Part shown: one piece after another, positions 1 to 64,000 of the stretch
Numbering within the stretch: position 1 is the stretch's first letter
Layout of the letters: each line of letters begins with the position of its first letter
Assembly: GCA_951812575.1 (NCBI GenBank)
Contig: OX638322.1
Span: 2,231,925-2,295,924 of the forward strand
DNA: 64,000 nt
Direction of reading: 5' to 3'
DNA from: Candidatus Binatia bacterium
Lineage (GTDB): Bacteria; Desulfobacterota; Binatia; Bin18
Translations under genes and position numbers: made by a program
The notes under the pieces: generated by a model
Seen by the model: only the letters and a program-made list of their open reading frames with translations
Databases searched by the model: none
Told to the model about the DNA's origin: nothing

Positions 1-670
1 CTCGACAGTGACCGAGGGTCAGGTAGAGGACTTCTCCCTGACCGCAGGGGTGCAGATAGAGCTGGGGACGCGGGTCGTCATTACCCAGGTCTTCGCGGAC
101 ATAGCCCTCCGATTTGGCGCTATAGCGCGACTCCAGCAGGGTGTGGATTTCCCCATAAAACTCGCAGTAATACGGCTCATCCATGACCTCGAAGGGTTGA
201 ATGCCGCGGACGAGCGGATGGCTGGGGTCGGCGACCGTGACGTGAATGGGCTGAATGGGCGGATGCGACACAAAATGGTTGCCCAGCATGTCAGACAAGG
301 CCGGCGCTTTCCGTGGCGTATCGACCTTGCCCGGAATCACAATCCCGTCGGTCTCCAGGCTTTGGCCGACAAACTCCAGCAGCGCACTCGTGCCGTGCAG
401 GCCAAACCAGCGCCCGCCACTGCTGAGAAACTGCTTGAGACCGTCTTGTTGTTCCGGGGTCGGACACACATCGCAGGTATAGGTGACGAGAAGCCTGGAC
501 TGCCGGATGGCGTCATGGTCGCGGTAATCTTCGGCGACCCGGACGACTATGTCCTCGTGTTCGGCCAGAAGCTTGAGCAATTCAAGTCGCGCAAAATTGG
601 TGTCGTGATACTTGGCGTTACAGATCAGATAGACGTCGATGCGGGTATCCCCATTACTATTTTCTGCCAT
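1..670 (-). CDS. ThuA-like domain protein (partial, 3' end outside window)
   Basis: Reading leftward from the ATG at 670, an uninterrupted frame of about 223 codons runs off the window edge. ThuA-family (trehalose-utilisation-like, glutamine-amidotransferase fold) features are visible: an early D-V-Y-L-I strand, GGRWFGLHGTSAL near residues 90-102, a DEPYYCEFYG stretch near 170-180 and a GEVLYLTLGHCR motif near the visible end, which is the usual ThuA glycine/histidine signature. The start is supported by GAGGAG about 6 nt upstream. The family is often found with sugar or oxidative catabolism genes, but its reaction is generally unproven, so the substrate cannot be named. It is the only leftward gene at this end and transcribes away from the metalloprotease genes. 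Confidence 0.85.
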   Translation of the reverse strand, partial: MAENSNGDTRIDVYLICNAKYHDTNFARLELLKLLAEHEDIVVRVAEDYRDHDAIRQSRLLVTYTCDVCPTPEQQDGLKQFLSSGGRWFGLHGTSALLEFVGQSLETDGIVIPGKVDTPRKAPALSDMLGNHFVSHPPIQPIHVTVADPSHPLVRGIQPFEVMDEPYYCEFYGEIHTLLESRYSAKSEGYVREDLGNDDPRPQLYLHPCGQGEVLYLTLGHCR

Positions 671-690
671 AGCGTTCTCCTCTGGCTGTA

Positions 691-1260
691 GCCTCGACCC
701 TATTATCCAGTTCGTTGAATAGAAAGATATCCCGGAGTGTGACGCTGGGGAAAGAGGCAATCTTCGGTCGTGGTTCAGTTTGCCTTGCCCCCCTCACCCC
801 AGCCCAGGGGCTGAGGTCCCGACAGTTTCGCCGAGACAGGGAATCAAGGGGGAAGGGAACAACAATCACCTCTTGGGAGGGGTGCCGCGTAGCGGCGGAG
901 TGGGTTGTCCTCGGCCCGCCCGCCCCCCCCGCCTGGCGTGCGCTGATGCCTGGGCATACGCAGCACGTCCCTCCAGGGGAGGGCCAGGGAGGGAGAATGT
1001 CAAAGTGCGACACGACCCGTCCGGGTTTTTGCCTGACCGCGCCCGTCCGTCTCTATGAGGGTAGGCTTATTTTTTTATAGAAAGGAGGCGTTCCTGCGTT
1101 TTTTTGTTTGACAGAGACTGCCTATTTCTATTAGAGCTGAATCGATTTTAATAAAAATAAGACGTTCATACGTCCCGTCCCCCGAATCATCCTCCATCTT
1201 TTGGTCGTCAGAGTCGCCCTGCGTGGCTGGATGGTGCTGGGAGCAGAGGAGGAACGAGAG
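691..1260. other. 570-bp intergenic region with promoter-like and palindromic elements
   Basis: No convincing gene. Around 783-850 lies a C/G-rich stretch of the CCCTCACCCC...GGGG type that recurs elsewhere in the window. At 1108-1113 there is a TTGACA hexamer followed after 17 nt by TTAGAG (1131-1136), a possible sigma-70 promoter for the gene starting at 1261. A short dyad, GACGT-TCAT-ACGTC (about 1161-1174), lies between this and the gene and could be an operator. Open frames here are low-complexity and have no recognisable protein. Confidence 0.4.
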
Positions 1261-1887
1261 ATGACGAACTGGTTCAAGGTTCGGTCTGTGTTCAGCGTTC
1301 GGTTGGGCGTACTCGTCGTGAGTGGGGTCCTGCTGCTGCCCCGTCTGGCCGGGGCGACCACCGTCATCGCGCAATCGTTCTCCAGCCTGGTGCAGGAGGC
1401 CGAGGTGATTGCCGTGGGCACCGTGACGGCCATTGAGCACGAGTGGGATGCCGAGCACGCCGCGCCGTGGACCCTGGTCACGTTCGCCGAGTTGGAGGTG
1501 TTGAAAGGGGATGCGCGGCAAACCGAGCTGACCCTGCACATTTTAGGCGGTCCGACGCCGGACGGCCGCGTCCTGCAGATTGCCGGTGCGCCGCAGTTCC
1601 GTCTGGGGGAGCGCCGTATCATTTTTAGTGTCGGCAACCAGCAGTACGAGGTGCCGCTGGTCGGGATGTGGCAGGGGGTGTATCGGGTGGGGTTTGATCC
1701 TGAGCGGGGGGTGGAGACGGTCCACAATCACGCCGGGCAGCCCGTCACCCGGCTGCCGACCGAGGCGGGCGGGATAGTCCACGATGGCGCCTCCGTCCAC
1801 CAGGAGCGGACAACTCAAGCGTCTGCGGCCATGCCGCTGGCCACCTTTCTCGAAAGGATTGAGCAGGAGTTAGGCCATGGTCCGTAA
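1261..1887 (+). CDS. Secreted protein of unknown function, metalloprotease partner
   Basis: 208 residues. The ATG at 1261 is preferred over an upstream in-frame GTG because AGGAGGAACGAGAG directly precedes it and it opens a clear signal peptide (basic start, then a VLVVSGVLLLPRLAGA-type core, cleavage near residue 33). The mature part begins with a TTVIAQSFSSLVQEAEVI segment and looks like a compact beta-rich domain. I do not recognise a named family. It overlaps the following matrixin-type metalloprotease by 11 nt, so the two are translationally coupled and probably work together outside the cytoplasm. An inhibitor, chaperone or co-secreted partner role is possible but not shown by the sequence. 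Confidence 0.8.
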   Translation: MTNWFKVRSVFSVRLGVLVVSGVLLLPRLAGATTVIAQSFSSLVQEAEVIAVGTVTAIEHEWDAEHAAPWTLVTFAELEVLKGDARQTELTLHILGGPTPDGRVLQIAGAPQFRLGERRIIFSVGNQQYEVPLVGMWQGVYRVGFDPERGVETVHNHAGQPVTRLPTEAGGIVHDGASVHQERTTQASAAMPLATFLERIEQELGHGP

Positions 1888-4462
1888 GCCAGGTCTGTCC
1901 TGCTCGTGGGGGCGGTTGCTGCTCGGGGTCCTGCCGGTGCTGCTGCTCCTGGCGTGGGGGCTGCGTGGCAGCCACGCCTTTGTCCAAAACACCTCCGGCG
2001 GGGTGGGTATTTTCCGGCCGGACTCCGAGGCCACGCTCAGCCTGCACGTGGGGTGCCCTGACGAGCCGCTCTCCGAATGGGGGCCGTGCTGGGATGATGC
2101 GGCGGAACATGCGGCACAGGAGTGGAACACAGCGGGAGCCGATTTCACGTTTCATATCCAGTCGCCCAGTCAGACGCCTAGTTCGCCGTCGTGTAACATT
2201 GTGTATGGCATCAACTCCGTCGCCTGGACGGATCAGTGCGACAACATAACACTACCTCTCTCCACGCTGGCTAGGACGTATATTGGGGCCTCCAGCACAG
2301 GCGAAATAATCGGTAGCAACACGTTTTTTAATAGCGACCATAACTGGAGCACCTATTCGGGGCCATGGAGACCTGCCGAGGCGGATTTCCGTCGGATTGC
2401 GCTGCACGAATTCGGCCATGTCCTGGGTCTCGGTCATCCGGACGAGGCCGGCCAGTCCGTGGATGCCATTATGAACTCTTGGGAAGTCAATACCGAGCAA
2501 CTCCAAGCCGACGATATCGCGGGGATTCGGGCCATCTACGGGCGCCTGATGGCGCCCCTGGCGCCGGTGGTCGTCGGGGTGGACGGCCAGACCGAGGTGG
2601 ATGTGATCGTTATCGGTGCCGATGCGGACATGCTCACGCTGACGGCGGCCTCGTCCAACACGACCATTGCCACCGTGGCGGTAGATGGGCAGACGCTGAC
2701 TGTCACCGGGGAGGCCCTGGGGCAGGCGACGATCACGCTGACGGTGGATGACGGGACGGCCACGACGACAACGACCTTCGGAGTCACAGTAGCGGTCGAT
2801 GCGGCGTTTAGCGGAGTAGGTGCGGGGGCGGAGCACAGTTGTGGGCTGGGGGTGGATGGGAGGGTGGAGTGCTGGGGCGCCGACGACAAGGGGCAGGTGA
2901 GCGCGACGCCGCCCGGCCCGGACTTTGTGGCGGTGAGTGGGGGGTGGAAGCAGGTCTGCGGGGTGCGGGCCGATGGGCGGGCAGTGTGCTGGGGGCGGGA
3001 CGGGGATGGGGAGTCCAGTGTGCCGGTGCCGGAGAGCATGTTGAGTACGGGGGGGGAGCACAGTTGCGGGGTGCAGGCCGATGGGACGCTGGTCTGCTGG
3101 GGTGCGGACACCTATGACCAGGTGAGCGATACCCCCGCCGGCCGTTTTGTGGGGGTGAATGCGGGACTGTATCACAGTTGCGGGGTGCAGGCCGATAACA
3201 CCCTGGCGTGCTGGGGTGCGGACTCTGCGGGGCAGGTGGGCGAGACGCCCGGCGGCGGTTTTTTTCTGGCGGTGAGTGCGGGGGGGGAGCACAGTTGCGG
3301 GCGGGCGCGGGGGGACAGGCTGGCGTGCTGGGGGGACGACACCTTTGGGCAGGTGAGCGGGACGCCGCCCGAGGCCGACTTTGTGGCGGTGAGTGCAGGG
3401 ATGTGGCACAGCTGCGCGGTGCGGCGCGACGCCAGCCTGGCGTGCTGGGGGCTCGACAGCTATGACGCGATCAGCGATACGCCCACGGGTGCCTTTGTGG
3501 CGGTGAGTGTGGGGGTATCGTACAGCTGCGCGGTGCAGACCGACGGCCGCCTGGCGTGCTGGGGGCGCAACAACTATCGGCAAGTCAGCGATTGGCCCCC
3601 GGGTGCCTTTGTGGCGGTGAGTGCGGGCTATTTTCACAGTTGCGGGCTGCGGGCGGATGGGACGGTGGCGTGCTGGGGGCGGGACGACTCTGGGCAGGTG
3701 AGTGGGGTGCCGTCCGAGGCGACCTTTGTGTCGGTGAGTGCGGGGGGGAATCACAGTTGCGGGGAGAAGAGCGATGGGACGGTGGTCTGCTGGGGCGCCG
3801 ACACCGACAACCAGGTGAGCGCGACGCCCCCCACCCCCCTGTTCGACGCCCTCTTTCGCGTGGTGGATGCGGGGCGCAAGCACAGTTGCGGGGTGCAGAG
3901 CAGTGGCACGGTCACCTGCTGGGGCTGGAGGCACTATGGGCAGACCCGGGTCCCGGCGGCTCTCCGGGACGCCGAGTTTCTGTCGGTGAGTGCGGGGGGG
4001 AATCACAGTTGCGGGGTGCGGGACGATCTCACCCTGGCGTGTTGGGGTCGCAACGACTTTAACCAAACGACCAATACGCCCGACGGGTCGTTTAGCCAGG
4101 TGAGTGTGGGGATGTGGCACAGCTGCGGGGTCAAGCTCGATGGCAGCGTGGCGTGCTGGGGGCGCAACAACCATCAGCAGGTGAGCGATACGCCCACCGG
4201 CACCTTTAGCCGGGTGAGTGCGGGGTGGGATTTCAGCTGTGGGGTGCGGACGGAGGGGACGGTCGCGTGCTGGGGCCGGGACGCCTATCAGCAGGTGAGC
4301 GATCTGCCTGGCGGTACCTTTAGCCGGGTGAGTGTGGGGCAGTATCACGGCTGCGGGGTGCGGACCGATGGCGAGATCATCTGTTGGGGCCGTAACAACC
4401 AGGGTCAGGCTCCAACCAACACCTATGGCGAGTCCACGCCTCCAGACGCGCTAACAAACTAG
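1877..4462 (+). CDS. Secreted matrixin-type metalloprotease with Ig-like domain and 14 RCC1-like repeats
   Basis: 861 residues. An N-terminal signal peptide (LLLGVLPVLLLLAWGL core) is followed by a matrixin/metzincin catalytic domain (about residues 35-220) with the zinc site HEFGHVLGLGH beginning near residue 177 and a Met-turn AIMNS. Then comes a bacterial Ig-like (BIG2-type) domain (about 225-310), and the rest is a chain of roughly 40-residue RCC1-like repeats, each carrying a SCGV...CWG core. I count 14 CWG units, probably forming one or two seven-bladed propellers. A pair of cysteines in each repeat suggests disulfides and export. The RCC1 part is normally a protein-interaction platform, so targeting the protease to a surface or substrate is a reasonable inference. 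The start overlaps the preceding secreted protein gene by 11 nt. Confidence 0.92.
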   Translation: MVRKPGLSCSWGRLLLGVLPVLLLLAWGLRGSHAFVQNTSGGVGIFRPDSEATLSLHVGCPDEPLSEWGPCWDDAAEHAAQEWNTAGADFTFHIQSPSQTPSSPSCNIVYGINSVAWTDQCDNITLPLSTLARTYIGASSTGEIIGSNTFFNSDHNWSTYSGPWRPAEADFRRIALHEFGHVLGLGHPDEAGQSVDAIMNSWEVNTEQLQADDIAGIRAIYGRLMAPLAPVVVGVDGQTEVDVIVIGADADMLTLTAASSNTTIATVAVDGQTLTVTGEALGQATITLTVDDGTATTTTTFGVTVAVDAAFSGVGAGAEHSCGLGVDGRVECWGADDKGQVSATPPGPDFVAVSGGWKQVCGVRADGRAVCWGRDGDGESSVPVPESMLSTGGEHSCGVQADGTLVCWGADTYDQVSDTPAGRFVGVNAGLYHSCGVQADNTLACWGADSAGQVGETPGGGFFLAVSAGGEHSCGRARGDRLACWGDDTFGQVSGTPPEADFVAVSAGMWHSCAVRRDASLACWGLDSYDAISDTPTGAFVAVSVGVSYSCAVQTDGRLACWGRNNYRQVSDWPPGAFVAVSAGYFHSCGLRADGTVACWGRDDSGQVSGVPSEATFVSVSAGGNHSCGEKSDGTVVCWGADTDNQVSATPPTPLFDALFRVVDAGRKHSCGVQSSGTVTCWGWRHYGQTRVPAALRDAEFLSVSAGGNHSCGVRDDLTLACWGRNDFNQTTNTPDGSFSQVSVGMWHSCGVKLDGSVACWGRNNHQQVSDTPTGTFSRVSAGWDFSCGVRTEGTVACWGRDAYQQVSDLPGGTFSRVSVGQYHGCGVRTDGEIICWGRNNQGQAPTNTYGESTPPDALTN
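2810..4420 (+). repeat. Coding tandem repeat of RCC1-like units
   Basis: About 14 tandem units of 105-120 bp encode the propeller of the metalloprotease. Recurrent DNA words are CACAGTTGCGGGGTGC, GCGTGCTGGGG and GTGGCGGTGAGTG. Adjacent units are similar but not identical, so the array is ageing, although it may still change copy number by slippage or recombination. Confidence 0.85.
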
Positions 4463-4744
4463 AACAGGACCACCAGGCGGCCGGTCAGTGCGTCGAAGAT
4501 GGCCGTGGCCACGCCGCGGGCGCCGACGCGGCATCCAGGCGGTCAGCCCCTGGGCGCCGGCGCGCCAATCGAGCCGCGGATTGGCCACAAACCGTTGCAG
4601 GCGGCGCTCCACCGTGTCGGGCTTGCCCAGGGTGGGCAGCGCTTCGGCGACTCCGCGTTGCGAACACCGCCGGGCGACGGCGACGCCCCTGGGGAATCTG
4701 GCGTGCAACTGTGGCCATCCACTGATATCCTGCGCGCTGTTGAC
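4451..4744 (-). pseudogene. Degenerate transposase fragment
   Basis: Between two stops, the minus strand gives about 97 codons that resemble the N-terminal part of a DDE transposase. It contains LHARFPR, then a V-A-RRCSQRGVAEALPTLG helix and VERRLQRFVANPRLDW, a pattern seen in IS4-like transposase N-termini. There is no ATG, RBS or DDE catalytic core, and the piece overlaps the 3' end of the metalloprotease gene by a few bases. I read it as a decayed insertion-sequence remnant. The family assignment is tentative and rests on motif memory only. Confidence 0.4.
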
Positions 4745-5019
4745 TCAGGTGAATCTCCCGGGACTGTGGTTTTGTAAGAGGACCCACCATGTCCCGGCCA
4801 ACCCGCATGAGTCAACGCTCCCAAACTGTCGGGGCCTCAGCCCGCCAGGGGAGAGGGCTGGGGTGAGGGGTAGGGCTCGGGTAGGGAGCGCGACGCCGGC
4901 TGAGGGCAAGGACGGTTTGAAATTGAATCGCTACCCCATCTTCACACATCTTTGCACCGTGGCCTGGGAGTGCTATGCCGTCAGTATTGAAACGTATTCT
5001 CAGCTCTCAGGAGGGGACT
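4745..5019. other. Intergenic stretch with CTCTCCC-type palindrome
   Basis: No gene seen. Around 4843-4880 is one copy of the dispersed palindromic element (CCAGGGGAGAGGG followed by GGGGTGAGGGGTAGGG). The last bases carry the RBS (AGGAGGGG) of the BNR-repeat gene. Confidence 0.5.
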
Positions 5020-6018
5020 ATGGAAAACGGACATACTATTTGTGTCGGAACTGTCGGTGCCGGGGTATGGTATAGCTCGGATAGTGGCACTCGTTGGCGG
5101 CGGAGTCGTATGAAGCTGCCGTTCTACGCCGAACCAGGGGAAATCCAAATTCGCTCACTGGTCGTATCTCCGCACAACCCCAACGTGGTGTATGCCGGTT
5201 CCGAGGTGGGGCTGTATCGGAGCGAGGACAAGGGTGCGGTCTGGGAATTGGTGGAATCCCCCGCCGACGGCAAACAAATCTGGTCCATTGCCGTGCATCC
5301 TGACGACCCGAACGTTGTCCTTATTGGGACTAAACCTCCGTGTGTCTTTCGTACCAGGGACGGTGGTCAGAACTGGGAAGAGCTGCCCATCAATGCGGCC
5401 GAGCGTTGCCTGGCCGGTGCACCCAAGGTCACCAACCTTCTTTTTGATCCGCGCGACTCCGGCACGGTCTGGGCCAGTGTTGAGATCGACGGCATCCATC
5501 GGAGTCTCGATGGCGGCGACACCTGGGAGCATCTGCCCGCCCTGGGCGACAGCGAGCTGAGCCAGGATATCCACGGTCTGACCATCAGTCCCGACCCGCA
5601 CCGAAAAATCATCGCCACCACCCCGGATGGTATCTGGACCAGCACGGACGAAGGCCAGAGCTGGACGCTGCACGGTTTTCCACGTTTCTCCGAGCGAGGC
5701 ATTTCATACTGTCGTGGCGTGGCGCTGAAAGCCGACGATCCCAACGTCATGTTTGTGGGCAATGGCGATTTCATTCCGGGCAAGGTCGGAGCCATCCAGC
5801 GTTCGACCGACGGCGGGCAAACCTGGCAGGCCGCCCCCTTACCAGTGGTGCCAAACTCGACCATGTACTGGTTTGCCACGCATCCGGCGGACCCCGACTT
5901 TATCGTGGCCAACAGCCTGCACGGCTATGTCTACACCAGTCAGGACGGCGGAGCGTCGTGGACCAAATCCGAACGAGAGTTCGGCGAAGTCCGGGCCTTA
6001 GCCTGGGTACCAAATTAA
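5020..6018 (+). CDS. BNR/sialidase-type beta-propeller protein
   Basis: 332 residues. The ATG at 5020 is chosen because CAGGAGGGG lies just upstream. An in-frame ATG at 4975 would add a tail with no homology-like features. The protein is a run of BNR (Asp-box) units of the S-x-D-x-G-x-x-W type: SSDSGTRW, SEDKGAVW, TRDGGQNW, SLDGGDTW, STDEGQSW, STDGGQTW and SQDGGASW. That is seven, matching one seven-bladed VPS10/sialidase-like propeller. It has no signal peptide, so it is probably cytoplasmic. The family (photosynthesis-stability-factor-like or exo-alpha-sialidase-like) is diverse, sialidase catalytic residues are not evident, and enzymatic activity should not be assumed. Confidence 0.85.
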   Translation: MENGHTICVGTVGAGVWYSSDSGTRWRRSRMKLPFYAEPGEIQIRSLVVSPHNPNVVYAGSEVGLYRSEDKGAVWELVESPADGKQIWSIAVHPDDPNVVLIGTKPPCVFRTRDGGQNWEELPINAAERCLAGAPKVTNLLFDPRDSGTVWASVEIDGIHRSLDGGDTWEHLPALGDSELSQDIHGLTISPDPHRKIIATTPDGIWTSTDEGQSWTLHGFPRFSERGISYCRGVALKADDPNVMFVGNGDFIPGKVGAIQRSTDGGQTWQAAPLPVVPNSTMYWFATHPADPDFIVANSLHGYVYTSQDGGASWTKSEREFGEVRALAWVPN

Positions 6019-6045
6019 TCTCGTCTGTCTCAAAGAAATTCCTCC

Positions 6046-6075
6046 AACTCCCTCTCTCCTGGTGAGAGAGGGAGG
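6046..6075. repeat. CTCTCTCC palindrome (dispersed element)
   Basis: The sequence CTCCCTCTCTCCTGGTGAGA followed by GAGGGAGG forms a hairpin downstream of the BNR gene. It is one of at least seven related palindromes in the window and may also act as a terminator for the gene ending at 6018. Confidence 0.5.
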
Positions 6076-6202
6076 AAATTGCTATTCAATTGAATTCTGT
6101 GCCATCGGATAACGGCGACAGATTGACCCCTCGTCTCGCCCAAGGTTGTATGGAGACCGAGAAGCGCATATTAAGGGACGATTGCAAAAAACGGAGGCAG
6201 AC

Positions 6203-7363
6203 ATGCAGGCAGCGAGCGATGTGATAACGGGCGATTATGGGGCCGCTGAATCGGCCATGCAGGCGTATCTGCGCGAAGGGGAGAAACGGGCCTATGCGCT
6301 CGATAATCGCGGTCCGATTCGTTTTCACGCCGATGGCAGGGTCCACACCGACATTCTTGATGCCTATTGGAAATATGGCTTCTATGTCTTCGAAGGAGTG
6401 CTCAAGCAAGAGGAACTGAAAGATATCGAAGCCGACCTGTTCGACATCATGGAACGTCTGCCGACCGAACGAGGCTCTGCGGCCGATGCCCAGGGTCGCC
6501 CGGCCCTGGGGGCTGATTGTGAGGCGCGGACGCTGTTCTGGTCCAAACCGCTCGGCGATCCCTTTGGCGGAACCGACCTCGCCAACGGTCGCCATCCGGT
6601 CAAGATGCTGGAGCCCACCCCGGCTTCCGGTCTGCCCCAAGAAGTGGTCTATCTCATAATCGGCTCGCTGCAATTTTCCGAGGCCAGCCTGCGCACCTAT
6701 GCCCATCCGCATCTCCTGGCCGTGGCAGCGGCCGTCAACGGTGAGGATTTTGTTCCGTTCACCGACGCGTTGTTTATCAAAGAGCCGGGCAAAGGAGCCT
6801 CGGTCGCCTGGCATCAGGACGGCACGACACACTGGGACAGTCCGACCTGGGACCAGGGAACCCACGGTTTCAACTTCATGGCCCAGCTCTACGGCTGTAC
6901 CCCGGCAAACGGGGTGTGGGTCGTGCCGGGGACGCATAAAGCCGGGCATATCGATATCACGCAGCGGGTTGCCGAGGCGGGCTCGGAACGTCTGCCGGAT
7001 GCCGTTCCCATGGTGTGCGGTCCGGGTGATGTGGCTATCTCCAACCGGCAATTGCTGCACTGTTCGTTTGCTAATACCAGCCCGGACTGGCGCGTCACGG
7101 TGAACTTTGGCTTTCATCGCCATTCGTCCGTGCTGGGAGTGAAAGGTGGTGGGGTGCATAGCGCCCCAGCCGTCTACGATGAAGAACGTATCCGTACCCG
7201 CTCGCGCGTAATCGGCTATGCCATTGATGCGCGCCGACAGCGCTTCCCGGACGAAACGCCGTTTCCCTATAAGCCGTTTGCCGAATCGGGCGAACGCTAC
7301 TGCTGGGATGCGGAAGCCAAAGCCAGCATGAAGGATTACAATCTGCTGGATTTCAGCATCTGA
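6203..7363 (+). CDS. Phytanoyl-CoA dioxygenase (PhyH) family protein
   Basis: 386 residues. The ATG at 6203 has GGAGG six bases upstream, whereas the longer TTG start at 6146 has none. It is a non-haem Fe(II)/2-oxoglutarate-dependent oxygenase with the facial triad visible: WHQD (H204, D206) and the distal histidine in LLHCSFANTSPDWR (H286), followed by an arginine around 296 for 2-oxoglutarate binding. The family hydroxylates diverse lipids and natural products, and the substrate cannot be read from the sequence. It ends 30 bp from the convergent TonB-receptor gene, with a small hairpin between them. Confidence 0.92.
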   Translation: MQAASDVITGDYGAAESAMQAYLREGEKRAYALDNRGPIRFHADGRVHTDILDAYWKYGFYVFEGVLKQEELKDIEADLFDIMERLPTERGSAADAQGRPALGADCEARTLFWSKPLGDPFGGTDLANGRHPVKMLEPTPASGLPQEVVYLIIGSLQFSEASLRTYAHPHLLAVAAAVNGEDFVPFTDALFIKEPGKGASVAWHQDGTTHWDSPTWDQGTHGFNFMAQLYGCTPANGVWVVPGTHKAGHIDITQRVAEAGSERLPDAVPMVCGPGDVAISNRQLLHCSFANTSPDWRVTVNFGFHRHSSVLGVKGGGVHSAPAVYDEERIRTRSRVIGYAIDARRQRFPDETPFPYKPFAESGERYCWDAEAKASMKDYNLLDFSI

Positions 7364-7369
7364 GGATGG

Positions 7370-7387
7370 ACGGCATAGCGCCGTTTT
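7370..7387 (+). terminator. Putative terminator after PhyH gene
   Basis: ACGGC-ATAGC-GCCGT followed by TTTCT lies between the convergent stop codons of the PhyH gene and the TonB-receptor gene. The stem is only 5 bp, so this is a weak prediction. Confidence 0.35.
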
Positions 7388-7392
7388 CTCCA

Positions 7393-9660
7393 TCAGAATT
7401 TGACCCGCACCCCGCCAAAGGCACCGAACGGCTGCCCCGGCCCCATAAAGCGTTCGACGCCGGTCTCATCCACCGCATTTTCAAAATATGCGCCATAGCT
7501 TTCGTATTCCTCGTCAAAAATATTTTCGAGACGCAGGAAGATATCAAACGCCTTATAGCTGTACTCCACCATGGCGTTAGCCACAAAATACGGGTCCAGC
7601 CGACTGCGCTGATTGGCCTCGTCACCCCGCAGCCGTTGCCCATCCACATAGGCCCCGTCCAGGCTCAGCCGTAACTGAGAGCCGATAAGGAACTCGATGC
7701 CGCCATTGACCCGGTGCGGCGGGACCAGCGGCAGACGGTCTCCGTCACGGACCAGGGCGATACGCTCTTCATTGGCGAACGTAAACAGCTCAATCTCATC
7801 ACTAAATGTGGCATCCGTTACCGTGTAATTCAGAAACCAGTTGCCCCAGCTCCACACGCCGCGCAGCAGAAGTTCGATGCCCTGGCGACGGGTGGCGTCT
7901 ACATTCTGAAAAAATCCCAGCACGCGGCTTTCCGGCTCGTTCCGAAACAGGATGTCGTCTTTGAGGTCCGTCCGAAAGAAGGCCAGGGTCGCATCAATAT
8001 AGGGAGGCCAGGCCCAGCGGACGCCCGTCTCCCAGGTCTTGCCCTTGACCGCGTTTAGGGGTGGGTCGTCCACGATCGCGGTTGGCACCGGGCAGGGCGC
8101 TTCGGGGTTGGCACAGGTCAGCTCAATCGCGGTCGGTGCGCGGTAGCTCTCGCTATAGCCGGCGTACAGGCTCAGGTGCTCGGTAAAGGTATAGGTTGCT
8201 CCCACCGCGGGATTAAACCGATCAAAGGTGTGGTTGCCGCTGGCGTCCGTTCCCGCACCTTCGTCGTCATCATCGCCCACCTGCCCGGCGAGGCGGTCCT
8301 GAATGGTGAGATGGGTGACCTCATAACGGCCGGATACGGTCACTGTCAGCTTATCAATCGGTTCGGCGCTGATAGTAAAAAACGGGCCGCCGGCGTGGGT
8401 TTCGGTTTTAACATTGGTCTCCACCTCAAATGCGTCGGCCTCGCCCTCTACCAGGGCCTGGAGCAGAGCCAGCTCGTCATCACCGTAGTCATCGTGGTCG
8501 CCGTCGTCATCCCCATTATCATCGTCGTTCTCGCCCCGCTCGCCAATGAGATGGTCAAGCCGGGCTCCGGTATAGTCGCCGCCAAGCGTGACAGAGACCG
8601 GCCGCTCCCATACTGTTCCTTGATAGGCCAACTGGAGCGCGCCTCCCCAACCCTTCTGATTCGTGCGGGCGTCGACGTCTTCTTCGACATCCACGTTAAA
8701 CTGGTCCACATCCAACAGGCGGCCGTACAGATTGGCCGACAGCACGAAGCCCCGGCCCAGGTCGCGGGTGTACTGGCTGTTGAGAAACCACAGGTCGGGT
8801 TTGAAAATATCGGGATGGGTGAACACCGAAGAGCGGTCACGCTTGAGACGGCTTTCGGGCAGCGGGCCGTTGCCGGTCAACTTATTGTTCACATGGGTCA
8901 GGGAGAGAGAGAAATCATCGTGCGTCCCCAGATAGCCGACCTTGCCGAACAGATGGCCAACATGACTTTTTGAGAAATCCCGAAAACCGTCTTCGAGAAA
9001 GAGATTGCCCGACACAAAATAGTCGAACTTGCCGCGGCTGCCCCCGTGTTGCAGCAAGGTCCGATAGCGGGCGAAACTCCCGCCCCAGACCTCTGCGGTG
9101 GTCCCCGGATGGGTAAAGCCGCGCTTGGTTTGCATCACAATGGTCCCGCCGAGCGTATTCCGACCATAGACCGGGTTCGAGCCGGGGATGAGCTCCAGAC
9201 GATCAATGGCATCGGTGGGAATCAAGTCCCAGTTGACCTGGTCGGCCAAGGGCTCGTTGACGCGCACACCATCGACAAAAACGCTCAGCCCCGGCGGCGT
9301 CCCGATCAGAAAGGAACTGGTAAACCCCCGATAGCTAACGTCGGGCTGGAAGGGGTTGTTCTGAACATGATTCAGGTTCACCCCACCCAGGCTGCGGGAC
9401 AGGGTGTCGGTCAGGTTGAGCGCGCCGCGTCTTGTGATCTGCTCGCCGGTGATGGTCTGCACATTGGCCGGTACGTGTTCGCGCGCAACGGGAGAGCTCA
9501 TCAACGGCGTCGTGCCGCGCACTTCAATGTCCGGCAGGGCGACGGGCGGCGAAGACTGGCCTAGAACCGGCGTAGTTAACGCAAGACTCAGCGCAGCACT
9601 GCCAAAAATGTGCAGCAAGACCAGACAAATCCTTTGGCTTCGCAATAGGTTGTCCTCCAT
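7393..9660 (-). CDS. TonB-dependent outer-membrane receptor with acidic loops
   Basis: 755 residues from the ATG at 9660, which opens a signal peptide ending near residue 34 (TTPVLGQ). A plug domain (about 50-165) contains ITGEQITRRGALNLTDTL and VFVDGVRVNEP. A 22-strand-type barrel follows, ending in the aromatic C-terminus VRVKF expected for outer-membrane insertion. Two loops are unusual: an Asp-rich stretch near residues 373-396 (DDDNGDDDGDHDDYGDDE) and a second DDDDEG near 460. Such loops suggest a metal cation or metal-complex ligand, by inference only. An upstream extension of the frame is not used because it lacks a signal peptide. The gene lies 97 bp below the response-regulator gene on the same strand, so the two-component system may control it. 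Confidence 0.92.
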   Translation of the reverse strand: MEDNLLRSQRICLVLLHIFGSAALSLALTTPVLGQSSPPVALPDIEVRGTTPLMSSPVAREHVPANVQTITGEQITRRGALNLTDTLSRSLGGVNLNHVQNNPFQPDVSYRGFTSSFLIGTPPGLSVFVDGVRVNEPLADQVNWDLIPTDAIDRLELIPGSNPVYGRNTLGGTIVMQTKRGFTHPGTTAEVWGGSFARYRTLLQHGGSRGKFDYFVSGNLFLEDGFRDFSKSHVGHLFGKVGYLGTHDDFSLSLTHVNNKLTGNGPLPESRLKRDRSSVFTHPDIFKPDLWFLNSQYTRDLGRGFVLSANLYGRLLDVDQFNVDVEEDVDARTNQKGWGGALQLAYQGTVWERPVSVTLGGDYTGARLDHLIGERGENDDDNGDDDGDHDDYGDDELALLQALVEGEADAFEVETNVKTETHAGGPFFTISAEPIDKLTVTVSGRYEVTHLTIQDRLAGQVGDDDDEGAGTDASGNHTFDRFNPAVGATYTFTEHLSLYAGYSESYRAPTAIELTCANPEAPCPVPTAIVDDPPLNAVKGKTWETGVRWAWPPYIDATLAFFRTDLKDDILFRNEPESRVLGFFQNVDATRRQGIELLLRGVWSWGNWFLNYTVTDATFSDEIELFTFANEERIALVRDGDRLPLVPPHRVNGGIEFLIGSQLRLSLDGAYVDGQRLRGDEANQRSRLDPYFVANAMVEYSYKAFDIFLRLENIFDEEYESYGAYFENAVDETGVERFMGPGQPFGAFGGVRVKF

Positions 9661-9703
9661 ATCATCCGAAAGACACCTAGATAGCCGAATCCCACGCAAG
9701 AGC

Positions 9704-9740
9704 GGTATCCGGGAAAACCCTGAAAAGCCGTCGGGATACC
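9704..9740 (-). promoter_or_regulatory. Inverted repeat between response regulator and receptor genes
   Basis: GGTATCC (9704-9710) and GGATACC (9734-9740) form a perfect 7-bp inverted repeat with 23 bp between the arms, inside the 97-bp gap between the response-regulator stop and the TonB-receptor start. Its location fits an operator or an mRNA hairpin controlling the receptor. No NarL-type 7-2-7 heptamer pair is certain here. Confidence 0.35.
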
Positions 9741-9757
9741 CCTGAAAGCGGGCGAGC

Positions 9758-10426
9758 TTAGTGGTCGGGCGCGACCAGACCGGTCCGTACCGCATAGCGG
9801 ACCAGGCCGGCAATATGGCGAATGCCGAGCCGGTCCATAAGCTGGCTGCGATGGGTTTCGACGGTCTTGGTGCTGAGATGCAGCAGGCTGGCAATCTGCT
9901 TGGTGGTATGGCCTTCGGCAATCAGCTGGAGGATTTCGCGCTGGCGGACGGTCAAAGGATTTGGCGCAGGTTCGGACATGTCCTCGACCGCGTTGTTCAC
10001 GCGCTGCAAATAGCGGTCAACAACGTGTTTGGAGACGGCCGGACTGAGATAGGTTTCACCGCGGGCCACGGCCTGCACGGCCAATTCGAGTTCGGTCGTT
10101 GCCGCGTCTTTGAGCAGATAGCCGGCTGCCCCCACCTGTAGCGCCTGGCTGACGTACTCTTCGTTTTTGTGCATGGACAGCATAATCACCTGAACCCCAG
10201 GGCAGGTTTTCGTGATCTGTGCGGTCGCGTCCAAACCGTTGAGCCCCTGCATGGTCACATCCATGAAGACGATATCCGGTTGGTGCTCTTGAATGAGACG
10301 GAGGGCGTCCCGGCCGTCATTGGCTTCAGCTACCACTTCGACGTTGGGAACTTGTTCGAGCAGAGACCGAATCCCGGCGCGGACCAGGGTGTGGTCATCG
10401 GCCAGAAGAATACGAATGGGCTTCAC
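9758..10426 (-). CDS. NarL/FixJ-family response regulator
   Basis: 222 residues. The receiver domain (1-120) has the acidic pair D10/D11, phosphoacceptor D56 in VFMDV, the T/S position in MLSMH and conserved K106 in LLKDA. A LuxR/GerE helix-turn-helix follows (about 155-215) with LTVRQREILQLIAEGHTTKQIA and STKTVETHR. It is a DNA-binding transcriptional regulator phosphorylated by the histidine kinase encoded 14 bp upstream. The receptor gene immediately downstream is the best candidate target. Confidence 0.95.
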   Translation of the reverse strand: MKPIRILLADDHTLVRAGIRSLLEQVPNVEVVAEANDGRDALRLIQEHQPDIVFMDVTMQGLNGLDATAQITKTCPGVQVIMLSMHKNEEYVSQALQVGAAGYLLKDAATTELELAVQAVARGETYLSPAVSKHVVDRYLQRVNNAVEDMSEPAPNPLTVRQREILQLIAEGHTTKQIASLLHLSTKTVETHRSQLMDRLGIRHIAGLVRYAVRTGLVAPDH

Positions 10427-10440
10427 ACCAGGACTCCAGA

Positions 10441-11415
10441 TCAGAGGGGAAAGCGGACGCAGACCTCAGTGCCTCTATGCGGGGCTGACACAATGCTCAA
10501 CCTGCCCCCGGCCAGCTCGGCGCGCTCCTGCATACTCAATACGCCAATACTGCTCCCCTGGATAGCGGCTTCCCGCGCGTGTGTCACATTGAAACCGACT
10601 CCGTCGTCCTGAATCGTACAGTGCAGGCCATCAGCGTGGATACCGAGTTCAATCCTCACCTGTTGGGCATGGGCATGTCGAGCAATATTCGTCAGGGCTT
10701 CCTGGACGACTCGAAAACATGCGGTGGCAATATCAGGCGGAATGTCGCGGTCCACCACTCCATCGCTCTGAAAGGCGAAGGCAATCCCACTGCTCCGCGC
10801 GTGCCGGTCCGCATACCAGCGCAGCGTAGGGACAAGGCCCAGGTCGTCCAGCATGGACGGACGCAGGTCCAGCGCGACGTCCCGCACTTTTTCCAAAGTC
10901 TGATCCGTCAGGGCAAGACTCTCCTGTAAGTGGGCATTGGTCTCAGCCTCCGGGACCTTGTCCTGCACGAGCTGGAGATTCAGCTTGATCATGGTCAGGG
11001 TCTGGCCGACTTCGTCGTGCAGCTCGCGCGCAATACGCTGCCGTTCCTCCTCCTGCGACGCCTGAACTGTGCGGGACATGGTTTTGAGCGCGGCCTCGGT
11101 CTGTTTCCGCTCGGCGATTTCCTCGGACAGCGCGATATTCGTGGCTTCAAGTTCCTGGGTTCTCTCCTGCACCCGTTGTTGGAGCTCATCACGTGCCGTC
11201 TGGAGGGCGGTGATGAGTCGCTGTCCATAGTAGCCGATGACGGCGAATAAGCCCCACACCACCAGACGCAGGCGCACCTCTTCGGGCTCGGAAGTAAAGA
11301 CCTCGGCAAGGAAGTGACGCTGCTGCTCAAACAGCCACACGTCAACCGCTGCATCACACAGCCAGAACACGGTCCCCAGACCAATGCTCAGCCACAGCAG
11401 CCTGCGCTCTTTCAT
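10441..11415 (-). CDS. Membrane sensor histidine kinase (HisKA_3 type)
   Basis: 324 residues. Two transmembrane segments (about 6-29 and 48-67) enclose a very short periplasmic loop of roughly 20 residues, then a coiled coil (70-115), then the HisKA_3 dimerisation helix with RIARELHDEVGQT (phosphorylated H133). A HATPase_c domain follows with the N box (TNIARHAH) and G1 box (DDGVGFN). There is no PAS or GAF sensor domain, so it probably senses through the membrane segments, in the manner of intramembrane-sensing kinases. It pairs with the NarL-type regulator 14 bp downstream, and an amidohydrolase gene ends 58 bp upstream on the same strand. Confidence 0.95.
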   Translation of the reverse strand: MKERRLLWLSIGLGTVFWLCDAAVDVWLFEQQRHFLAEVFTSEPEEVRLRLVVWGLFAVIGYYGQRLITALQTARDELQQRVQERTQELEATNIALSEEIAERKQTEAALKTMSRTVQASQEEERQRIARELHDEVGQTLTMIKLNLQLVQDKVPEAETNAHLQESLALTDQTLEKVRDVALDLRPSMLDDLGLVPTLRWYADRHARSSGIAFAFQSDGVVDRDIPPDIATACFRVVQEALTNIARHAHAQQVRIELGIHADGLHCTIQDDGVGFNVTHAREAAIQGSSIGVLSMQERAELAGGRLSIVSAPHRGTEVCVRFPL

Positions 11416-11473
11416 GTACTGCCGGTCTCTATCACCGCCTCCGCACGGGCCCCCAGGTGGGGGCCCTCAACGC

Positions 11474-12583
11474 TTAGTCAATCCGATACACGCGCGCGGC
11501 GGTGTCGTGAATCAGCTTCCGGCGGTCGGCCTCGGACAGCTCGCTGAAGGTCGATTGGATGAACTCCTGCGAGCGCGGCCAGATGGCGGCCGTGTGTGGA
11601 TAGTCCGAAGACCACATGGCGTTGTCTGCCGCATAGCGGTGATAGCCATCGAGCAGGATGGGCTCCTCAATGAAGGTCGCGTACACCTGACGCTTCACAT
11701 AGTCGCTCGGCTTCATGCTCAACTCGACCGAGGAGAGCGGGCCGATCCGCCGGTGGGCAAAATCCATCCGCCACATGAAATACGGCATCCAGGCCACGTC
11801 GTTCTCGGCCGACACAATGGTGAGCTGGGGAAAACGCTCCAGCACGCCGCCGAGGACAAACACGGCAATCGAGCGCTCCACTTCGTGATGCAGCGTGGAG
11901 ACCTGGAGCGCCAGGTTATCGGCAAAGAAGTCAATGCCCATGCCCTTCCGGCCGGTCAGGATGTGTAAGGAAAGCGGCATGTTGAGATCCGAGGCGGCCG
12001 CCCAGAAGGGATCATAGTCGGTGTGACTGTACGGGCGATCATCCGGCGGCTCGGCCCAGATCATGGCGCCGCGCATGCCTTTTTTGGCGATGCGTTCGAG
12101 CTCCTGGGTGCCGGCCTGAATGTCTTCAAGCGTGATGAGGCCGAGCGGCAGGAGCCGCTTTGGATCATGGCTGCAATAATCGACCGCCCAGTCGTTATAG
12201 GCCCGAAAGCAGGCGTCCCGCAGCTCGATATTATCCAGGCCGTAGAGCGGCATGCCCATGGAGGTGTAGATCACCTCGGCCTCCAGACCGTCCCGCGTCT
12301 GGTCCTTGATGCGCGCGGCGGGGTCCCAGACGCTCGCCGGGGCAGCCTCAAAGCCCTTCCTGTTGTGTGCCGGCAGCTCTTCCGAAGGAACGCCGGCCCC
12401 AAAAAACCCGGCCACCGGTATCGGGTTGATGTTCTCGCACACAAAGAACTCGCCCTCTTTTCCGTTAAACCCCTTGACCGTGTGCGGAGCCTGATCCCGG
12501 AATTTTTTATCCAGGCGTTCTGCCCACATATTGGGCGGCTCTACAAAATGCGAATCTGCCGAAATCACTCCAGACTGTGCCAT
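11474..12583 (-). CDS. Amidohydrolase 2 family (ACMSD-like) metal-dependent hydrolase
   Basis: 369 residues, typical for the ACMSD-like amidohydrolase/decarboxylase family with a TIM-barrel fold. An early SADSHFVEPPNMW takes the place of the D-x-H metal motif, a central SLHILTG supplies a histidine, and WSSDYPHTA near 315-325 holds the catalytic Asp. Members hydrolyse or decarboxylate (often aromatic) substrates, and the specific substrate is not evident. The start (ATG at 12583) follows CCAAGGAGGGACACT in coding sense, a strong RBS. It is transcribed divergently from the D-aminoacylase-like gene at 12719. Confidence 0.9.
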   Translation of the reverse strand: MAQSGVISADSHFVEPPNMWAERLDKKFRDQAPHTVKGFNGKEGEFFVCENINPIPVAGFFGAGVPSEELPAHNRKGFEAAPASVWDPAARIKDQTRDGLEAEVIYTSMGMPLYGLDNIELRDACFRAYNDWAVDYCSHDPKRLLPLGLITLEDIQAGTQELERIAKKGMRGAMIWAEPPDDRPYSHTDYDPFWAAASDLNMPLSLHILTGRKGMGIDFFADNLALQVSTLHHEVERSIAVFVLGGVLERFPQLTIVSAENDVAWMPYFMWRMDFAHRRIGPLSSVELSMKPSDYVKRQVYATFIEEPILLDGYHRYAADNAMWSSDYPHTAAIWPRSQEFIQSTFSELSEADRRKLIHDTAARVYRID

Positions 12584-12718
12584 AGTGTCCCTCCTTGGCT
12601 GTCGTGAATGTCTCCCGAAACGAACAACGAACCAGACCCTCCGGTTAATCCGACTCCTTTCCCACTAGCACGCTTTGGGCGGTGGTCAAGAGGAACGGAA
12701 TGGTCTATATGAAGCGGC

Positions 12719-14431
12719 ATGCAATACGATCTCCTTATTAAAAACGGTACGGTGGTTGATGGTTCCGGGCTGCCTCGCTTTCAGGCTGACGTGGCAATCG
12801 CTGAGGGCAAAATTGCCGCCATTGGCAAAATTCGCGAGGGCGCCAAGGAAATCATCGATGCCGAGGGACATGTCGTCTCCCCCGGCTTTGTTGACGGCCA
12901 TACGCATATGGACGCCCAGGTATTTTGGGACCCGCTCGGAACATGTTCGTGCTGGCATGGCATTACCAGCGTGGTTATGGGCAACTGCGGCTTCTCGCTC
13001 GCCCCTTGCAGCGAAGAGGACAAACTGTTGGTGATGCGCAATCTGGAGCGGGCGGAAGATATTTCGCCCGAAGCCATGGAGGCCGGTATCAAGTGGAGTT
13101 GGACCACCTATCCGGAATACCTGGATGCGGTTGAACGCCTGCCCAAAGGCATTAATTATTCCGCCTATATCGGTCATTCCGCGCTGCGGACCTATGTCAT
13201 GGGTGAGCGAGCTTTTAGCGAAGAGGCGACTCCCGACGATCTCGAAGCTATGAAGCGTGAGGTTCGTAGCGCCATCCAGGCGGGCGCCGCCGGCTTTACT
13301 ACCTCACGCACGCGCAACCATCAGACACCCGACGGCCAACCGGTGGCGAGTCGGCTCGCCACCTGGGACGAGGTCCGCCACCTGGTCGGCGTGCTCGGCG
13401 AGCTGAATTCTGGGGTATTTGAGATTGCCGGTGAAGACACCGGACTCAACCCGGACCGGATTCAGGACTATTGTAACCGGCTCAAAGCCCTGGCCGTGGA
13501 TACGGGTGTGCCGGTCACGTTCGGCATGTTCAGCGCGCCCAAGGCCCCGGACTATTGGCGCCCGTTTTTTGCGCTGGCGGATGAAACCGCCGCAGCCGGC
13601 GGACGCATGTTCATTCAGGTCCACAGCCGGCCCATCAGCGTGTTGCAGTCGTTCGAGTCGGTCACCTCGTTTGACAAGCTGCCCGTCTGGCGCGACATCC
13701 GCAAACTGCCTCTGGCCGAACAGGAAGCGGCCTTGCGCAATCCCGACATGCGCCAAAAGCTGGTGCGGGCCGCCAATCAGCCGCCCGAAGAGGGGACGCG
13801 GGCGGTCGGCGCGGAAGCTCGTGCGGCGAATTTCAAATGGCTGTTCCCCATCATGGATAGGGCCGTGCCGCCGTATCAATCGGTGGCCGAGATTGCCGCC
13901 GAACGCAACCAGGACCCGGTGGAGACCTATATCGAGCTTGCCCTGGACAAGGGGCTGAAGCGCTTCTTCATGCAGCCGCTGACCAATACCCATGAGCCCA
14001 GCACCTTGGAGATGATGCAGCACCCTCGCTCGGTGATTACCTTCTCGGACTCGGGTGCCCATGTTTCACAGATCATGGATTCCTCTCTGCAAACCCATCT
14101 GTTGAGCCACTGGGTGCGTGAGCAAGAAGCCCTGACCCTGGAAGACGCGGTGCACCAACTCAGCTTCGTGCCGGCGTCCCATTGGAAGCTGGCCGGACGC
14201 GGTCTGCTGCGCGAGGGCTGGAACGCCGATGTCGTGATCTTTGATCCGCAAACGGTTGAACCGCAAGTGCCCGAGTTGACCCACGATCTTCCGGCCGGCG
14301 CCCGACGGCTCAAGCAAAAAGCCAACGGTTTTCTGGCGACCATTGTGAATGGCGAAGTCGTCCTGCGGAACAACGAGCACACCGGTGCCCTGCCGGGGCA
14401 GTTATTACGCGGTCCATTAGCCAGTCAGTAA
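12719..14431 (+). CDS. D-aminoacylase-like amidohydrolase (N-acyl-D-amino-acid deacylase family)
   Basis: 570 residues. N-terminal composite beta-sandwich, then the metal site GFVDGHTHMD (H61, H63) and the cysteine signature VVMGNCGF found in D-aminoacylases. A late SDSGAHVSQ supplies the catalytic aspartate, and the C-terminal strand (GRGLLREGWNADVVIFDP) is characteristic. The family hydrolyses N-acyl-D-amino acids or related amides in the cytoplasm. Many proteins annotated this way in environmental bacteria have unknown substrates, so I would not name one. A second member of the same family lies at 50448 and shares motifs and length. The RBS here is weak. Confidence 0.9.
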   Translation: MQYDLLIKNGTVVDGSGLPRFQADVAIAEGKIAAIGKIREGAKEIIDAEGHVVSPGFVDGHTHMDAQVFWDPLGTCSCWHGITSVVMGNCGFSLAPCSEEDKLLVMRNLERAEDISPEAMEAGIKWSWTTYPEYLDAVERLPKGINYSAYIGHSALRTYVMGERAFSEEATPDDLEAMKREVRSAIQAGAAGFTTSRTRNHQTPDGQPVASRLATWDEVRHLVGVLGELNSGVFEIAGEDTGLNPDRIQDYCNRLKALAVDTGVPVTFGMFSAPKAPDYWRPFFALADETAAAGGRMFIQVHSRPISVLQSFESVTSFDKLPVWRDIRKLPLAEQEAALRNPDMRQKLVRAANQPPEEGTRAVGAEARAANFKWLFPIMDRAVPPYQSVAEIAAERNQDPVETYIELALDKGLKRFFMQPLTNTHEPSTLEMMQHPRSVITFSDSGAHVSQIMDSSLQTHLLSHWVREQEALTLEDAVHQLSFVPASHWKLAGRGLLREGWNADVVIFDPQTVEPQVPELTHDLPAGARRLKQKANGFLATIVNGEVVLRNNEHTGALPGQLLRGPLASQ

Positions 14432-14444
14432 AAAATACCCGCTC

Positions 14445-14490
14445 TGTTTCCCTCTCCCGCTGGGAGAGGGGCAGGGTGAGGGTCTTCTCT
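14445..14490. repeat. CTCTCCC palindrome (dispersed element)
   Basis: TTTCCCTCTCCCGCTGGGAG followed by AGGGGCAGGGTGAGGG forms a hairpin (CCCTCTCCC paired with GGGAGAGGG) just downstream of the D-aminoacylase-like gene. Confidence 0.6.
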
Positions 14491-14591
14491 TCGAGTCCGA
14501 ACCGCTCGTAATCTCCCGCAACCGTGCTACCATTTGTCGTCCCCCTCCGGGAACCACCCGGAGATGGGCGGGACATTAAGGAGGGCTGCGC

Positions 14592-15425
14592 ATGGCTGAA
14601 GAGCGCACGGAATGGACAGAGGACGATTCTCAACTCTACCGCGAACTGGCGTCGATTGCCGTGCCGGCCCGGGATGAGCAGGTTGCGACACTTTTGAGTC
14701 TGCTGCCCTTTCAGCAGCAGGACGCGTTCCGCGCGGTTGAGCTTGGCTGCGGGGAAGGAGCCTTATCGTTTGCCGTGCTGGACTGCTTTCCAAACGCATC
14801 GGTGCTGGCCCTGGATGGGTCAGAAAGCATGCGCGAGCAGGCAAGCCGTCACCTCCAGCGCTTTGGAGAGCGCGTTCGGATTGCAGACTTTGATATGGCC
14901 TCGCCGGATTGGCTCGGTTCGCTGGATGAGAGCGACTGCGTCGTCTCCTCCCTGTGCGTGCACCATCTGAGCGGGCCGGAAAAACAATGGCTGTTTACAG
15001 AAATAGGTAAACGGATTTCAGACCGCGGTGCGGTCCTGCTTGCCGATATCGTCAAACCGCAACGGTCGGAAGCCTGGGTATCTTTTGGCGAAGGTTGGGA
15101 TCGGATTACGCAGTCGCTCTCAATCGAAAAGACGGGCTCCAGCCGGCTCTTTGAGAAATTCACCCAGGAAAAGTGGAATTACTTCCATACCCCCGATCCC
15201 TACGATAAACCCTCGCCGCTGTTCGAGCAGTTGACGTGGTTCAAACAAGCCGGCTTCGCTGTGGCGGACTGTTTTTGGCTCCAATCCGGACACGCCATTT
15301 ACGGCGGCTATAAATCACCGGGGGACGCGGGACCACCGCCTGCGCCCGCCAGCGTGTCCTTCGCCGTTGCCCTGACATCCGCCCGGACGGCTCTACAGGC
15401 CATAGAGCAGCGGGCCGGGGCGTAG
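14592..15425 (+). CDS. Class I SAM-dependent methyltransferase
   Basis: 277 residues. Rossmann-type methyltransferase with motif I AVELGCGEGALSFAVLDCF (about 48-66), an acidic strand end VLALDGSESM (about 75) and the post-II/IV region DCVVSSLCVHHL (about 117-128). The protein is soluble with no signal peptide. The start follows TAAGGAGGGCTGCGC, a good RBS. The acceptor substrate is unknown. It is co-directional with the Tat-exported LLM protein 26 bp downstream. Confidence 0.9.
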   Translation: MAEERTEWTEDDSQLYRELASIAVPARDEQVATLLSLLPFQQQDAFRAVELGCGEGALSFAVLDCFPNASVLALDGSESMREQASRHLQRFGERVRIADFDMASPDWLGSLDESDCVVSSLCVHHLSGPEKQWLFTEIGKRISDRGAVLLADIVKPQRSEAWVSFGEGWDRITQSLSIEKTGSSRLFEKFTQEKWNYFHTPDPYDKPSPLFEQLTWFKQAGFAVADCFWLQSGHAIYGGYKSPGDAGPPPAPASVSFAVALTSARTALQAIEQRAGA

Positions 15426-15451
15426 GCGCTCTCGAAAGGAGGCTCGCCGGT

Positions 15452-16531
15452 ATGCGCGACATCAGCCGTCGGAAGTTTCTGAAGGAAGCGGGTACGGTTG
15501 TCGCTGGGGTAGCAGGCTTACAGGCCGCTACCTCAACGCCGTCCGAAGCCGAGACACCGGTCGGCCAGGCAGCTCAGGAAGGCCCGGCGCCGGGGTGGCG
15601 CTTCGGTATCCAAATCGAGCCGCAGTTTGGCTTTACCTACGACGAAGTCGCCCAGATCGCAAAAGAGGCAGAACGGCTTGGTTTTTACGGCTTGTGGGCG
15701 TCGGACCATCTTTTTTGGGATGCCAGGTCTGAGCAGCGTAACTGTTTGGAGGCCTGGACCCTGCTGACCGCGCTCGCTCCGGTGACGACCCGGCTGAGGC
15801 TGGGAACGCTGGTCACGTGCAACTCGTACCGTCCGCCCAGCATCCTGGCAAAGATAGCATCCAGCCTCGATCATCTTAGCAACGGACGACTGGAATTTGG
15901 CATCGGAGCCGGCTGGAAGGAGCTTGAGTATCGGGCCTACGGGATTCCCTTTCCCTCAATTGGTACGCGTCTGGCTCAGCTCGAAGAGGCGGTGCAGGTG
16001 GTGCGCCTGTTGTGGACGCAGGAGCGGGCGTCTTTTCCTGGTACGCACTACCAGTTGCAGGAGGCGCTGTGCGCTCCCAAGCCCATGCAGCAACCGCCGC
16101 GAATCTGGATTGCCGGTGGTGGAGAGAAGGTCATGCTGCGCATCGTGGCCCAGCACGCCGATGGCTGGAACATCCTGCTGAGGTCTTCGGTAGAAACCGT
16201 GAAAAGAAAGACCGATATTCTGCGCCGGCACTGTGACGCGCTAAAGCGGGATTTCTCAGCGATTGAGAAGTCGCTGTTTCTGGCCGTGGTGCTGGCCGAA
16301 GATGAAAAAGAACTCAAACGGCGAGAGGCCGAGTCAGCCCAGGCATTGGGCGGGCGTGGATTGTGGGCGTCACGAGAGCTGGGAACGGCCGGGACGCCGG
16401 AGCGCCTGGCTGAAACCCTGCGGGGGTTGCAGGCGCTCGGCTTCCACCATTTCCAGATGGTGTTTCCCTATAAGCAGGAACAGGAGATGCTTCAGCGCTT
16501 TGCCGAGCTGGTGGTTCCTCAGTTGAGTTGA
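15452..16531 (+). CDS. Tat-exported LLM-class flavin/F420 oxidoreductase-like protein
   Basis: 359 residues. The N-terminus MRDISRRKFLKEAG followed by a short hydrophobic core is a twin-arginine signal (S-R-R-K-F-L-K). The rest is a luciferase-like monooxygenase TIM barrel: GFYGLWASDHLFW, LRLGTLVTCNSYRPP, LDHLSNGRLEFGIGAGW and PRIWIAGGGEKVML. Such enzymes use FMN or F420. Export by Tat implies folding with its cofactor in the cytoplasm before secretion, which is uncommon for this family. The lipoprotein gene begins 1 nt after the stop, so the two are probably coupled. A strong RBS (AAAGGAGG) precedes the start. Confidence 0.9.
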   Translation: MRDISRRKFLKEAGTVVAGVAGLQAATSTPSEAETPVGQAAQEGPAPGWRFGIQIEPQFGFTYDEVAQIAKEAERLGFYGLWASDHLFWDARSEQRNCLEAWTLLTALAPVTTRLRLGTLVTCNSYRPPSILAKIASSLDHLSNGRLEFGIGAGWKELEYRAYGIPFPSIGTRLAQLEEAVQVVRLLWTQERASFPGTHYQLQEALCAPKPMQQPPRIWIAGGGEKVMLRIVAQHADGWNILLRSSVETVKRKTDILRRHCDALKRDFSAIEKSLFLAVVLAEDEKELKRREAESAQALGGRGLWASRELGTAGTPERLAETLRGLQALGFHHFQMVFPYKQEQEMLQRFAELVVPQLS

Positions 16532-16532
16532 A

Positions 16533-17471
16533 ATGACACCTCTGTCCGGGCACTGCATGAAGTGCCTCCCGGCCTTGGTCGGGCTCCTTATGCTGTCGGC
16601 CCTGATTGGTTGCGCACCACGTTCTCAGCCCGCCGCGCGTACAGTTGCCAGGGTCTCCGCCGCGGCCGTGTTTGCGAGTATGGAAGCGAACCGGGCCGCG
16701 GCACAGGCCGAGCCGCTGGCCGAATTGTACGAGATTACTGATACGGACTTATCGTGCGAACAGGCCCAGCAACTCGCCTACCGGACAGTCGAGCGGATGG
16801 GGTATCGCGTAACGAGTGCAACCCGAGCTACGCCGGGAAAGACCGGGGCGATACAGGCACGGCAAAGACGGTCAGGCCAGACGGCGCTGGTCCAGGTGAC
16901 GGTTCAGTGCCAGCCGCAGGGCGTGATTGTTGATGCGGCCTCGCTCAGCACGCTGGACGTTGCCTCTCATACGCCGCACCCGCTCGTGACAGATTATCAC
17001 GCGCGAGAGGCCCCGCGTCTCACCAAGAACCGCCCGCCACCGACCACCTACTTCCGGCGTGCGTTTTATTCTCTGTTTCACGGGCTGGCCGATAACGTCA
17101 AACGCTACGGACCCGAAGGCCAGGTATATGTGCATATCCGACCCCTGCCGCCGATGGAGGCGGAGTTGCTCTTCGGCGTCCACACGCCGGACATTTTCAT
17201 TGTTGCCGTGGAAGTCGCCAATCGGACGCAACAGACCTATGTGTTCGATACGGAGCAGGTCCACCTTCTCTCGGCCACAGGGGGCACAGTCCGCGCCTTA
17301 GCAGAAAAAGATGCCACCAGTCTCCCGCCACCCATGGTCAGTCAGGCGCTTGCGGCTCATGTCGCCACGCACGGCTATTTGTATTATCCGGCCGGGGAGT
17401 ATCTGAGCGTGCAGGGCACTCTGACGGAGGTGCAGAGTCAGGAGCGGCAGGGCTTTCAAATTGAATTCTAA
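16533..17471 (+). CDS. Putative lipoprotein of unknown function
   Basis: 312 residues from the ATG at 16533. An internal ATG at 16557 would give a shorter and equally plausible signal. A lipobox LSALIGC around residues 22-28 predicts lipid attachment at the cysteine and an envelope location. The mature region has no family I recognise. It includes a cysteine-containing segment (TDLSCEQAQQLAYRTVERMGY) resembling small envelope-lipoprotein domains, and a later beta-rich half. It is coupled to the Tat LLM gene. Confidence 0.8.
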   Translation: MTPLSGHCMKCLPALVGLLMLSALIGCAPRSQPAARTVARVSAAAVFASMEANRAAAQAEPLAELYEITDTDLSCEQAQQLAYRTVERMGYRVTSATRATPGKTGAIQARQRRSGQTALVQVTVQCQPQGVIVDAASLSTLDVASHTPHPLVTDYHAREAPRLTKNRPPPTTYFRRAFYSLFHGLADNVKRYGPEGQVYVHIRPLPPMEAELLFGVHTPDIFIVAVEVANRTQQTYVFDTEQVHLLSATGGTVRALAEKDATSLPPPMVSQALAAHVATHGYLYYPAGEYLSVQGTLTEVQSQERQGFQIEF

Positions 17472-17573
17472 AGCCGGCCTTACCAAGATAGGGCTACCTT
17501 CGCCCCTAAGTTTCTTGTTGATCGACCCACTTCAAGCTTCCTAACATTTTCCCATACAATCGTCACATTTTCC

Positions 17574-17885
17574 TCATGCATTGTAGGGCCTTGGACGAGT
17601 CGGGTTGTGATGCCCTCCCGGAATATCGGGCACCCGTGCCTGCCCGGCATGCTGCCCAAGCGGACGGCCCGTGATATCGTCGCCCGCGGAAAAGGCGCGC
17701 CCCGAGCCGGTAAACACGACCACGCGGACCGTGTCGTCCATCTGGGCCTGAATGAGGGTTTCAGCCAGGTCGCGCTTCAGCTGAGGTGTCATCCCGTTCA
17801 GCCGCTCGGGCTGATTAAAGGTAATCGGGCGAATACCTGGGTCCTGCATCGAAACGGTGAAACCATGAAAATTGCCTGTTTGCAT
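17574..17885 (-). pseudogene. Truncated enoyl-CoA hydratase fragment
   Basis: About 100 codons from the ATG at 17885 match the N-terminal third of an enoyl-CoA hydratase/isomerase: ITFNQPERLNGMTPQLKRDL, then VRVVVFTGSGRAFSAGDDI, including the first oxyanion-hole segment. After a GGHHNP motif the sequence becomes irregular and stops, and the second half (GG...ACD helix and active-site glutamates) is absent. The 100 bp beyond show no homology. It starts 14 bp after glpK on the same strand. It is probably non-functional, although a good start codon and reading frame remain. Confidence 0.75.
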
Positions 17886-17898
17886 GATGCTCTCTCTT

Positions 17899-19407
17899 TT
17901 ATTCGGTGTCCGGTGTTTCCCACTCCTTGGCACGGTCTACGGCCTTTGCCCAGCCGGCCTTGAGTTCCTCTCGGCGCTCTGGCGACAGGTCGGGCTCAAA
18001 AACGCGGTCGATCTGCCATTGGCTCGCAATCTCGCTGGGGTCTTTCCAATAACCGACCGCCAAGCCGGCCAAATAGGCCGCCCCCAGCGCGGTGGTCTCT
18101 GCAATTTTTGGACGAACCACCGGCACGCCAAGGATGTCTGCCTGAAACTGCATCAGCAGATTATTCACTGTTGCACCGCCATCTACGCGAAGCTGTGCGA
18201 GCCGGATGCCCGCATCTGCCTCCATGGCGGTCAGGACGTCCATGGACTGATAGGCAATGCTTTCAAGCGCAGCCCGGGCAATATGGGCGGCGGTCGATCC
18301 GCGCGTCAAACCGAAGAGCGCGCCGCGCGCGTAGGGGTCCCAATACGGCGCGCCCAGGCCGGAAAAGGCCGGCACGAGATAGACCCCGCCCGTGTCCGGA
18401 ACGCTGGCCGCCAAGGTCTCGACCTCTGTCGATGACTTGAGAATGCCTAGTCCATCGCGCAGCCACTGCACGACGGCGCCTGCCATAAAGACGCTGCCTT
18501 CCAGCGCATACTGGGTGCGGCCATCACATCGCCACGCCGCGGTGGTGAGCAGATTGTGCTGAGAGGCAACGGGTTGCTCGCCGGTCTGCATGAGCATGAA
18601 GCAGCCCGTGCCATACGTATTTTTTACCATGCCGGGTGTCGTGCACATCTGGCCAAATAATGCCGCGTGCTGATCGCCGGCCATCCCACTCATCGGTACG
18701 GCCGTGGCGAGGAGGTCTGTTGACGTTTCCGCGTAGACTTGGCTGGAACCGCGCACCTCGGGGAGAAGCTGGCGGGGGATGTGGAGGGTATCGAGTAATT
18801 CCTGGTCCCACTCTCCCGTGCGGATATTCAACAACAGGGTGCGTGAAGCATTGGTGACGTCGGTGATATGCTGCTTCCCTTGGGTCAGTTGCCAGACGAG
18901 CCAGGTATCAACGGTCCCAAAGGCCAGCCGGCCAGCTTCGGCCTTGGCGCGCGCGCCTGGAACAGTATCCAGGAGCCACCGGATTTTTGTTCCCGAGAAA
19001 TACGGGTCGATGACCAGGCCGGTCTTGTCCCGAAAAAAGGTCTCCAGACCTTGTTGCTTGAGCGTGTTGCACAGTGGGGCGGTGCGACGGTCTTGCCAGA
19101 CAATCGCATTATAGATCGGCTGGCCCGTTACCCGGTCCCAGACGAGGGTGGTTTCGCGCTGATTGGTGATGCCCAGGGCGCTGACATCAGTGCTCGACAG
19201 ACCCGCCTGGGCCAGGACTGCGGTCATGACCGCTGCCTGCGACGACCAGATTTCATTGGCGTCCTGCTCCACCCAGCCGGGCTGAGGAAATAGCGGGGTC
19301 AAGGCTTCCTGAGCAATCCCGCGTATTGTGCCTGTGTGGTCAAAGAGAATAGCGCGGGAGCTGGTCGTGCCTTGATCGAGAGCAAGAATATAGCGAGCGC
19401 GGTGCAC
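17899..19407 (-). CDS. glpK: Glycerol kinase
   Basis: 502 residues, full family length. It phosphorylates glycerol to sn-glycerol-3-phosphate with ATP in the cytoplasm. FGGY-kinase signatures are clear: [14 protein letters not shown] at the N-terminus, [47 protein letters not shown] and [16 protein letters not shown]. The start is GTG at 19407 with AGGAA about 6 nt upstream. No glpF or glpD lies beside it. Its downstream neighbour is only an enoyl-CoA hydratase stub. Confidence 0.97.
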
Positions 19408-19629
19408 GGGAGTTCCTGACTCAAACCAGCATTTCCATCGGGCGTCTTTCTAGCATGGCGCTCAGGCGGCTGGCAACGCGAAACCTCGTATGCTCCGCCC
19501 GCTCAGGTTCGTCCGGAGCTTCTCGGGCACCGCTCTTTCCTCGTCAAGCCGGCCTCGCTATTCCCGCCCGTTTTCGGCTGTGATACAGCGGGAAGCCGTA
19601 TGCCATCAGACTTTATACGGGGGATAAAA

Positions 19630-19890
19630 ATGGGCGCCGGCTGTCTGGTGGGCGCCGGCGCTCTCCTACTCCTACTGTTGTTTGGTATGGCCATGTGTGC
19701 GGGACATTTTGAGGAGCAGATGCTCGAAGAATTGAAGGAGCAGTTAGAAGAGTTACAGCCTCGGGAGATGCCGGACACGGATTCTGTCCGGCATCTGGAA
19801 TACTTGCGGGTACGCCAAACCGCGTCGCGCTGGGCTTTACGAACAGGAGGAAGGCCATGTCTCAAGACCATCCATTCGTCCACACTATAA
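19630..19890 (+). CDS. Small single-pass membrane protein with coiled coil (putative)
   Basis: 86 residues from the ATG at 19630, which has GGGGG seven bases upstream. An ATG at 19600 would add ten residues. It shows one strong transmembrane segment (ALLLLLLFGMAM), then a charged helical stretch EEQMLEELKEQLEELQ likely to form a coiled coil. Its last 34 nt overlap the SnoaL-like gene in another frame. I recognise no family. It could be a genuine small envelope protein or a chance frame, since only topology and the RBS support it. Confidence 0.45.
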   Translation: MGAGCLVGAGALLLLLLFGMAMCAGHFEEQMLEELKEQLEELQPREMPDTDSVRHLEYLRVRQTASRWALRTGGRPCLKTIHSSTL

Positions 19891-20294
19891 AGCAGTATTA
19901 TCACGGCTGTAGTACGGCGGACGTGGAACTCATGCAATCGACCTTTACTGCCGACGTGGTCCACTACTTTACGCATCATGCCCCCATCCGCGGCGCACAA
20001 GCACTCGCGACCTATTGGGCCAAGATGCAGCCACGCATTCGGGCGACGTGGAGCTGTGACCATGCCATCGTCCAAGGGGATGAATGTGTGATCGAGTGGA
20101 CGATGACCTGGACGCCGCCGACCGGCACAGTCGAGGCCATGCGCGGAGCGGAGTGGTATGTTTTTCGCGGAGATAAAATCGCCGAGATTCGCGCCTATTA
20201 TATCAACCGTCACCTGCCCTACGAACAGCCCAATTTTGAATTGGAAGACTTCCCTTACGCCGAGCGGGCGTATACGCTCCTGCCCGATTCGTAA
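19857..20294 (+). CDS. SnoaL-like (NTF2-fold) protein
   Basis: 145 residues. The pattern of the NTF2-like/SnoaL superfamily is visible: an N-terminal helix IKQYYHGCSTADVELMQSTF, AD-V-V-HYFTHHAPIRGAQAL, a central strand CVIEWTMTW and a final EWYVFRGDKIAEIRAYY. The fold is a cone-shaped barrel used for small isomerases or ligand binding, and the function is unassigned. An RBS (ACAGGAGGAAGGCC) lies inside the preceding small ORF, which suggests coupling. Confidence 0.85.
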   Translation: MSQDHPFVHTIKQYYHGCSTADVELMQSTFTADVVHYFTHHAPIRGAQALATYWAKMQPRIRATWSCDHAIVQGDECVIEWTMTWTPPTGTVEAMRGAEWYVFRGDKIAEIRAYYINRHLPYEQPNFELEDFPYAERAYTLLPDS

Positions 20295-20336
20295 ACGGTC
20301 AGGGCGCAGCCTTGTCCGTTTAGGTTGCAAGTCTTC

Positions 20337-20376
20337 CAGGCCTCGGATAGTCTGAATTCGGACTACTGGAGGCCTG
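20337..20376 (+). promoter_or_regulatory. Palindromic operator of toxin-antitoxin module
   Basis: A 40-bp imperfect palindrome (arms beginning CAGGCCTC and ending GAGGCCTG, centred on GAATTC) ends 1 bp before the antitoxin start codon. YefM/Phd antitoxins bind such palindromes to autorepress their own operon, so this is the likely operator. Confidence 0.65.
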
Positions 20377-20377
20377 T

Positions 20378-20656
20378 ATGCGTATCCTGCCGCTAGCTGA
20401 AGTCAAGGCAAAGCTGAGCCAACTCGTGGCCGACGTTACGGCCACCGACGAAGAGGTCACGATCACCAAAAACGGGCAGGCGACTGCTGTCCTGGTGAGC
20501 TACGAGGAGTTTGAGAGCTGGCAGGAGACCCTTGCCGTCCTGTCGGACCAGGAGCTGGTCAAAGAGATCCACACCGGAATGAAGCAGCTTAAACAGGAAC
20601 GCGGTAAGCTACTGACGGATACAGACCTCAACCAACTCTTTGCCGATGAGTCCTAG
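20378..20656 (+). CDS. Type II antitoxin, Phd/YefM family
   Basis: 92 residues. The Phd/YefM DNA-binding N-terminal half is plain: LPLAEVKAKLSQLV, then ITKNGQATAVLVSYEEFESWQETL. The acidic, extended C-terminus is the usual toxin-neutralising tail. The toxin gene starts within its last codons (overlap of 11 nt). It resembles the second antitoxin in the window (55418-55684), sharing L-S-EAKAKLSQ, TRNG/TKNG and EF-SWQET. Confidence 0.9.
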   Translation: MRILPLAEVKAKLSQLVADVTATDEEVTITKNGQATAVLVSYEEFESWQETLAVLSDQELVKEIHTGMKQLKQERGKLLTDTDLNQLFADES

Positions 20657-20942
20657 CGTACGTCGGGTGCGACTGCCGCGTGAGGTGCACGTCGCTATCC
20701 GGATCATGCATCCGCAACTCAAGCAGCGCATCCGGGCGGCGTTGGACACCCTCCGGGTGAATCCGTCAGCCGGAAAGCCTTTACGGCGTGAACTCTCAGG
20801 ATGGTGGAGTTTTCGCGTTGGGCGCGTTCGGATTATCTATCGGGCAACCCGAACGGTTCTCGAAGTGAGTGCCATAGGCTCACGCGCAAGCATCTATAAG
20901 GATACGACCCGTCGTTTAGCGAGAGCGTCACGACAACGCTAA
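20646..20942 (+). CDS. Type II toxin, RelE/ParE family
   Basis: 98 residues from the ATG at 20646. Typical RelE-fold elements: a KQRIRAALDTLRVNPSAGKPL helix-turn, then a strand series WWSFRVGRVRIIYRA and VLEVSAIGSRASIY. RelE toxins cleave mRNA in the ribosomal A site and ParE toxins poison gyrase, and sequence alone does not separate them here. It overlaps the antitoxin gene and is paralogous to the toxin at 55088-55408. Confidence 0.9.
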   Translation: MSPSVRRVRLPREVHVAIRIMHPQLKQRIRAALDTLRVNPSAGKPLRRELSGWWSFRVGRVRIIYRATRTVLEVSAIGSRASIYKDTTRRLARASRQR

Positions 20943-20969
20943 TCGCCGTGGAGAGCCGGGCTTGGGCGC

Positions 20970-21521
20970 GGCAATCCTTATCCGCCCGGAAAGGCGTGCT
21001 CAATAGCTGCCCGTACCGCCGCTTTCGAGCCCGAACTGGCCCTCTTTTTGTCGGCGAAAGAGATGCTGCCTCCGCTGGCCGTGGGCTTTGTGCTGGCGGG
21101 TGCCTTTTCTTCCACCCTGTCCACCGCCGACTCGCAAATCCTGAGCTGCTCGGCCTCCCTGATGCGCGACCTGCCCGAACCGCCGAAGCAATCTCTCTTT
21201 CAGGCCAAGGTAGGCACGGTCAGCGTGGCCTTTGCGGCGACGCTTCTGGCTCTGTTTGCCGAACAGAATATCTTTTCGCTGGTCGCCTTTGCGTATGCGG
21301 GTCTGGGCGCGTCCATTGGCAGCGTGCTGGTTTTGCGCCTTCTCAATGACAGTATTTCCGAATGGGGCGCTTTCCTCGTCGCCCTGGTCGGTGGGACCAC
21401 CGTTATCGCCTGGAATATGCTGGGCCTGAACTCGTATATCAACGAGAGCGTCCCCGGCTTCAGCGCGGCCCTCCTCGTCTACCTCAGCTTCAAGGGCGTC
21501 TCAAAACTGAAACCCGCCTAA
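20970..21521 (+). pseudogene. C-terminal fragment of a sodium/solute (PutP-like) symporter
   Basis: The frame open from about 20970 encodes the last third of a sodium:solute symporter: FEPELALFLSAKEMLPP, then LAVGFVLAGAFSSTLSTADSQ (the conserved STADSQ of PutP), followed by three more transmembrane segments. The N-terminal eight or so membrane segments are absent and no start codon with RBS fits. The break lies just after the toxin gene, so the toxin-antitoxin pair or a deletion probably removed the 5' part. Non-functional. Confidence 0.8.
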
Positions 21522-22384
21522 GACGCGGGGAGCTCAAGTTTGCGTCTGTCTTTTCGCGGCCGGCGGCCGAGGGCAAATTCCGGCGCACGAAGGCTCGACT
21601 CTCCCTGGGTGATGTCAGGCGGGGTGAAATAGCCCAGAGCGTAACTCATCATGGTATAGCCGAGAAGTTCCTGGAGGGCGGGGTCCAAATCCTTGGCGAT
21701 CTCCGGCGGGCAGGAGAGATACTGATTTTCTTCCTGCCGCAGCCAGCCGAGTGAGTAGGTGATATTCAGTCCGACCCGGTCGGCGGCGCTGTTATTTGCC
21801 CCACCGGCGTGCAAAACGGTCCCGGAATAGACCAGGACCGAGCCCTGGGGCATTTCCGCATAGCTGATTTCTTCCGCTTTGGCCTCTCGACCCTTGGGCC
21901 AGGCCGGACTGCCCAGCACAACCTGGGTGGCACCGTTTTCATAGGTGAAATCCGTCAGCGCCCACAGTGTGCTGAGCTGGGGCTCAACCCCCTGCAAATA
22001 ATCGCCCCAGACCAGACGATCACGGTGCAAGGGCTGTTTCTTTTGTCCGGGCATCAGGCGGATGACCTGGGTCAGATGGAGCTGGTAGCGATTGCAGTTG
22101 GGCAGCAGGAATGCGTCGCACGTCTCAAGGATGCTGGGGTGCGTGACGAGGGCACGGCAGGCCGGAGAACGTGCCACCAGAGCGCCCGTGCGCGTGGTCT
22201 GATAGCCGGCAAAGTCATCCCGGCTGGCGGGGGTAGCCTCGATATGCGGCATCAAATCATCCAGGGTCGCCTGCACCTGACCCTCATCGATAAGATTTTC
22301 AACGATAGCCGCGCCATCACGCTCAATGGCGCTGGTCAGGTCTTTTGCCGCCGCTGTTGCGGATAGCCGCGTGAGTTCACCCAT
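21518..22384 (-). CDS. Phytanoyl-CoA dioxygenase (PhyH) family protein
   Basis: 288 residues. Fe(II)/2-oxoglutarate oxygenase with facial triad H120-x-D122 (PLHRDRLVW) and distal H192 (VLHAGGANNSAADR), plus R203 for 2-oxoglutarate. The SD sequence TAAGGAGG overlaps the stop codon of the upstream amidohydrolase gene, showing translational coupling in the order Nudix, LLM, amidohydrolase, PhyH. The substrate is unknown. It is shorter than and distinct from the PhyH protein at 6203. Confidence 0.92.
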   Translation of the reverse strand: MGELTRLSATAAAKDLTSAIERDGAAIVENLIDEGQVQATLDDLMPHIEATPASRDDFAGYQTTRTGALVARSPACRALVTHPSILETCDAFLLPNCNRYQLHLTQVIRLMPGQKKQPLHRDRLVWGDYLQGVEPQLSTLWALTDFTYENGATQVVLGSPAWPKGREAKAEEISYAEMPQGSVLVYSGTVLHAGGANNSAADRVGLNITYSLGWLRQEENQYLSCPPEIAKDLDPALQELLGYTMMSYALGYFTPPDITQGESSLRAPEFALGRRPRKDRRKLELPAS

Positions 22385-22395
22385 GATCGTCCTCC

Positions 22396-23604
22396 TTATG
22401 CGTCAGGCTGAATGGGATACAGCCGCAAGGCGTTATCCCACATGATCTTGCGCTTACTGTCATCTGATACGCCCGGCAGAGCCATCATCTCCTTGACCGC
22501 CCAGGCGTACTGCCGGCCCTCGGGGTGGGCGAAGTCGGTTGCGGTGACGATATTATTATCTCCGATCGCGTCAATAACCTGCCGAATACCGGGATCGTCG
22601 GGGTCAGCCGAGATATAGCACTGGCGCTTGAAATACTCGACCGGCGGCATGCTGAGCCCCTCAATGGCAAGGCCGCGAAAGCCACCCTGTACGCCGGCGC
22701 CCAAGCGGTCCAGCCAAAACGCGGCCCAGCCTGCGCCCGACTCCAGATGCACGACGCGCAGCCGAGGGTGACGTTCCAGCACCCCACCCATGATCAGCGC
22801 GGTGCTGGCCAGCATATTCCCAATTGTAAAGGCGACGGTGGTCTGGGCGGAGCGTAAGCGGGGGAGGTAATAGTACAGCATCTCATCCGCGGCCGTGCCG
22901 TTGCCGGTATGAACGGCGAGCGGCACGTCCAGTTCCTCAAGCGTCTCCCACAGCGGCTCATAGAACGCGTCGTATAAGCGATGCTCACACACCGGAACGG
23001 GGTTAATATGAACCGCCTTGAAGTGAAACTCCGTGACGCATCGACGGACTTCCCGGGCGGCCTCTTGCGCATCCCGCAGGTCGATAGAAGCGGCACCGAA
23101 CACCCGTCCCCCGGCGGCCGCACAAAAGTCGGCCAGCCAGTTGTTATACGCCCGACGATAGGCCGCAGCCGTATCAGCCGCCAGATTTGGAACCGTCACC
23201 GACAGGAGACCGCTGGTGGGATAGACGACCATATAGTCGATGCCGACCCGCTGCATGACCTCCGGGTAGATCTCAGGCGGGAAGTCCTGCTTGGCGTATT
23301 GGGCGTAGGCTTCGTCATTCCCCGGCAGAAAAACGCGTTCGCCGGCTTCTTGCGCTCCGCTATGCGGCTTGCCATCGGCCTGGGCGGGGTCCCGCAGCGG
23401 GTCGCGCCCGAACGGCATCAGATATTCACCCCCATCCGGGTTGGGAATTCTGACCTCAAAACCGAAGCCGAGCGGTTCCCCCCGGTAATTGGCCCACGCC
23501 TTGGGCATGGCTGAGCGATATCTGGCATCCAGATATTTCTCGAACATGTCTGCGGGTTCGATAATATGGGCATCGCTGTCAATGAAGCCGTGTCCGTTTG
23601 GCAT
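22396..23604 (-). CDS. Amidohydrolase 2 family (ACMSD-like) hydrolase
   Basis: 402 residues from the ATG at 23604 (GGGAGGG upstream); an upstream in-frame start lacks an RBS. Metal-site signatures: FIDSDAHIIEPADMF at the N-terminus, PLAVHTGNG in the middle and VTATDFAHPEG near the C-terminus, as in ACMSD/amidohydrolase-2 enzymes. It is about 30 residues longer than the protein at 11474 and otherwise of the same family. It is third in a four-gene operon with LLM and PhyH oxygenases, which suggests sequential degradation of one compound: oxygenation, then C-N/C-C hydrolysis or decarboxylation. Confidence 0.9.
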   Translation of the reverse strand: MPNGHGFIDSDAHIIEPADMFEKYLDARYRSAMPKAWANYRGEPLGFGFEVRIPNPDGGEYLMPFGRDPLRDPAQADGKPHSGAQEAGERVFLPGNDEAYAQYAKQDFPPEIYPEVMQRVGIDYMVVYPTSGLLSVTVPNLAADTAAAYRRAYNNWLADFCAAAGGRVFGAASIDLRDAQEAAREVRRCVTEFHFKAVHINPVPVCEHRLYDAFYEPLWETLEELDVPLAVHTGNGTAADEMLYYYLPRLRSAQTTVAFTIGNMLASTALIMGGVLERHPRLRVVHLESGAGWAAFWLDRLGAGVQGGFRGLAIEGLSMPPVEYFKRQCYISADPDDPGIRQVIDAIGDNNIVTATDFAHPEGRQYAWAVKEMMALPGVSDDSKRKIMWDNALRLYPIQPDA

Positions 23605-23620
23605 GGTGTATTTCCCTCCC

Positions 23621-24655
23621 TTATGCAAAATGCGGCAAGACATCCGTACCGAACCGCTCAATACACCGCATGGTCTCTGCGTGGCTGGGACCGCTCGGGC
23701 AGCGTAGCATGAGAATCATATACTGGCACCCGGTTGCACGCTCGTAGCGTTTGAGTTCGGTCACGACCTGTTCCGGCGTGCCGTAGATCAACCGGTTCGG
23801 AGCGACCCGCTCGCATGTCCATTCCGCGGCCGAGGTGCTCTCTTTTACCCAGGGCTCCCACTTGGCATTAAATCGGCCCGAGGCGAAAAAGCCCAGCCGC
23901 AGGTAGAAGAGGTGATAGTCCTTGACGTGCGGCCACCAGTTTTGCTCAATCTCGGCCCGGCTGTCACCGACCCAGGCATTCCGCAGCAGGGCAATTTCCA
24001 CCCGTGGATTCCCCGCCTGCCGGGCCGCAGCCCGGTACATCTCGGACCAGGCCCGCATCACATCGAAGTTGTGGAGCGGGTCCGACAGCCAGCCGTCGCC
24101 AATCCGGCCGGCGCGCGTGAGCGTAATCGTCGACATGGCGCCGATCCAGATCGACGGCTGGCGTAGGGGACGAGGAGTAATCGTGACATCGTCAAAATTG
24201 AAATGCTGGCCGTGATAAGAAAACGTCTGGCCGCTCCACGCCTGTCGGAGAATCTCGACCGATTCGGTAAAACGCGTTGCCGCGGCAGACAGCGGAATCT
24301 CAAAGGCGTTGAATTCGTGCTCGACCAGACCTAAGCCCGCGCCAAGGATAAAGCGCCCTTTGGCAATCGTGTCGATCACGGCAATCTGCTCGGCAACGTG
24401 CAGCGGATGATACAGCGGGAGCTGGAGGATGCCCGTGCCGATCTGCGCACGCTTGGTATGCGCCGCCAGGGCCGCGGCAAAGGTGAGGGGCGCCGGCATA
24501 TAGCCGTCCGGCATCTGGTGATGTTCCGGCACGAGAAACAACTCAAAGCCGGCCTCCTCGGCCAGGGCCGCCTGGGCAAACACCTCGTCATAGAGCCGGG
24601 ACAGGTGTTCTCCGTGGGGCGGGTCCTGGAGGGTGAAAATCAGTCCGAATTTCAT
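23621..24655 (-). CDS. LLM-class flavin-dependent oxidoreductase
   Basis: 344 residues. Luciferase-like TIM barrel: MKFGLIFTLQDP, a FELFLVPEHH segment, AQIGTGILQLPLYHPLHVAEQIA, DTIAKGRFILGAGLG and IWIGAMSTITLTRAG. It uses FMNH2 or F420 to oxidise an organic substrate in the cytoplasm. The start ATG overlaps the Nudix stop (ATGA), and the next gene follows after 16 bp, so all are co-transcribed. Confidence 0.9.
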   Translation of the reverse strand: MKFGLIFTLQDPPHGEHLSRLYDEVFAQAALAEEAGFELFLVPEHHQMPDGYMPAPLTFAAALAAHTKRAQIGTGILQLPLYHPLHVAEQIAVIDTIAKGRFILGAGLGLVEHEFNAFEIPLSAAATRFTESVEILRQAWSGQTFSYHGQHFNFDDVTITPRPLRQPSIWIGAMSTITLTRAGRIGDGWLSDPLHNFDVMRAWSEMYRAAARQAGNPRVEIALLRNAWVGDSRAEIEQNWWPHVKDYHLFYLRLGFFASGRFNAKWEPWVKESTSAAEWTCERVAPNRLIYGTPEQVVTELKRYERATGCQYMILMLRCPSGPSHAETMRCIERFGTDVLPHFA

Positions 24656-25170
24656 GCCCGGCCCTGTGTCTGATACTCCGCCAGATAGCGTTTCAACACG
24701 TACAGGCCATCCGGGGTGAACGGCTCGGTCTGGGCTAGGTGCAGAATATCAGGCACGGCCATAAACGCGCCACTCTCGACTTCTTCTTCCTGAAGGACGA
24801 CGGTGCCATCGTACACGCACGAGAAGGCCGCACCCCACACCCGGTTGTGCTTGTCTTGGTGATAAAACCGAAAAAGTGGCGCCAGGGGTACGCCTCGGAT
24901 GCCCATCTCTTCTTCGACCTCACGGAGAGCGCCCTGTTCGTACTCTTCGCCCGCCAGCACGACCCCCCCCGCGGCCGGGTCGTAATAACCGGGAAAGACA
25001 TCCTTGGTCAGGGTCCGTTTCTGGACGTAGAGGTGGCCGCGCGCGTTAAAGACCAGCACATAGGTGGCCCGGTGGGGCAGGGCTTTGGCACGCATTTCCC
25101 TCCGCGGCGCGGAGCCCACCACGCTATTGGTTTCATCGACAATGGCAACGATTTCCTCGGCAGCGCCCAT
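24652..25170 (-). CDS. Nudix hydrolase
   Basis: 172 residues, YfcD/IDI-like Nudix protein. The Nudix box is intact: GVVLAGEEYEQGALREVEEE plus MGI (about residues 69-91), matching G-x5-E-x7-REUxEExGU. Preceding VYVQKRTLTKDVFPGYYDPAAGG is typical of the YfcD subgroup. Substrates are probably nucleoside-diphosphate derivatives, but the exact one is unknown. The stop overlaps the LLM start by 4 nt. A broken copy of its 5' 340 bp plus upstream DNA lies at 29178-29562. Confidence 0.93.
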   Translation of the reverse strand: MGAAEEIVAIVDETNSVVGSAPRREMRAKALPHRATYVLVFNARGHLYVQKRTLTKDVFPGYYDPAAGGVVLAGEEYEQGALREVEEEMGIRGVPLAPLFRFYHQDKHNRVWGAAFSCVYDGTVVLQEEEVESGAFMAVPDILHLAQTEPFTPDGLYVLKRYLAEYQTQGRA

Positions 25171-25215
25171 GTGGACGGAACGATACTGAGCGGCCCGGAG
25201 AGTGTCAAGCGAAAG
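24833..25215. repeat. Long direct repeat, copy 1 (Nudix 5' region)
   Basis: 383 bp covering the Nudix 5' two-thirds and 45 bp upstream are nearly identical to 29178-29562. Sharp ends are at CCCCACACCC on the left and GTGTCAAGCGAAAG on the right. The only length difference I see is in a poly-C run (8 C here, 10 in copy 2). Confidence 0.9.
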
Positions 25216-25314
25216 CCTGCGAAGCAGAGCTGCCCCGTCCCTCTTCGACTCTGCCGCGCCGCCTGGTTGCCTTCATCTGCGCTCAGGCGGTGTATTCCGG
25301 CTTTTTGAGGCTAT

Positions 25315-25333
25315 CCCCGTAAAATTACCGGGG
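25315..25333 (+). promoter_or_regulatory. Dyad upstream of first peptide-ORF/LuxR cassette
   Basis: CCCCGTAAAATTACCGGGG is a 19-bp near-perfect inverted repeat about 120 bp before the 41-codon ORF. A cognate dyad occurs at the same place in the second cassette (26841-26858). The size and symmetry resemble lux-box-type operators of LuxR regulators. Confidence 0.6.
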
Positions 25334-25424
25334 AAATAAGAGATTCGATTTTCTATACTTACCGCGCATTTTCTGCGTTGTAGCATGAGTGAGCTGTCAG
25401 TGATTTGTGTTCCCTATACGGTCC

Positions 25425-25438
25425 CCTCGCGATCGAGG
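25425..25438 (+). promoter_or_regulatory. Small conserved hairpin in leader of first cassette
   Basis: CCTCG-CGAT-CGAGG lies 15 bp before the small ORF. The second cassette has CCTCG-TGAT-CGAGG: the loop changes and both arms are kept. Confidence 0.4.
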
Positions 25439-25453
25439 CGTCAGGAGAAGCGG

Positions 25454-25579
25454 ATGACACACAACCAGGTAGGAAGCGGATGGCAGGGCTCAGCCCACGG
25501 TGTGGTACGGCGCGCTCCGTGTAGCGCGAGCGCTCCTGCGCTACTCATCCTGGTAGGGCCACAGGAAGCGGGGTCATGA
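25454..25579 (+). CDS. 41-aa ORF coupled to LuxR regulator (cassette 1)
   Basis: The ATG at 25454 has AGGAG 6 nt upstream, and the TGA overlaps the LuxR start codon (ATGA). The peptide starts MTHNQVGSGWQGSAHG and ends PQEAGS. The 16 N-terminal and 6 C-terminal residues are identical in the paralogous ORF at 26981, while the middle 19 residues differ (here VVRRAPCSASAPALLILVG). Conserved ends around a variable core, a shared length of exactly 41 codons and ATGA coupling suggest a real peptide: a signal precursor, a regulator-binding peptide or a translation-coupling leader. No known family. The DNA is also strongly conserved just upstream, so a purely nucleic-acid explanation remains open. Confidence 0.5.
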   Translation: MTHNQVGSGWQGSAHGVVRRAPCSASAPALLILVGPQEAGS

Positions 25580-26709
25580 GCGACCAAGACGCCTTCGAGC
25601 GCATCCTGGCGTCGTTATACGACGCCATGCTTGACGATGCCCACTGGCCGGCCACCTCCGCCCTGATCGATGAAGCCTGCGGCATGCAGGGCAATGCTCT
25701 GGGAGTCGGCGAAGGTCCGAAGGACGATGTCCAGATCATCTCCGCTGGGCTCTACTACCGGGGGGAGCGCTGGGAAGACCTGGAGCGCGAGTACCTCGAT
25801 ATCTACCACCCCACAGACGAAAGCGTTCCGCGTTTCCGGCAACTGCCTGACAGTCGCGTGGTGCGCACCGTCGACCTGTACACCGAACAGGAATTGCAGA
25901 CCTCGCCCACCTACAACGAGCTGTTGTATCGGGCCAGCGGCCAGGCTGGCCTGAATGTGCGTCTGGCCGAGCCGGATGGCTCCCACATCGCCTGGGTCAG
26001 CGCTGACCCCGTTGCCCCGGATGGTTGGGAATTTACACAGATCATGCTGTTCAAAGGGCTGCTGCCTCACATCCGACAATTTGTCCGCATTCGGCAGGCG
26101 CTGGTCGGCGCCGAGGCGCTGGATGCATCCGTGACCGAGCTCCTCGACAACCCCCGGATTGGGGTCATCCACCTGGACCGGCGGGGGCGGGTTATGGCGG
26201 CAAATGACCAGGCCCGGGCCATGCTACGGCACGGAGACGTGTTGTCGGACCGAGGTGGGGTGTTGCGTGCCCGTGTACCGGCCGACCACGTCCGGCTTGA
26301 GCGGCTGGTGGCCGATGCGCTACCGTCCGCTGGGGTCGCTGTCAGTGGGTCGATGATGCTTCGCCGCATCTCCGTGGTGCCGCCACTCGTAGTGCACGTC
26401 AAACCCGTGGGCGCTCCGCAGATGGACTTCGGAGCCCAACGCATCGCCGCACTAGTGCTGCTTGTCGAGCCGGGGCGACAATCCCGTATCGATCCCAGTC
26501 TGGTGGCCACGGCCTTAGGCCTCACTCCGGCGGAGAGCCAAATAGCGGTGTGGTTGACGGAAGGTAAGACCGTACGCGAGATTGCCGTGGAGACGGGACG
26601 GCAGGAACGCTCTATCCATTGGCACCTACAGCAGATCTATCACAAGCTGAACATCTCTCGGCAGACAGATTTGGTGCGGCTGGCGCTGTCAGTCGTCGAG
26701 TTCGTGTGA
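25576..26709 (+). CDS. LuxR-type transcriptional regulator with PAS-like domain (cassette 1)
   Basis: 377 residues. The N-terminal half (about 1-175) is unrecognised. A PAS-like region follows near 185-225 (NPRIGVIHLDRRGRVMAAND), then a C-terminal GerE/LuxR helix-turn-helix (about 310-370: LTPAESQIAVWLTEGKTVREI and RSIHWHLQQIYHKLNI). There is no receiver domain and no acyl-homoserine-lactone-binding signature, so the input signal is unknown. An RBS (CAGGAAG) lies inside the coupled 41-aa ORF. It is paralogous along its whole length to the gene at 27103, and the DNA upstream is duplicated too. Confidence 0.9.
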   Translation: MSDQDAFERILASLYDAMLDDAHWPATSALIDEACGMQGNALGVGEGPKDDVQIISAGLYYRGERWEDLEREYLDIYHPTDESVPRFRQLPDSRVVRTVDLYTEQELQTSPTYNELLYRASGQAGLNVRLAEPDGSHIAWVSADPVAPDGWEFTQIMLFKGLLPHIRQFVRIRQALVGAEALDASVTELLDNPRIGVIHLDRRGRVMAANDQARAMLRHGDVLSDRGGVLRARVPADHVRLERLVADALPSAGVAVSGSMMLRRISVVPPLVVHVKPVGAPQMDFGAQRIAALVLLVEPGRQSRIDPSLVATALGLTPAESQIAVWLTEGKTVREIAVETGRQERSIHWHLQQIYHKLNISRQTDLVRLALSVVEFV

Positions 26710-26840
26710 CCGTGCGTGGGTCTCTGGGGGCGGCCCCCACTCCCTTGGCGGCCTGCGCTTCCCCCCTACGTCGATCTGCCCACTGCGCCGCTTGGTTGTC
26801 TCCATTTGTACACCGGCGGCATCCGCCTTTGTGAGGTATT

Positions 26841-26858
26841 CCTCGTAAAATTACGGGG
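26841..26858 (+). promoter_or_regulatory. Dyad upstream of second peptide-ORF/LuxR cassette
   Basis: CCTCGTAAAATTACGGGG is the counterpart of the dyad at 25315, about 125 bp before the second 41-codon ORF. The core CGTAAAATTAC is identical in both. The outer bases differ, with symmetry mostly kept. Confidence 0.55.
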
Positions 26859-26980
26859 AAATGAGCTGTTCGGTTTTCTATACTTCCCTCGTATTCTCTG
26901 CGTTGTATCATGAGTTTGGGATGCCGGTGATTTGGGTTCCCTATACGGTCTCCTCGTGATCGAGGCGTCAGGAGAAGCGG

Positions 26981-27106
26981 ATGACACACAACCAGGTAGG
27001 AAGCGGATGGCAGGGCTCAGCCCACGGCTTAGTATGGTGCGTCGCGTGCATAGGGAGCGCCCTCGCACCGCGCATCCCGGTATGGCCGCAGGAAGCGGGG
27101 TCATGA
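26981..27106 (+). CDS. 41-aa ORF coupled to LuxR regulator (cassette 2)
   Basis: Same length and layout as the ORF at 25454: AGGAG, 6 nt, ATG, and a TGA overlapping the LuxR ATG. The ends (MTHNQVGSGWQGSAHG and PQEAGS) match copy 1 and the core is LVWCVACIGSALAPRIPVW. A TGA just upstream in this frame fixes the ATG at 26981 as the first possible start, which also supports the homologous start in copy 1. The core has two cysteines against one in copy 1. No known family; see the first copy for possible roles. Confidence 0.5.
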   Translation: MTHNQVGSGWQGSAHGLVWCVACIGSALAPRIPVWPQEAGS

Positions 27107-28239
27107 GCGACCAAGATGCCTTCGAGCGCATCCTGGCGTCGTTATACGACGCCATGCTCGACACGGCTCAGTGGCAGAAAACCTCTGCCCTGATTGATGA
27201 AGCCTGCGGCACGAGGGGCAATGCCTTGGGGATCGGCGAGGGTCCGAAGGACGACATCCGGCTCATCAGCGCTGGGCTCTACTACCGGGGGGAGCGCCGT
27301 GAAGACCTGGAGCGCGAGTACCTCGAACGCTACCACCCCATAGACGAATGTGTTCCGCGCTTCCGGCAACTGTCCGACAGCCACCTGGTGCATATCACCG
27401 ACCTGTACACGGCCGAGGAGCTGAAAACCTCGCCCACTTATAACGAATTGATGGCCTGGGCCAGTGGCCAGGATAGCTTGCATGTGCGCTTGGACGGGCC
27501 GGACGACTCCTACATCGCCTGGGCCATCGCTGACCCTGTCACCCCGGGTGGCTGGGGGTTCTCGCAGATCATGATGATCAAGGGGCTGCTACCCCATATC
27601 CGGCAATTTGTCCGTGTCCAGCAGGCACTGGTCCGCGCCGGGGCGCAGGGCACGTCCTGTATCGAAATGCTCGACAACCCCCGGGTCGGCGTCATCCACC
27701 TGGACCAGCGTGGACAGATCATGGCAGCCAATGACCGCGCCCAGGCCATCCTGCGGCACGGCGACGGGATAATGGACCGCGCCGGGGTGCTGCGCGCTCG
27801 CGTGTCGGCCGACCGTGCCCGGCTTGAGCGGCTAGTGGCTGACGCGCTACCGGCCGCTGGTGCCGTCGCCGTCAGTGGGTCGATGCTGCTCCGCCGGACG
27901 GCCGTGTTGCCGTCGTTCGTGGTGCACCTCAAACCTGTAAGCATTCCGCAGCCAGACTTTGGTGCCCGCCGCGTTGCCGTTCTGGTGCTGATTACCGAGC
28001 CGAGACACGTGTCCTGCATCGATCCTGGCCTCGTGGCTACGACCCTGGGGCTGACGCCTGTGGAGAGCCAAATAGCGACCTGGTTGGCGGAAGGTAAGAC
28101 GGTACGCGAGATTGCCGAGGCGATGGAGCGGCAGGAACGCTCTATCTATTGGCACCTACAGCAGATCTACGACAAGCAGGGTATCTCCCGGCAGGTGGAC
28201 TTGGTGCGGCTGGTGCTGTCGATCGTCGAGCTCGCCTGA
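27103..28239 (+). CDS. LuxR-type transcriptional regulator with PAS-like domain (cassette 2)
   Basis: 378 residues. Colinear with the regulator at 25576, starting MSDQDAFERILASLYDAMLD in both. PAS-like segment NPRVGVIHLDQRGQIMAAND and C-terminal GerE helix-turn-helix (LTPVESQIATWLAEGKTVREI; RSIYWHLQQIYDKQGI). Much of the divergence between the two is in the middle region (about residues 95-160), where a ligand or peptide may bind. It follows 393 bp after the first regulator in the same orientation. Autoregulation through the dyad is plausible. Confidence 0.9.
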   Translation: MSDQDAFERILASLYDAMLDTAQWQKTSALIDEACGTRGNALGIGEGPKDDIRLISAGLYYRGERREDLEREYLERYHPIDECVPRFRQLSDSHLVHITDLYTAEELKTSPTYNELMAWASGQDSLHVRLDGPDDSYIAWAIADPVTPGGWGFSQIMMIKGLLPHIRQFVRVQQALVRAGAQGTSCIEMLDNPRVGVIHLDQRGQIMAANDRAQAILRHGDGIMDRAGVLRARVSADRARLERLVADALPAAGAVAVSGSMLLRRTAVLPSFVVHLKPVSIPQPDFGARRVAVLVLITEPRHVSCIDPGLVATTLGLTPVESQIATWLAEGKTVREIAEAMERQERSIYWHLQQIYDKQGISRQVDLVRLVLSIVELA

Positions 28240-28507
28240 CCGCCCACGTCTCCTGAGGCGGGTTCACTGCCCAGTCATCCGTCTTACCCCCACGGAGACC
28301 TATCCGTCCCGCCTTGGGGGCCCTCTTCCTCAACAACTTGGTGGCATCGGAATTTTTTCTATTTTTTTGCTCATCCCCATAATTTTGCAGGCGCAAGATG
28401 AGGCAGGATTGAGTATATAAGCGTGCAACAAGCGGTGACACGGAGAATGTGATGTCCCTGGCCAGGAGGGCGAGGTTGCCGCGTTTCGGGAAGGAGGGAA
28501 GCAGTTT
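28240..28507. other. Intergenic region before TetR gene
   Basis: No gene. It holds a T-rich tract (about 28351-28370) and an AT-rich TATATAA stretch near 28416 that may supply the promoter of the TetR gene. The last bases carry its RBS, GGAAGGAGGGAAG. Confidence 0.4.
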
Positions 28508-29104
28508 TTGTCAGCTGGAATTTCACGAGAAGCATCGGCCCAAAGGCGGCACAGAGCCATGCTCGATGTGGCCCGAGAGTTGTTTGCCACGCAGGGGTAC
28601 AAAGCAACTTTGACCGAAGAGATCGTCCGCCGCGTCGGGGCGAGCAGAGGCATGCTGTATCATCATTTTCGGGATAAGGCCGCGCTCTTCGCAGCAGTCC
28701 ATCTGGAGCAGCGTATCGCCTTGGCCCATACCATCAGCGAGCGCATCCAGGTCACCGAGACCACTCCACGGCAGCAAGGTGTGCTCACGGTGTGCCAGGC
28801 CTTTATTGACGGGGCTGTAGACCCGCGCGTGCAGCGCATTCTCTTTGTGGATGGGCCGGCAGTCCTGGGCCAACAGGCACTCCGAGACCACAAGCCTGCT
28901 CTCCTGCTCCTGCAGCAGGTGTTCGAGCCGTTGATGGCCGAGGGAGTGATCGACCCGCTGCCACTTGACCCATTGATCCATCTGGTCTGGGCAATGTGCT
29001 TCGAGGCGGGGGTCTACATTGCCCAGGCCGAGGATAGTGCCGCCGCCCGACAGGAGATGATGGGCTCACTGGAGAGCCTGCTCTCCGGCCTGGAGCGAGC
29101 ATAA
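28508..29104 (+). CDS. TetR/AcrR-family transcriptional regulator
   Basis: 198 residues. The start is TTG at 28508, with AAGGAGGG about 9 nt upstream; the next ATG (28559) would cut into the first helix. N-terminal TetR helix-turn-helix: AMLDVARELFATQGYKATLT, EEIVRRVGASRGMLYHHFRD and KAALFAAV. The C-terminal ligand domain is undefined. Its target is unknown; candidates are itself or the adjacent LuxR cassettes and protease genes. Confidence 0.93.
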   Translation: MSAGISREASAQRRHRAMLDVARELFATQGYKATLTEEIVRRVGASRGMLYHHFRDKAALFAAVHLEQRIALAHTISERIQVTETTPRQQGVLTVCQAFIDGAVDPRVQRILFVDGPAVLGQQALRDHKPALLLLQQVFEPLMAEGVIDPLPLDPLIHLVWAMCFEAGVYIAQAEDSAAARQEMMGSLESLLSGLERA

Positions 29105-29177
29105 TGCCTGCTCGGCCCGGAGTCCGTTCTCAACGTCTCCTTGCGATAAGCCGATTTGCCCCTCACAGCAATCCACG

Positions 29178-29517
29178 CCCCACACCCGGTTGTGCTTGTC
29201 TTGGTGATAAAACCGAAAAAGTGGCGCCAGGGGTACGCCTCGGATGCCCATCTCTTCTTCGACCTCACGGAGAGCGCCCTGTTCGTACTCTTCGCCCGCC
29301 AGCACGACCCCCCCCCCGCGGCCGGGTCGTAATAACCGGGAAAGACATCCTTGGTCAGGGTTCGTTTCTGGACGTAGAGGTGGCCGCGCGCGTTAAAGAC
29401 CAGCACATAGGTGGCCCGGTGGGGCAGGGCTTTGGCACGCATTTCCCTCCGCGGCGCGGAGCCCACCACGCTATTGGTTTCATCGACAATGGCAACGATT
29501 TCCTCGGCAGCGCCCAT
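29178..29517 (-). pseudogene. Frameshifted, truncated second copy of the Nudix gene
   Basis: The sequence matches the first 112 codons of the Nudix gene at 24652-25170, starting from the same ATG (29517). Within the glycine pair before the Nudix box the poly-C/poly-G run is 2 nt longer (10 versus 8), which shifts the frame. The frame recovers only if read from a second register. Homology stops abruptly after HNRVWG, where unrelated DNA begins. The 3' third of the gene is missing, so it is inactive regardless of the frameshift. Confidence 0.9.
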
Positions 29518-29562
29518 GTGGACGGAACGATACTGAGCGGCCCGGAGAGTGTCAAGCGAAAG
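29178..29562. repeat. Long direct repeat, copy 2 (Nudix 5' region)
   Basis: 385 bp matching 24833-25215 in the same orientation, 4.35 kb away. Its right end abuts the RBS of the first M6-like metalloprotease gene. Its left end abuts a TTTGCCCC-TCACAGCAATCCAC segment also found 3' of both metalloprotease genes. Confidence 0.9.
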
Positions 29563-29579
29563 AGGGGAGGAAAAGTATC

Positions 29580-32500
29580 ATGGGTACGAGTCGTCTGGCC
29601 GCACACTGGAGCATCCGTCCCGCCCTGTTTCTGCTGGGAGCAGGGATAGTCTTTCCTCCACCCGCGACAGCCCAGGACCAGACCCTCACCGGCTGGTTCA
29701 GTTTTATCGTCGCCGATTATCCGTCCGAGTCCGGTCTTGCCTCTGAAACTACCTATACGTTGACTGAGGACTCGGGCGAGCGGCACGAACTCCTGATCGA
29801 TATCGCCCTCATGCAGCCGCTGGGCGGCCCAGTAGCCTTGAACCGTAAGCGGGTGACGGTGGTGGGCGAGTGGGAGCCGGGCGAGCCTGACGTCCCAGCG
29901 CAGTTCCGCGTCCACTCTATCGAACTGGTAGCGCCCCCGCCGACCGCCTCGTCGGGCAGGACCTTCGCGTCCGTATCATCTTCCCGGACCGCAGTGACCG
30001 GTTCCCAGGCGTGGGTGACGATTCTCTGCCGCTTTGGCGATGCGACCGATGTCACCCCGCGTCCTGTCAGTTGGTATGAGGAGTTGATGGGTTCCTCTTA
30101 TCCTGGCCTGGGACACTATTGGGAAGAAGTCTCTTACGGGAACATCCCCGATCTGAGCGGCAGCGCGGTGGTCGGCTGGTACAACCTGCCCCAGCCACGA
30201 TCGTATTACGTCTACACGCATCACGAGCGGTTCGACGGAGCGGAAGATTTTAGGACCGACAGAGCAGTGGAAGACTGCACTGCCGTGGCCGATGCGGAGG
30301 TGTTCTTCCCCGACTTTGATGGGATCAACTTGATCTTTAATCACAGCGGTACGAATAATGCCGTCTCCAGGGGTGGGAGTAAACGACTGACGCTGGATGG
30401 ACAGACGCAGTTCTATGGTGTCACGTGGATACACCCAGCTCATGATGAAACCCACCCTCATTCCGTTTTGGCCCACGAAATGGGCCACGCCTTCGGCCTG
30501 CCGCATTCCTCCGGGCCGTATGATGAGGCCTATGACTCGCGCTGGGATGTCATGAGTGGGGGAGGGTCTTGTCGGTTGCCTGATCCCGAGCATGGCTGTG
30601 TAAGCGTCCATACCATCGCCTACCACAAGGACTTTCTGGGCTGGATTCCCCCAGCCCGGAAGTATGTGGCTCCCCACAACAGCACCCGCACGATTACCCT
30701 TGAACGGCTGGCCCATCCCGGCTCTGACGGCTACCTGCTGGCCCAAATTCCCATCGGTGACTCGACGACCGATTTTTACACCGTCGAAACGCGGCTGTTT
30801 GCCGGCTATGACGACGAAATCCCGGACGAAGCGGTCGTCATCCATAAGGCCGATACCACGCGGGAAGATCGGCTGGCTCAGGTCGTAGATATAGACAACA
30901 ACGGTGACCCGAACGATGAAGGCGCAATGTGGACGGTGGGCGAGATATTTACGGACTTGGAGAATAACCTCCAGGTCTCCATCGACGCCGCGTGGTCCAC
31001 GAGCTACCGGGTGACCATCAACACCAACCCGGCCACGTTCCGCACCTGCATAGATTTTCTGTCTGATTCCTCCCACCTCCTCGGACCGAGTAGGGGTACT
31101 GCCAGTGTCCAAGCCGAGGCGGCAGACGATTGCGAGTGGTCGGCAAGAAGTAACACGGAATGGATACGTGTGGCGTCTGGGGCTAGCAGCAGCGGCTCTG
31201 GACAGATCAGCTATACAGTGACGAGGAATCCTCGTTCCACTGCCCGGACCGGCACGCTGACTATCGGGGGGTGGACGTTTACGGTGACCCAGGCGGGCGT
31301 CAATGGGGATCTGTTTGAAGATGACATGGAGAACGGGGCAAATGGCTGGGAGGGGTTTACTTGTGGACCAGACGGCTGTTCGAGAGAATCTCTCTGGGCT
31401 TTGACCACGGCTTCTTCCCGAAGCGGTGCGTATGCCTGGACGGACAGTCCGAGCGGGAATTATCAGAATGACCTGAACGTTTTTCTTCAGTCCCCGATTA
31501 TTGATCTGACTAGGGTCAAATCTGCAACCCTGGTCTTCTGGCATCGGTTTGACATTGCCAGTGGCGGCGACGGGGGCATTGTGTATGTGAATTGGGGGGA
31601 CAGCGAGTGGACAGAAATCCGGCGCTTCACCGGCACGAATCTGACTTGGCAGCAGACATCCATTGATTTGACGCCTTTCGGTGGACAGTCAATACGGCTC
31701 ACCTTTCAACTGTATGCCGATGCCACCGGTACCGCCGCCGGCTGGTATATTGACGACGTGGCGGTGTACTCGTCCGATTTCGAGACCCCGGGACGAACCC
31801 AGGGCGTGCTGGAAAATCCGCAACCTCACTCCTTCCAGAGCGGCATCGCGGCCATCTCGGGCTGGGCGTGTGAGGCCAATGAGATTGTCATTGAGCTGAA
31901 CGGGATACCGCTACAAGCGGGCTATGGCACCATACGAGAGGATACGCGGAGTGTCTGTGGCGATGCCGATAACGGCTTCAGCCTGTTGTGGAACTGGAAC
32001 AACCTGGGGCCGGGGACGCATAGGGTCCGGGCCCTGCTTGACGGGCAGGAGTTTGCCAATACGACCGTGCGGGTGACCACCTTTGGGGAACAGTTCTTAC
32101 GAGGGGTGAGCGGTGCATTCACCCTGCCCGACTTTCCCACCTCGGGCGAGACCACCGTCGTCCAGTGGGAAGAGGCGCTCCAGAACTTTGTCACCACCGA
32201 TGGTCAGCCGAATACCGGCGGGGGATACAACCGGGTGGCCAGTATCGATGCGATTTTGGAAAACCCGTCGCTGGGATCATCTCAGAGTGGCATTGGTGTG
32301 ATCTCGGGCTGGGCGTGTGAGGCAGAAGAGATTGTTATTGAGTTGGACGGGATACCGCTGCGCGCCGCCTACGGGACGGCCCGGGAGGATACGCGCAGTC
32401 GCTGTGGCGATACCAACAACGGTTTCAGTCTGTTGTGGAACTGGAACAACCTGGGGGCAGGGACGCATACGGTCCGGGCGTTGCTTGACGGGGTAGAGTT

Positions 32501-32651
32501 TGCCGACACCACCGTGCGGGTAACCACCTTTGGGGAGACATTCTTACAGGAGGTGAGTGGCACGTATCCCCTGTCGGATTTCCCCAGGGCCGGGGACATG
32601 ACCAGGGTACGGTGGGAAGAGGCGTTGCAAAATTTTGTGATTATGCCCTGA
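29580..32651 (+). CDS. Secreted multidomain zinc metalloprotease (copy 1)
   Basis: 1023 residues. Signal peptide (1-31, ending TAQD); an N-terminal domain ending near residue 110; a metzincin-like catalytic domain (about 135-400) with LAHEMGHAFGLPHSSG and Met-turn DVMSGGG; a BACON-type domain near 500-575 (SNTEWIRVASG...GTLTIGGWTFTVTQAG); an immune-inhibitor-A/MAM-like jelly roll (about 578-735: EDDMENGANGW, SPIIDLTRV, GWYIDDVAVY); and two C-terminal repeats of about 130 residues, each with SGWACEA and NGFSLLWNWNNLG. Extracellular proteolysis, possibly of surface or matrix proteins, is inferred. The next gene at 32895 is a close tandem paralogue. RBS is GAGGGGAGG. Confidence 0.92.
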   Translation: MGTSRLAAHWSIRPALFLLGAGIVFPPPATAQDQTLTGWFSFIVADYPSESGLASETTYTLTEDSGERHELLIDIALMQPLGGPVALNRKRVTVVGEWEPGEPDVPAQFRVHSIELVAPPPTASSGRTFASVSSSRTAVTGSQAWVTILCRFGDATDVTPRPVSWYEELMGSSYPGLGHYWEEVSYGNIPDLSGSAVVGWYNLPQPRSYYVYTHHERFDGAEDFRTDRAVEDCTAVADAEVFFPDFDGINLIFNHSGTNNAVSRGGSKRLTLDGQTQFYGVTWIHPAHDETHPHSVLAHEMGHAFGLPHSSGPYDEAYDSRWDVMSGGGSCRLPDPEHGCVSVHTIAYHKDFLGWIPPARKYVAPHNSTRTITLERLAHPGSDGYLLAQIPIGDSTTDFYTVETRLFAGYDDEIPDEAVVIHKADTTREDRLAQVVDIDNNGDPNDEGAMWTVGEIFTDLENNLQVSIDAAWSTSYRVTINTNPATFRTCIDFLSDSSHLLGPSRGTASVQAEAADDCEWSARSNTEWIRVASGASSSGSGQISYTVTRNPRSTARTGTLTIGGWTFTVTQAGVNGDLFEDDMENGANGWEGFTCGPDGCSRESLWALTTASSRSGAYAWTDSPSGNYQNDLNVFLQSPIIDLTRVKSATLVFWHRFDIASGGDGGIVYVNWGDSEWTEIRRFTGTNLTWQQTSIDLTPFGGQSIRLTFQLYADATGTAAGWYIDDVAVYSSDFETPGRTQGVLENPQPHSFQSGIAAISGWACEANEIVIELNGIPLQAGYGTIREDTRSVCGDADNGFSLLWNWNNLGPGTHRVRALLDGQEFANTTVRVTTFGEQFLRGVSGAFTLPDFPTSGETTVVQWEEALQNFVTTDGQPNTGGGYNRVASIDAILENPSLGSSQSGIGVISGWACEAEEIVIELDGIPLRAAYGTAREDTRSRCGDTNNGFSLLWNWNNLGAGTHTVRALLDGVEFADTTVRVTTFGETFLQEVSGTYPLSDFPRAGDMTRVRWEEALQNFVIMP

Positions 32652-32681
32652 CGGGGTGCGCCAACAGAAGAGGACGGGCAG

Positions 32682-32708
32682 CCACAGGGGGCTGCCCCTA
32701 CAATTCCA
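32682..32708. repeat. GGGGCAGCCCC-type palindrome
   Basis: GCCACAGGGGGCTGCCCCTA is, in reverse, the same element type as TGTAGGGGCAACCCCCTGTG at 42517 and 44377. It lies downstream of the metalloprotease stop and is repeated identically near 35987-36014. Confidence 0.55.
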
Positions 32709-32745
32709 TTTGCCCCCCACAGCGATCCACGCTACACCCCCCAGC

Positions 32746-32815
32746 ATGGCTGCCAACGCGCTGGTGATCTTTGCCAAATGGCCGCTGCCCGGACAGGTCA
32801 AGACGCGCCTCTGGC
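32746..32815 (+). pseudogene. Truncated 5' end of glycosyltransferase-like gene
   Basis: The first ~23 codons (MAANALVIFAKWPLPGQVKT) match the start of the intact gene at 36052, then homology ends at the duplication junction. It is a by-product of the tandem duplication and not a functional gene. Confidence 0.85.
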
Positions 32816-32876
32816 CCTTTGCTCCGGGAACGCCCGGTGTGATACCACTGTTGTCCTTACCCATTGCTGAGAGCAA

Positions 32877-35800
32877 GAGGAGAGGAAAGGTATCATGGGT
32901 ACGAGCCGCCTGGCCGCACGCTGGAGCATCCGTCTCGTCCTGTTCCTGCTGGGAGCAGGGATAGTCTCTCCTCCACCCGCCCCGGCTCAAGACGCAACCC
33001 TCACCGGCTGGTTCAGCTTCATCGTCGCTGATTACCCGACCGAGTCCGGCCTCACCTCTGAGATCACCTATACCTTGACCGAGGACTCGGGCGAGCGGCA
33101 CGAACTCCTGATCGATGTGGAACTCATGCGGCCACTGGGCGGTCCGGTAGCCTTGAACCGCAAACGGGTGACGGTGGTGGGCGAGTGGGAGCCGGTCGGG
33201 TCTGACGCCATAGCGCAGTTCTGGGTCCACTCCATCCGGCTCGACCCGCTGGAGGATGAGAGAACTACACTTGAAGGGGCATACCAGGCGTTTCAGACAA
33301 CTGCTCAGACGGCGGTGACCGGTTCCCAGGCGTGGGTGACGATTCTCTGCCGCTTTGGTGATGCTACAAATGTCACCCCGCGTCCTGTCAGTTGGTATGA
33401 GGAGTTGATGGGTTCCTCCTATCCTGGCCTGGGACACTATTGGAAAGAAGTCTCTTACGGGAACATCCCCGACTTGAGCGGCAGTGTGGTGGTCGGTTGG
33501 TACAACCTGCCCCAGCCACGCTCGTATTACGTCTACATAAACGATAGAGGTGCCGAAGCCCCTAAGGGGGATAGAGCAGTCAAAGACTGCACTGCCGTGG
33601 CCGATGCGGAGGTGTTCTTCCCCGACTTTGATGGGATCAACTTGATCTTTAACCACAGCGATATGAATCATGCCGTCTCCCAGGGTGGGAGTGAACGACT
33701 GACGCTGGATGGACAGACGCAGTTCTATGGTGTCACGTGGATACACCCAGCTCATGCTAAAGCCCACCCTCATTCCGTTTTAGCCCACGAGATAGGCCAT
33801 ACCTTCGGCCTGCCGCATTCCTCCGGTCCGTATGATGAGACCTATGACTCGCGCTGGGATGTCATGAGTGGGGGAGGGTCTTGTCGGTTGCCTGATCCCG
33901 AGCATGGCTGTGTAAGCGTCCATACCATCGCCTACCACAAGGACTTTCTGGGCTGGATTCCCCCAGACCGGAAGTATGTGGCCGCGCCCAACACGACCCG
34001 GACGATTACCCTGGAACGGCTGGCCCGGCCCGGTGCCGAGGGCTATCTGCTGGCCCAGATTCCCATTGGGGAGTCGGACACCGACTTTTACACCGTCGAG
34101 GCGCGCCTGTTTGCCGGCTATGACGACGGCATCCCGGACGAAGCGATTGTCATCTATAAGGTCGATACCACCAGAGAAGATCGGCTGGCCCAAGTCGTAG
34201 ACATAGACAACGACGGTGACCCGAACGACGAGGGAGCGATGTGGACGGTGGGTGAGACCTTTACCGACGCAGAGAACAACCTCCAGATCTCCATCGACGC
34301 CGCCTACGAGACTGGTTATCGCGTGACCATCAACACCAACCCTGCCACATTTACTGCCGGCATGCTTTCTCCTTCCCGCCATCTCTTCGGACCGGACCGG
34401 AACAGCGCCAGCGTACAGGTCGAGGTTGCGGGGGACTATGCCTGGTCGGCAACAAGCAACAGTGAGTGGATTCGGGTTACTTCCGGTGACATGGGGCGTG
34501 GCCCTGGAAGGGTCAGTTATTCGGTTACAAAGAATCCCCGTCCCACTGTCCGGACGGGCACACTCACCATTGGGGGGTTGACCTTTACGGTGACCCAGGC
34601 GGGCGTTGACGATATTCTGTTTGAAGATGACATGGAGAATGGAGAAAATGGCTGGTATGGGATTACTTGTGGATCAAATGACTGTTCTAGCGGCTCTCCC
34701 TGGTCTCTGACGACAGCTTCTTCTCGAAGTGGGACATATGCCTGGACGGACAGCCCTGGGGGTAAGTATCGGAATGATCAGAATGTTATCCTTTGGTCTC
34801 CTATTATCGATCTGACGGGGATCACGTCAGCCACCTTGACCTTCTGGCATCGGTACGCCTTTGCCAGTGGGGATGAGGGCGGCGTGCGGGTTGCCCGCCA
34901 AAGGGAGGAGGGATGGTGGACAGGGGAAGATGGCGGCAGATTTACCGGTACGCAGTTGAACTGGCAGCAGGCATCCCTTGATCTGAGTCCTTTCGTCGGA
35001 GAGCAAATAAGGCTCGCCTTCAACCTGTGGTCCGACGCGGCTCATACGGCCGACGGCTGGACGATCGACGACGTGGCGGTGTTCTCAACAGACTTCGTCT
35101 CCCCAGTGATCCTGGGGAACCCCCGGTCCGGCTCCTTCCAGAGCGGGATCGCCGCTATTTCGGGCTGGGCGTGTCACGCCCAGGAGATTGTCATCGAACT
35201 CAACGGCGTGCCCTACCGGGCGGGCTACCCGACGACGAGGCCGGATACTCTGGGACGCTGTGGGGATACCGATAACGGCTTCAGCCTGTTGTGGAACTGG
35301 AACAACCTGGGGCCGGGGACGCATACGGTCCGGGCGCTGATCGATGGGCAGGAGTTTGCCAACACCACCGTGCGGGTAACGACCTTTGGAGAGGAGGTCC
35401 TGCGCGGGGCGAGTGGGAGATTCGATTTGCCCGACTTCCCCGCCTCCGGCGAGACCACCGTCGTCCGGTGGGAAGAGTCGCTCCAGAACTTTGTCATCAC
35501 GGACGGGCAGCCGAATACCGGTGGGGGGTATAACCGGGTAGCGGGCGTGAGCGCTCGATTGGAGAACCCGTCGCTGGGATCGGCCCAGAGTGGCATTGGT
35601 GTGATCTCGGGCTGGGCGTGTGAGGCAGGCGAGATTGTCATTGAACTGGATGGGATGCCATTGAAAGCCGGCTATGGCACCACGCGGGAGGATACGCGCA
35701 GTCGCTGTGGCGATGCCAACAACGGCTTCAGCCTGTTGTGGAACTGGAACAACCTGGGGCCGGGAGAGCATACGGTGCGGGCGTTGCTTGACGGGGTCGA

Positions 35801-36116
35801 GTTTGCCCACACCACCGTGCGGGTAACGACCCTGAGGGAGGAGCCGTTCCCGCGGGGCTTGAGTGGCACGTTTCCCCTGTCGGATTTCCCCAGGGCCGGG
35901 GACATGACCAGGGTACAGTGGGAAGAGGCATTGCAAAATTTTGTGATTATGCCCTGACGGGGTGCGCCAACAGAAGAGGACGGGCAGCCACAGGGGGCTG
36001 CCCCTACAATTCCATTTGCCCCCCACAGCGATCTACGCTACACCCCCCAGCATGGCTGCCAACACGCTGGTGATCTTTGCCAAATGGCCGCTGCCCGGAC
36101 AGGTCAAGACGCGCCT
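32877..36116. repeat. Tandem duplication unit 2
   Basis: Second copy of the unit described at 29563-32813. The join between the units (32814-32876) is unique sequence. Unit 2 runs into the complete glycosyltransferase-like gene, so this copy keeps the original right-hand context. Confidence 0.88.
32895..35957 (+). CDS. Secreted multidomain zinc metalloprotease (copy 2)
   Basis: 1020 residues, same domain order as the copy at 29580: signal peptide ending APAQD, N-terminal domain, catalytic LAHEIGHTFGLPHSSG with DVMSGGG Met-turn, BACON-like domain (SNSEWIRVTSG), jelly-roll domain (EDDMENGENGW; GWTIDDVAVF) and two C-terminal SGWAC repeats. Differences cluster in the linker before the catalytic domain (about 105-135), the loop after YYVY (about 215-222) and the jelly roll. 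Both copies keep all zinc ligands, so both are probably active with somewhat different specificity. Secreted via Sec. Confidence 0.92.
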   Translation: MGTSRLAARWSIRLVLFLLGAGIVSPPPAPAQDATLTGWFSFIVADYPTESGLTSEITYTLTEDSGERHELLIDVELMRPLGGPVALNRKRVTVVGEWEPVGSDAIAQFWVHSIRLDPLEDERTTLEGAYQAFQTTAQTAVTGSQAWVTILCRFGDATNVTPRPVSWYEELMGSSYPGLGHYWKEVSYGNIPDLSGSVVVGWYNLPQPRSYYVYINDRGAEAPKGDRAVKDCTAVADAEVFFPDFDGINLIFNHSDMNHAVSQGGSERLTLDGQTQFYGVTWIHPAHAKAHPHSVLAHEIGHTFGLPHSSGPYDETYDSRWDVMSGGGSCRLPDPEHGCVSVHTIAYHKDFLGWIPPDRKYVAAPNTTRTITLERLARPGAEGYLLAQIPIGESDTDFYTVEARLFAGYDDGIPDEAIVIYKVDTTREDRLAQVVDIDNDGDPNDEGAMWTVGETFTDAENNLQISIDAAYETGYRVTINTNPATFTAGMLSPSRHLFGPDRNSASVQVEVAGDYAWSATSNSEWIRVTSGDMGRGPGRVSYSVTKNPRPTVRTGTLTIGGLTFTVTQAGVDDILFEDDMENGENGWYGITCGSNDCSSGSPWSLTTASSRSGTYAWTDSPGGKYRNDQNVILWSPIIDLTGITSATLTFWHRYAFASGDEGGVRVARQREEGWWTGEDGGRFTGTQLNWQQASLDLSPFVGEQIRLAFNLWSDAAHTADGWTIDDVAVFSTDFVSPVILGNPRSGSFQSGIAAISGWACHAQEIVIELNGVPYRAGYPTTRPDTLGRCGDTDNGFSLLWNWNNLGPGTHTVRALIDGQEFANTTVRVTTFGEEVLRGASGRFDLPDFPASGETTVVRWEESLQNFVITDGQPNTGGGYNRVAGVSARLENPSLGSAQSGIGVISGWACEAGEIVIELDGMPLKAGYGTTREDTRSRCGDANNGFSLLWNWNNLGPGEHTVRALLDGVEFAHTTVRVTTLREEPFPRGLSGTFPLSDFPRAGDMTRVQWEEALQNFVIMP

Positions 36117-36753
36117 GTGTCCGCCGCTCCGGTCCGACCAGGCCGCGGAACTGGCGCGCTGCTTTCTCCTTGATACGGTTGAGCGCGTTTCTCGGCTCGA
36201 AGAGGTGCAGGTCTGGGTCGCCTTTACCCCGGCTGATAGCGAGGCACGCTTTCGTGCGCTGCTGCCTGCCTCCGTCTGCTATCTGCCGCAACGGGGCGCG
36301 GACCTTGGTGAGCGTGAGCTGAATATCTTTGTCGATCTGTTCGAGGGAGCAGCGACGCGGGTGGCGATCATGGGGAGCGATATTCCCTCCGTGCCACTCG
36401 CCTATCTCCGTTCGGCCTTCGACCTGCTGAAGAATCCGGACTGTGATGCCGTCCTCGGACCGAGTCGTGACGGCGGCTATTACTGTATCGGTGCACAGGC
36501 CGGCCATGCCGGGCTGCCGGCACTGTTTGAGCATATCGAGTGGAGTACGGAAAAGGTCATGCAGCAGACCTTGCAACAGGCTCGCTTGCATAACCTGAAT
36601 GTGCATCTGATCCCACGCTGGTACGATGTGGATACCGTAGAGGATATGCGGAAGCTGGCGGAGCAGCTAAAGGATATGCCGCATGAAGAAGGTGCCCCCC
36701 GGACCCGGAATTTTTTAGAACAGATAGGGGAGAAGAAGCCCCCCTCACCCTGA
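36052..36753 (+). CDS. TIGR04282-family (DUF2064) glycosyltransferase-like protein
   Basis: 233 residues from the ATG at 36052. GT-A-fold nucleotidyltransferase/glycosyltransferase-like: LVIFAKWPLPGQVKTRL at the N-terminus (nucleotide-binding K-x-P-x-P-G-x-V-KTRL pattern), MGSDIPSVPLAYLRSAFDLL and DAVLGPSRDGGYYCIG, ending in a YDVDTVEDMRKL motif. The family resembles MobA/CofC-type transferases, and the substrate is unassigned. No good SD precedes the ATG. The first 23 codons are duplicated at 32746. Confidence 0.88.
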   Translation: MAANTLVIFAKWPLPGQVKTRLCPPLRSDQAAELARCFLLDTVERVSRLEEVQVWVAFTPADSEARFRALLPASVCYLPQRGADLGERELNIFVDLFEGAATRVAIMGSDIPSVPLAYLRSAFDLLKNPDCDAVLGPSRDGGYYCIGAQAGHAGLPALFEHIEWSTEKVMQQTLQQARLHNLNVHLIPRWYDVDTVEDMRKLAEQLKDMPHEEGAPRTRNFLEQIGEKKPPSP

Positions 36754-36779
36754 CCCTCTCCCACCAGGGGAGAGGGAAT
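36743..36779. repeat. CTCTCCC palindrome (dispersed element)
   Basis: CCCCTCACCCTGACCCTCTC followed by CCACCAGGGGAGAGGGAA, overlapping the end of the glycosyltransferase-like gene. Same element type as at 14445, 42467 and 44317. Confidence 0.6.
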
Positions 36780-36784
36780 AAAAG

Positions 36785-36812
36785 GGAGGGGCAATTCATG
36801 AATTGCCCCTCC
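36785..36812. terminator. Perfect 28-bp palindrome between convergent genes
   Basis: GGAGGGGCAATTCA and its exact reverse complement meet without a loop, ending at the stop codon of the minus-strand DHOD-like gene. It probably acts as a bidirectional terminator for the two convergent genes. Confidence 0.6.
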
Positions 36813-37589
36813 TTATGAGGCCAGCTTTGCCGTAGCCGCCCCTCTTAACTCCCCCAGTTCGTGCTTCAGTCGTGCGAATACCCCGACGCCTTCCTTGACG
36901 ACCGCCGAGCCGATTTGAATGGCCTTCACGCCCTGTTGGAGAAGAGCGAGCGCTTGCGCGCCGGTTGATACGCCACCCACGCCGATCACATCGAGTTTCC
37001 CCTCCGCCGCCTCAAGAACGGTCCGGGCCTGAGACGGACCGCCGTTCGCACTGGTATTGTGACACATCACAACGGGAATATCGTTCCGGACCAAGGTGTG
37101 TGCGACATCCGAAAGTGTGAGCGGAACCGTAGCCGGGAGCTTGATGGCAAGCGGAGCGGCGATCTGTCTGCGGAGCGCTGACACGACCTCGTCCAAGCGT
37201 TCGACAGACTGAAATGGATGCACGTGGGTATGCACGTGCGGATCGTTCAGATTGATCTCAATCAGGTCCGTCCCGGCTTGCGTCAGGGTCTGCGCAACCT
37301 GAACGCACTCTTCGATGGTGAGACCGGCAACGCTGGCAATCACCGGCTTGCCCCACTGGCGCAGTTCCGGAATGACCTCAACGTAGTAGTCGGTGCCGGG
37401 GTTTTCCAGTCCACATTGTGCTCCAGGGTCAAGAAACGACGTTGGTGTAATCGACTTTGTGACAACCGCACCGCTTTCCGAACGGGCGTGGGCGAGCAAC
37501 TCTGCCCGCGTGGTTGATAACGCACCAGAGGCATTCATCAAACTAAAAGGAAGTCGGATATTGGCAATGATTGGAGTCATGTGAGTCAT
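36813..37589 (-). CDS. Dihydroorotate dehydrogenase-like flavoprotein
   Basis: 258 residues from the ATG at 37589. FMN TIM barrel of the class-1 dihydroorotate-dehydrogenase type: FSLMNASGALSTT, GAVVTKSITP, PVIASVAG, DLIEINLNDPHV (equivalent to the usual E-x-N-x-S-C-P segment), GVGGVSTGAQAL and IQIGSAVV. The catalytic Cys/Ser loop is replaced by N-D-P-H, so true DHOD activity is uncertain. It is 40-50 residues shorter than typical PyrD. It follows the cytidylate-kinase-like gene by 14 bp, a pyrimidine-metabolism pairing. Confidence 0.8.
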   Translation of the reverse strand: MTHMTPIIANIRLPFSLMNASGALSTTRAELLAHARSESGAVVTKSITPTSFLDPGAQCGLENPGTDYYVEVIPELRQWGKPVIASVAGLTIEECVQVAQTLTQAGTDLIEINLNDPHVHTHVHPFQSVERLDEVVSALRRQIAAPLAIKLPATVPLTLSDVAHTLVRNDIPVVMCHNTSANGGPSQARTVLEAAEGKLDVIGVGGVSTGAQALALLQQGVKAIQIGSAVVKEGVGVFARLKHELGELRGAATAKLAS

Positions 37590-37603
37590 GCTGATCCCCT
37601 GGC

Positions 37604-38248
37604 TCAGCTCCGGGCAGGCTCGGTATGCTGTTCCAACGCCTGGAGAATGAAATCTGCGGTTCCTGTCTCGCCCCACACGCTTGAGTCGAGTTGGAGATTA
37701 TACCCGTCCGCGTCGCGCCAGTCCGCCTGGTAGCACTTGTGGACATAATCTGTCCGCAGTTTATCCATCCCGGTGATGCGTCGCTTGGCCTCGTCTGTGG
37801 TGAGGCTCTCCACGTTCATCACGCGCTCAATGCGGGCGTCGAGCGAGGCAAAAACAAAAACGTGGAGGGTCTGTGGCCTGCCCGCCAAAATGCAGTTTCC
37901 TCCGCGCCCGACAATAATGGCGCTGCCCTCCTGCGCGACCTGTTCGATCAGCTTGCGGGTCAGGCGCGCGAGTTGGCTGTCTTTGAGACGCAACGGCGGC
38001 GGGATGTTATAGGCGCTCTCAAAACCGCCGACGCCAAAGGACTCGACCAGGCGTTCGATAAACGAGCCCACGCGTTCATCTTTGGTTTCAATATAATCCT
38101 CAGAGACATGCTGCTGAGATGCAATGGTTCGGACGATTTCCTTGTCCCAGACTTTCCAGTTGAGGCGTTGCCCAAGATCGCGGGCAATCAGGCTTCCCCC
38201 GCTGCCATACTGGTGAGACAGCGTGAGCAGGGTAATCGGTGTACTCAT
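37604..38248 (-). CDS. Cytidylate-kinase-like protein
   Basis: 214 residues. P-loop NTPase of the cytidylate-kinase-2 type: LSHQYGSGGSLIARDLGQRL (the YGSGG form of the Walker A used by this family), WDKEIV, AIIVGRGGNCIL and VFVFASLDARIERV, with D-x-x-R-x-x-Y near GMDKLRTDYVHKCY. Typical partners phosphorylate nucleoside monophosphates, but many members are of unverified specificity. It forms a two-gene unit with the DHOD-like gene. Confidence 0.85.
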   Translation of the reverse strand: MSTPITLLTLSHQYGSGGSLIARDLGQRLNWKVWDKEIVRTIASQQHVSEDYIETKDERVGSFIERLVESFGVGGFESAYNIPPPLRLKDSQLARLTRKLIEQVAQEGSAIIVGRGGNCILAGRPQTLHVFVFASLDARIERVMNVESLTTDEAKRRITGMDKLRTDYVHKCYQADWRDADGYNLQLDSSVWGETGTADFILQALEQHTEPARS

Positions 38249-38343
38249 AATGAGATCCTCCCTCGGAGTCTTCGCGGAAGCTGATTATAAGGAAGACTCT
38301 CAGGGCTCATATTCTAGGAGGAGGTGAATATGCCTGTCAATTC

Positions 38344-39657
38344 TTATTGGGCGGGTGGTGCCGGTCTGGGATTCTTGGCGAACAGAAAGCAGAGACCACC
38401 CAGGAAGCTGCACGCCGCCAAGACCCAAAAAGCCAGGATATAATCCCCCCGAACATCACGCATCCAACCCGCAAAGGGCGGTGCGACCAGCATGAGGATA
38501 TTCATCGGGACAGTGGACAGCCCGAGTATCCTGCCAAAAGAGGTTTGCCCAAAATAGTCGCCCCGAATCGCCACCGTGAGCGGATTGCGGCCACCGAACC
38601 CGATGCCAAAGAGGACGGCGAACAGGACGAGCGTAGGAGTCGAAGTCGAGAACGTCAGCACGACCACGCCAGCCGCCTGGAGCGACGAGAAGATAAACAG
38701 GGCAATACGTTTGGGCATGCGATCGCCGACATAGCCGCCCACGAGCTGAAAAACCATGGAAACAGCGGTGTACACGGAGACGAGCCAGGCCGTTGTCCGA
38801 ACCGAAAAGCCCGCATCCTCCATTAGCAGTCCCAGGTGGGCCATGATGGCCAAGAGCACCATGGAGGTAAAACCGTGGCCAAAGGAGATGAGCCAAAAGG
38901 CGGGGGTCCTGAGTGCCTGAGCGGCGGTCAGGTCGGGACTGGAGGCGGGGCTGATAGGTTGGGAGACCGTTGAACTTTGTGCGCTGCGAGTTTCGTCTGT
39001 TTGTCGTATCGGCCCGCCATCGGGCAGCAGGTCATAGTCCTGCGGTCGGTCGCGGATGAGCCGTGCAAGCGGGACCGCAACAACAACGGTAAAGATCGCA
39101 AGCAACAGAGCAGTCATCCGCCAGCCGAGACGCTCGGAGTCGGGATCAATGGCCCAGGCAATGGCCGGGACGAGAAATAATGCCCCCAGGCGACTACCGA
39201 CATTGGCCCAGCCAATCGCACTTGCCCGGCGTCGGACAAACCAGTGGTTCAGCATCGTCATGAGTGGCAGCCAACCGCCAAACCCCTGGCCGACCGCCAT
39301 GACGACATAGGCGGTGTAAAACATCCACAGGCCGTCAACCTGACTCAACAACAGGAACCCGCCGGCAAGAAAAAAGAGGCCCATAAGAACCATGCGGCGC
39401 GTGCCGAGCCGATCGGCCAGATAGCCCTCGACTGGGCCCATCAGGCCACCCTCAATGCGGGTAAACGTCAGGGCCAGGCCGAGCTGGGTCCGACTCCAGC
39501 CAAATTCTCGTTCCAGCGCAACGGCCCATACGCCCATGGCGTGAAACAGGGGGACATGGGCCAGCATCATGATGAAGCCGCTGAGCGCGACCAGCCACCA
39601 CCCGTAGAAGACCCGCGGTTTTCGGTCTGAAGTGGGAGTCAAGGAAGGCGTATCCAT
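38344..39657 (-). CDS. Major facilitator superfamily transporter
   Basis: 437 residues from the ATG at 39657. Twelve predicted membrane segments in two halves, a YGWWLVALSGF first helix, the MFS motif A region DRLGTRRMVLMG between TM2 and TM3 and its C-half counterpart GDRMPKRIALFI. A hydrophilic central loop lies near residues 205-245. It resembles oxalate/formate or monocarboxylate-type exchangers, but the substrate cannot be told. An upstream in-frame extension lacks an RBS. No co-directional partner overlaps it. Confidence 0.9.
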   Translation of the reverse strand: MDTPSLTPTSDRKPRVFYGWWLVALSGFIMMLAHVPLFHAMGVWAVALEREFGWSRTQLGLALTFTRIEGGLMGPVEGYLADRLGTRRMVLMGLFFLAGGFLLLSQVDGLWMFYTAYVVMAVGQGFGGWLPLMTMLNHWFVRRRASAIGWANVGSRLGALFLVPAIAWAIDPDSERLGWRMTALLLAIFTVVVAVPLARLIRDRPQDYDLLPDGGPIRQTDETRSAQSSTVSQPISPASSPDLTAAQALRTPAFWLISFGHGFTSMVLLAIMAHLGLLMEDAGFSVRTTAWLVSVYTAVSMVFQLVGGYVGDRMPKRIALFIFSSLQAAGVVVLTFSTSTPTLVLFAVLFGIGFGGRNPLTVAIRGDYFGQTSFGRILGLSTVPMNILMLVAPPFAGWMRDVRGDYILAFWVLAACSFLGGLCFLFAKNPRPAPPAQ

Positions 39658-39821
39658 ACGATATGCTGCGCTGCGGGCCAATAGACACACCTGTTCGGTG
39701 CGCAAAGCGTCCCAGCCTAGCGTGTTCGGACACCCCGCAACAAGTGGAGCGAGTCTGAGCAGCAGTATCCTGTCTTGTCGTCTCACTGACCTGCCGGGGT
39801 GGGAATAGTCTGGTCCTCGCT

Positions 39822-40197
39822 CTAGCGTTTGAGAATGGAGACGCTATAGTGATGCCCCCGTTGGGACCGCTCTTGTGGCTGCCATGCGGCCGGCGCGCTG
39901 CCTGGCTGATACGGCCTACGACAGCGCCGCGTTGCGCGCTGGGCTGCGGACCCGCGGCTGTCAGCCGGTCATCCCCAACCACCCGACGCGTAAACGGAAA
40001 CATCCCTTCGCCCCCATCGTTTATCGGGCACGCAATATCATCGAGCGCCCCTTCTGCCGCCTCAAGGACTGGCGGCGTGTTGCCACCCGCTATGATAAAC
40101 GCGCCCACAACTACCACGCCACGGTCACCCTTGCCGCCATCGTCATGTATTGGTTATGAGTCCAGAGCCTAGCGTTTAAGCATGGAAGCGCTATAGT
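39822..40197 (+). mobile_element. Deleted IS5-like element
   Basis: Two 29-bp end copies (39822-39850 and 40169-40197; 25 of 29 bases identical as direct repeats, each CTAGCG...CGCTATAGT) flank about 320 bp containing only the last part of a transposase gene. Each end is itself an imperfect dyad (AGCG...CGCT), so the same ends also read as inverted. The element is internally deleted and cannot move on its own, but its ends may still be used by a full-length relative. Confidence 0.7.
39875..40159 (+). pseudogene. C-terminal fragment of IS5-family transposase
   Basis: About 94 codons. CLADTAYDSAALRAGL contains the second catalytic Asp (D of DTAYDS) and VIPNHPTRKRKHPF follows. IIERPFCRLKDWRRVATRYD supplies the catalytic Glu (IIERPF) of the IS5 DDE transposase C-terminus. 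The N-terminal two-thirds are missing. Confidence 0.85.
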
Positions 40198-40203
40198 ACT
40201 GGC

Positions 40204-41115
40204 GTGCTTATTGGGCTTGCTGCTGTTGTGTGCGGGTTCGTGTGGGGCATGATCCACGGCCAGGTCTGGCCGCAACTGAATATCCGCTGGATGGCGAGGG
40301 CTGCTCGATCCCTCCAAGGAGTTCATAAACGCCCCAATCGTCGCCTGAAAGCCGTTCGTTCCACACCCTTTCGCGCTCCGCAGAAGTTTCTGGCCGCCCT
40401 CCTCGGAACCGTAGTCACCGGTGGAATACTTGCTGTTCTTGCTCCCAACTGGTCTTTTCTGGCGCCGTACTCGTTTGGACTGTTCGCCGGTTTCTCTCCC
40501 GCTTTCATTCTCGCCTATTGGCGCGTGTCCGCCCTCGTTGGGATAGTGCTGCTTGTCGGCGCGGCAGGAATGCTGCTCTATGACGACGCGGACGATCTCG
40601 GTGAGCACGTCCGGGTGCCAGAGACGGTAAATGAGCAGAAGGCGTCCGATCAAGATACGAGCCCACAACCAGCCCGGTCTCCCTTACCCTCACTGTCTTC
40701 TGTGGAAAAGGACGAAGCAATCCCAAAGGGTGAAGCAACATCCAAGGAGGAAGGAGCCCCGAAAGAGATGGTCCTACAGGGAATTCCTTTTGCTTTCAAC
40801 GACCGAACGATTCGACCGGAATTCCTGTCGGCACTGAACGAGACGGTTCGGATTCTCAACGACAACCCGACGCTCTCCGTCCTGATTGAGGGCTACGCTG
40901 ATGCGGTTGGCTCCGAGTCGTTTAACCTGAGACTCGCGCGCGCGCGGGCGGAAGCGGTACGGGACTATTTGGTGGAGAGTGGGGTTGCCGCCGACCGTCT
41001 CCGAGTCGTGGGGCGGGGAGAAATCGAGCCTCTCGCGCCCAACGCCAGAGATGACGGCTCGGACAATCCGGAAGGCAGAGCCATGAATCGCCGCGTCGAG
41101 CTCTCGGTTGAATAG
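40204..41115 (+). CDS. OmpA-family C-terminal domain protein with membrane N-terminus
   Basis: 303 residues from a GTG at 40204. The first part has four hydrophobic segments (about 2-18, 62-78, 81-105 and 107-123), then an acidic, low-complexity linker (about 125-180) and an OmpA-like peptidoglycan-binding domain (about 185-303: LNDNPTLSVLIEGYADAVGS, FNLRLARARAEAVRDYL, NRRVELSV). It probably anchors the envelope to peptidoglycan. The GTG lies 7 bp after the IS5-like right end and has no SD, so the original 5' end or promoter may have been displaced by the insertion. Confidence 0.8.
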   Translation: MLIGLAAVVCGFVWGMIHGQVWPQLNIRWMARAARSLQGVHKRPNRRLKAVRSTPFRAPQKFLAALLGTVVTGGILAVLAPNWSFLAPYSFGLFAGFSPAFILAYWRVSALVGIVLLVGAAGMLLYDDADDLGEHVRVPETVNEQKASDQDTSPQPARSPLPSLSSVEKDEAIPKGEATSKEEGAPKEMVLQGIPFAFNDRTIRPEFLSALNETVRILNDNPTLSVLIEGYADAVGSESFNLRLARARAEAVRDYLVESGVAADRLRVVGRGEIEPLAPNARDDGSDNPEGRAMNRRVELSVE

Positions 41116-41120
41116 GCGGT

Positions 41121-42044
41121 CTATGTTTCGCTGGGAGGGGCGATGGGAATCGTCTCCGCCAGCGTTGGCGTTTTCCCCGTTTCGTTCGAAAAACGTCCGG
41201 CGGCGACCACGTCGTCGTGAGAAAACGAAACCCATAAATTTTTCTGTCTGGCCTCGGCGTAGAGCCGTTTTTTCGCGGCGATCGTTACCAACGGGTCCGT
41301 GTCATACGCGGCGTTCCAGGCGAGACGCAGGTGTGCGGTCGTTGGCACAATATCGGCGAAGTGAATCAAGCCGGTTCCAGCCGTTTCAACGATGACGCAC
41401 TGGTGTGGGCTAGTATGACCGCCCGAGACGGTTGTGCGAACGTGGGCGGTCAGCGTCGTATCACCGTCGATAAGGTCAACGTTCGCCAGCGGCTCCAGGC
41501 ACTCCGGGGCGTGCCGGTAGGCCGCGGCAAGACGTTCGTCCGGCGGCTGGGTTGCCAACTCCCACTCCGCCCGCTGCAGAACCACACGGGCGTTGGGAAA
41601 AGTCGGCGTGATCGTGCCGTCGCCCGCTTTATCAATAACGCCGCCCAGATGATCAAAATGGAGATGGCTCAGCACGACGTGGGTCACGTCCTCCCTGGTG
41701 TAGCCGAGGGCGCGAAGCTGGCCAGTCAGACCGCTGCCGCGCTGAGGGGTAAAGAATTGTTGCTCACGTGGACTCAGCCGATTCCCGATGCCGGTATCAA
41801 CGACGATGAGTTCACTCCGAGTCACAATCAGCGGGCAGGTCAGACTCATGCTAATACGCCCGCGTTCGTTGGGTCGCTTCTCCCGTTGCCAGATTTCACG
41901 CGGGACAATCCCGAACTGCGCGCCGCCGTCATCCCACCACAGCCCGTCGTTCAAAAAGTGAATGGTGATACCACCGGCTTTCAGCATGGGGCCGACTATA
42001 ACCGAGCCCAAAAGGGAAGACAAACTCCGTTTCAGCGCTTCCAT
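41121..42044 (-). CDS. MBL-fold metallo-hydrolase
   Basis: About 307 residues from the ATG at 42044. A TTG at 42086 and an ATG at 41987 are alternative starts, none with a good SD. Metallo-beta-lactamase fold: VVDTGIG, then the zinc motif LSHLHFDHLGG (HxHxDH), a later SGGHTSPHQCV histidine and a FADIVPT Asp. This arrangement is shared by lactonases, glyoxalases and similar hydrolases, and the substrate is unassigned. It is divergent from the nitrile-hydratase-like locus and converges with the OmpA gene. Confidence 0.88.
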   Translation of the reverse strand: MEALKRSLSSLLGSVIVGPMLKAGGITIHFLNDGLWWDDGGAQFGIVPREIWQREKRPNERGRISMSLTCPLIVTRSELIVVDTGIGNRLSPREQQFFTPQRGSGLTGQLRALGYTREDVTHVVLSHLHFDHLGGVIDKAGDGTITPTFPNARVVLQRAEWELATQPPDERLAAAYRHAPECLEPLANVDLIDGDTTLTAHVRTTVSGGHTSPHQCVIVETAGTGLIHFADIVPTTAHLRLAWNAAYDTDPLVTIAAKKRLYAEARQKNLWVSFSHDDVVAAGRFSNETGKTPTLAETIPIAPPSET

Positions 42045-42106
42045 TTGCACGGCTTTTGAGGCAGAAGGGTACAAAGACCCGCCCAAAAAGCAGGAAGGAA
42101 GATCGC

Positions 42107-42466
42107 ATGCCGGGCGTACATGACCGCGGAGGCTGGCCTGATGCCGGGCCTATCAACAAGGCAGAACATGAACTGTCGTTCTGGGAGAAACGGACCGATG
42201 CCTTACTCGTGCTGCTGAGCAGTGCGGACCGGCGCGTGATCCGGGTCGATGAGTTGCGGCGGGCGATCGAAAGCCTGCCGCCCGAGGCGTATGAAACCAT
42301 GGGGTATTACGAACGCTGGATCAGCGCGATTGAAACCCTGCTGATTGAAAAGAACGTCCTGACCAAGGCTGAGATTGACCGCAAGGCCGAACAGATCGTG
42401 GAGCAGCGAAAGATCGAAACGACTGAGCGAAGTCCGGTGGATGGCCCGGACGTTCCCGTTGCGTAG
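42107..42466 (+). CDS. Nitrile hydratase beta-subunit N-terminal half (separate subunit)
   Basis: 119 residues from the ATG at 42107 (GGAAGGAAG upstream). MPGVHDRGGWPDAGPINKAE is the N-terminal signature of nitrile hydratase beta (the M-x-G-x-HD-x-GG-x-x-G pattern). ETMGYYERWISAIETLLIEK is the shared helical segment. It ends naturally there, without the SH3-like C-terminal domain, which is encoded 920 bp downstream at 43389. Split beta subunits are known in thiocyanate hydrolase and in the three-subunit toyocamycin nitrile hydratase. An SDR gene separates the two halves here. Confidence 0.85.
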   Translation: MPGVHDRGGWPDAGPINKAEHELSFWEKRTDALLVLLSSADRRVIRVDELRRAIESLPPEAYETMGYYERWISAIETLLIEKNVLTKAEIDRKAEQIVEQRKIETTERSPVDGPDVPVA

Positions 42467-42545
42467 AAACCCCTCACCCCGGCCCTCTCCCCCAAGGGGC
42501 GAGGGAGTAATATAAATGTAGGGGCAACCCCCTGTGGTTGCCCGG
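42467..42545. repeat. Composite palindromic element, copy 1
   Basis: A CTCTCCC palindrome (CCCCTCACCCCGGCCCTCTC, CCCCAAGGGGCGAGGG; about 42470-42508) is followed by a second one, TGTAGGGGCAACCCCCTGTG with GTTGCCCGG (42517-42545), whose arms GGGGCAACC/GGTTGCCC form a hairpin. The same pair in the same order recurs at 44317-44405. Confidence 0.75.
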
Positions 42546-42593
42546 CCCCTCATGGGGTGAAGGAGCAGGAAGGGGAGAAAAAGGAGGATAGAG

Positions 42594-43379
42594 ATGGGAC
42601 GCCTCGATGGCAAAGTCGCATGTATTACCGGGGCGGGTTCCGGCATTGCCCGCTCTGCCGCCCGGATTTTTACCCAAGAGGGGGCGAAGGTCGCCATTGC
42701 CGAACTCAAGCCCGAGCTTGGCCGCGAAACCGAACGCCTGGTCCGGGACGCTGGCGGAGAGGCGGTGTTCATAGAAACCGATGTCACCATCGAGGAGAGC
42801 GTGAAAAACGCCATCGACCAAACGGTGGCGCGCTATGACAAGCTCGATATTCTGTATAACTGTGCGGGTGGATCGATTGCTGAAGACAAGACGGTGACCG
42901 AGGTAGATATGTCGGTCTGGCAGCATACCCAGTCGCTCGATTTGCTCGGCCCGTTCCTGTGCTGCCGGCACGGGATTCCCGAACTCATCAAGGCCGGTGG
43001 TGGCGCGATTGTCAATATGTCCTCCGTCGTCGCTTTGCGCGGATCGTTTCCGATTCATGTCTATACCGCGGCCAAGGGTGGCGTCATTGCTTTTACCCAG
43101 GTGCTGGCCGGGACATATGCCAAGGACAAGATTCGCGCCAACGCGATCTGTCCAGGCGTGATCATGACCGACCGGGTACGGCAACGCCTGGGCGTAGACA
43201 GGCCACAGACGGCCGGCCAGTCCAGTGTCGTCAACCTGGAATCCCAACTGAAGAAGTATCCGTTCTCGGTGGGCGAGCCTGAAGATATTGCCCGGGTGGC
43301 GCTCTTTCTGGCCTCGGACGAAGCCCGCATGATGACCGGCGCGATCGTGCCGGTTGACGGCGGACTGTCGGCCTACTAG
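42594..43379 (+). CDS. Short-chain dehydrogenase/reductase
   Basis: 261 residues. Classical SDR Rossmann fold: cofactor motif TGAGSGIAR (TGxxxGIx), NCAGG in place of NNAG, catalytic SSV...Y-T-A-A-K (Tyr and Lys near 155-159) and C-terminal GAIVPVDGG. An NAD(P)-dependent alcohol/ketone oxidoreductase with unknown substrate. A strong RBS (AAAAGGAGG) precedes the ATG. It is located between the two halves of the split nitrile-hydratase beta and is 9 bp from the second half, so the four genes probably form one transcript, with the SDR acting on the nitrile or hydrolysis product or being a later insertion. Confidence 0.92.
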   Translation: MGRLDGKVACITGAGSGIARSAARIFTQEGAKVAIAELKPELGRETERLVRDAGGEAVFIETDVTIEESVKNAIDQTVARYDKLDILYNCAGGSIAEDKTVTEVDMSVWQHTQSLDLLGPFLCCRHGIPELIKAGGGAIVNMSSVVALRGSFPIHVYTAAKGGVIAFTQVLAGTYAKDKIRANAICPGVIMTDRVRQRLGVDRPQTAGQSSVVNLESQLKKYPFSVGEPEDIARVALFLASDEARMMTGAIVPVDGGLSAY

Positions 43380-43388
43380 GGACGGACG

Positions 43389-43694
43389 ATGCAGTATCAG
43401 CCTGGAGATCGGGTGCGTATCCGAGTCGCCAGCCCGCCGGGTCATTACCGGACGCCGACTTATATTCAAGGAAAAATTGGCGTCATCGAGGCCGTCCACG
43501 GCACGTTCCGCAACCCCGAGACACTGGCGTATGGCGGAGACGGACGTCCCAAGCAACCGCTGTATCTAGTTCGTTTCGATCAAACCCATATCTGGGCACA
43601 TGCGGAATCCGCAGAGCCGGCCCCTTTCGGTCAGAACGACCGGTTATTGATCGATATCTATGAACACTGGCTGGAGCCAGCTCCCGAGGAGTAA
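43389..43694 (+). CDS. Nitrile hydratase beta-subunit C-terminal (SH3-like) half
   Basis: 101 residues. SH3-like fold of nitrile hydratase beta C-terminus: FQPGD-type start (YQPGDRVRIRV), GHYRTPTYIQGKIGVIEAVH, LYLVRFD...W and DIYEHWLEP. This small protein alone corresponds to one subunit of the three-subunit enzymes. It starts 9 bp after the SDR stop and ends 3 bp before the alpha gene. Confidence 0.88.
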   Translation: MQYQPGDRVRIRVASPPGHYRTPTYIQGKIGVIEAVHGTFRNPETLAYGGDGRPKQPLYLVRFDQTHIWAHAESAEPAPFGQNDRLLIDIYEHWLEPAPEE

Positions 43695-43697
43695 GCG

Positions 43698-44327
43698 ATG
43701 CACGAACACGACGCGCCCGACTCTCACCTGCCGCTTGAAGAGACTTCCGAGCTGACCTACTACGAGCAGCGGGTAGAAGCCATTCAAGCTCTGCTGATCG
43801 AAAAGGGACTGCTGAGCGCGGACGACGTGCGGCGAGCGGTCGAAGCTATGGATGCCCGCTCTCCCGCAGTCGGAGCGCGGGTGATTGCGCGTGCCTGGGT
43901 CGATCCGCACTTTAAGCAACACCTGCTGGCCGATGCCAAGGCGGCCATTGCCACGCTGGGCATTGACGTGGACACCTGGAGTACGCTGGTGGCGGTGGAG
44001 AACACGCCGACTATCCACAATGTGGTGGTGTGTACCCTGTGTTCCTGCTATCCCCGCTCTCTCCTCGGTGTGCCGCCCGACTGGTATAAAAGTCTCAATT
44101 ACCGCGCCCGGGTGGTGAAAGAGCCGCGGACCGTCCTCAAGGAATTCGGCCTGGAACTCGCGTCCGATATCGAGGTCCGGGTGTACGACAGCACGGCCGA
44201 TATGCGCTACCTGGTGATTCCCCGGCGGCCGGCCGGAACCGAGGGCCTGAGCGAGGAGGCGCTCGCCGAACTGGTCACCCGAGACAGTATGATCGGGGTC
44301 ACGCAGGCCCGGAAACCCTCACCCTAG
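43698..44327 (+). CDS. Nitrile hydratase alpha-like / thiocyanate hydrolase gamma-like subunit
   Basis: 209 residues. The metal-binding claw VCTLCSC (C112, C115, C117) with Thr between the first two residues is the cobalt-type version (iron types have Ser there). YYEQRVEAIQALLIEKGLLS at the N-terminus and a C-terminal beta region are family-typical. Two of the three cysteines would be oxidised in the mature enzyme. Both nitrile hydratase and thiocyanate hydrolase use this motif, so the substrate (nitrile or thiocyanate) is not resolved. The RBS (GAGGAG) overlaps the preceding gene's end. No metal-chaperone (P47K-type) gene is seen nearby. Confidence 0.9.
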   Translation: MHEHDAPDSHLPLEETSELTYYEQRVEAIQALLIEKGLLSADDVRRAVEAMDARSPAVGARVIARAWVDPHFKQHLLADAKAAIATLGIDVDTWSTLVAVENTPTIHNVVVCTLCSCYPRSLLGVPPDWYKSLNYRARVVKEPRTVLKEFGLELASDIEVRVYDSTADMRYLVIPRRPAGTEGLSEEALAELVTRDSMIGVTQARKPSP

Positions 44328-44405
44328 CCCTCTCCCAGAGGGAGAGGGAATGGAAGCCGGAGGGGATGATAAAATCTGTAGGGGCAACCCCCTGTGGTTG
44401 CCCGG
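44317..44405. repeat. Composite palindromic element, copy 2
   Basis: CCCTCACCCTAGCCCTCTCC with CAGAGGGAGAGGGAA (about 44318-44352) is followed by TGTAGGGGCAACCCCCTGTG and GTTGCCCGG (44377-44405). Same order and orientation as 42467-42545. The two copies bracket the SDR, beta-C and alpha genes. Confidence 0.75.
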
Positions 44406-44428
44406 TGGCGGCGCTCCGAGGTGGGGTG

Positions 44429-45307
44429 TCATTTTTTCATGCGCCCGGCAAAGGCGCGCATCTCCTCAATGACGGCATCGGTCTCGGCGCTCAGCGGCAG
44501 CATATAGAGCACGTCAACGCCGGCGGCGCGATACGCCTCAAGCTCTGTGTCGCCGGCTCTGTTGGACAGGGCAAGCGCGGTAATCTCCAATGCGTTAAAA
44601 TCGCGACCGGCCTCGTCCATCAGGCCCTTGATTTGATCCAGCAGGCCGGGAATCCGCTCGGGCAAGACCAGGCCACAGTGCCAGCCATTGCCGAAAGCGG
44701 CCACGCGCCGTAACGCCGGCTTGGATTCTCCCCCAACCCAGATGGGCGGGTGGGGCTTTTGGAGCGGGCGGGGCAGGACGTTGACGTCTTCCTGCAACTC
44801 GACGAATTTCCCGGAAAAACGGGGTGAGTCCTGGGTCCACAGGGCCTGCATCATGGCAATATATTCACGCGTACGGGCACCCCGTTCTTTGAAGGGGATA
44901 TTCAGCAGACGAAATTCGTCTTCCAGCCAGCCGACCCCAATGCCCATGATAAAACGTCCACCGGACAGCACATCAATGGTGGCCACGCGACGCGCCACGT
45001 CAAAAGGATGTCGATACGGCACAATCACCACGCTGATCCCGAGACGGACCCGTTCTGTAATCGCCGCCAGAAAAGCCATGGTGTCGAACGGATCCAACCA
45101 GACCATTTCGGTGTAGACCGCGTACGGCGTCTTGCCGCCCACATATTCATCATAGGGCCAGGGGGAGCTAATCTGTTTGGGAATGACAATATGGTCGCCG
45201 ATCAGGAGCGAATCAAAGCCCAGTTCTTCTGCGGCTGCGGCGAGTTTTTTGAGCGAGTCGCGTTGGGACACGGACGCGCCACCGCCGAGTTGAATGCCAT
45301 ATTTCAT
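44429..45307 (-). CDS. LLM-class F420-dependent-type oxidoreductase
   Basis: 292 residues from the ATG at 45307 (AAAAAGGAGGACAGC upstream). Luciferase-like barrel: MKYGIQLGGGASV, FDSLLIGDHIV, RVRLGISVVIVPYRHPFDVA, DVLSGGRFIMGIGVGWLEDE and PIWVGGESKPALRR. This TIGR03619-like subgroup often uses F420. The start is divergent from the membrane-protein gene at 45397. The substrate is unknown. Confidence 0.9.
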   Translation of the reverse strand: MKYGIQLGGGASVSQRDSLKKLAAAAEELGFDSLLIGDHIVIPKQISSPWPYDEYVGGKTPYAVYTEMVWLDPFDTMAFLAAITERVRLGISVVIVPYRHPFDVARRVATIDVLSGGRFIMGIGVGWLEDEFRLLNIPFKERGARTREYIAMMQALWTQDSPRFSGKFVELQEDVNVLPRPLQKPHPPIWVGGESKPALRRVAAFGNGWHCGLVLPERIPGLLDQIKGLMDEAGRDFNALEITALALSNRAGDTELEAYRAAGVDVLYMLPLSAETDAVIEEMRAFAGRMKK

Positions 45308-45396
45308 GCTGTCCTCCTTTTTGTATTCAATCCTTTCCGTCAGTGTGGTAACGGAAAGACCACGCCAGAACAAGGAGTGGAAACAAAGCCTTCCGT

Positions 45397-46041
45397 GTGA
45401 CGACGATCATGCACGAGCCGGATGTCACCCTGACCGATTATGCCCTCACGCTGGAGTGTGGGCTGTTTGCCTACTGGCTGCTCGTCCATGGCCAAGCGGA
45501 CAACCCGCTACGCCTCTGGTTTGCCGTCTTTTTTGCCTCAATCGGCATGGCTGCCCTCAGTGGCGGAACGGTGCACGGCTACTTCCCCAATGCGGACACT
45601 TTCGGCTATAGCGTCCTGTGGGGAGCGACCCTCATCGCGATTGGGGTTACCGCGCTGTGCGGCTGGATCATTGGCGCGCGACTCTATTGCTCGGACAGCG
45701 TGGCCGCCTGGATTCAGTCCGGCGCTGTTGCGCTCTTCGTTCTTTACTGCGGCGTCGTACTGTTCATCTCGCGTGATTTTCTGGTCGCCATTCTGCATTA
45801 TCTGCCCGCTACGCTTTTCCTGTTGGTTGTCTATAGTCTGGTGTATCAACAGGGGCGGGAGTCGGCGATGTTGATCGGTCTACTCGGACTCGTCCTGACC
45901 CTGGTTGCCGCGGGAATACAGCAGGCGCGGTGGAGCCTCCACCCTGTGTACTTGAGCTATAATGCTCTCTACCATGTCGTCCAGGCGGTAGCGCTTTTCT
46001 GCATATACTGGAGTGCGCGCTGGTTGGTTATCATGCGTTGA
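45397..46041 (+). CDS. Multi-pass membrane protein of unknown function
   Basis: 214 residues from the GTG at 45397 (an ATG at 45409 is equally plausible; neither has a clear SD). Seven hydrophobic segments span the protein: about 14-32, 38-60, 68-95, 105-128, 130-150, 157-172 and 190-212. An early TLTDYALTLECG motif and histidines in the middle segments (GGTVHGYF; AILHYLP; ALYHVV) are notable. I do not recognise a characterised family. The mechanosensitive channel gene follows after 33 bp. Confidence 0.75.
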   Translation: MTTIMHEPDVTLTDYALTLECGLFAYWLLVHGQADNPLRLWFAVFFASIGMAALSGGTVHGYFPNADTFGYSVLWGATLIAIGVTALCGWIIGARLYCSDSVAAWIQSGAVALFVLYCGVVLFISRDFLVAILHYLPATLFLLVVYSLVYQQGRESAMLIGLLGLVLTLVAAGIQQARWSLHPVYLSYNALYHVVQAVALFCIYWSARWLVIMR

Positions 46042-46074
46042 GACCCGTCATTCACACACCGGACAGAGGCAGGT

Positions 46075-47205
46075 ATGGAACTCTCACGCCTTTTCGCCGA
46101 CACGCCCGATTGGATCACCTCGTGGCTGGTCCAGATTGTTGCCATTGTTTTTCTCACCCTCACATTGCATTTCATTTTGCGGCGGCTCCTCAACCGCTTG
46201 CGTCACAGGGCCCTGGACTCGCATGCCTATTGGGACGACGCGTTTGTCACGGCGCTGCAAAGGCCGCTGGCTTCTCTGGTGCTTTTCGGCGGCCTCAGTC
46301 TGGTTCTTGAGACGGTCCGGCTGCAGGCCGACCTCGCGTTTCTTCCGGCGCTCAACTCCGCGCGCCTCCTGGGCATCGTGGTCCTGGTTGCCTGGTTTTT
46401 GATCCGCCTCATCAGAGAGGGGGAAGAGGCGATTATCGCCAAATATGAAGACACGGGCCAAGCCTACGACCGTACCACCATGGATGCCGTTGCCAAGCTG
46501 CTGCGCCTGACGGTGACGGTTATCGCGACTTTAGTGCTCTTGCAGACGCTGGGGGTGAGTGTCGCCGGAGTGCTGGCGTTTGGCGGCATTGGCGGTCTTG
46601 CCATCGGCTTTGCCGCCAAGGACTTACTGGCCAATTTTTTCGGGGGCCTGATGATCTATCTTGACCGTCCGTTCGCGGTGGGCGATTGGATCCGCTCTCC
46701 GGATCGCGAGATTGAGGGAGACGTTGAGCAGATCGGTTGGAGACTGACACGTATCCGCACCTTTGATAAGCGGCCGTTATACGTCCCAAATGCGACCTTT
46801 GCCACGATCGCGGTAGAGAACCCCTCACGGATGTTGAACCGTCGCATCTCCGAGACGATCGGCATCCGCTATGACGACGCCAACAAGATGGGACCCATTG
46901 TCCGTGCGGTTGAGCGGATGCTGCGTTCCCATCCCGAGATCGATACCTCACGAATCCTGATGGTCAATTTCAACGCCTTTGCTCCGTCGTCCTTGGATTT
47001 CTTTGTCTACACGTTCACCAAGACGACGGATTGGGCTCACTACCATCAGGTCAAGCAGGACGTGCTACTGAAAATCCTGGGGATTATCGAATCCCACGGC
47101 GCCCAAGCCGCCTTCCCGACCTCCACGATTCATATGCCTGAAGGACTATCGGTCCAGCCCGCCGGGAATACGGAAGAGCTGCTTCCGCATTCCCAGACTC
47201 GATAA
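46075..47205 (+). CDS. MscS-family mechanosensitive ion channel
   Basis: 376 residues. Four or more N-terminal membrane helices; the pore helix/MscS core is clear at about 160-195 (GVLAFGGIGGLAIGFAAKDLLANFFGG). Then comes the beta domain (LDRPFAVGDWI...EGDVEQIGWRLTRIRTFD), VPNATFATIAVENPSRM and a mixed C-terminal domain. It gates on membrane tension and resembles the YnaI-type small channels. The RBS (AGAGGCAGGT) is weak. The preceding membrane gene may be co-transcribed. Confidence 0.93.
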   Translation: MELSRLFADTPDWITSWLVQIVAIVFLTLTLHFILRRLLNRLRHRALDSHAYWDDAFVTALQRPLASLVLFGGLSLVLETVRLQADLAFLPALNSARLLGIVVLVAWFLIRLIREGEEAIIAKYEDTGQAYDRTTMDAVAKLLRLTVTVIATLVLLQTLGVSVAGVLAFGGIGGLAIGFAAKDLLANFFGGLMIYLDRPFAVGDWIRSPDREIEGDVEQIGWRLTRIRTFDKRPLYVPNATFATIAVENPSRMLNRRISETIGIRYDDANKMGPIVRAVERMLRSHPEIDTSRILMVNFNAFAPSSLDFFVYTFTKTTDWAHYHQVKQDVLLKILGIIESHGAQAAFPTSTIHMPEGLSVQPAGNTEELLPHSQTR

Positions 47206-47292
47206 CCTTGCCAGCGCAGACCGGATCACCAGTCAAGTTTGACTCGTATCAGGAGGCAGGATATCCGTTTTCTTAAGAAGAGGGGGAGAGAG

Positions 47293-47823
47293 ATGCCAAA
47301 GCAAATCCGCCGAATTGTGACCGGCCACAACGCTGAAGGAAAATCGGTCATTGCTGAGGATGCCATTGCCACGAGCATTCTAGATCTCGAAGCAGTGCCA
47401 GGACTGCGAGCCACTGATCTATGGGAGACGACAACTGCGCCTGCTGACCTGTCCGGTGAGGCCGACCCGGTTGAGCGTCCTATGCATCTGGAACCTCGGC
47501 CGACCGGGACAATCTGCCGCGTCGTCGAGTTTCCGCCCGATGCGGCCTGGCAAGACCGGACTGATGCGAGCGAAGTCTTTTCCTCCATGGAGGCGGGTCA
47601 TACCGCCGATTCCACCAGCTCGACCCCGATGATGCATAAAACCGACTCAGTAGACTATGCCATTGTCCTGTCAGGTGAGGTGTGGGCAGTCATGGAAGAA
47701 GGTGAAACTTGCATGCAGGCCGGGGATGTCCTCATCCAGCGGGCGACCAATCATGCCTGGAGTAATCGTTCAGCAAAGCCAGCTCTGGTGGCTTTCGTTT
47801 TGGTCGGCGCACAATCCGAGTAA
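47293..47823 (+). CDS. Cupin-domain protein
   Basis: 176 residues from the ATG at 47293 (GGGGGAGAGAG upstream). Conserved beta-barrel features: a first motif around MMHKTDSVDYAIVLSGEVWAVME and the second around GDVLIQRATNHAWSNRSAKPALVAFVL. The metal-binding set is H...D-x-x-x...E of motif 1 and H of motif 2. Families with this profile include isomerases and gentisate dioxygenase-like proteins, so the function is open. It stands alone upstream of the selenoprotein operon with a 111-bp gap. Confidence 0.85.
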   Translation: MPKQIRRIVTGHNAEGKSVIAEDAIATSILDLEAVPGLRATDLWETTTAPADLSGEADPVERPMHLEPRPTGTICRVVEFPPDAAWQDRTDASEVFSSMEAGHTADSTSSTPMMHKTDSVDYAIVLSGEVWAVMEEGETCMQAGDVLIQRATNHAWSNRSAKPALVAFVLVGAQSE

Positions 47824-47934
47824 ATAGAGGCGCTTCCGCTAGGGGCTGAACAGCATTCTTCAAGGGCTTGCATTGCGAGGCAGGTGTGAACCCTTGACGC
47901 TGTCCCTGTGGGCTGTGTAGACATCAGAAGACAT

Positions 47935-48981
47935 ATGCAGTTCACATCCGAGCAGATTGACGTTGACGATTACCACGCCGCGGTCGAGTTGTTCTTTGAG
48001 CGCGGCTGGACCGACGGCCTGGCTATTGTCCCGCCTACCGAAGAACTGGTTGCGGCCACGATTGCAGCCTCGGGACGTGAGCCGCACGAGGAACTGGGTG
48101 AGATTCCGCCGGCGCAAGGTATCGCCACGATTGAGAAGTTGGCGATTAACAGCGTCATGGCCGGCTGCCGGCCCGAGTATTTCCCGGTTATCATTGCGGC
48201 GGTTGAGGCCCTGCTGGAGCCCGAGCACAATCTGAACGGCGTCCAAACAACCACCCACTGCTGTGTCCCGTTAACGATTGTCCACGGTCCGATTGCGACA
48301 CAACTCAAACTCAACGCGGGCGATGGAGTGTTTGGCAACGGCTTTCGGGCAAATGGGACCATTGGTCGCGCTATCCGTTTGATCCTCTGGAATCTGGGCG
48401 GGAACGTCCCGGGCGAGGTGGATAAGTCAACCCAGGCCCATCCCGGCAAGTGGAGTTTCTGCATTGCGGAAAAGGAAGAGGCAAACCCCTGGGAGCCGCT
48501 GTACGTGGAGCGCGGCATCGAAGCCGGCAAAAACGCCGTGACCGTGTTTAGCTGTGAGGCTCCACACTCGGTGTTGTGCTATGGCACGGTCAAACAGATG
48601 CTGGCTTCCCTGGTCAGCTCGCTCAGCGGATTGGGCAGCAATAATGTCCAGGCTATGGGGGAAACCCTGGTGGTACTGAATCCCTGGCAAGCGCGGCAGT
48701 TTCACCGCGAAGGCTGGTCCAAGCCCGAGGTTCGGGTGTATCTGTGGGAGCACGCCCGGGCCAGACTGGGGGATATCCGAGCAGTTGATGCCCTGGGAAT
48801 ATCAGACCAGTTCTGGCCGAGCTGGGTGGAGAAGGACAATGACGACTACCGGGTGCCCATTACCGAGCGGCCACGGAATATCCATATTGTCGTCGCCGGA
48901 GGAGAAACGTATTTCGCGGCGCTCTGTCCGGGTTGGGGCGGACTCGGCGGGTTTGCCGTGACCAAGGAAATTCAACAGTGA
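47935..48981 (+). CDS. Conserved protein encoded beside the UGSC selenoprotein
   Basis: 348 residues from the ATG at 47935; a GTG at 47908 is an alternative and neither has a strong SD. No signal peptide and no membrane segments. Notable stretches are FFERGWTDGLAIVPPTEE, AINSVMAGCRPEYFPVIIAA, TTTHCCVPLTIVHGP and HIVVAGGETYFAALCPGWGG. Cysteines at C-R-P-E-Y and HCC are candidates for redox or metal roles. I cannot assign a reaction. The next gene starts 8 bp after its stop, so the two probably act together, and the order continues to RidA-like, MaoC-like and D-aminoacylase-like genes. Confidence 0.8.
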   Translation: MQFTSEQIDVDDYHAAVELFFERGWTDGLAIVPPTEELVAATIAASGREPHEELGEIPPAQGIATIEKLAINSVMAGCRPEYFPVIIAAVEALLEPEHNLNGVQTTTHCCVPLTIVHGPIATQLKLNAGDGVFGNGFRANGTIGRAIRLILWNLGGNVPGEVDKSTQAHPGKWSFCIAEKEEANPWEPLYVERGIEAGKNAVTVFSCEAPHSVLCYGTVKQMLASLVSSLSGLGSNNVQAMGETLVVLNPWQARQFHREGWSKPEVRVYLWEHARARLGDIRAVDALGISDQFWPSWVEKDNDDYRVPITERPRNIHIVVAGGETYFAALCPGWGGLGGFAVTKEIQQ

Positions 48982-48989
48982 GGTGTCAT

Positions 48990-49541
48990 ATGCGGGTACT
49001 CAGCCCCGTCGGAGTCCGACGACCATTCGCGGAAAAGAAAATCGATCATACCGCCGCGGGTCGCACGGTCGGCTTGGTCAATAATGGCTTTGGCAACGAG
49101 ATCGCCGGGAAGTTCTTTGAACGTCTCAAGGAACTCCTGGAGGCGAAGCCGTCCGTGAGTGCCGCGTCGATCTGGCGCAAGCCGGTGTTTACCCGTCCGT
49201 CGCCCGAAGCGTTGGTGAACGAGGTGGCCGCCGCCTCCCAGCAGGCCGTTGTCGGCCTGTGTGCCTGAGGGTCGTGTACGTCGGGCTGTATGCTCGACGC
49301 CGCAAAACTGTGGAAGCGGGGGGTGCGTGCCGTTGTCGTCACCTTTGATACCTTCCTGGGAGCGGCCCAGGACCAGGCCAAAGCCATGGCCATGCCGGAG
49401 ATTCCCATCGTGGTCATTCCGCATATCAAGGCCGGGGAAACGCCTGAGGACTTTCGAGGGCGCGCCGAAGAGGCGCTGGCCGAGATTGCCGCGCAGCTTG
49501 AGCTGGACGGACCGCATCTGCACGCTGCCGCTACGGCGTAA
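48990..49541 (+). CDS. UGSC-family selenoprotein (in-frame UGA read as selenocysteine)
   Basis: The frame from the ATG at 48990 (GAGGTG upstream) is broken only by a TGA at 49266-49268 and then continues to 49541, 183 residues with Sec at position 93. The site reads VGLCAU-GSCTSGCMLDA, the known UGSC motif of a selenoprotein family found in environmental bacteria; conventional homologues carry Cys. C96 and C100 nearby suggest thiol/selenol redox chemistry. Upstream residues include GRTVGLVNNGFGNEIAGKFF and downstream FDTFLGAAQDQA. A hairpin fitting bacterial SECIS geometry follows the UGA (49279-49299). Standard gene finding would call two truncated ORFs here. The function is unassigned; the family assignment rests on the motif. 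Confidence 0.88.
49279..49299 (+). promoter_or_regulatory. SECIS-like hairpin of UGSC gene
   Basis: Eight base pairs, CGTCGGGC with GCTCGACG (one G-U wobble), close a 5-nt loop TGTAT whose second base is G. The loop starts 18 nt after the UGA, within the known 16-37 nt range for bacterial SECIS elements, which usually need a G in the first two loop positions. Confidence 0.75.
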
Positions 49542-49571
49542 TCGAAAGCGGACGAGAGGAGAGACCAGGCT

Positions 49572-49964
49572 ATGCCGAAACTTGAAATTGTTGATCCCTG
49601 GGGATTTGACCAGCGCTATACCTTCTCGCCCGCCGTGCGCAAGGGGAATCTGCTGTTTATTTCCGGCTTGACCGCCTTCAATGCCAAGGGAGAAATTGTT
49701 GGTGCGGGTGACATTGTGACTCAGACGCGCGAGATCTTTCAGAAGATCGGCAAGATTCTGGACGCCGCCGGAGCGAGCTTTGACGATATTGTGAAGACCG
49801 TGGACTATATCACCACCAAAGAAGGCTATCGCGGGACCGCCGCGGTGCGCCGCGAGTTCTTTACGAACGGCTTCCCCGCGGCAACCGGGATCGTGGTCAA
49901 AGAGCTGCTGCGCCCGGAAGCACTCATAGAAATCGATGCGATTGCCGTACTGGATGAGAAGTAG
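49572..49964 (+). CDS. RidA-like (YjgF/YER057c/UK114) family protein
   Basis: 130 residues. YjgF fold: a FISGLTAFNAKGEIVG strand-turn, DIVTQTREIFQKIGKILDAAGA and IEIDAIAVLD. The active-site Arg of true RidA (in P-A-R-T-x-x-G-V) is replaced: here the segment is FPAATGIVVKELLRP, so imine deaminase activity is doubtful. RBS is GAGAGGAGAG. Its stop abuts the MaoC-like ATG, and it sits in the selenoprotein operon, suggesting a dedicated catabolic role. Confidence 0.9.
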   Translation: MPKLEIVDPWGFDQRYTFSPAVRKGNLLFISGLTAFNAKGEIVGAGDIVTQTREIFQKIGKILDAAGASFDDIVKTVDYITTKEGYRGTAAVRREFFTNGFPAATGIVVKELLRPEALIEIDAIAVLDEK

Positions 49965-50432
49965 ATGCCAACCACCAAATACTTCGAGGATTTCGAGATT
50001 GGTGAGGTTTTTCGTTCGTCGGCCAAAACCCTGACCGATGCCCATTTTCTGTTCTTCGCCGGCATGACGGGCGATAACCATTCGATCCACTATGACGACG
50101 AGTACGCCAAGGCCACGCGCTTCGGCAAACGGGTCACGCACGGCTTGCTGGTCACCGCTATGGGCGCGTTGGGCGCATCCGAACTGTCGCCGCTGGTTGA
50201 AGAGTCGATGGTGGCCTTTCTGGAGCAGTCTTCCCGATTCCTTAAACCGGTCCTGATTGGCGATACCATCCAACCGGAGCTTGAGGTCAGCGAGCTCATC
50301 CCCAAGACCAAGGTCGGCGTCCTGCGGCTCAAAACCCGTATCACCAATCAACGCGATGAAGTCGTGCTTGAGGGCACGCACGCCTATCTGATCAAGAAGC
50401 GGCCGCAGGCCGAGCAAGCGTCTCGTCCGTGA
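49965..50432 (+). CDS. MaoC-like hotdog-fold dehydratase
   Basis: 155 residues. The (R)-specific enoyl-CoA hydratase/MaoC motif is visible: FFAGMTGDNHSIHYDDEYA (catalytic D and H around 37-42) and FLKPVLIGDTIQPELEV. It hydrates enoyl-CoA or a related thioester in the cytoplasm. It begins immediately after the RidA-like stop and is followed 15 bp later by the D-aminoacylase-like gene. Confidence 0.92.
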   Translation: MPTTKYFEDFEIGEVFRSSAKTLTDAHFLFFAGMTGDNHSIHYDDEYAKATRFGKRVTHGLLVTAMGALGASELSPLVEESMVAFLEQSSRFLKPVLIGDTIQPELEVSELIPKTKVGVLRLKTRITNQRDEVVLEGTHAYLIKKRPQAEQASRP

Positions 50433-50447
50433 AAAAAGGAGAGCGTC

Positions 50448-52133
50448 ATGTCCTATGATGTCGTGCTTAAAGGGGGGACTGTTATTGATGGCACCGGACG
50501 GGAGGGGTTTGCCGCGGACGTTGCGCTGAGCGGAGATCGGATTGCGGCGGTTGAGGCCAATATTCCGTCACACCAGGCAGCCACCAGCCTCGACATTGGC
50601 GGGCTGATCGTGTGCCCCGGATTTATCGACCATCACACCCATTACGACGCCCAGATTCTCTGGGACCCGCTGGCAACCTGTTCGTCCTGGCACGGGGTGA
50701 CTTCCATTATCATGGGCAACTGCGGGGTTGGCCTCGCTCCGTGCAAGCCCGCCGACCGGGAAGCCCTGGTGGGCGATCTGGTCAATGTGGAAGGCATGTC
50801 CCTGGAGGTTCTGCAACGCGGAGTTGACTGGTCCTGGCAGGGCTTTGACGAATACCTCAACGCAATCGGCCAGCGCGGGCTGGGCATGAATGTCGGCATG
50901 ATGCTGCCGCTCTCGCCGTTGCGCCAGTATGTGCTTGGAGAGGAGAGCAAGGAGCGGGCGGCAACGGAGTCCGAGATTCAGCAGCTCAGCGGGCTCTTCC
51001 GGGCGGCTATGGACGCTGGCGCCTTTGGTTTTTCCACAACCGTCCTCCCTCAGCACCTGGGGTTTCAGGGCCGACCGTTACCGTGCCGGATGGCCAGCCG
51101 CGACGAATTGGGGGTCTTGTCCGGCGTGCTCAAAAAACTCGGCCGGGGGAGCATCGAGATTGCCCTCACGCGCAGTCCGGGGTTTTTGTCTGATGACGAA
51201 TATGACCTGCTGACCTTTTTGCTGCTACACAGTGAACGGCCGGTCACGTGGCTGGGGCTGCTGCAAAAGCCGGAAGCACCTCCCGACGCCTGGCAGGCCG
51301 CCGTCAATCGGGTGGTGCCGCTGTTTGACCGGGGCTATCTGCCGCTGGGGCAGGTGCCGTGTCATTACAAGAGTGCCCGTTTCAGTCTGAAGCGCCCGTT
51401 TATCTTTGGCAATTTCGATTGCTGGAAGCCGATCTTCGACCGGCCCTTGGACGAGCAGCAGCGTATGTGTGCCGACCCTGCCTTTCGGGCCGCGTTTCGT
51501 GCAGAGCTGAAACAGCCGCGTATTTTCACCGGACAGTGGGAGCAGTTGAGCGTGTTCACGGTCAACAAGCCGGAGTTGCAACCCCTGCTGGACAAGAGCC
51601 TGGCCAGCCTGAGCCGCGAGCAAGGGAAAGACCCGCTTGAGCTGTTTTTTGAGCTGGCCCTCAGCGACGATCTGGACATGCAGTTCTTGTACGAGTTCGG
51701 AGAGGTCAATAGAGACATGCTCACCCATCCGCATACCCTGGTCGGTTTGTCCGATGGCGGGGCACACGCCGATATGCGCTGTGAGGCGGGCTACTCGACC
51801 TATCTGCTCGGAACGCTGGTACGCGACAAACAGATGTTGTCGCTCGAAGAGGCTATCCGTAAGTTGACATCCGTGCCCGCCCAGGTCTTTGGCGTTCCAC
51901 TGCGCGGGACGGTCGCTGCGGGCATGATCGCCGACCTGGTGGTCTTCGACCCCGAGAGCGTCAACTGCGGCAAACAGGAGCCGGTGCGCGATTTCCCCGG
52001 TGGAGGACTGCGCTATATCGAAAAATCGACCGGCATTGCGCATACGATCCTGAACGGCCAGGTGCTGTTCTCAGACGGGCAGCAGACCGGTCCGTTGTCC
52101 GGCCGCGTGTTGCGCTCGAACGTGACGGCGTGA
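50448..52133 (+). CDS. D-aminoacylase-like amidohydrolase
   Basis: 561 residues. Same family as the protein at 12719: GFIDHHTHYDAQ metal site (H63, H65), GVTSIIMGNCGVGLAPC with the metal-linked Cys, and a VGLSDGGAHADMR aspartate region near 430-440, then GMIADLVVFDPESV at the C-terminus. It hydrolyses an N-acyl-type or cyclic amide bond; the substrate is unknown. RBS is AAAAGGAGAG. It is the last gene of the UGSC operon. Downstream begins the AT-richer restriction-modification-like pair. Confidence 0.9.
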   Translation: MSYDVVLKGGTVIDGTGREGFAADVALSGDRIAAVEANIPSHQAATSLDIGGLIVCPGFIDHHTHYDAQILWDPLATCSSWHGVTSIIMGNCGVGLAPCKPADREALVGDLVNVEGMSLEVLQRGVDWSWQGFDEYLNAIGQRGLGMNVGMMLPLSPLRQYVLGEESKERAATESEIQQLSGLFRAAMDAGAFGFSTTVLPQHLGFQGRPLPCRMASRDELGVLSGVLKKLGRGSIEIALTRSPGFLSDDEYDLLTFLLLHSERPVTWLGLLQKPEAPPDAWQAAVNRVVPLFDRGYLPLGQVPCHYKSARFSLKRPFIFGNFDCWKPIFDRPLDEQQRMCADPAFRAAFRAELKQPRIFTGQWEQLSVFTVNKPELQPLLDKSLASLSREQGKDPLELFFELALSDDLDMQFLYEFGEVNRDMLTHPHTLVGLSDGGAHADMRCEAGYSTYLLGTLVRDKQMLSLEEAIRKLTSVPAQVFGVPLRGTVAAGMIADLVVFDPESVNCGKQEPVRDFPGGGLRYIEKSTGIAHTILNGQVLFSDGQQTGPLSGRVLRSNVTA

Positions 52134-52156
52134 GATTATTGAGAAGTGAATGACAT

Positions 52157-53155
52157 ATGAAAAACAACCCTCTTCCCAGGCTTGATGAAGACGACGCGAT
52201 AAGGCAATGGCTCCTGCCGTATTGTCGCTTAAAGCCGGGAGAAATCTGGGAGGACCCACAAGGCCGACATAAGGTGGGTTGTCTCGATACCACGGACGCC
52301 AGCCAGATAGGGTTGCTCATGAACGGCGAGCAAGCTGCATTGGCGATTCAGGACCCGCCGTACAACCTTGTGGCTTTTGAAGTCAGAAAACTTCACGATT
52401 TTATTGATTGGTCAGAACAATGGGTGCGTATTAACGACTCGGTGCTTTCCCCGAACTCGTCATTCTACGTCTGGATTGGTGCGGATCAAAAGAACGCATT
52501 CCAGCCGCTCCCTGATTTCATGGTCATGATGCGGCGGGTAGAGAATTTTCAGGCGCGTTCGTTCTTGACCATGAGAAACCAGCGTGGTTACGGAACGCAG
52601 AAAAACTGGATGTCTGTTCGGCAAGAGCTGCTCTACTACACAAAGGGCAATCCGTTCTTTGAGGTTCAGTATACCGACATCCCCAAAATCCTCCGCGGCT
52701 ATTACAAAGAAGTGGGAGGGGAACGCACTGAAAATATCGAACGGAGTAAATCTGAGAATATCCGGCCCGGTAATGTGTGGGTTGATATTCAGCAGGTCTT
52801 CTATCGGATGGAGGAGAATGTATCCGGCTGTTATGCGCAGAAGCCAATCAAGGCCATAGACCGTCTAGTCTCGGCCAGCTCTCGCAAGGACGATCTCGTC
52901 ATAGATTTCTTTGCGCACTCAGGGGCAACATTACTCTCGTGCGAACGTTTGGGACGGCGGTGCTTTACGGCAGACATCGACCCTATTTACTGTGAGATAA
53001 CCATACGTCGCCTGGAATTGTGGCGCAAATCTGGGCGGCTTGGCTGGCAGAATGGACACCCTTTTGAGGATGTCCTTCCCTCCATTGCGACTCCTGCCAC
53101 AGGGGGAACTCCCGCTCCTGTTACGGAGCAATCTCACCAGCTTGACCTTCTGTAA
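52157..53155 (+). CDS. Beta-class N6-adenine/N4-cytosine DNA methyltransferase
   Basis: 332 residues. Motif IV DPPY is at residues 66-69 (AIQDPPYN) and motif [18 protein letters not shown] near 251-267, the order typical of beta-class methyltransferases. FAHSG replaces the usual FAGSG, so one SAM-binding residue is non-standard. The target-recognition region lies between. Base composition is lower in G+C than in the neighbours, pointing to acquisition. It is followed by a PD-(D/E)xK protein gene, together a type II-like restriction-modification pair. The start ATG has only a weak SD. Confidence 0.88.
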
Positions 53156-53180
53156 CACAGGGGCACGGGCGGCAGCGGCG

Positions 53181-53921
53181 GTGGAAAAACTTCGACAAAT
53201 TCTCGATGAGATGATTGCGACCTTGGATAATGCGGACGAGTTTCGAGAAAGGCTGGAGAACCTCGTTTCAGTCTACCCCTTCAACGAATACGAATATATT
53301 ATTTCCACCTTGCTTGGACTCAATAAGTTGACACTCGACGCTTATATCGAACTCCGAGACGATTATATCGCTCGAAACCTGTACCTTTATATTTTTGAGA
53401 TTAGCGCACCGAGAGGCTTTGGCGAGACCTGGGCCCAGGAGCATCTGAAGGCACTCGTGCCTGACTTGGTAAAGCCGACAAAGAAGCTCGACTCGCAATA
53501 TTCCGGTCAATATGACTTCTTTCTTGATGGCCGGATTAAAATTGAAGTCAAGGCTTCACGCGCCGTGGATTTTGACAGCGACGCTCCCTTATACGTGAAG
53601 GCCCTCTCGTCGGATTCCGACAAACAGTTCGATATGAACTTTCAGCAGATAAAGCCCGCCTGTTGCGATGTTTTTGTATGGGTGGCGGTATGGCGCGACC
53701 GCATCAGATATTGGGCTCTTTCCTCAAGAGAGGTTGAAACGAATCGTTACTTCTCTCCAGGGCAACACCGTGGAAACGTCGGCGAGGGTCAGTTGCACTT
53801 AAATCGGGATAATATCCAAGAATTCTCACAATATGAGTGCCGATCAGACGGACTGTTAGACGCCATGCGTGAAGCCTATGCCCGACAGCGAGAGGGTTGG
53901 GTCTTAGAGCCTGCCTCAATT
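53181..53921 (+). CDS. Putative restriction endonuclease (PD-(D/E)xK), 3' end altered
   Basis: Frame open from a GTG at 53181; a TTG at 53142 within the methyltransferase 3' end is an alternative. About 247 residues. [20 protein letters not shown] near 110-130 is the PD-(D/E)xK catalytic pattern (D, then E-x-K). The N-terminal part is helical ([20 protein letters not shown]). The frame has no stop where homology-like sequence ends: it continues for about 510 bases antisense to thrC (to 54431), so the native stop seems lost at the junction near 53915. The listed end is the estimated junction. Partner of the methyltransferase; target site unknown. Confidence 0.7.
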
Positions 53922-55081
53922 CAAAAGATATCCAGATACTTCAGCCCCGAACCGGTATTAAACAGGACGACCCGGTCGTCGGGTTTGACCTCGCCCCGCT
54001 GCAGCAGGCGCTTGAGGGCCGGCAGGCAGGCCGCTCCCTCCGGGGCCGGAAAGATGCCCTCGGCTGCGCCGATCTCTCCGACCGCGGCCAGCAGTTCCTC
54101 GTCGCTGACACTCACCGCCGTGCCGCCGCTTTTGCGCAGAATATCGAGCATGATGAAGTCGCCAATCGCTGCAGGCACGCGCAGGCCTGAAGCCACGGTA
54201 TGCGGCCTGGAAATCTCCGCGCCGTGTGACGCGCCAGTGGCAAAAGCATGCACAATGGGCGCACAGCCCGCCGCCTGCACGCTCACCATGCGCGGCCGGC
54301 GCGCGTCGATCCAACCGAGTTGTTCCATTTCGTCGAATGCCTTCCACATGCCGATCAGCCCCGTCCCTCCACCGGTGGGATACAGAATGACGGTCGGCAG
54401 GGACCAGCCGCACTGTTCCGCCAGCTCATAGCCCATCGTTTTCTTGCCTTCGAGACGGTAGGGCTCCTTCAGGGTCGAGACATCGAACCAGCCCTCCTGC
54501 TCTTTGCGTTCGGCGACGAGCTTGCCGCAATCGGTAATCAGGCCGTCAACAAGGGTGACGTGGGCACCTGTCCGTTCGCACTCCAGTCGATTGGCCAGCG
54601 GCACATCCCTGGGCATGAAGATGTGGGCTTCGAGGCCGGCCCGCGCAGCATAGGCCGCCAGTGCGCCGGCCGCATTCCCGGCCGAGGGAACGGCCAGCTT
54701 TGTCACTCCGAGTTCTTTGGCCATTGAGACAGCCAGGGCCATGCCGCGCGCTTTGAACGATCCCGTCGGATTGCACGACTCGTCCTTGATATGGAGCCGC
54801 GACATGCCGAGTTGTTCACCCAGCCGCCTTGTGTGCAGCAGCGGTGTCCAGCCTTCGCCCAGACTGACGATATTGTCGGCCTGGACAACGGGCAGCACCT
54901 CTCGATACCGCCACAGACTTGCCGGTCGAGCGGGTAGGCGGTCTTTTCGGAATGTGGCTGCGGCCCGCTCAAGATCGTAGTGAACCAATAACGGCTTACC
55001 GCATTGGGTACAGAGATTATGGAGCTGATTGGGCGCGTGGTGGGCTGCGCAGGCTGAACAAGAGAGATGGGTCACGTCCAC
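53921..55081 (-). CDS. thrC: Threonine synthase
   Basis: 386 residues. It converts O-phosphohomoserine to threonine with PLP in the cytoplasm. An N-terminal zinc-ribbon-like set (C8, C11, C24, C27) is present, then [14 protein letters not shown], the PLP lysine K110 in [11 protein letters not shown], a [17 protein letters not shown] helix, and [16 protein letters not shown] with the phosphate-binding glycines. The C-terminus [12 protein letters not shown] is intact. It is near the toxin-antitoxin pair and converges with the restriction endonuclease gene. Confidence 0.95.
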
Positions 55082-55087
55082 GAGCGC

Positions 55088-55408
55088 TCATCCTTTCTCG
55101 TCGTTTTCGTCTTTGGCGCGCAATGAGATGCTGAGTTCAGCAGCGGCGCGTTCGTAGATATTACTCCGGGGACCGAAGGCAATCATTTCGATGACGGAGC
55201 CTTTGATACATAGGACAAGCCGATTCCTGCCGACCCGATAGCTTCGGAGCCCTATCAATTCATCTTTGAGAGGCTTTGCCTGGTGCGGATTGCCCGCGAT
55301 AGCTCGAAAGGCTGCTTTCACTCTTCGTTTGAGATGGGGGGGGAGGTGAATGATTGCATCTCGGACAGCTTTCGCGGTTTCTATACGATACTGGGGCGTT
55401 TTCGCCAT
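55088..55408 (-). CDS. Type II toxin, RelE/ParE family (second module)
   Basis: 106 residues. RelE-fold pattern: AIIHLPPHLKRRVKAAFRAI, NPHQAKPLKDELIGLRSYRVG and NRLVLCIKGSVIEMIAFGPRSNIY. Paralogous in layout and sequence to the toxin at 20646 (shared KP-L, YRVGR/FRVGR and G-RS-IY). The antitoxin gene ends 9 bp before it, and thrC follows 7 bp downstream on the same strand. Confidence 0.9.
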   Translation of the reverse strand: MAKTPQYRIETAKAVRDAIIHLPPHLKRRVKAAFRAIAGNPHQAKPLKDELIGLRSYRVGRNRLVLCIKGSVIEMIAFGPRSNIYERAAAELSISLRAKDENDEKG

Positions 55409-55417
55409 GCTCTTCCT

Positions 55418-55684
55418 TCAGAGCGGCTCCCCAAAGATATCTTCAAAAGTGAATCGTTGTCCTTTCTGGAGTTGCCGAAGTCCACGTTTAATTTCTCGCA
55501 TCAATTCGGGGTCCTGACGAATTGCTCTAGTTTCTTGCCAACTCGCGAATTCATCCGCGCTCATCAGGACAGCGGCAGGACGCCCGTTCCGGGTGATGGT
55601 AATTTCTTCTTCTGTACTCTCTACAGCTGCGATGATCTGGCTGAGTTTCGCTTTTGCCTCAGATAAAGGAAGATTGCGTGGCAT
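55418..55684 (-). CDS. Type II antitoxin, Phd/YefM family (second module)
   Basis: 88 residues. LPLSEAKAKLSQII, ITRNGRPAAVLMSADEFASW and a charged C-terminus identify a Phd/YefM antitoxin. Strong RBS (GAAAGGAGAAATGAG). Similar in sequence to the antitoxin at 20378; the gene order antitoxin then toxin is the same in both. Confidence 0.9.
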   Translation of the reverse strand: MPRNLPLSEAKAKLSQIIAAVESTEEEITITRNGRPAAVLMSADEFASWQETRAIRQDPELMREIKRGLRQLQKGQRFTFEDIFGEPL

Positions 55685-55702
55685 CTCATTTCTCCTTTCA
55701 AT

Positions 55703-55721
55703 AGACTAAAGTTCAGACTAA
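55703..55721 (-). promoter_or_regulatory. Short direct repeat before second antitoxin
   Basis: AGACTAA occurs at 55703-55709 and again at 55715-55721 (TTAGTCT in coding sense), 19-37 bp before the antitoxin ATG, with a 12-bp period. It could be the antitoxin operator or overlap the promoter. It differs from the palindrome of the first module. Confidence 0.4.
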
Positions 55722-55802
55722 CTTTTCAGAAAGGGGAGAGCAAGAGAAACAAGCGATATCGCCCATTTCTTATTGAGACTGTGCCACGGTGGGTAATGAC
55801 TC

Positions 55803-55826
55803 GCGGGGAGCAAGAGCGCTCCCCGC
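55803..55826 (-). terminator. Hairpin downstream of peroxiredoxin gene
   Basis: GCGGGGAGC and GCTCCCCGC form a perfect 9-bp stem with a 6-nt loop, 19 bp after the stop of the minus-strand peroxiredoxin. No U-tract follows, so termination strength is unclear. Confidence 0.5.
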
Positions 55827-55844
55827 ATAATAGCCTGCGTCCGT

Positions 55845-56519
55845 TTAGTTCAGCCCTTGCAGACTCTCAACAATATCACCGGGCTCAAGCCGGGTGGTAT
55901 AGTTTGCATCGATATAGGCCAGCCGAATGGTTCCGTCCTGGTCAATGACATAGGTGCCGGGTATCGGCAGTTCCCAGGCGTCATCGCCGTTGTATTCGGG
56001 CAGTTGGATGCCCATTTTTTCAAAGGTCTCTCGAAGCTCATCGACAAATCGGAAGGCCAGCCCGAACTGCCGTGCGACGTTATTGCCGGCGTCGCTGAGC
56101 ACCTCAAACTGAAGCGCATTCTTTTCGGCAACTGTCAGCGATTTATCCGGGGTTTGGGGTGAGATGGCGATCAGGGAGGCGCCCTGCGCCTGCATCTCGG
56201 CCAGACGATTTTGATATGCCTGCAACTGCAGGTTGCAGTAGGGTCACCACGCGCCTCGATAAAAGGCAATGACCGCCGGTCCTTTGGCCAGGAGCTGTGA
56301 CAGCGTCACCGCCTCGCCACGGGCGTTGGGCAGGGTAAAGTCGGGGGCTGTGTCTCCGACCTTCAGGGCTTTGTCTGCGATGCCGGATTTCACCTGATCC
56401 TCTGTGGTGCGGACCAGCACCTCACGAATCGCCGGCGGAATTTTTGGCAGCATTTCCTTTTGGAAAGCCACGATTTGTTGCTTGAGCTCGTTGTTGAGCC
56501 CGGCTTCTTGACCACTCAT
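55845..56519 (-). CDS. Selenocysteine-containing peroxiredoxin-like protein
   Basis: 224 residues with an in-frame TGA at codon 92 (plus-strand 56244-56246). Before it are APDFTLPNARGEAVTLSQLL and VIAFYRGAW, after it PYCNLQLQAYQNRL, so the site is FYRGAW-U-PYC. Homologues of the AhpC/TSA-like family have W-C-P-Y-C there, so Sec replaces the first redox-active Cys (U92, C95). The downstream frame continues to a normal TAA: ISPQTPDKSLTV, VLSDAGNNVARQFGLAF and PGTYVIDQDGTIRLAYID. The ATG at 56519 fits the SD AAAGGAG best. A SECIS-like hairpin follows. A standard caller would split the gene. Role: peroxide detoxification. Confidence 0.88.
56219..56232 (-). promoter_or_regulatory. SECIS-like hairpin of peroxiredoxin gene
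   Basis: In coding sense CCTGC-AGTT-GCAGG lies with its loop 16 nt after the UGA and G as second loop base, meeting known bacterial SECIS rules. A longer perfect 7-bp stem, CTGCAAC-CTGCA-GTTGCAG (loop 12 nt after the UGA), overlaps and competes. Either may be the functional form. Confidence 0.65.
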
Positions 56520-56763
56520 ACGCATACTCCTTTCAGCAAAGAATGACGTCAGCTCTCCCATCCATATGGATTGTCCGGGGGTAGGTCAACGGGAGAAACG
56601 TCGAGGGCCTGAGCGGAACGCTCTGCTGGAAGGCCAGGCGTGTGTATGGTGACGCAACCACCCGACTTCCTGGACTGGCTATTCCATCCGTAGTATAGTC
56701 CCGCGCGAGGTTGGAGAGGTGCGTTTGCAGACGATATATCTCTCCGGCTGTTAAGGACGACGC

Positions 56764-57660
56764 ATGAAGCCCGCCCCCTTTGAGTATATTGCCCCGGAGT
56801 CAGTCGAACAGGTGGTAGAAGTCCTGGTGCAGTATGGTGACGAGGCCAAGATTCTCGCCGGCGGACAGAGTCTGATGCCGCTTCTTAATATGCGGCTGAC
56901 AACCCCCAGTGTTGTTGTGGATATTAACGGCCTGGACGAGTTGAGCTATATCCGCCAGGAGGGTGCGCACCTGCATATTGGCGCACTCACCCGACAGTAC
57001 CGGCTTGAGCAGGACGCGCGTATTCGACAGACCGTTCCCGTTTTGGCTGCGGCCACGCGCCTGATCGGCCATCCGCCCATTCGGTACGCCGGGACAATTG
57101 GGGGGAGTCTGGCTCATGCCGATCCGGCCGCGGAACTGCCGGCGGCCATGTGCGCGTTGGGGGCGGAACTGAGCGTCGTCGGACCGTCCGGTGCGCGTTC
57201 TATTCCAGCGGTTGATTTTTTTCAGGGCCCTCTGAGCGCGGATGTCCAGCCCGGCGAACTGCTGACCGAAGTCCGTATTCCCATCCGCAAGAACGTGGTG
57301 TGGGGGGTGCGGGAGTATACCCGGCGGGCGGGAGATTTTGCTCTGGCCGGAGCGATCGTACTGGCCGAGATGGAGGAAGACCGTTGGGTGAACGGACGAG
57401 TCGTCCTGTTTGGGGTGGAGGATCGGCCGCTCCGAGTCTCGCATGCTGAAGCCGTGCTGACACAGCGGGCTCTGTCCGACGATCAGGCCGACGTAGTCGC
57501 GGCAACGGCGGTAACCGGGCTCGACTGTCACGCCGACCTGCATGCCTCTGCCGGGTATCGGAAGCAGCTCGCTCGGGTGATGGTCAAGCGTGCCTACCTG
57601 GATGCGCTTGCGATGTGGGACGGGAGAAAAGGCCGACAGAACGCGGCCGGGAGCGCATAA
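56764..57660 (+). CDS. Molybdenum hydroxylase FAD-binding subunit (CoxM-like)
   Basis: 298 residues. FAD-binding PCMH-type domain: KILAGGQSLMPLLNMRL (the FAD pyrophosphate loop), GALTRQYRLE and RYAGTIGGSLAHADPAAELPA, typical of xanthine dehydrogenase/CO-dehydrogenase medium subunits. The next gene begins directly after its TAA. It transfers electrons from the iron-sulfur subunit to an external acceptor. Confidence 0.93.
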   Translation: MKPAPFEYIAPESVEQVVEVLVQYGDEAKILAGGQSLMPLLNMRLTTPSVVVDINGLDELSYIRQEGAHLHIGALTRQYRLEQDARIRQTVPVLAAATRLIGHPPIRYAGTIGGSLAHADPAAELPAAMCALGAELSVVGPSGARSIPAVDFFQGPLSADVQPGELLTEVRIPIRKNVVWGVREYTRRAGDFALAGAIVLAEMEEDRWVNGRVVLFGVEDRPLRVSHAEAVLTQRALSDDQADVVAATAVTGLDCHADLHASAGYRKQLARVMVKRAYLDALAMWDGRKGRQNAAGSA

Positions 57661-58143
57661 GTGCAGCCTCAACGTCGAACCATTGTGACGACCGCGGTCA
57701 ACGGCACGCCAGTGGAAGCGCTGCTTGACGTTCGCACCACGCTGGCGGACTTTCTGCGCGAAGAGGCGGGCTGCACGAGTGTGCATCTAGGCTGTGAGCA
57801 TGGGGTGTGTGGTGCCTGTACGGTACTGCTTGACGGCCTGCCCGTTCGTTCCTGTCTGCGTTTGGCCGCGCAGGCGGGCGGACATGAAATCACAACGCTT
57901 GAAGGGGTGATGCAAACCGAGCGCGGAAAAACGATCGGGCAGACTTTTGTTGAGCAGTTTGCCATGCAGTGCGGATTTTGCACGGCCGGCTTCGCCCTCA
58001 GTCTGTATCATCTCCTGGAGAACACGCCGGAGCCGATCACGGACCGGGATATCCACGAGACGCTAGGTGGTCATATCTGTCGCTGCACCGGCTATGTGAG
58101 TATTGTGGAAGCGGCCAAGCGGTTACAGGACCAAAGAGAATGA
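57661..58143 (+). CDS. Molybdenum hydroxylase [2Fe-2S] subunit (CoxS-like)
   Basis: 160 residues from a GTG that immediately follows the previous stop. The N-terminal plant-type [2Fe-2S] site is GCEHGVCGACTVLLDG plus the later RSC, and the second cluster is CGFCTAGF...HICRCTGY. The gene overlaps the large-subunit ATG by 4 nt (ATGA). Length is normal for the family. Confidence 0.95.
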   Translation: MQPQRRTIVTTAVNGTPVEALLDVRTTLADFLREEAGCTSVHLGCEHGVCGACTVLLDGLPVRSCLRLAAQAGGHEITTLEGVMQTERGKTIGQTFVEQFAMQCGFCTAGFALSLYHLLENTPEPITDRDIHETLGGHICRCTGYVSIVEAAKRLQDQRE

Positions 58144-60575
58144 ACGAATTCGCTGCACCGCCCTCAACAGAAGGTCGGCGTCTCTTCGATCTTCAGGCCC
58201 AGTATATTGCCGATCTCACTCCGCTTCCCAATCTTGCCCATGCCGCGGTGGTCAGAAGCCCGTATGCGCATGCCCGGATTCGCAGCATTGATTCTCGTGC
58301 TGCGCTTGCGCTGCCGGGTGTCATAACCGTGCTGACCGGCCGGGAAGTCCAAGAGTGGAGTCGTCCGTTTGCGGTGGCTGCCGAACGGCCGGGGCGGTAT
58401 TATTCCTGCGCCATCGACAAGGTGCGTTACGTCGGCGAGCCGGTCGCCGTTGTGGTGGCTGCCAATCGCTATATTGCCGAGGATGCCCGCGATAGCATCG
58501 AGGTGGAGTACGAGCCCCTGCCGGCCGTCGTTGAGGTTGAGGCGGCCATGCGGCCCTCGGCCCCCATCCTGCACGAGGCACTGGAAACCAATGTTGCCAT
58601 TGACCGGCAGCTCTCCTATGGTGATGTGGCGGCGGTCTTCAGCGCGGCGGATATTGTGTTCTCGCAGCGCTACGTTTTTCCTCGCTATCAATCCTTTCCA
58701 CTCGAAACGTACGGGATTATCGCGAGCTGGAATCCATCCGCGTCCCAGGTCAGTTTTTGGGCCAACTTTCACGGACCGTATAGCATGTTGGCGGTTCTGG
58801 CGGGTGCGCTACGGGTGCCCCTCAGCAAGCTGCGGGTGGTGACGCCACCGGATGTCGGCGGCTCGTTTGGCAATAAGATCGCCCTGTATCCCTATATGGC
58901 CTTGATGGCGCTGGCGTCCCGGAAAGCCGGCCGGCCGGTCAAGTGGGTCGAAGACCGCCTGGAATCGCTCAGTGCCAGCTCGACCGGAACGGACCGCGTG
59001 ACGGAACTTGCAGTCGCGGCCCGCAACGACGGCCAACTGCTCGGGCTCAAAATGCGCCTCATGGATAACGTGGGAGCGTATATTCGTGCGCCGGAGCCCG
59101 GCTGTCTGTTCCGCCCGATCGGTAATTTTATGAACGCCTACAAGATTGAGCATCTTGAGGTCAACGCCCTGGCCGTCATGACGAATGTCTGCCCCAGCGG
59201 ACCGAATCGTGGCTATGCTTGCCAGCAGCACTATTTCCCGATTGAGCGCGCGATTGACGAACTCGCCCTGAAGCTTGGTAAAGACCCGGCTACGGTCCGG
59301 CTGCAAAATCTCATTCAGCCCCAGGATATCCCCTACCGGACAGCGACGGGCGGACTGTACGACTCCGGGGATTATCCCCGCGCCACGCAGCGGGCGCTGG
59401 AACTGAGCAATTACTGGCAGCGGCGTCAGTCCACGGGAGCTGCGGTTCCGAGCGCCGCCGGGGTGTGGCGCGGGGTTGGCCTGGCGGTGGCGATCGATCC
59501 CTCGGGCTCGAATATGGGTTATATCGATGTGAGTAAGAAAGCCACGCAGCGCCGCCCCAACCTCGTCCGGGTTGGCTCGGCGCAGACGACCCGAATCTAT
59601 TTGGACGCCACCGGTGGTGTCACGGTTGAGTTGGAGACCGCGGCCCATGGGCAGGGACAGGAAACGACCGCCGCGTTTATTGTCGCCCAGGCCCTGGGTA
59701 TTGCGCCGGCGGACGTGACGGTCATCGCCGGGATGGACACCGGTTCCAGGCCGTGGTCGGTGTCTTCGGGCAGTTATTCCAGTCGTTTCGGCGCGGTCGG
59801 GGCCAGTTCCATTGTCGCGGCGGCCAGACAGTTGCAAGAGAATCTTCTCCAAGCCGCGGCCTACTTCCTGGACAGCGCCGCGAGTCGCCTCCGCATCCAG
59901 TCGGGTCGGATTGTGTCGCGCGATAACGTGCAGTCGGGCCTGTCCCTGAAAGACGTTGCGGCGCGCCTGCACTGGTCAACCGGAACGCTACCACCGCATC
60001 TGGAGACGGCCACTCAGGTTGAGGGCACGTTTGTTGCCAGCGATCTCGACTATCCGAACGAGCGCGATCAGGTGAACTCTTCCGCGGTCTACGCGTTCAC
60101 TGCTGATGTGGCTGTGGTTGAGATCGATCAAGAGACGCTCGATATTCGGGTGACCGACTATATCACCGTGCACGACGCCGGAAATATCCTGCACCCACAC
60201 ATCGCCCGAGGGCAGTTTGCCGGCGGTCTTTTGCACGGCCTGGCCGGCGCGCTGTACGAGGAGCTGCGCTACACCGAGACGGGTGATTTCCTGACCGGAA
60301 CGCTGATGGATTATCTGTGTCCGACGGTGAGCGAAATGCCGGACAATATTGTGATGGACCATATTGTGCTGCCGACTCCCCAGGCGCTAACCGGAGCAAA
60401 GGGGGTCGGGGAGAGCACCGCCCAGACCGCGCCGATTGCCATTGCCAATGCAGTCGCTGATGCCGTCCGTCATCTGGGTCTTGAGATTACCGAGTTGCCC
60501 CTGACCCCGGACAAGCTGTGGCAGATGATTTTCGCGGGGGATGTTTCCCCCGAGCCCCCTCGGGGCGCGTCTTGA
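58140..60575 (+). CDS. Molybdenum hydroxylase large subunit (CoxL/XdhB-like)
   Basis: 811 residues from the ATG at 58140. Molybdopterin-binding subunit: RYVGEPVAVVVAANRYIAEDA, the VTPPDVGGSFGNK motif, PSGPNRGYACQQHYFPIERA and the active-site glutamate region GAKGVGESTAQTAP near the C-terminus. The CoxL-type AYRCSFR loop is absent, so CO dehydrogenase form I is excluded. It may act on an aromatic or heterocyclic compound. It forms an operon with the FAD and Fe-S subunits and, downstream, an acyl-CoA ligase remnant and an enoyl-CoA hydratase, hinting at an acyl-CoA substrate. Confidence 0.93.
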   Translation: MNEFAAPPSTEGRRLFDLQAQYIADLTPLPNLAHAAVVRSPYAHARIRSIDSRAALALPGVITVLTGREVQEWSRPFAVAAERPGRYYSCAIDKVRYVGEPVAVVVAANRYIAEDARDSIEVEYEPLPAVVEVEAAMRPSAPILHEALETNVAIDRQLSYGDVAAVFSAADIVFSQRYVFPRYQSFPLETYGIIASWNPSASQVSFWANFHGPYSMLAVLAGALRVPLSKLRVVTPPDVGGSFGNKIALYPYMALMALASRKAGRPVKWVEDRLESLSASSTGTDRVTELAVAARNDGQLLGLKMRLMDNVGAYIRAPEPGCLFRPIGNFMNAYKIEHLEVNALAVMTNVCPSGPNRGYACQQHYFPIERAIDELALKLGKDPATVRLQNLIQPQDIPYRTATGGLYDSGDYPRATQRALELSNYWQRRQSTGAAVPSAAGVWRGVGLAVAIDPSGSNMGYIDVSKKATQRRPNLVRVGSAQTTRIYLDATGGVTVELETAAHGQGQETTAAFIVAQALGIAPADVTVIAGMDTGSRPWSVSSGSYSSRFGAVGASSIVAAARQLQENLLQAAAYFLDSAASRLRIQSGRIVSRDNVQSGLSLKDVAARLHWSTGTLPPHLETATQVEGTFVASDLDYPNERDQVNSSAVYAFTADVAVVEIDQETLDIRVTDYITVHDAGNILHPHIARGQFAGGLLHGLAGALYEELRYTETGDFLTGTLMDYLCPTVSEMPDNIVMDHIVLPTPQALTGAKGVGESTAQTAPIAIANAVADAVRHLGLEITELPLTPDKLWQMIFAGDVSPEPPRGAS

Positions 60576-60587
60576 AAGAGAGTCGGC

Positions 60588-60788
60588 ATGCATCTAGCCA
60601 ACCTCATCGATCTGGCAGCTGCGCGCTATCCTGAGGCGGATGAAAAGGCGCTGCGCGGGGGCTGGTATTTCAGCGGCAACCTCGTGCACCAGGATGAAGA
60701 CGGAGATATTTTCACCGTTGGCCGGGTGGATGACATGATCATCAGCGGTGGGGAGAATATCTATCCGATTGAGGAGGAAGAACAATGA
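60588..60788 (+). pseudogene. Acyl-CoA synthetase remnant with internal deletion
   Basis: 66 codons. The N-terminal piece [16 protein letters not shown] is the start of an AMP-forming acyl-CoA ligase. It is joined directly to [20 protein letters not shown] and [20 protein letters not shown], which belong near the C-terminus (A8-like motif of the family). About 350 residues, including the adenylation core, are missing. D of the usual TGDL is N here. The stop overlaps the ECH start (ATGA). The surviving frame may only provide translational coupling. Confidence 0.8.
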
Positions 60789-61552
60789 GTGATGTCCTCC
60801 GTGTGGAAAAGACCGGGACCGAAGCAACCATCTGGATCGACCGGCAGACGCTGATGAACACCATCACCGTGGCCATGCGCAAAGAGCTGCCCGGTCTGCT
60901 GCACGGCCTTGATACGGACGACACGGTGCGGGTGGTCATTATTCGCGGTGCGGGCGGCAAGGCGTTTAGCGCCGGCGGCGACCTGTCTGAATTTCTGGCC
61001 CAGGCGCCGGCCGACCTGGAAGAGTGGGGGGATACGCTGAGTTGGCCGGAGCGCTGTCGCAAGCCCGTGGTCGCGGCCATTGACGGCTATACCATGGGGG
61101 CCGGTCTTGAGCTCGCCCTGGCCTGCGACTTCCGGATTGCGACCGACCGCTCGCTGTTCTCGTTCCCTGAAATTCGTCTGGGGATGATCCCCGGCAGTGG
61201 AGGGACACAGCGTGCCCTGCGCCTCATCGGTATGACGCGGGCAAAGTTGTTGATGATGACCGGGCGTCGCATTTCCGCCTCCCAGGCCGAGCAGTGGGGG
61301 TTGATCACACAGTGCGTTCCCAGCGACGCATTTGAGAGTGCCATAGCCGAACTTTCGACGGAGTTGGCCGCCCGGGCTCCGCTGGCCCTCCGGACCTTGA
61401 AAACAGTGCTCAATAAAGGCGCGGAGGCCCCGCTGGAAACGGCTCTGGAGTTGGAGCGCAAGTCCTACGCTTGGCTGCGCTCCACCCACGATTACGAAGA
61501 AGGAGTGAAGTCGTTTCTGGAGAAACGAGAGCCCAAGTATACTGGACGGTAG
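60785..61552 (+). CDS. Enoyl-CoA hydratase/isomerase family protein
   Basis: 255 residues. Crotonase fold: [17 protein letters not shown] (oxyanion hole), [29 protein letters not shown] (second oxyanion hole helix) and [21 protein letters not shown]. The first catalytic Glu equivalent is seen near FPEIRLG, and the second position is glycine-rich, so hydratase versus isomerase activity is not settled. RBS (GAGGAGGAAGAAC) lies in the upstream remnant. It adds beta-oxidation-type chemistry to the Mo-hydroxylase operon. Confidence 0.93.
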
Positions 61553-61593
61553 CCCCTCTATGCCCCAGGAGAGAGATTGGAGGTCTACTCCCC

Positions 61594-62169
61594 ATGCCAA
61601 ACACCCAGCCCAAGCTCTACCTTGCCGGACCTGAGGTCTTTCGACCCGACGCTATGGAGTACGCGCAGACACAGCGCAGCCTGTGCGTCCAGTATGGTTT
61701 CATTGGCCTCCATCCCATGGATAATAATGTGGACCTGAGTGACAGCTCGATGCGAACGGCCACGAGAATCTATCGAGGCGATATTGGTCAGATCAAAGCC
61801 TGCGATATTGTTATTGCGAACTGTAACGCCTTTCGGGGAGCGTTGATCGACGACGGGACGGCGTACGAGTTGGGGTATGGCAACGCCCTCGGCAAACCAA
61901 CGTATGGTTATATTGAACGGTTACTCCCGGAGCAGGAACTCCTCCAGGAGCGGTGTACTTTTACCACTCTGCCGGACGGACGAAAGGTCGACCAGGATGG
62001 CTTTCTTCTGGTTGACGACTTTGGGACCTCAATCAATCTCATGATGCAGTGTGGTATGCTCGATAGTGGCGGGCGGTTAGTGGAGGGAGATTTTGAGACT
62101 TGTCTGAAAGCGATTCGACACGATTTGGATAGTGGCACACTCCTTCTGGCCCCGTCCGAAATGGACTAA
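61594..62169 (+). CDS. Nucleoside 2-deoxyribosyltransferase-like protein
   Basis: 191 residues from the ATG at 61594. Signatures: KLYLAGPEVFRPDAMEYAQ (N-terminal G-P motif), IYRGDIGQIKACDIVIANCN (the D-x-x-x-I-x-x-x-D nucleobase-binding segment) and DDGTAYELGYGNALGKPTYGYI (Glu nucleophile in the YELGYG motif). It exchanges bases on 2'-deoxynucleosides, or hydrolyses them, in the cytoplasm. It is longer than some minimal forms. It follows the ECH gene by 41 bp. Confidence 0.9.
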   Translation: MPNTQPKLYLAGPEVFRPDAMEYAQTQRSLCVQYGFIGLHPMDNNVDLSDSSMRTATRIYRGDIGQIKACDIVIANCNAFRGALIDDGTAYELGYGNALGKPTYGYIERLLPEQELLQERCTFTTLPDGRKVDQDGFLLVDDFGTSINLMMQCGMLDSGGRLVEGDFETCLKAIRHDLDSGTLLLAPSEMD

Positions 62170-62372
62170 ATCAGTTTGAGGGCCTCGCGTGTCAAACGCT
62201 TCAGGGCCTGTTGTATCACCTGTTCGAGCGCCCTGACTTCTTGTGCTTCCAGCGGCACCTGGGTGTAAATCTCCTGGCTGGACAGCGTTGTCGATTGCAC
62301 GTGGAGCGTCGCTCCCCCGAGTGTGTCTCCGGCGTTGTCTGCATAGCTCAAGTCAATCTGCTGTACACGCAT
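62166..62372 (-). CDS. Small conserved-looking hypothetical protein
   Basis: 68 residues from the ATG at 62372, which has GGGAGG upstream; an upstream in-frame extension lacks an SD. Acidic and hydrophilic: MRVQQIDLSYADNAGDTLGG, then a C-terminal helix QEVRALEQVIQQALKRLTREALKLI. No recognised family. Its stop overlaps the convergent deoxyribosyltransferase stop by 4 nt. A Gly/Asp-rich N-terminal half followed by an amphipathic helix is the only structural hint. Confidence 0.55.
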   Translation of the reverse strand: MRVQQIDLSYADNAGDTLGGATLHVQSTTLSSQEIYTQVPLEAQEVRALEQVIQQALKRLTREALKLI

Positions 62373-62590
62373 GGTGAGCCTCCCAGGCTTCTCTCGTGAC
62401 CTGTATAGCCCCAATAGTCCCCCGTCTGAAGAGCGTAACACAGATTGGTGTTGGGCGTTGAGACAAAGCGTACGGTGAGGGAGCGGTACGAATGGACATT
62501 TCCCTCAGCCGGTGTAATCTCCAGGGCATTGGAGAGCGGCTTCCCCGATTCTGGTCGATGCGGGGATAGAAGAAAGGTGAATTAGAGAAT

Positions 62591-63142
62591 ATGGCCGAAC
62601 AACTCTCATCCTCTTCACCTCAGACAGTCGAAACCGAGCGCTTACTCCTCCGTCCGTTTGTGGATGACGATTTTGTTGCGTATGAAAGGATTCGGGCGAA
62701 TCCCGAAGTGGCTCGGTATCTACCCGGTGGAATAGAGGCGGTGAAGAGTGCGCCCGAAAGGGCACGACAAACGATGCAGGTCTTTGCACGACATTGGCGG
62801 GAGCGGGGCTTTGGGCCCTGGGCGGTTATCGATAAGCAGACGAGAGCATTGATCGGACACTGCGGCCTGCGCTACTTGCCCGAGTTTGATGCAGTCGAGC
62901 TGCTGTACGCCTTAGATCCTTCAGCGTGGGGGAAAGGCTTGGCAACCGAAGCCGCCCGCGCCGCGCTTGACTATGGTCGGACAGAACTTGGCCTGCCTCA
63001 AATCATCGCGCTTGCTCTACCCGACAATCATGCCTCTCGGCGGGTTATGGAGCGAGTGGGGATGCGGTATGTCAAGACGGCATCCTTCCAGGGCTATGAG
63101 GTGGTACTCTATAAAGTGCCGCTTAGGCCAAGCGGACAGTGA
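62591..63142 (+). CDS. GNAT-family N-acetyltransferase (RimJ/RimL type)
   Basis: 183 residues. TERLLLRPFVDDDFVAY, then GPWAVIDKQTRALIGHCGLRYL, the acetyl-CoA loop region WGKGLATEAARAALDYG and LALPDNHASRRVMERVGMRY are typical of the RimJ/RimL-like group that acetylates N-termini or small amines. The substrate is unknown. The start is preceded by GAAAGGTGAATTAGAGA, a weak SD. A terminator follows at 63194. Confidence 0.93.
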   Translation: MAEQLSSSSPQTVETERLLLRPFVDDDFVAYERIRANPEVARYLPGGIEAVKSAPERARQTMQVFARHWRERGFGPWAVIDKQTRALIGHCGLRYLPEFDAVELLYALDPSAWGKGLATEAARAALDYGRTELGLPQIIALALPDNHASRRVMERVGMRYVKTASFQGYEVVLYKVPLRPSGQ

Positions 63143-63193
63143 GCGAGCGGTGAGAATGACAAGCGACCGGGAGAATTGATTGCTACAACCAAA

Positions 63194-63225
63194 AGAGGGC
63201 AACCTTTCCGGAAGGGCCGCCCTCT
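63194..63225 (+). terminator. Terminator after GNAT gene
   Basis: AGAGGGC and GCCCTCT form the outer stem, with an inner CCTTTCCGGAAGG dyad, followed by TTTGG. It lies 52 bp after the GNAT stop. Confidence 0.6.
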
Positions 63226-63460
63226 TTGGTGCGCGTTGTGCGCTGAAAATAAACTCTCGATTGTCTATATGCCCGATTTGGCGCTCGTACAGCAGGCTTG
63301 TTCTTCACCCTGACTGCTCCGGATTGCTCTCAATCCGTTTTCCCGATGGCCTTCTCTTGTGGGCCGACCGTTGTCGGCTCCGTACTTTCGAGCACGACAG
63401 TCAGGCGGGGTCTGAGCATCAAGCGGATGAGCCCAATGGCCACTGCCTCGCGCGGGCGTT

Positions 63461-63477
63461 GCCCGCCCTTGGCGGGC
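63461..63477 (+). terminator. Stem-loop in intergenic region
   Basis: GCCCGCC-CTT-GGCGGGC, a 7-bp perfect stem with a 3-nt loop, followed by GGTTATTTTCC. It may be a terminator, or a remnant of a dispersed element. Confidence 0.4.
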
Positions 63478-63637
63478 GGTTATTTTCCGGCGGACTTTCC
63501 ATTCGCACCTCCTGTCTCTCCCGTGGAGGATTTTTTGACGGGCGCGCCGTCTTCCGAGGGGTCCACCAGAGACCCGATACTTCCTCTTTACTCCCCTTGA
63601 TTGTTTTGTGTCAAGTTTTTTTGAGACATAATCCGTG

Positions 63638-63943
63638 CTACCGGCCTATCTGTTTCGGTCCCATAAGTTTTTCGTGAAGCTGAGAGGTTGGAATCGCTGG
63701 TAAGGTCGTAATATGGACTGTGCCGCGTGAGCTCAAATCAACTGACAGATGGGCGACGGTTTCGTTGTCGGGCGCCTCAATAATACTGACAAAATCATAC
63801 ATGCCGAGCGTCGCAAACTGGCCCGTTACTTCACAACCAAACTCTGCGATCTCCTTGTTGACTTCTTCCAGACGATTCGGGTGCTGGTGCAGGGTTTTGC
63901 TCCCTTCGGGGGTGAGGGTGCTGAGCAAGATATAGGTCGGCAT
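63638..63943 (-). CDS. GYD-domain protein
   Basis: 101 residues from the ATG at 63943 (GAGAAAGGAGACCGTT upstream). It belongs to the GYD (ferredoxin-fold) family: MPTYILLSTLTPEGSKTLHQ, the central EVTGQFATLGMYDFVSIIEAP segment (L-G-x-YDFV is the family signature) and RGTVHITTLPAI. Its function is unknown, though the family is often near detoxification genes. It is the last gene, reading leftward. Confidence 0.93.
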   Translation of the reverse strand: MPTYILLSTLTPEGSKTLHQHPNRLEEVNKEIAEFGCEVTGQFATLGMYDFVSIIEAPDNETVAHLSVDLSSRGTVHITTLPAIPTSQLHEKLMGPKQIGR

Positions 63944-64000
63944 AACGGTCTCCTTTCTCAATCTCTAGTGGAAAGTCGCACTCCAGGGGGAACGCCCGGT

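Follow-up and report, generated by a model that had tools for sequence, protein, structure and literature searches.

A gene on the minus strand of the window (the whole stretch of DNA analysed here, 64 kb in length) almost certainly encodes a peroxiredoxin (Prx)-like selenoprotein, in which an in-frame UGA is decoded as selenocysteine (Sec) at residue 92 through a SECIS hairpin and SelB, yielding a redox UxxC motif. Judged from sequence, Sec decoding at codon 92 is close to certain, and a redox reaction of the Sec92 protein is probable.

The UGA-containing gene and its active site

The coding sequence extends from an ATG at 56519 to a TAA at 55847-55845 (Table 1) and contains a single in-frame TGA, codon 92, in the context F-Y-R-G-A-W-U-P-Y-C. 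The translated product, MSGQEAG...IAFYRGAWUPYCNLQLQ...ESLQGLN, has 224 residues. Gene calling with translation table 11 splits it into two ORFs of 105 and 126 aa, so that the enzyme is likely to be lost from the predicted proteomes of these bacteria. Its AhpC-TSA domain (PF00578) covers residues 54-199, with both halves joined across the UGA, and scores 116.7 bits against a gathering score of 26. The initial annotation had described a minus-strand gene with one in-frame TGA at the Cys site of the family, an uninterrupted frame on either side and two halves of the same fold; all of this was borne out, and in the alignment with peroxiredoxin-like homologues Cys and Sec match exactly at codon 92.

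Table 1. Coordinates of the selenoprotein gene and its elements within the window
Feature	Position	Strand	Remarks
CDS of Prx-like UxxC selenoprotein	55845..56519	minus	224 aa including Sec92, translated with TGA=U; AhpC-TSA E 8e-34; dN/dS low both 5' and 3' of the UGA
In-frame UGA, predicted Sec92 of W-U-P-Y-C95	56244..56246	minus	every UGA-clade homologue keeps TGA; the genome scan's 72 Cys homologues have TGC or TGT
Cys95 codon	56235..56237	minus	invariant; predicted partner of Sec92; aligned to the PrxQ peroxidatic Cys
Spacer between UGA and hairpin, 11 nt	56233..56243	minus	codes for Pro93-Tyr94-Cys95 and two bases of Asn96
SECIS hairpin CCUGC(AGUU)GCAGG	56219..56232	minus	5 bp, 4-nt loop AGUU, loop G at position two (56226); published bSECIS constraints, PMC13188914
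Shine-Dalgarno-like GGAG	56527..56530	minus	7 nt 5' of the ATG; read from the sequence

The AlphaFold model of the protein (pLDDT 94) finds its nearest solved folds in PrxQ/BCP and AhpE, followed by ResA. Alignment with PrxQ places Sec92 at the Ser/Thr of the PxxxTxxC motif, and alignment with ResA places U92-P-Y-C95 on the CxxC, in keeping with the UxxC motif of Prx-like UxxC selenoproteins. Of the peroxiredoxin signature PxxxT/SxxC, the corresponding segment R88-xxx-U92-xx-C95 retains the Cys and has neither the Pro nor the Thr. The active-site Arg is also missing: the aligned residue is Pro187, and the position is occupied by Pro, Ala, Ser or Thr in all 44 rows of the alignment, never by Arg, while the invariant R210 lies elsewhere in the sequence than the peroxiredoxin Arg. 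From the combination of a Prx fold, a ResA-type CxxC alignment and the missing Prx Pro and Arg, we read the predicted active site as a thioredoxin/ResA-like UxxC set on a Prx-like fold, without a true peroxiredoxin site. The original description of the protein as peroxiredoxin-like stands for the fold; for the active site it needs the qualification that Sec lies three residues before the peroxidatic Cys position, where thioredoxin and ResA have the N-terminal Cys of their CxxC.

The same selenoprotein could instead be a true peroxidase, with Cys95 as the peroxidatic residue and Sec92 in a resolving or assisting role, as might be suggested by the alignment of Cys95 with the PrxQ peroxidatic Cys and by PrxQ and AhpE being the closest folds. 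We consider this unlikely, given that Arg88 replaces the Pro of PxxxTxxC, that the catalytic Arg is consistently absent and that the attacking residue is more usually Sec. In the preferred UxxC reading, SelB on the hairpin would bring Sec-tRNA when the UGA enters the A site, and full-length selenoprotein would be made when selenium is available. Within a UxxC motif of the thioredoxin/ResA type, Sec92 would then attack as a selenolate, reducing a disulfide or peroxide substrate and subsequently pairing with Cys95 as a selenenylsulfide; thioredoxin or some other thiol reductant would recycle it. Since the protein has no Cys other than Cys95, its oxidised form is likely to be the U92-C95 selenenylsulfide. 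The selenoprotein is probably cytoplasmic, and on general grounds it is reasonable to expect that Sec at the redox site alters the catalytic rate and pKa.

SECIS hairpin and Sec machinery

The hairpin spans nucleotides +12 to +25 after the UGA, with the loop beginning after 16 nt. The bSECIS model calls for a loop of 3-9 nt, a stem of 4-16 bp, a G in loop positions 1-2 and 16-37 nt between the UGA and the loop (PMC13188914); the window hairpin has this geometry, with its 4-nt loop, 5 bp, G at position two and spacing of exactly 16 nt, the last two as first noted in the initial annotation. Its energy when folded alone, -7.9 kcal/mol in the window and -7.2 in three relatives, is at the edge of the published limit of <= -7.5 kcal/mol (PMC13188914). 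As free RNA, the region folds at -10 to -14 kcal/mol with other hairpins that overlap the SECIS and are more stable than it. When nucleotides +1 to +11, which we infer to be the part of the mRNA within the ribosome channel, are held single-stranded, the pair probability of the SECIS hairpin is 0.99 for the window sequence, and that of its inner four pairs is at least 0.94 in the relatives tested.

No SECIS family match was returned for the region by an Rfam scan. A generic bSECIS score was tried as a discriminator of Sec from Cys genes and abandoned, because a relaxed version of it is also passed by at least one hairpin in 52 of the 72 Cys genes; exact pairs at a fixed position, synonymous constraint and covariation were used instead. 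All five pairs and the GU loop are present in 15/15 UGA genes of the clade, against 1/72 Cys homologues (2/72 if any G at that loop position is accepted together with the five pairs), and this hairpin with a G(G/U) loop arises in only 3.6% of random synonymous back-translations. Across codons 94-101, compared in eight divergent UGA genes, the same-codon fraction is 0.94, versus a gene median of 0.43 and versus 0.48 in Cys genes. The second Leu is always TTG in the UGA genes, although TTG makes up 14% of their Leu codons. Within the window clade, variation in the hairpin is limited to U-A/U-G at one pair, with no compensatory change. UGA homologues from distant members of the phylum have different hairpins, with loops of the GGA/GGC or GUCAU type. 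Among 19 distinct sequences of one hairpin type, covariation is 0.214 versus 0.121 when shuffled (0/500), one pair being C-G in 8, G-C in 7 and U-A in 1; pairing is 86.5% at the true hairpin position versus 33-50% in slid controls. Counted against the explanation are the lack of compensation within the clade, the stabler overlapping hairpins in free RNA, the borderline energy of the stem and the two Cys homologues with the same pairs, one of which also has the GU loop. Across the phylum, the UGA homologues L124-L127 and L129-L152 display at least three SECIS designs (16-nt AGUU, 20-nt GGA/GGC and 23-nt GUCAU), all built into one set of codons of this protein.

The genome, a single contig of 5.18 Mb that contains the window, encodes SelA (E 7.8e-180), a full-length SelB (E 4.9e-116) and SelD (E 5.0e-93), as well as a tRNA-Sec (70.7 bits, anticodon UCA) located ~1 kb from selA, which disposes of the concern, raised at the outset, that Sec machinery might be lacking. 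More broadly, selA was found in 19/19 genomes tested, and 16 of these have the UGA gene as well. Because homologues have Cys at this site, a UGA read as Cys would fit the protein alignment, and the codon might be translated as Cys or another residue by a non-Sec suppressor tRNA or by genome-wide reassignment. This is highly improbable: the sole tRNA with a TCA anticodon among the eight tRNA-Sec-like loci checked is the standard tRNA-Sec near selA, a plain suppressor would have no need of a conserved SECIS, and TGA terminates other genes of the window, such as 49965-50432, with the ATG of the next gene directly after it. Formate dehydrogenase was considered as an explanation of the Sec trait and rejected: the FdhA homologues found in the genome (G000 C1) have no in-frame stop, so that it is apparently other selenoproteins for which the machinery is retained. 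Among the UGA-bridged frames scanned in the window, there was no second selenoprotein gene with an evident redox motif.

Conservation of the UGA codon

All genomes of the same genus (94-99% identical) and family (57-69%) that have the gene carry TGA at the same codon, which is thus kept down to 57% protein identity within the clade. Of 148 genomes examined from the class, 16 gave a match at E 1e-40, and every one of these has the UGA form; in 72 other homologues, which the genome scan drew from many phyla, TGC or TGT occupies the Sec codon. Among 395 sampled genomes of the phylum, 29 matched well, and with a single exception these have the UGA form at the codon 92 site. L128 is a Cys form; L151, which has further stops, is a broken or partial copy.

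Several of these loci deserve separate mention. L151 has extra in-frame TGAs just 5' of the Sec codon (F-*-I-G-R-*-I-W-*-P-Y-C), due to either a broken copy or an assembly error, and its SECIS stem AUUUGGAGCU(GGA)AGCUCUAAAU is still intact. Two UGA copies (L124 and L152) reside in one genome, G518, and L152 has the motif W-U-V-F-C in place of W-U-P-Y-C. Besides its UGA form (L143), G364 has a shorter stop-free match at C10:7685-8182, possibly a Cys relative. A second TGA reported for L117 was discarded, as it sits upstream of the ATG.

The two ORFs called with table 11 could be taken for a pseudogene, or for two genes parted by a genuine stop without readthrough. We deem this slightly less probable still than non-Sec suppression, as a single domain runs across the UGA and the stop falls at the identical codon in all close relatives. 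Furthermore, for L102 and L105, taken as an example (Nei-Gojobori), dN is 0.030 and dS 0.245 on the 5' side of the UGA, and 0.035 and 0.294 on the 3' side; with dN so far below dS on either side, a pseudogene or a pair of unrelated ORFs is strongly disfavoured. Least probable of all, to the point of being negligible, is that the TGA of a Cys gene arose by an error of sequencing or assembly: although TGC or TGT is one base away and the relatives are largely metagenome-assembled genomes (mostly labelled Candidatus Binatia/Binatota, Desulfurellaceae or Entotheonella in the genome scan), the identical TGA recurs in 15 further genomes from the class, as well as in additional contigs and members of the phylum, from independent projects, and synonymous freezing downstream is confined to UGA genes. 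The suspicion of such an error, voiced in the initial annotation, is thereby removed. Taken together, the evidence practically excludes a sequencing error, a pseudogene and a global reassignment of UGA.

History, genomic neighbourhood and relation to known selenoproteins

In phylogenetic trees, the window clade consists entirely of Sec forms (12 rows, support 95/95), and other Sec lineages are interspersed among Cys forms, with six changes in the broader set. Repeated gain of Sec is not established by this pattern, because a single Sec clade survived the AU test when run with an earlier set (p-AU 0.12). The differing hairpins at one position, together with Sec and Cys forms across phyla, make a good natural data set for studying the gain and loss of Sec, and one that bears on how a SECIS gets fitted into a fixed peptide.

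No conserved operon partners were seen beyond the genus. On the minus strand at 55088-55684, a Phd/YefM antitoxin and ParE-like toxin pair separates the selenoprotein gene from a PALP (threonine synthase-like) gene. The window genome has the pair at that place, as do two of its congeners (L103, L107); it is absent in four others, where the selenoprotein and PALP genes are close neighbours. Elsewhere in the window, two adjacent large ORFs on the plus strand (29580-32870 and 32895-36173) share an identical C-terminal LQNFVIMP, both stop at TGA and look like a tandem duplication of a ~1020-codon gene.

Among known redox proteins, Sec peroxiredoxins (PxxxTxxU, e.g., PrxU, NF040737) and PrxQ/BCP share the fold and have their peroxidatic residue where C95 lies, but Sec is three residues earlier in the window protein, which lacks the Prx Pro and Arg and scores 28.8 with the PrxU model, versus a cut-off of 270. 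ResA/TlpA proteins have a CxxC that aligns with the UxxC, and Pro-x-Pro-x-T aligns with the cis-Pro loop; in contrast to them, the window protein has an N-terminus without signal peptide or anchor (by eye) and a helical N-terminal extension of ~50 residues, and its ResA score is 48.2 versus a cut-off of 170. SelL-related redox proteins (NF040769) match residues 57-218 with E 1e-11, but at 44.7 bits versus a cut-off of 120; the SelL motif is UxxU. No NCBIfam model scored above its cut-off for the window protein, two Cys relatives or one distant UGA relative. Within the same orthologous group there is also a Cys form (F-Y-R-G-x-W-C-P-Y-C-N-L-Q-L, bacteria of many phyla), which is 42-55% identical over the aligned length, W-C-P-Y-C-N-L being invariant in the alignment; it differs in having TGC/TGT for TGA, unfrozen synonymous sites and, mostly, no such hairpin.

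A 'Prx-like' selenoprotein with a thioredoxin-like UXXC was described in 2005 (PMC1088965), and Prx-like UxxC proteins were reported from the Sargasso Sea and GOS data (PMC1088965, PMC2398784). More recent catalogues, of 2022 and 2026, list PF00578 UxxC proteins (PMC9312934, PMC13188914), the latter also including the cd02970 peroxiredoxin-like family with UxxS (PMC13188914). In the literature searched, we found no paper naming Binatota together with selenoproteins. The W-U-P-Y-C group might constitute an undescribed subfamily, nearly all Sec in one phylum and Cys in the other sampled phyla, with several Cys/Sec exchanges and differing SECIS at the same codons, a proposal that we put forward tentatively and with some doubt. 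The main added interest is the wide use of Sec in one phylum. Because UxxC Prx-like selenoproteins are already catalogued and no NCBIfam model passes, we file the window gene as a new, well-supported example of this known kind, with which it shares the AhpC-TSA domain, a UxxC replacing the TxxU of Prx and a SECIS just 3' of the UGA; this heading pools several lineages, and the likeness is to its description rather than to a reference protein.
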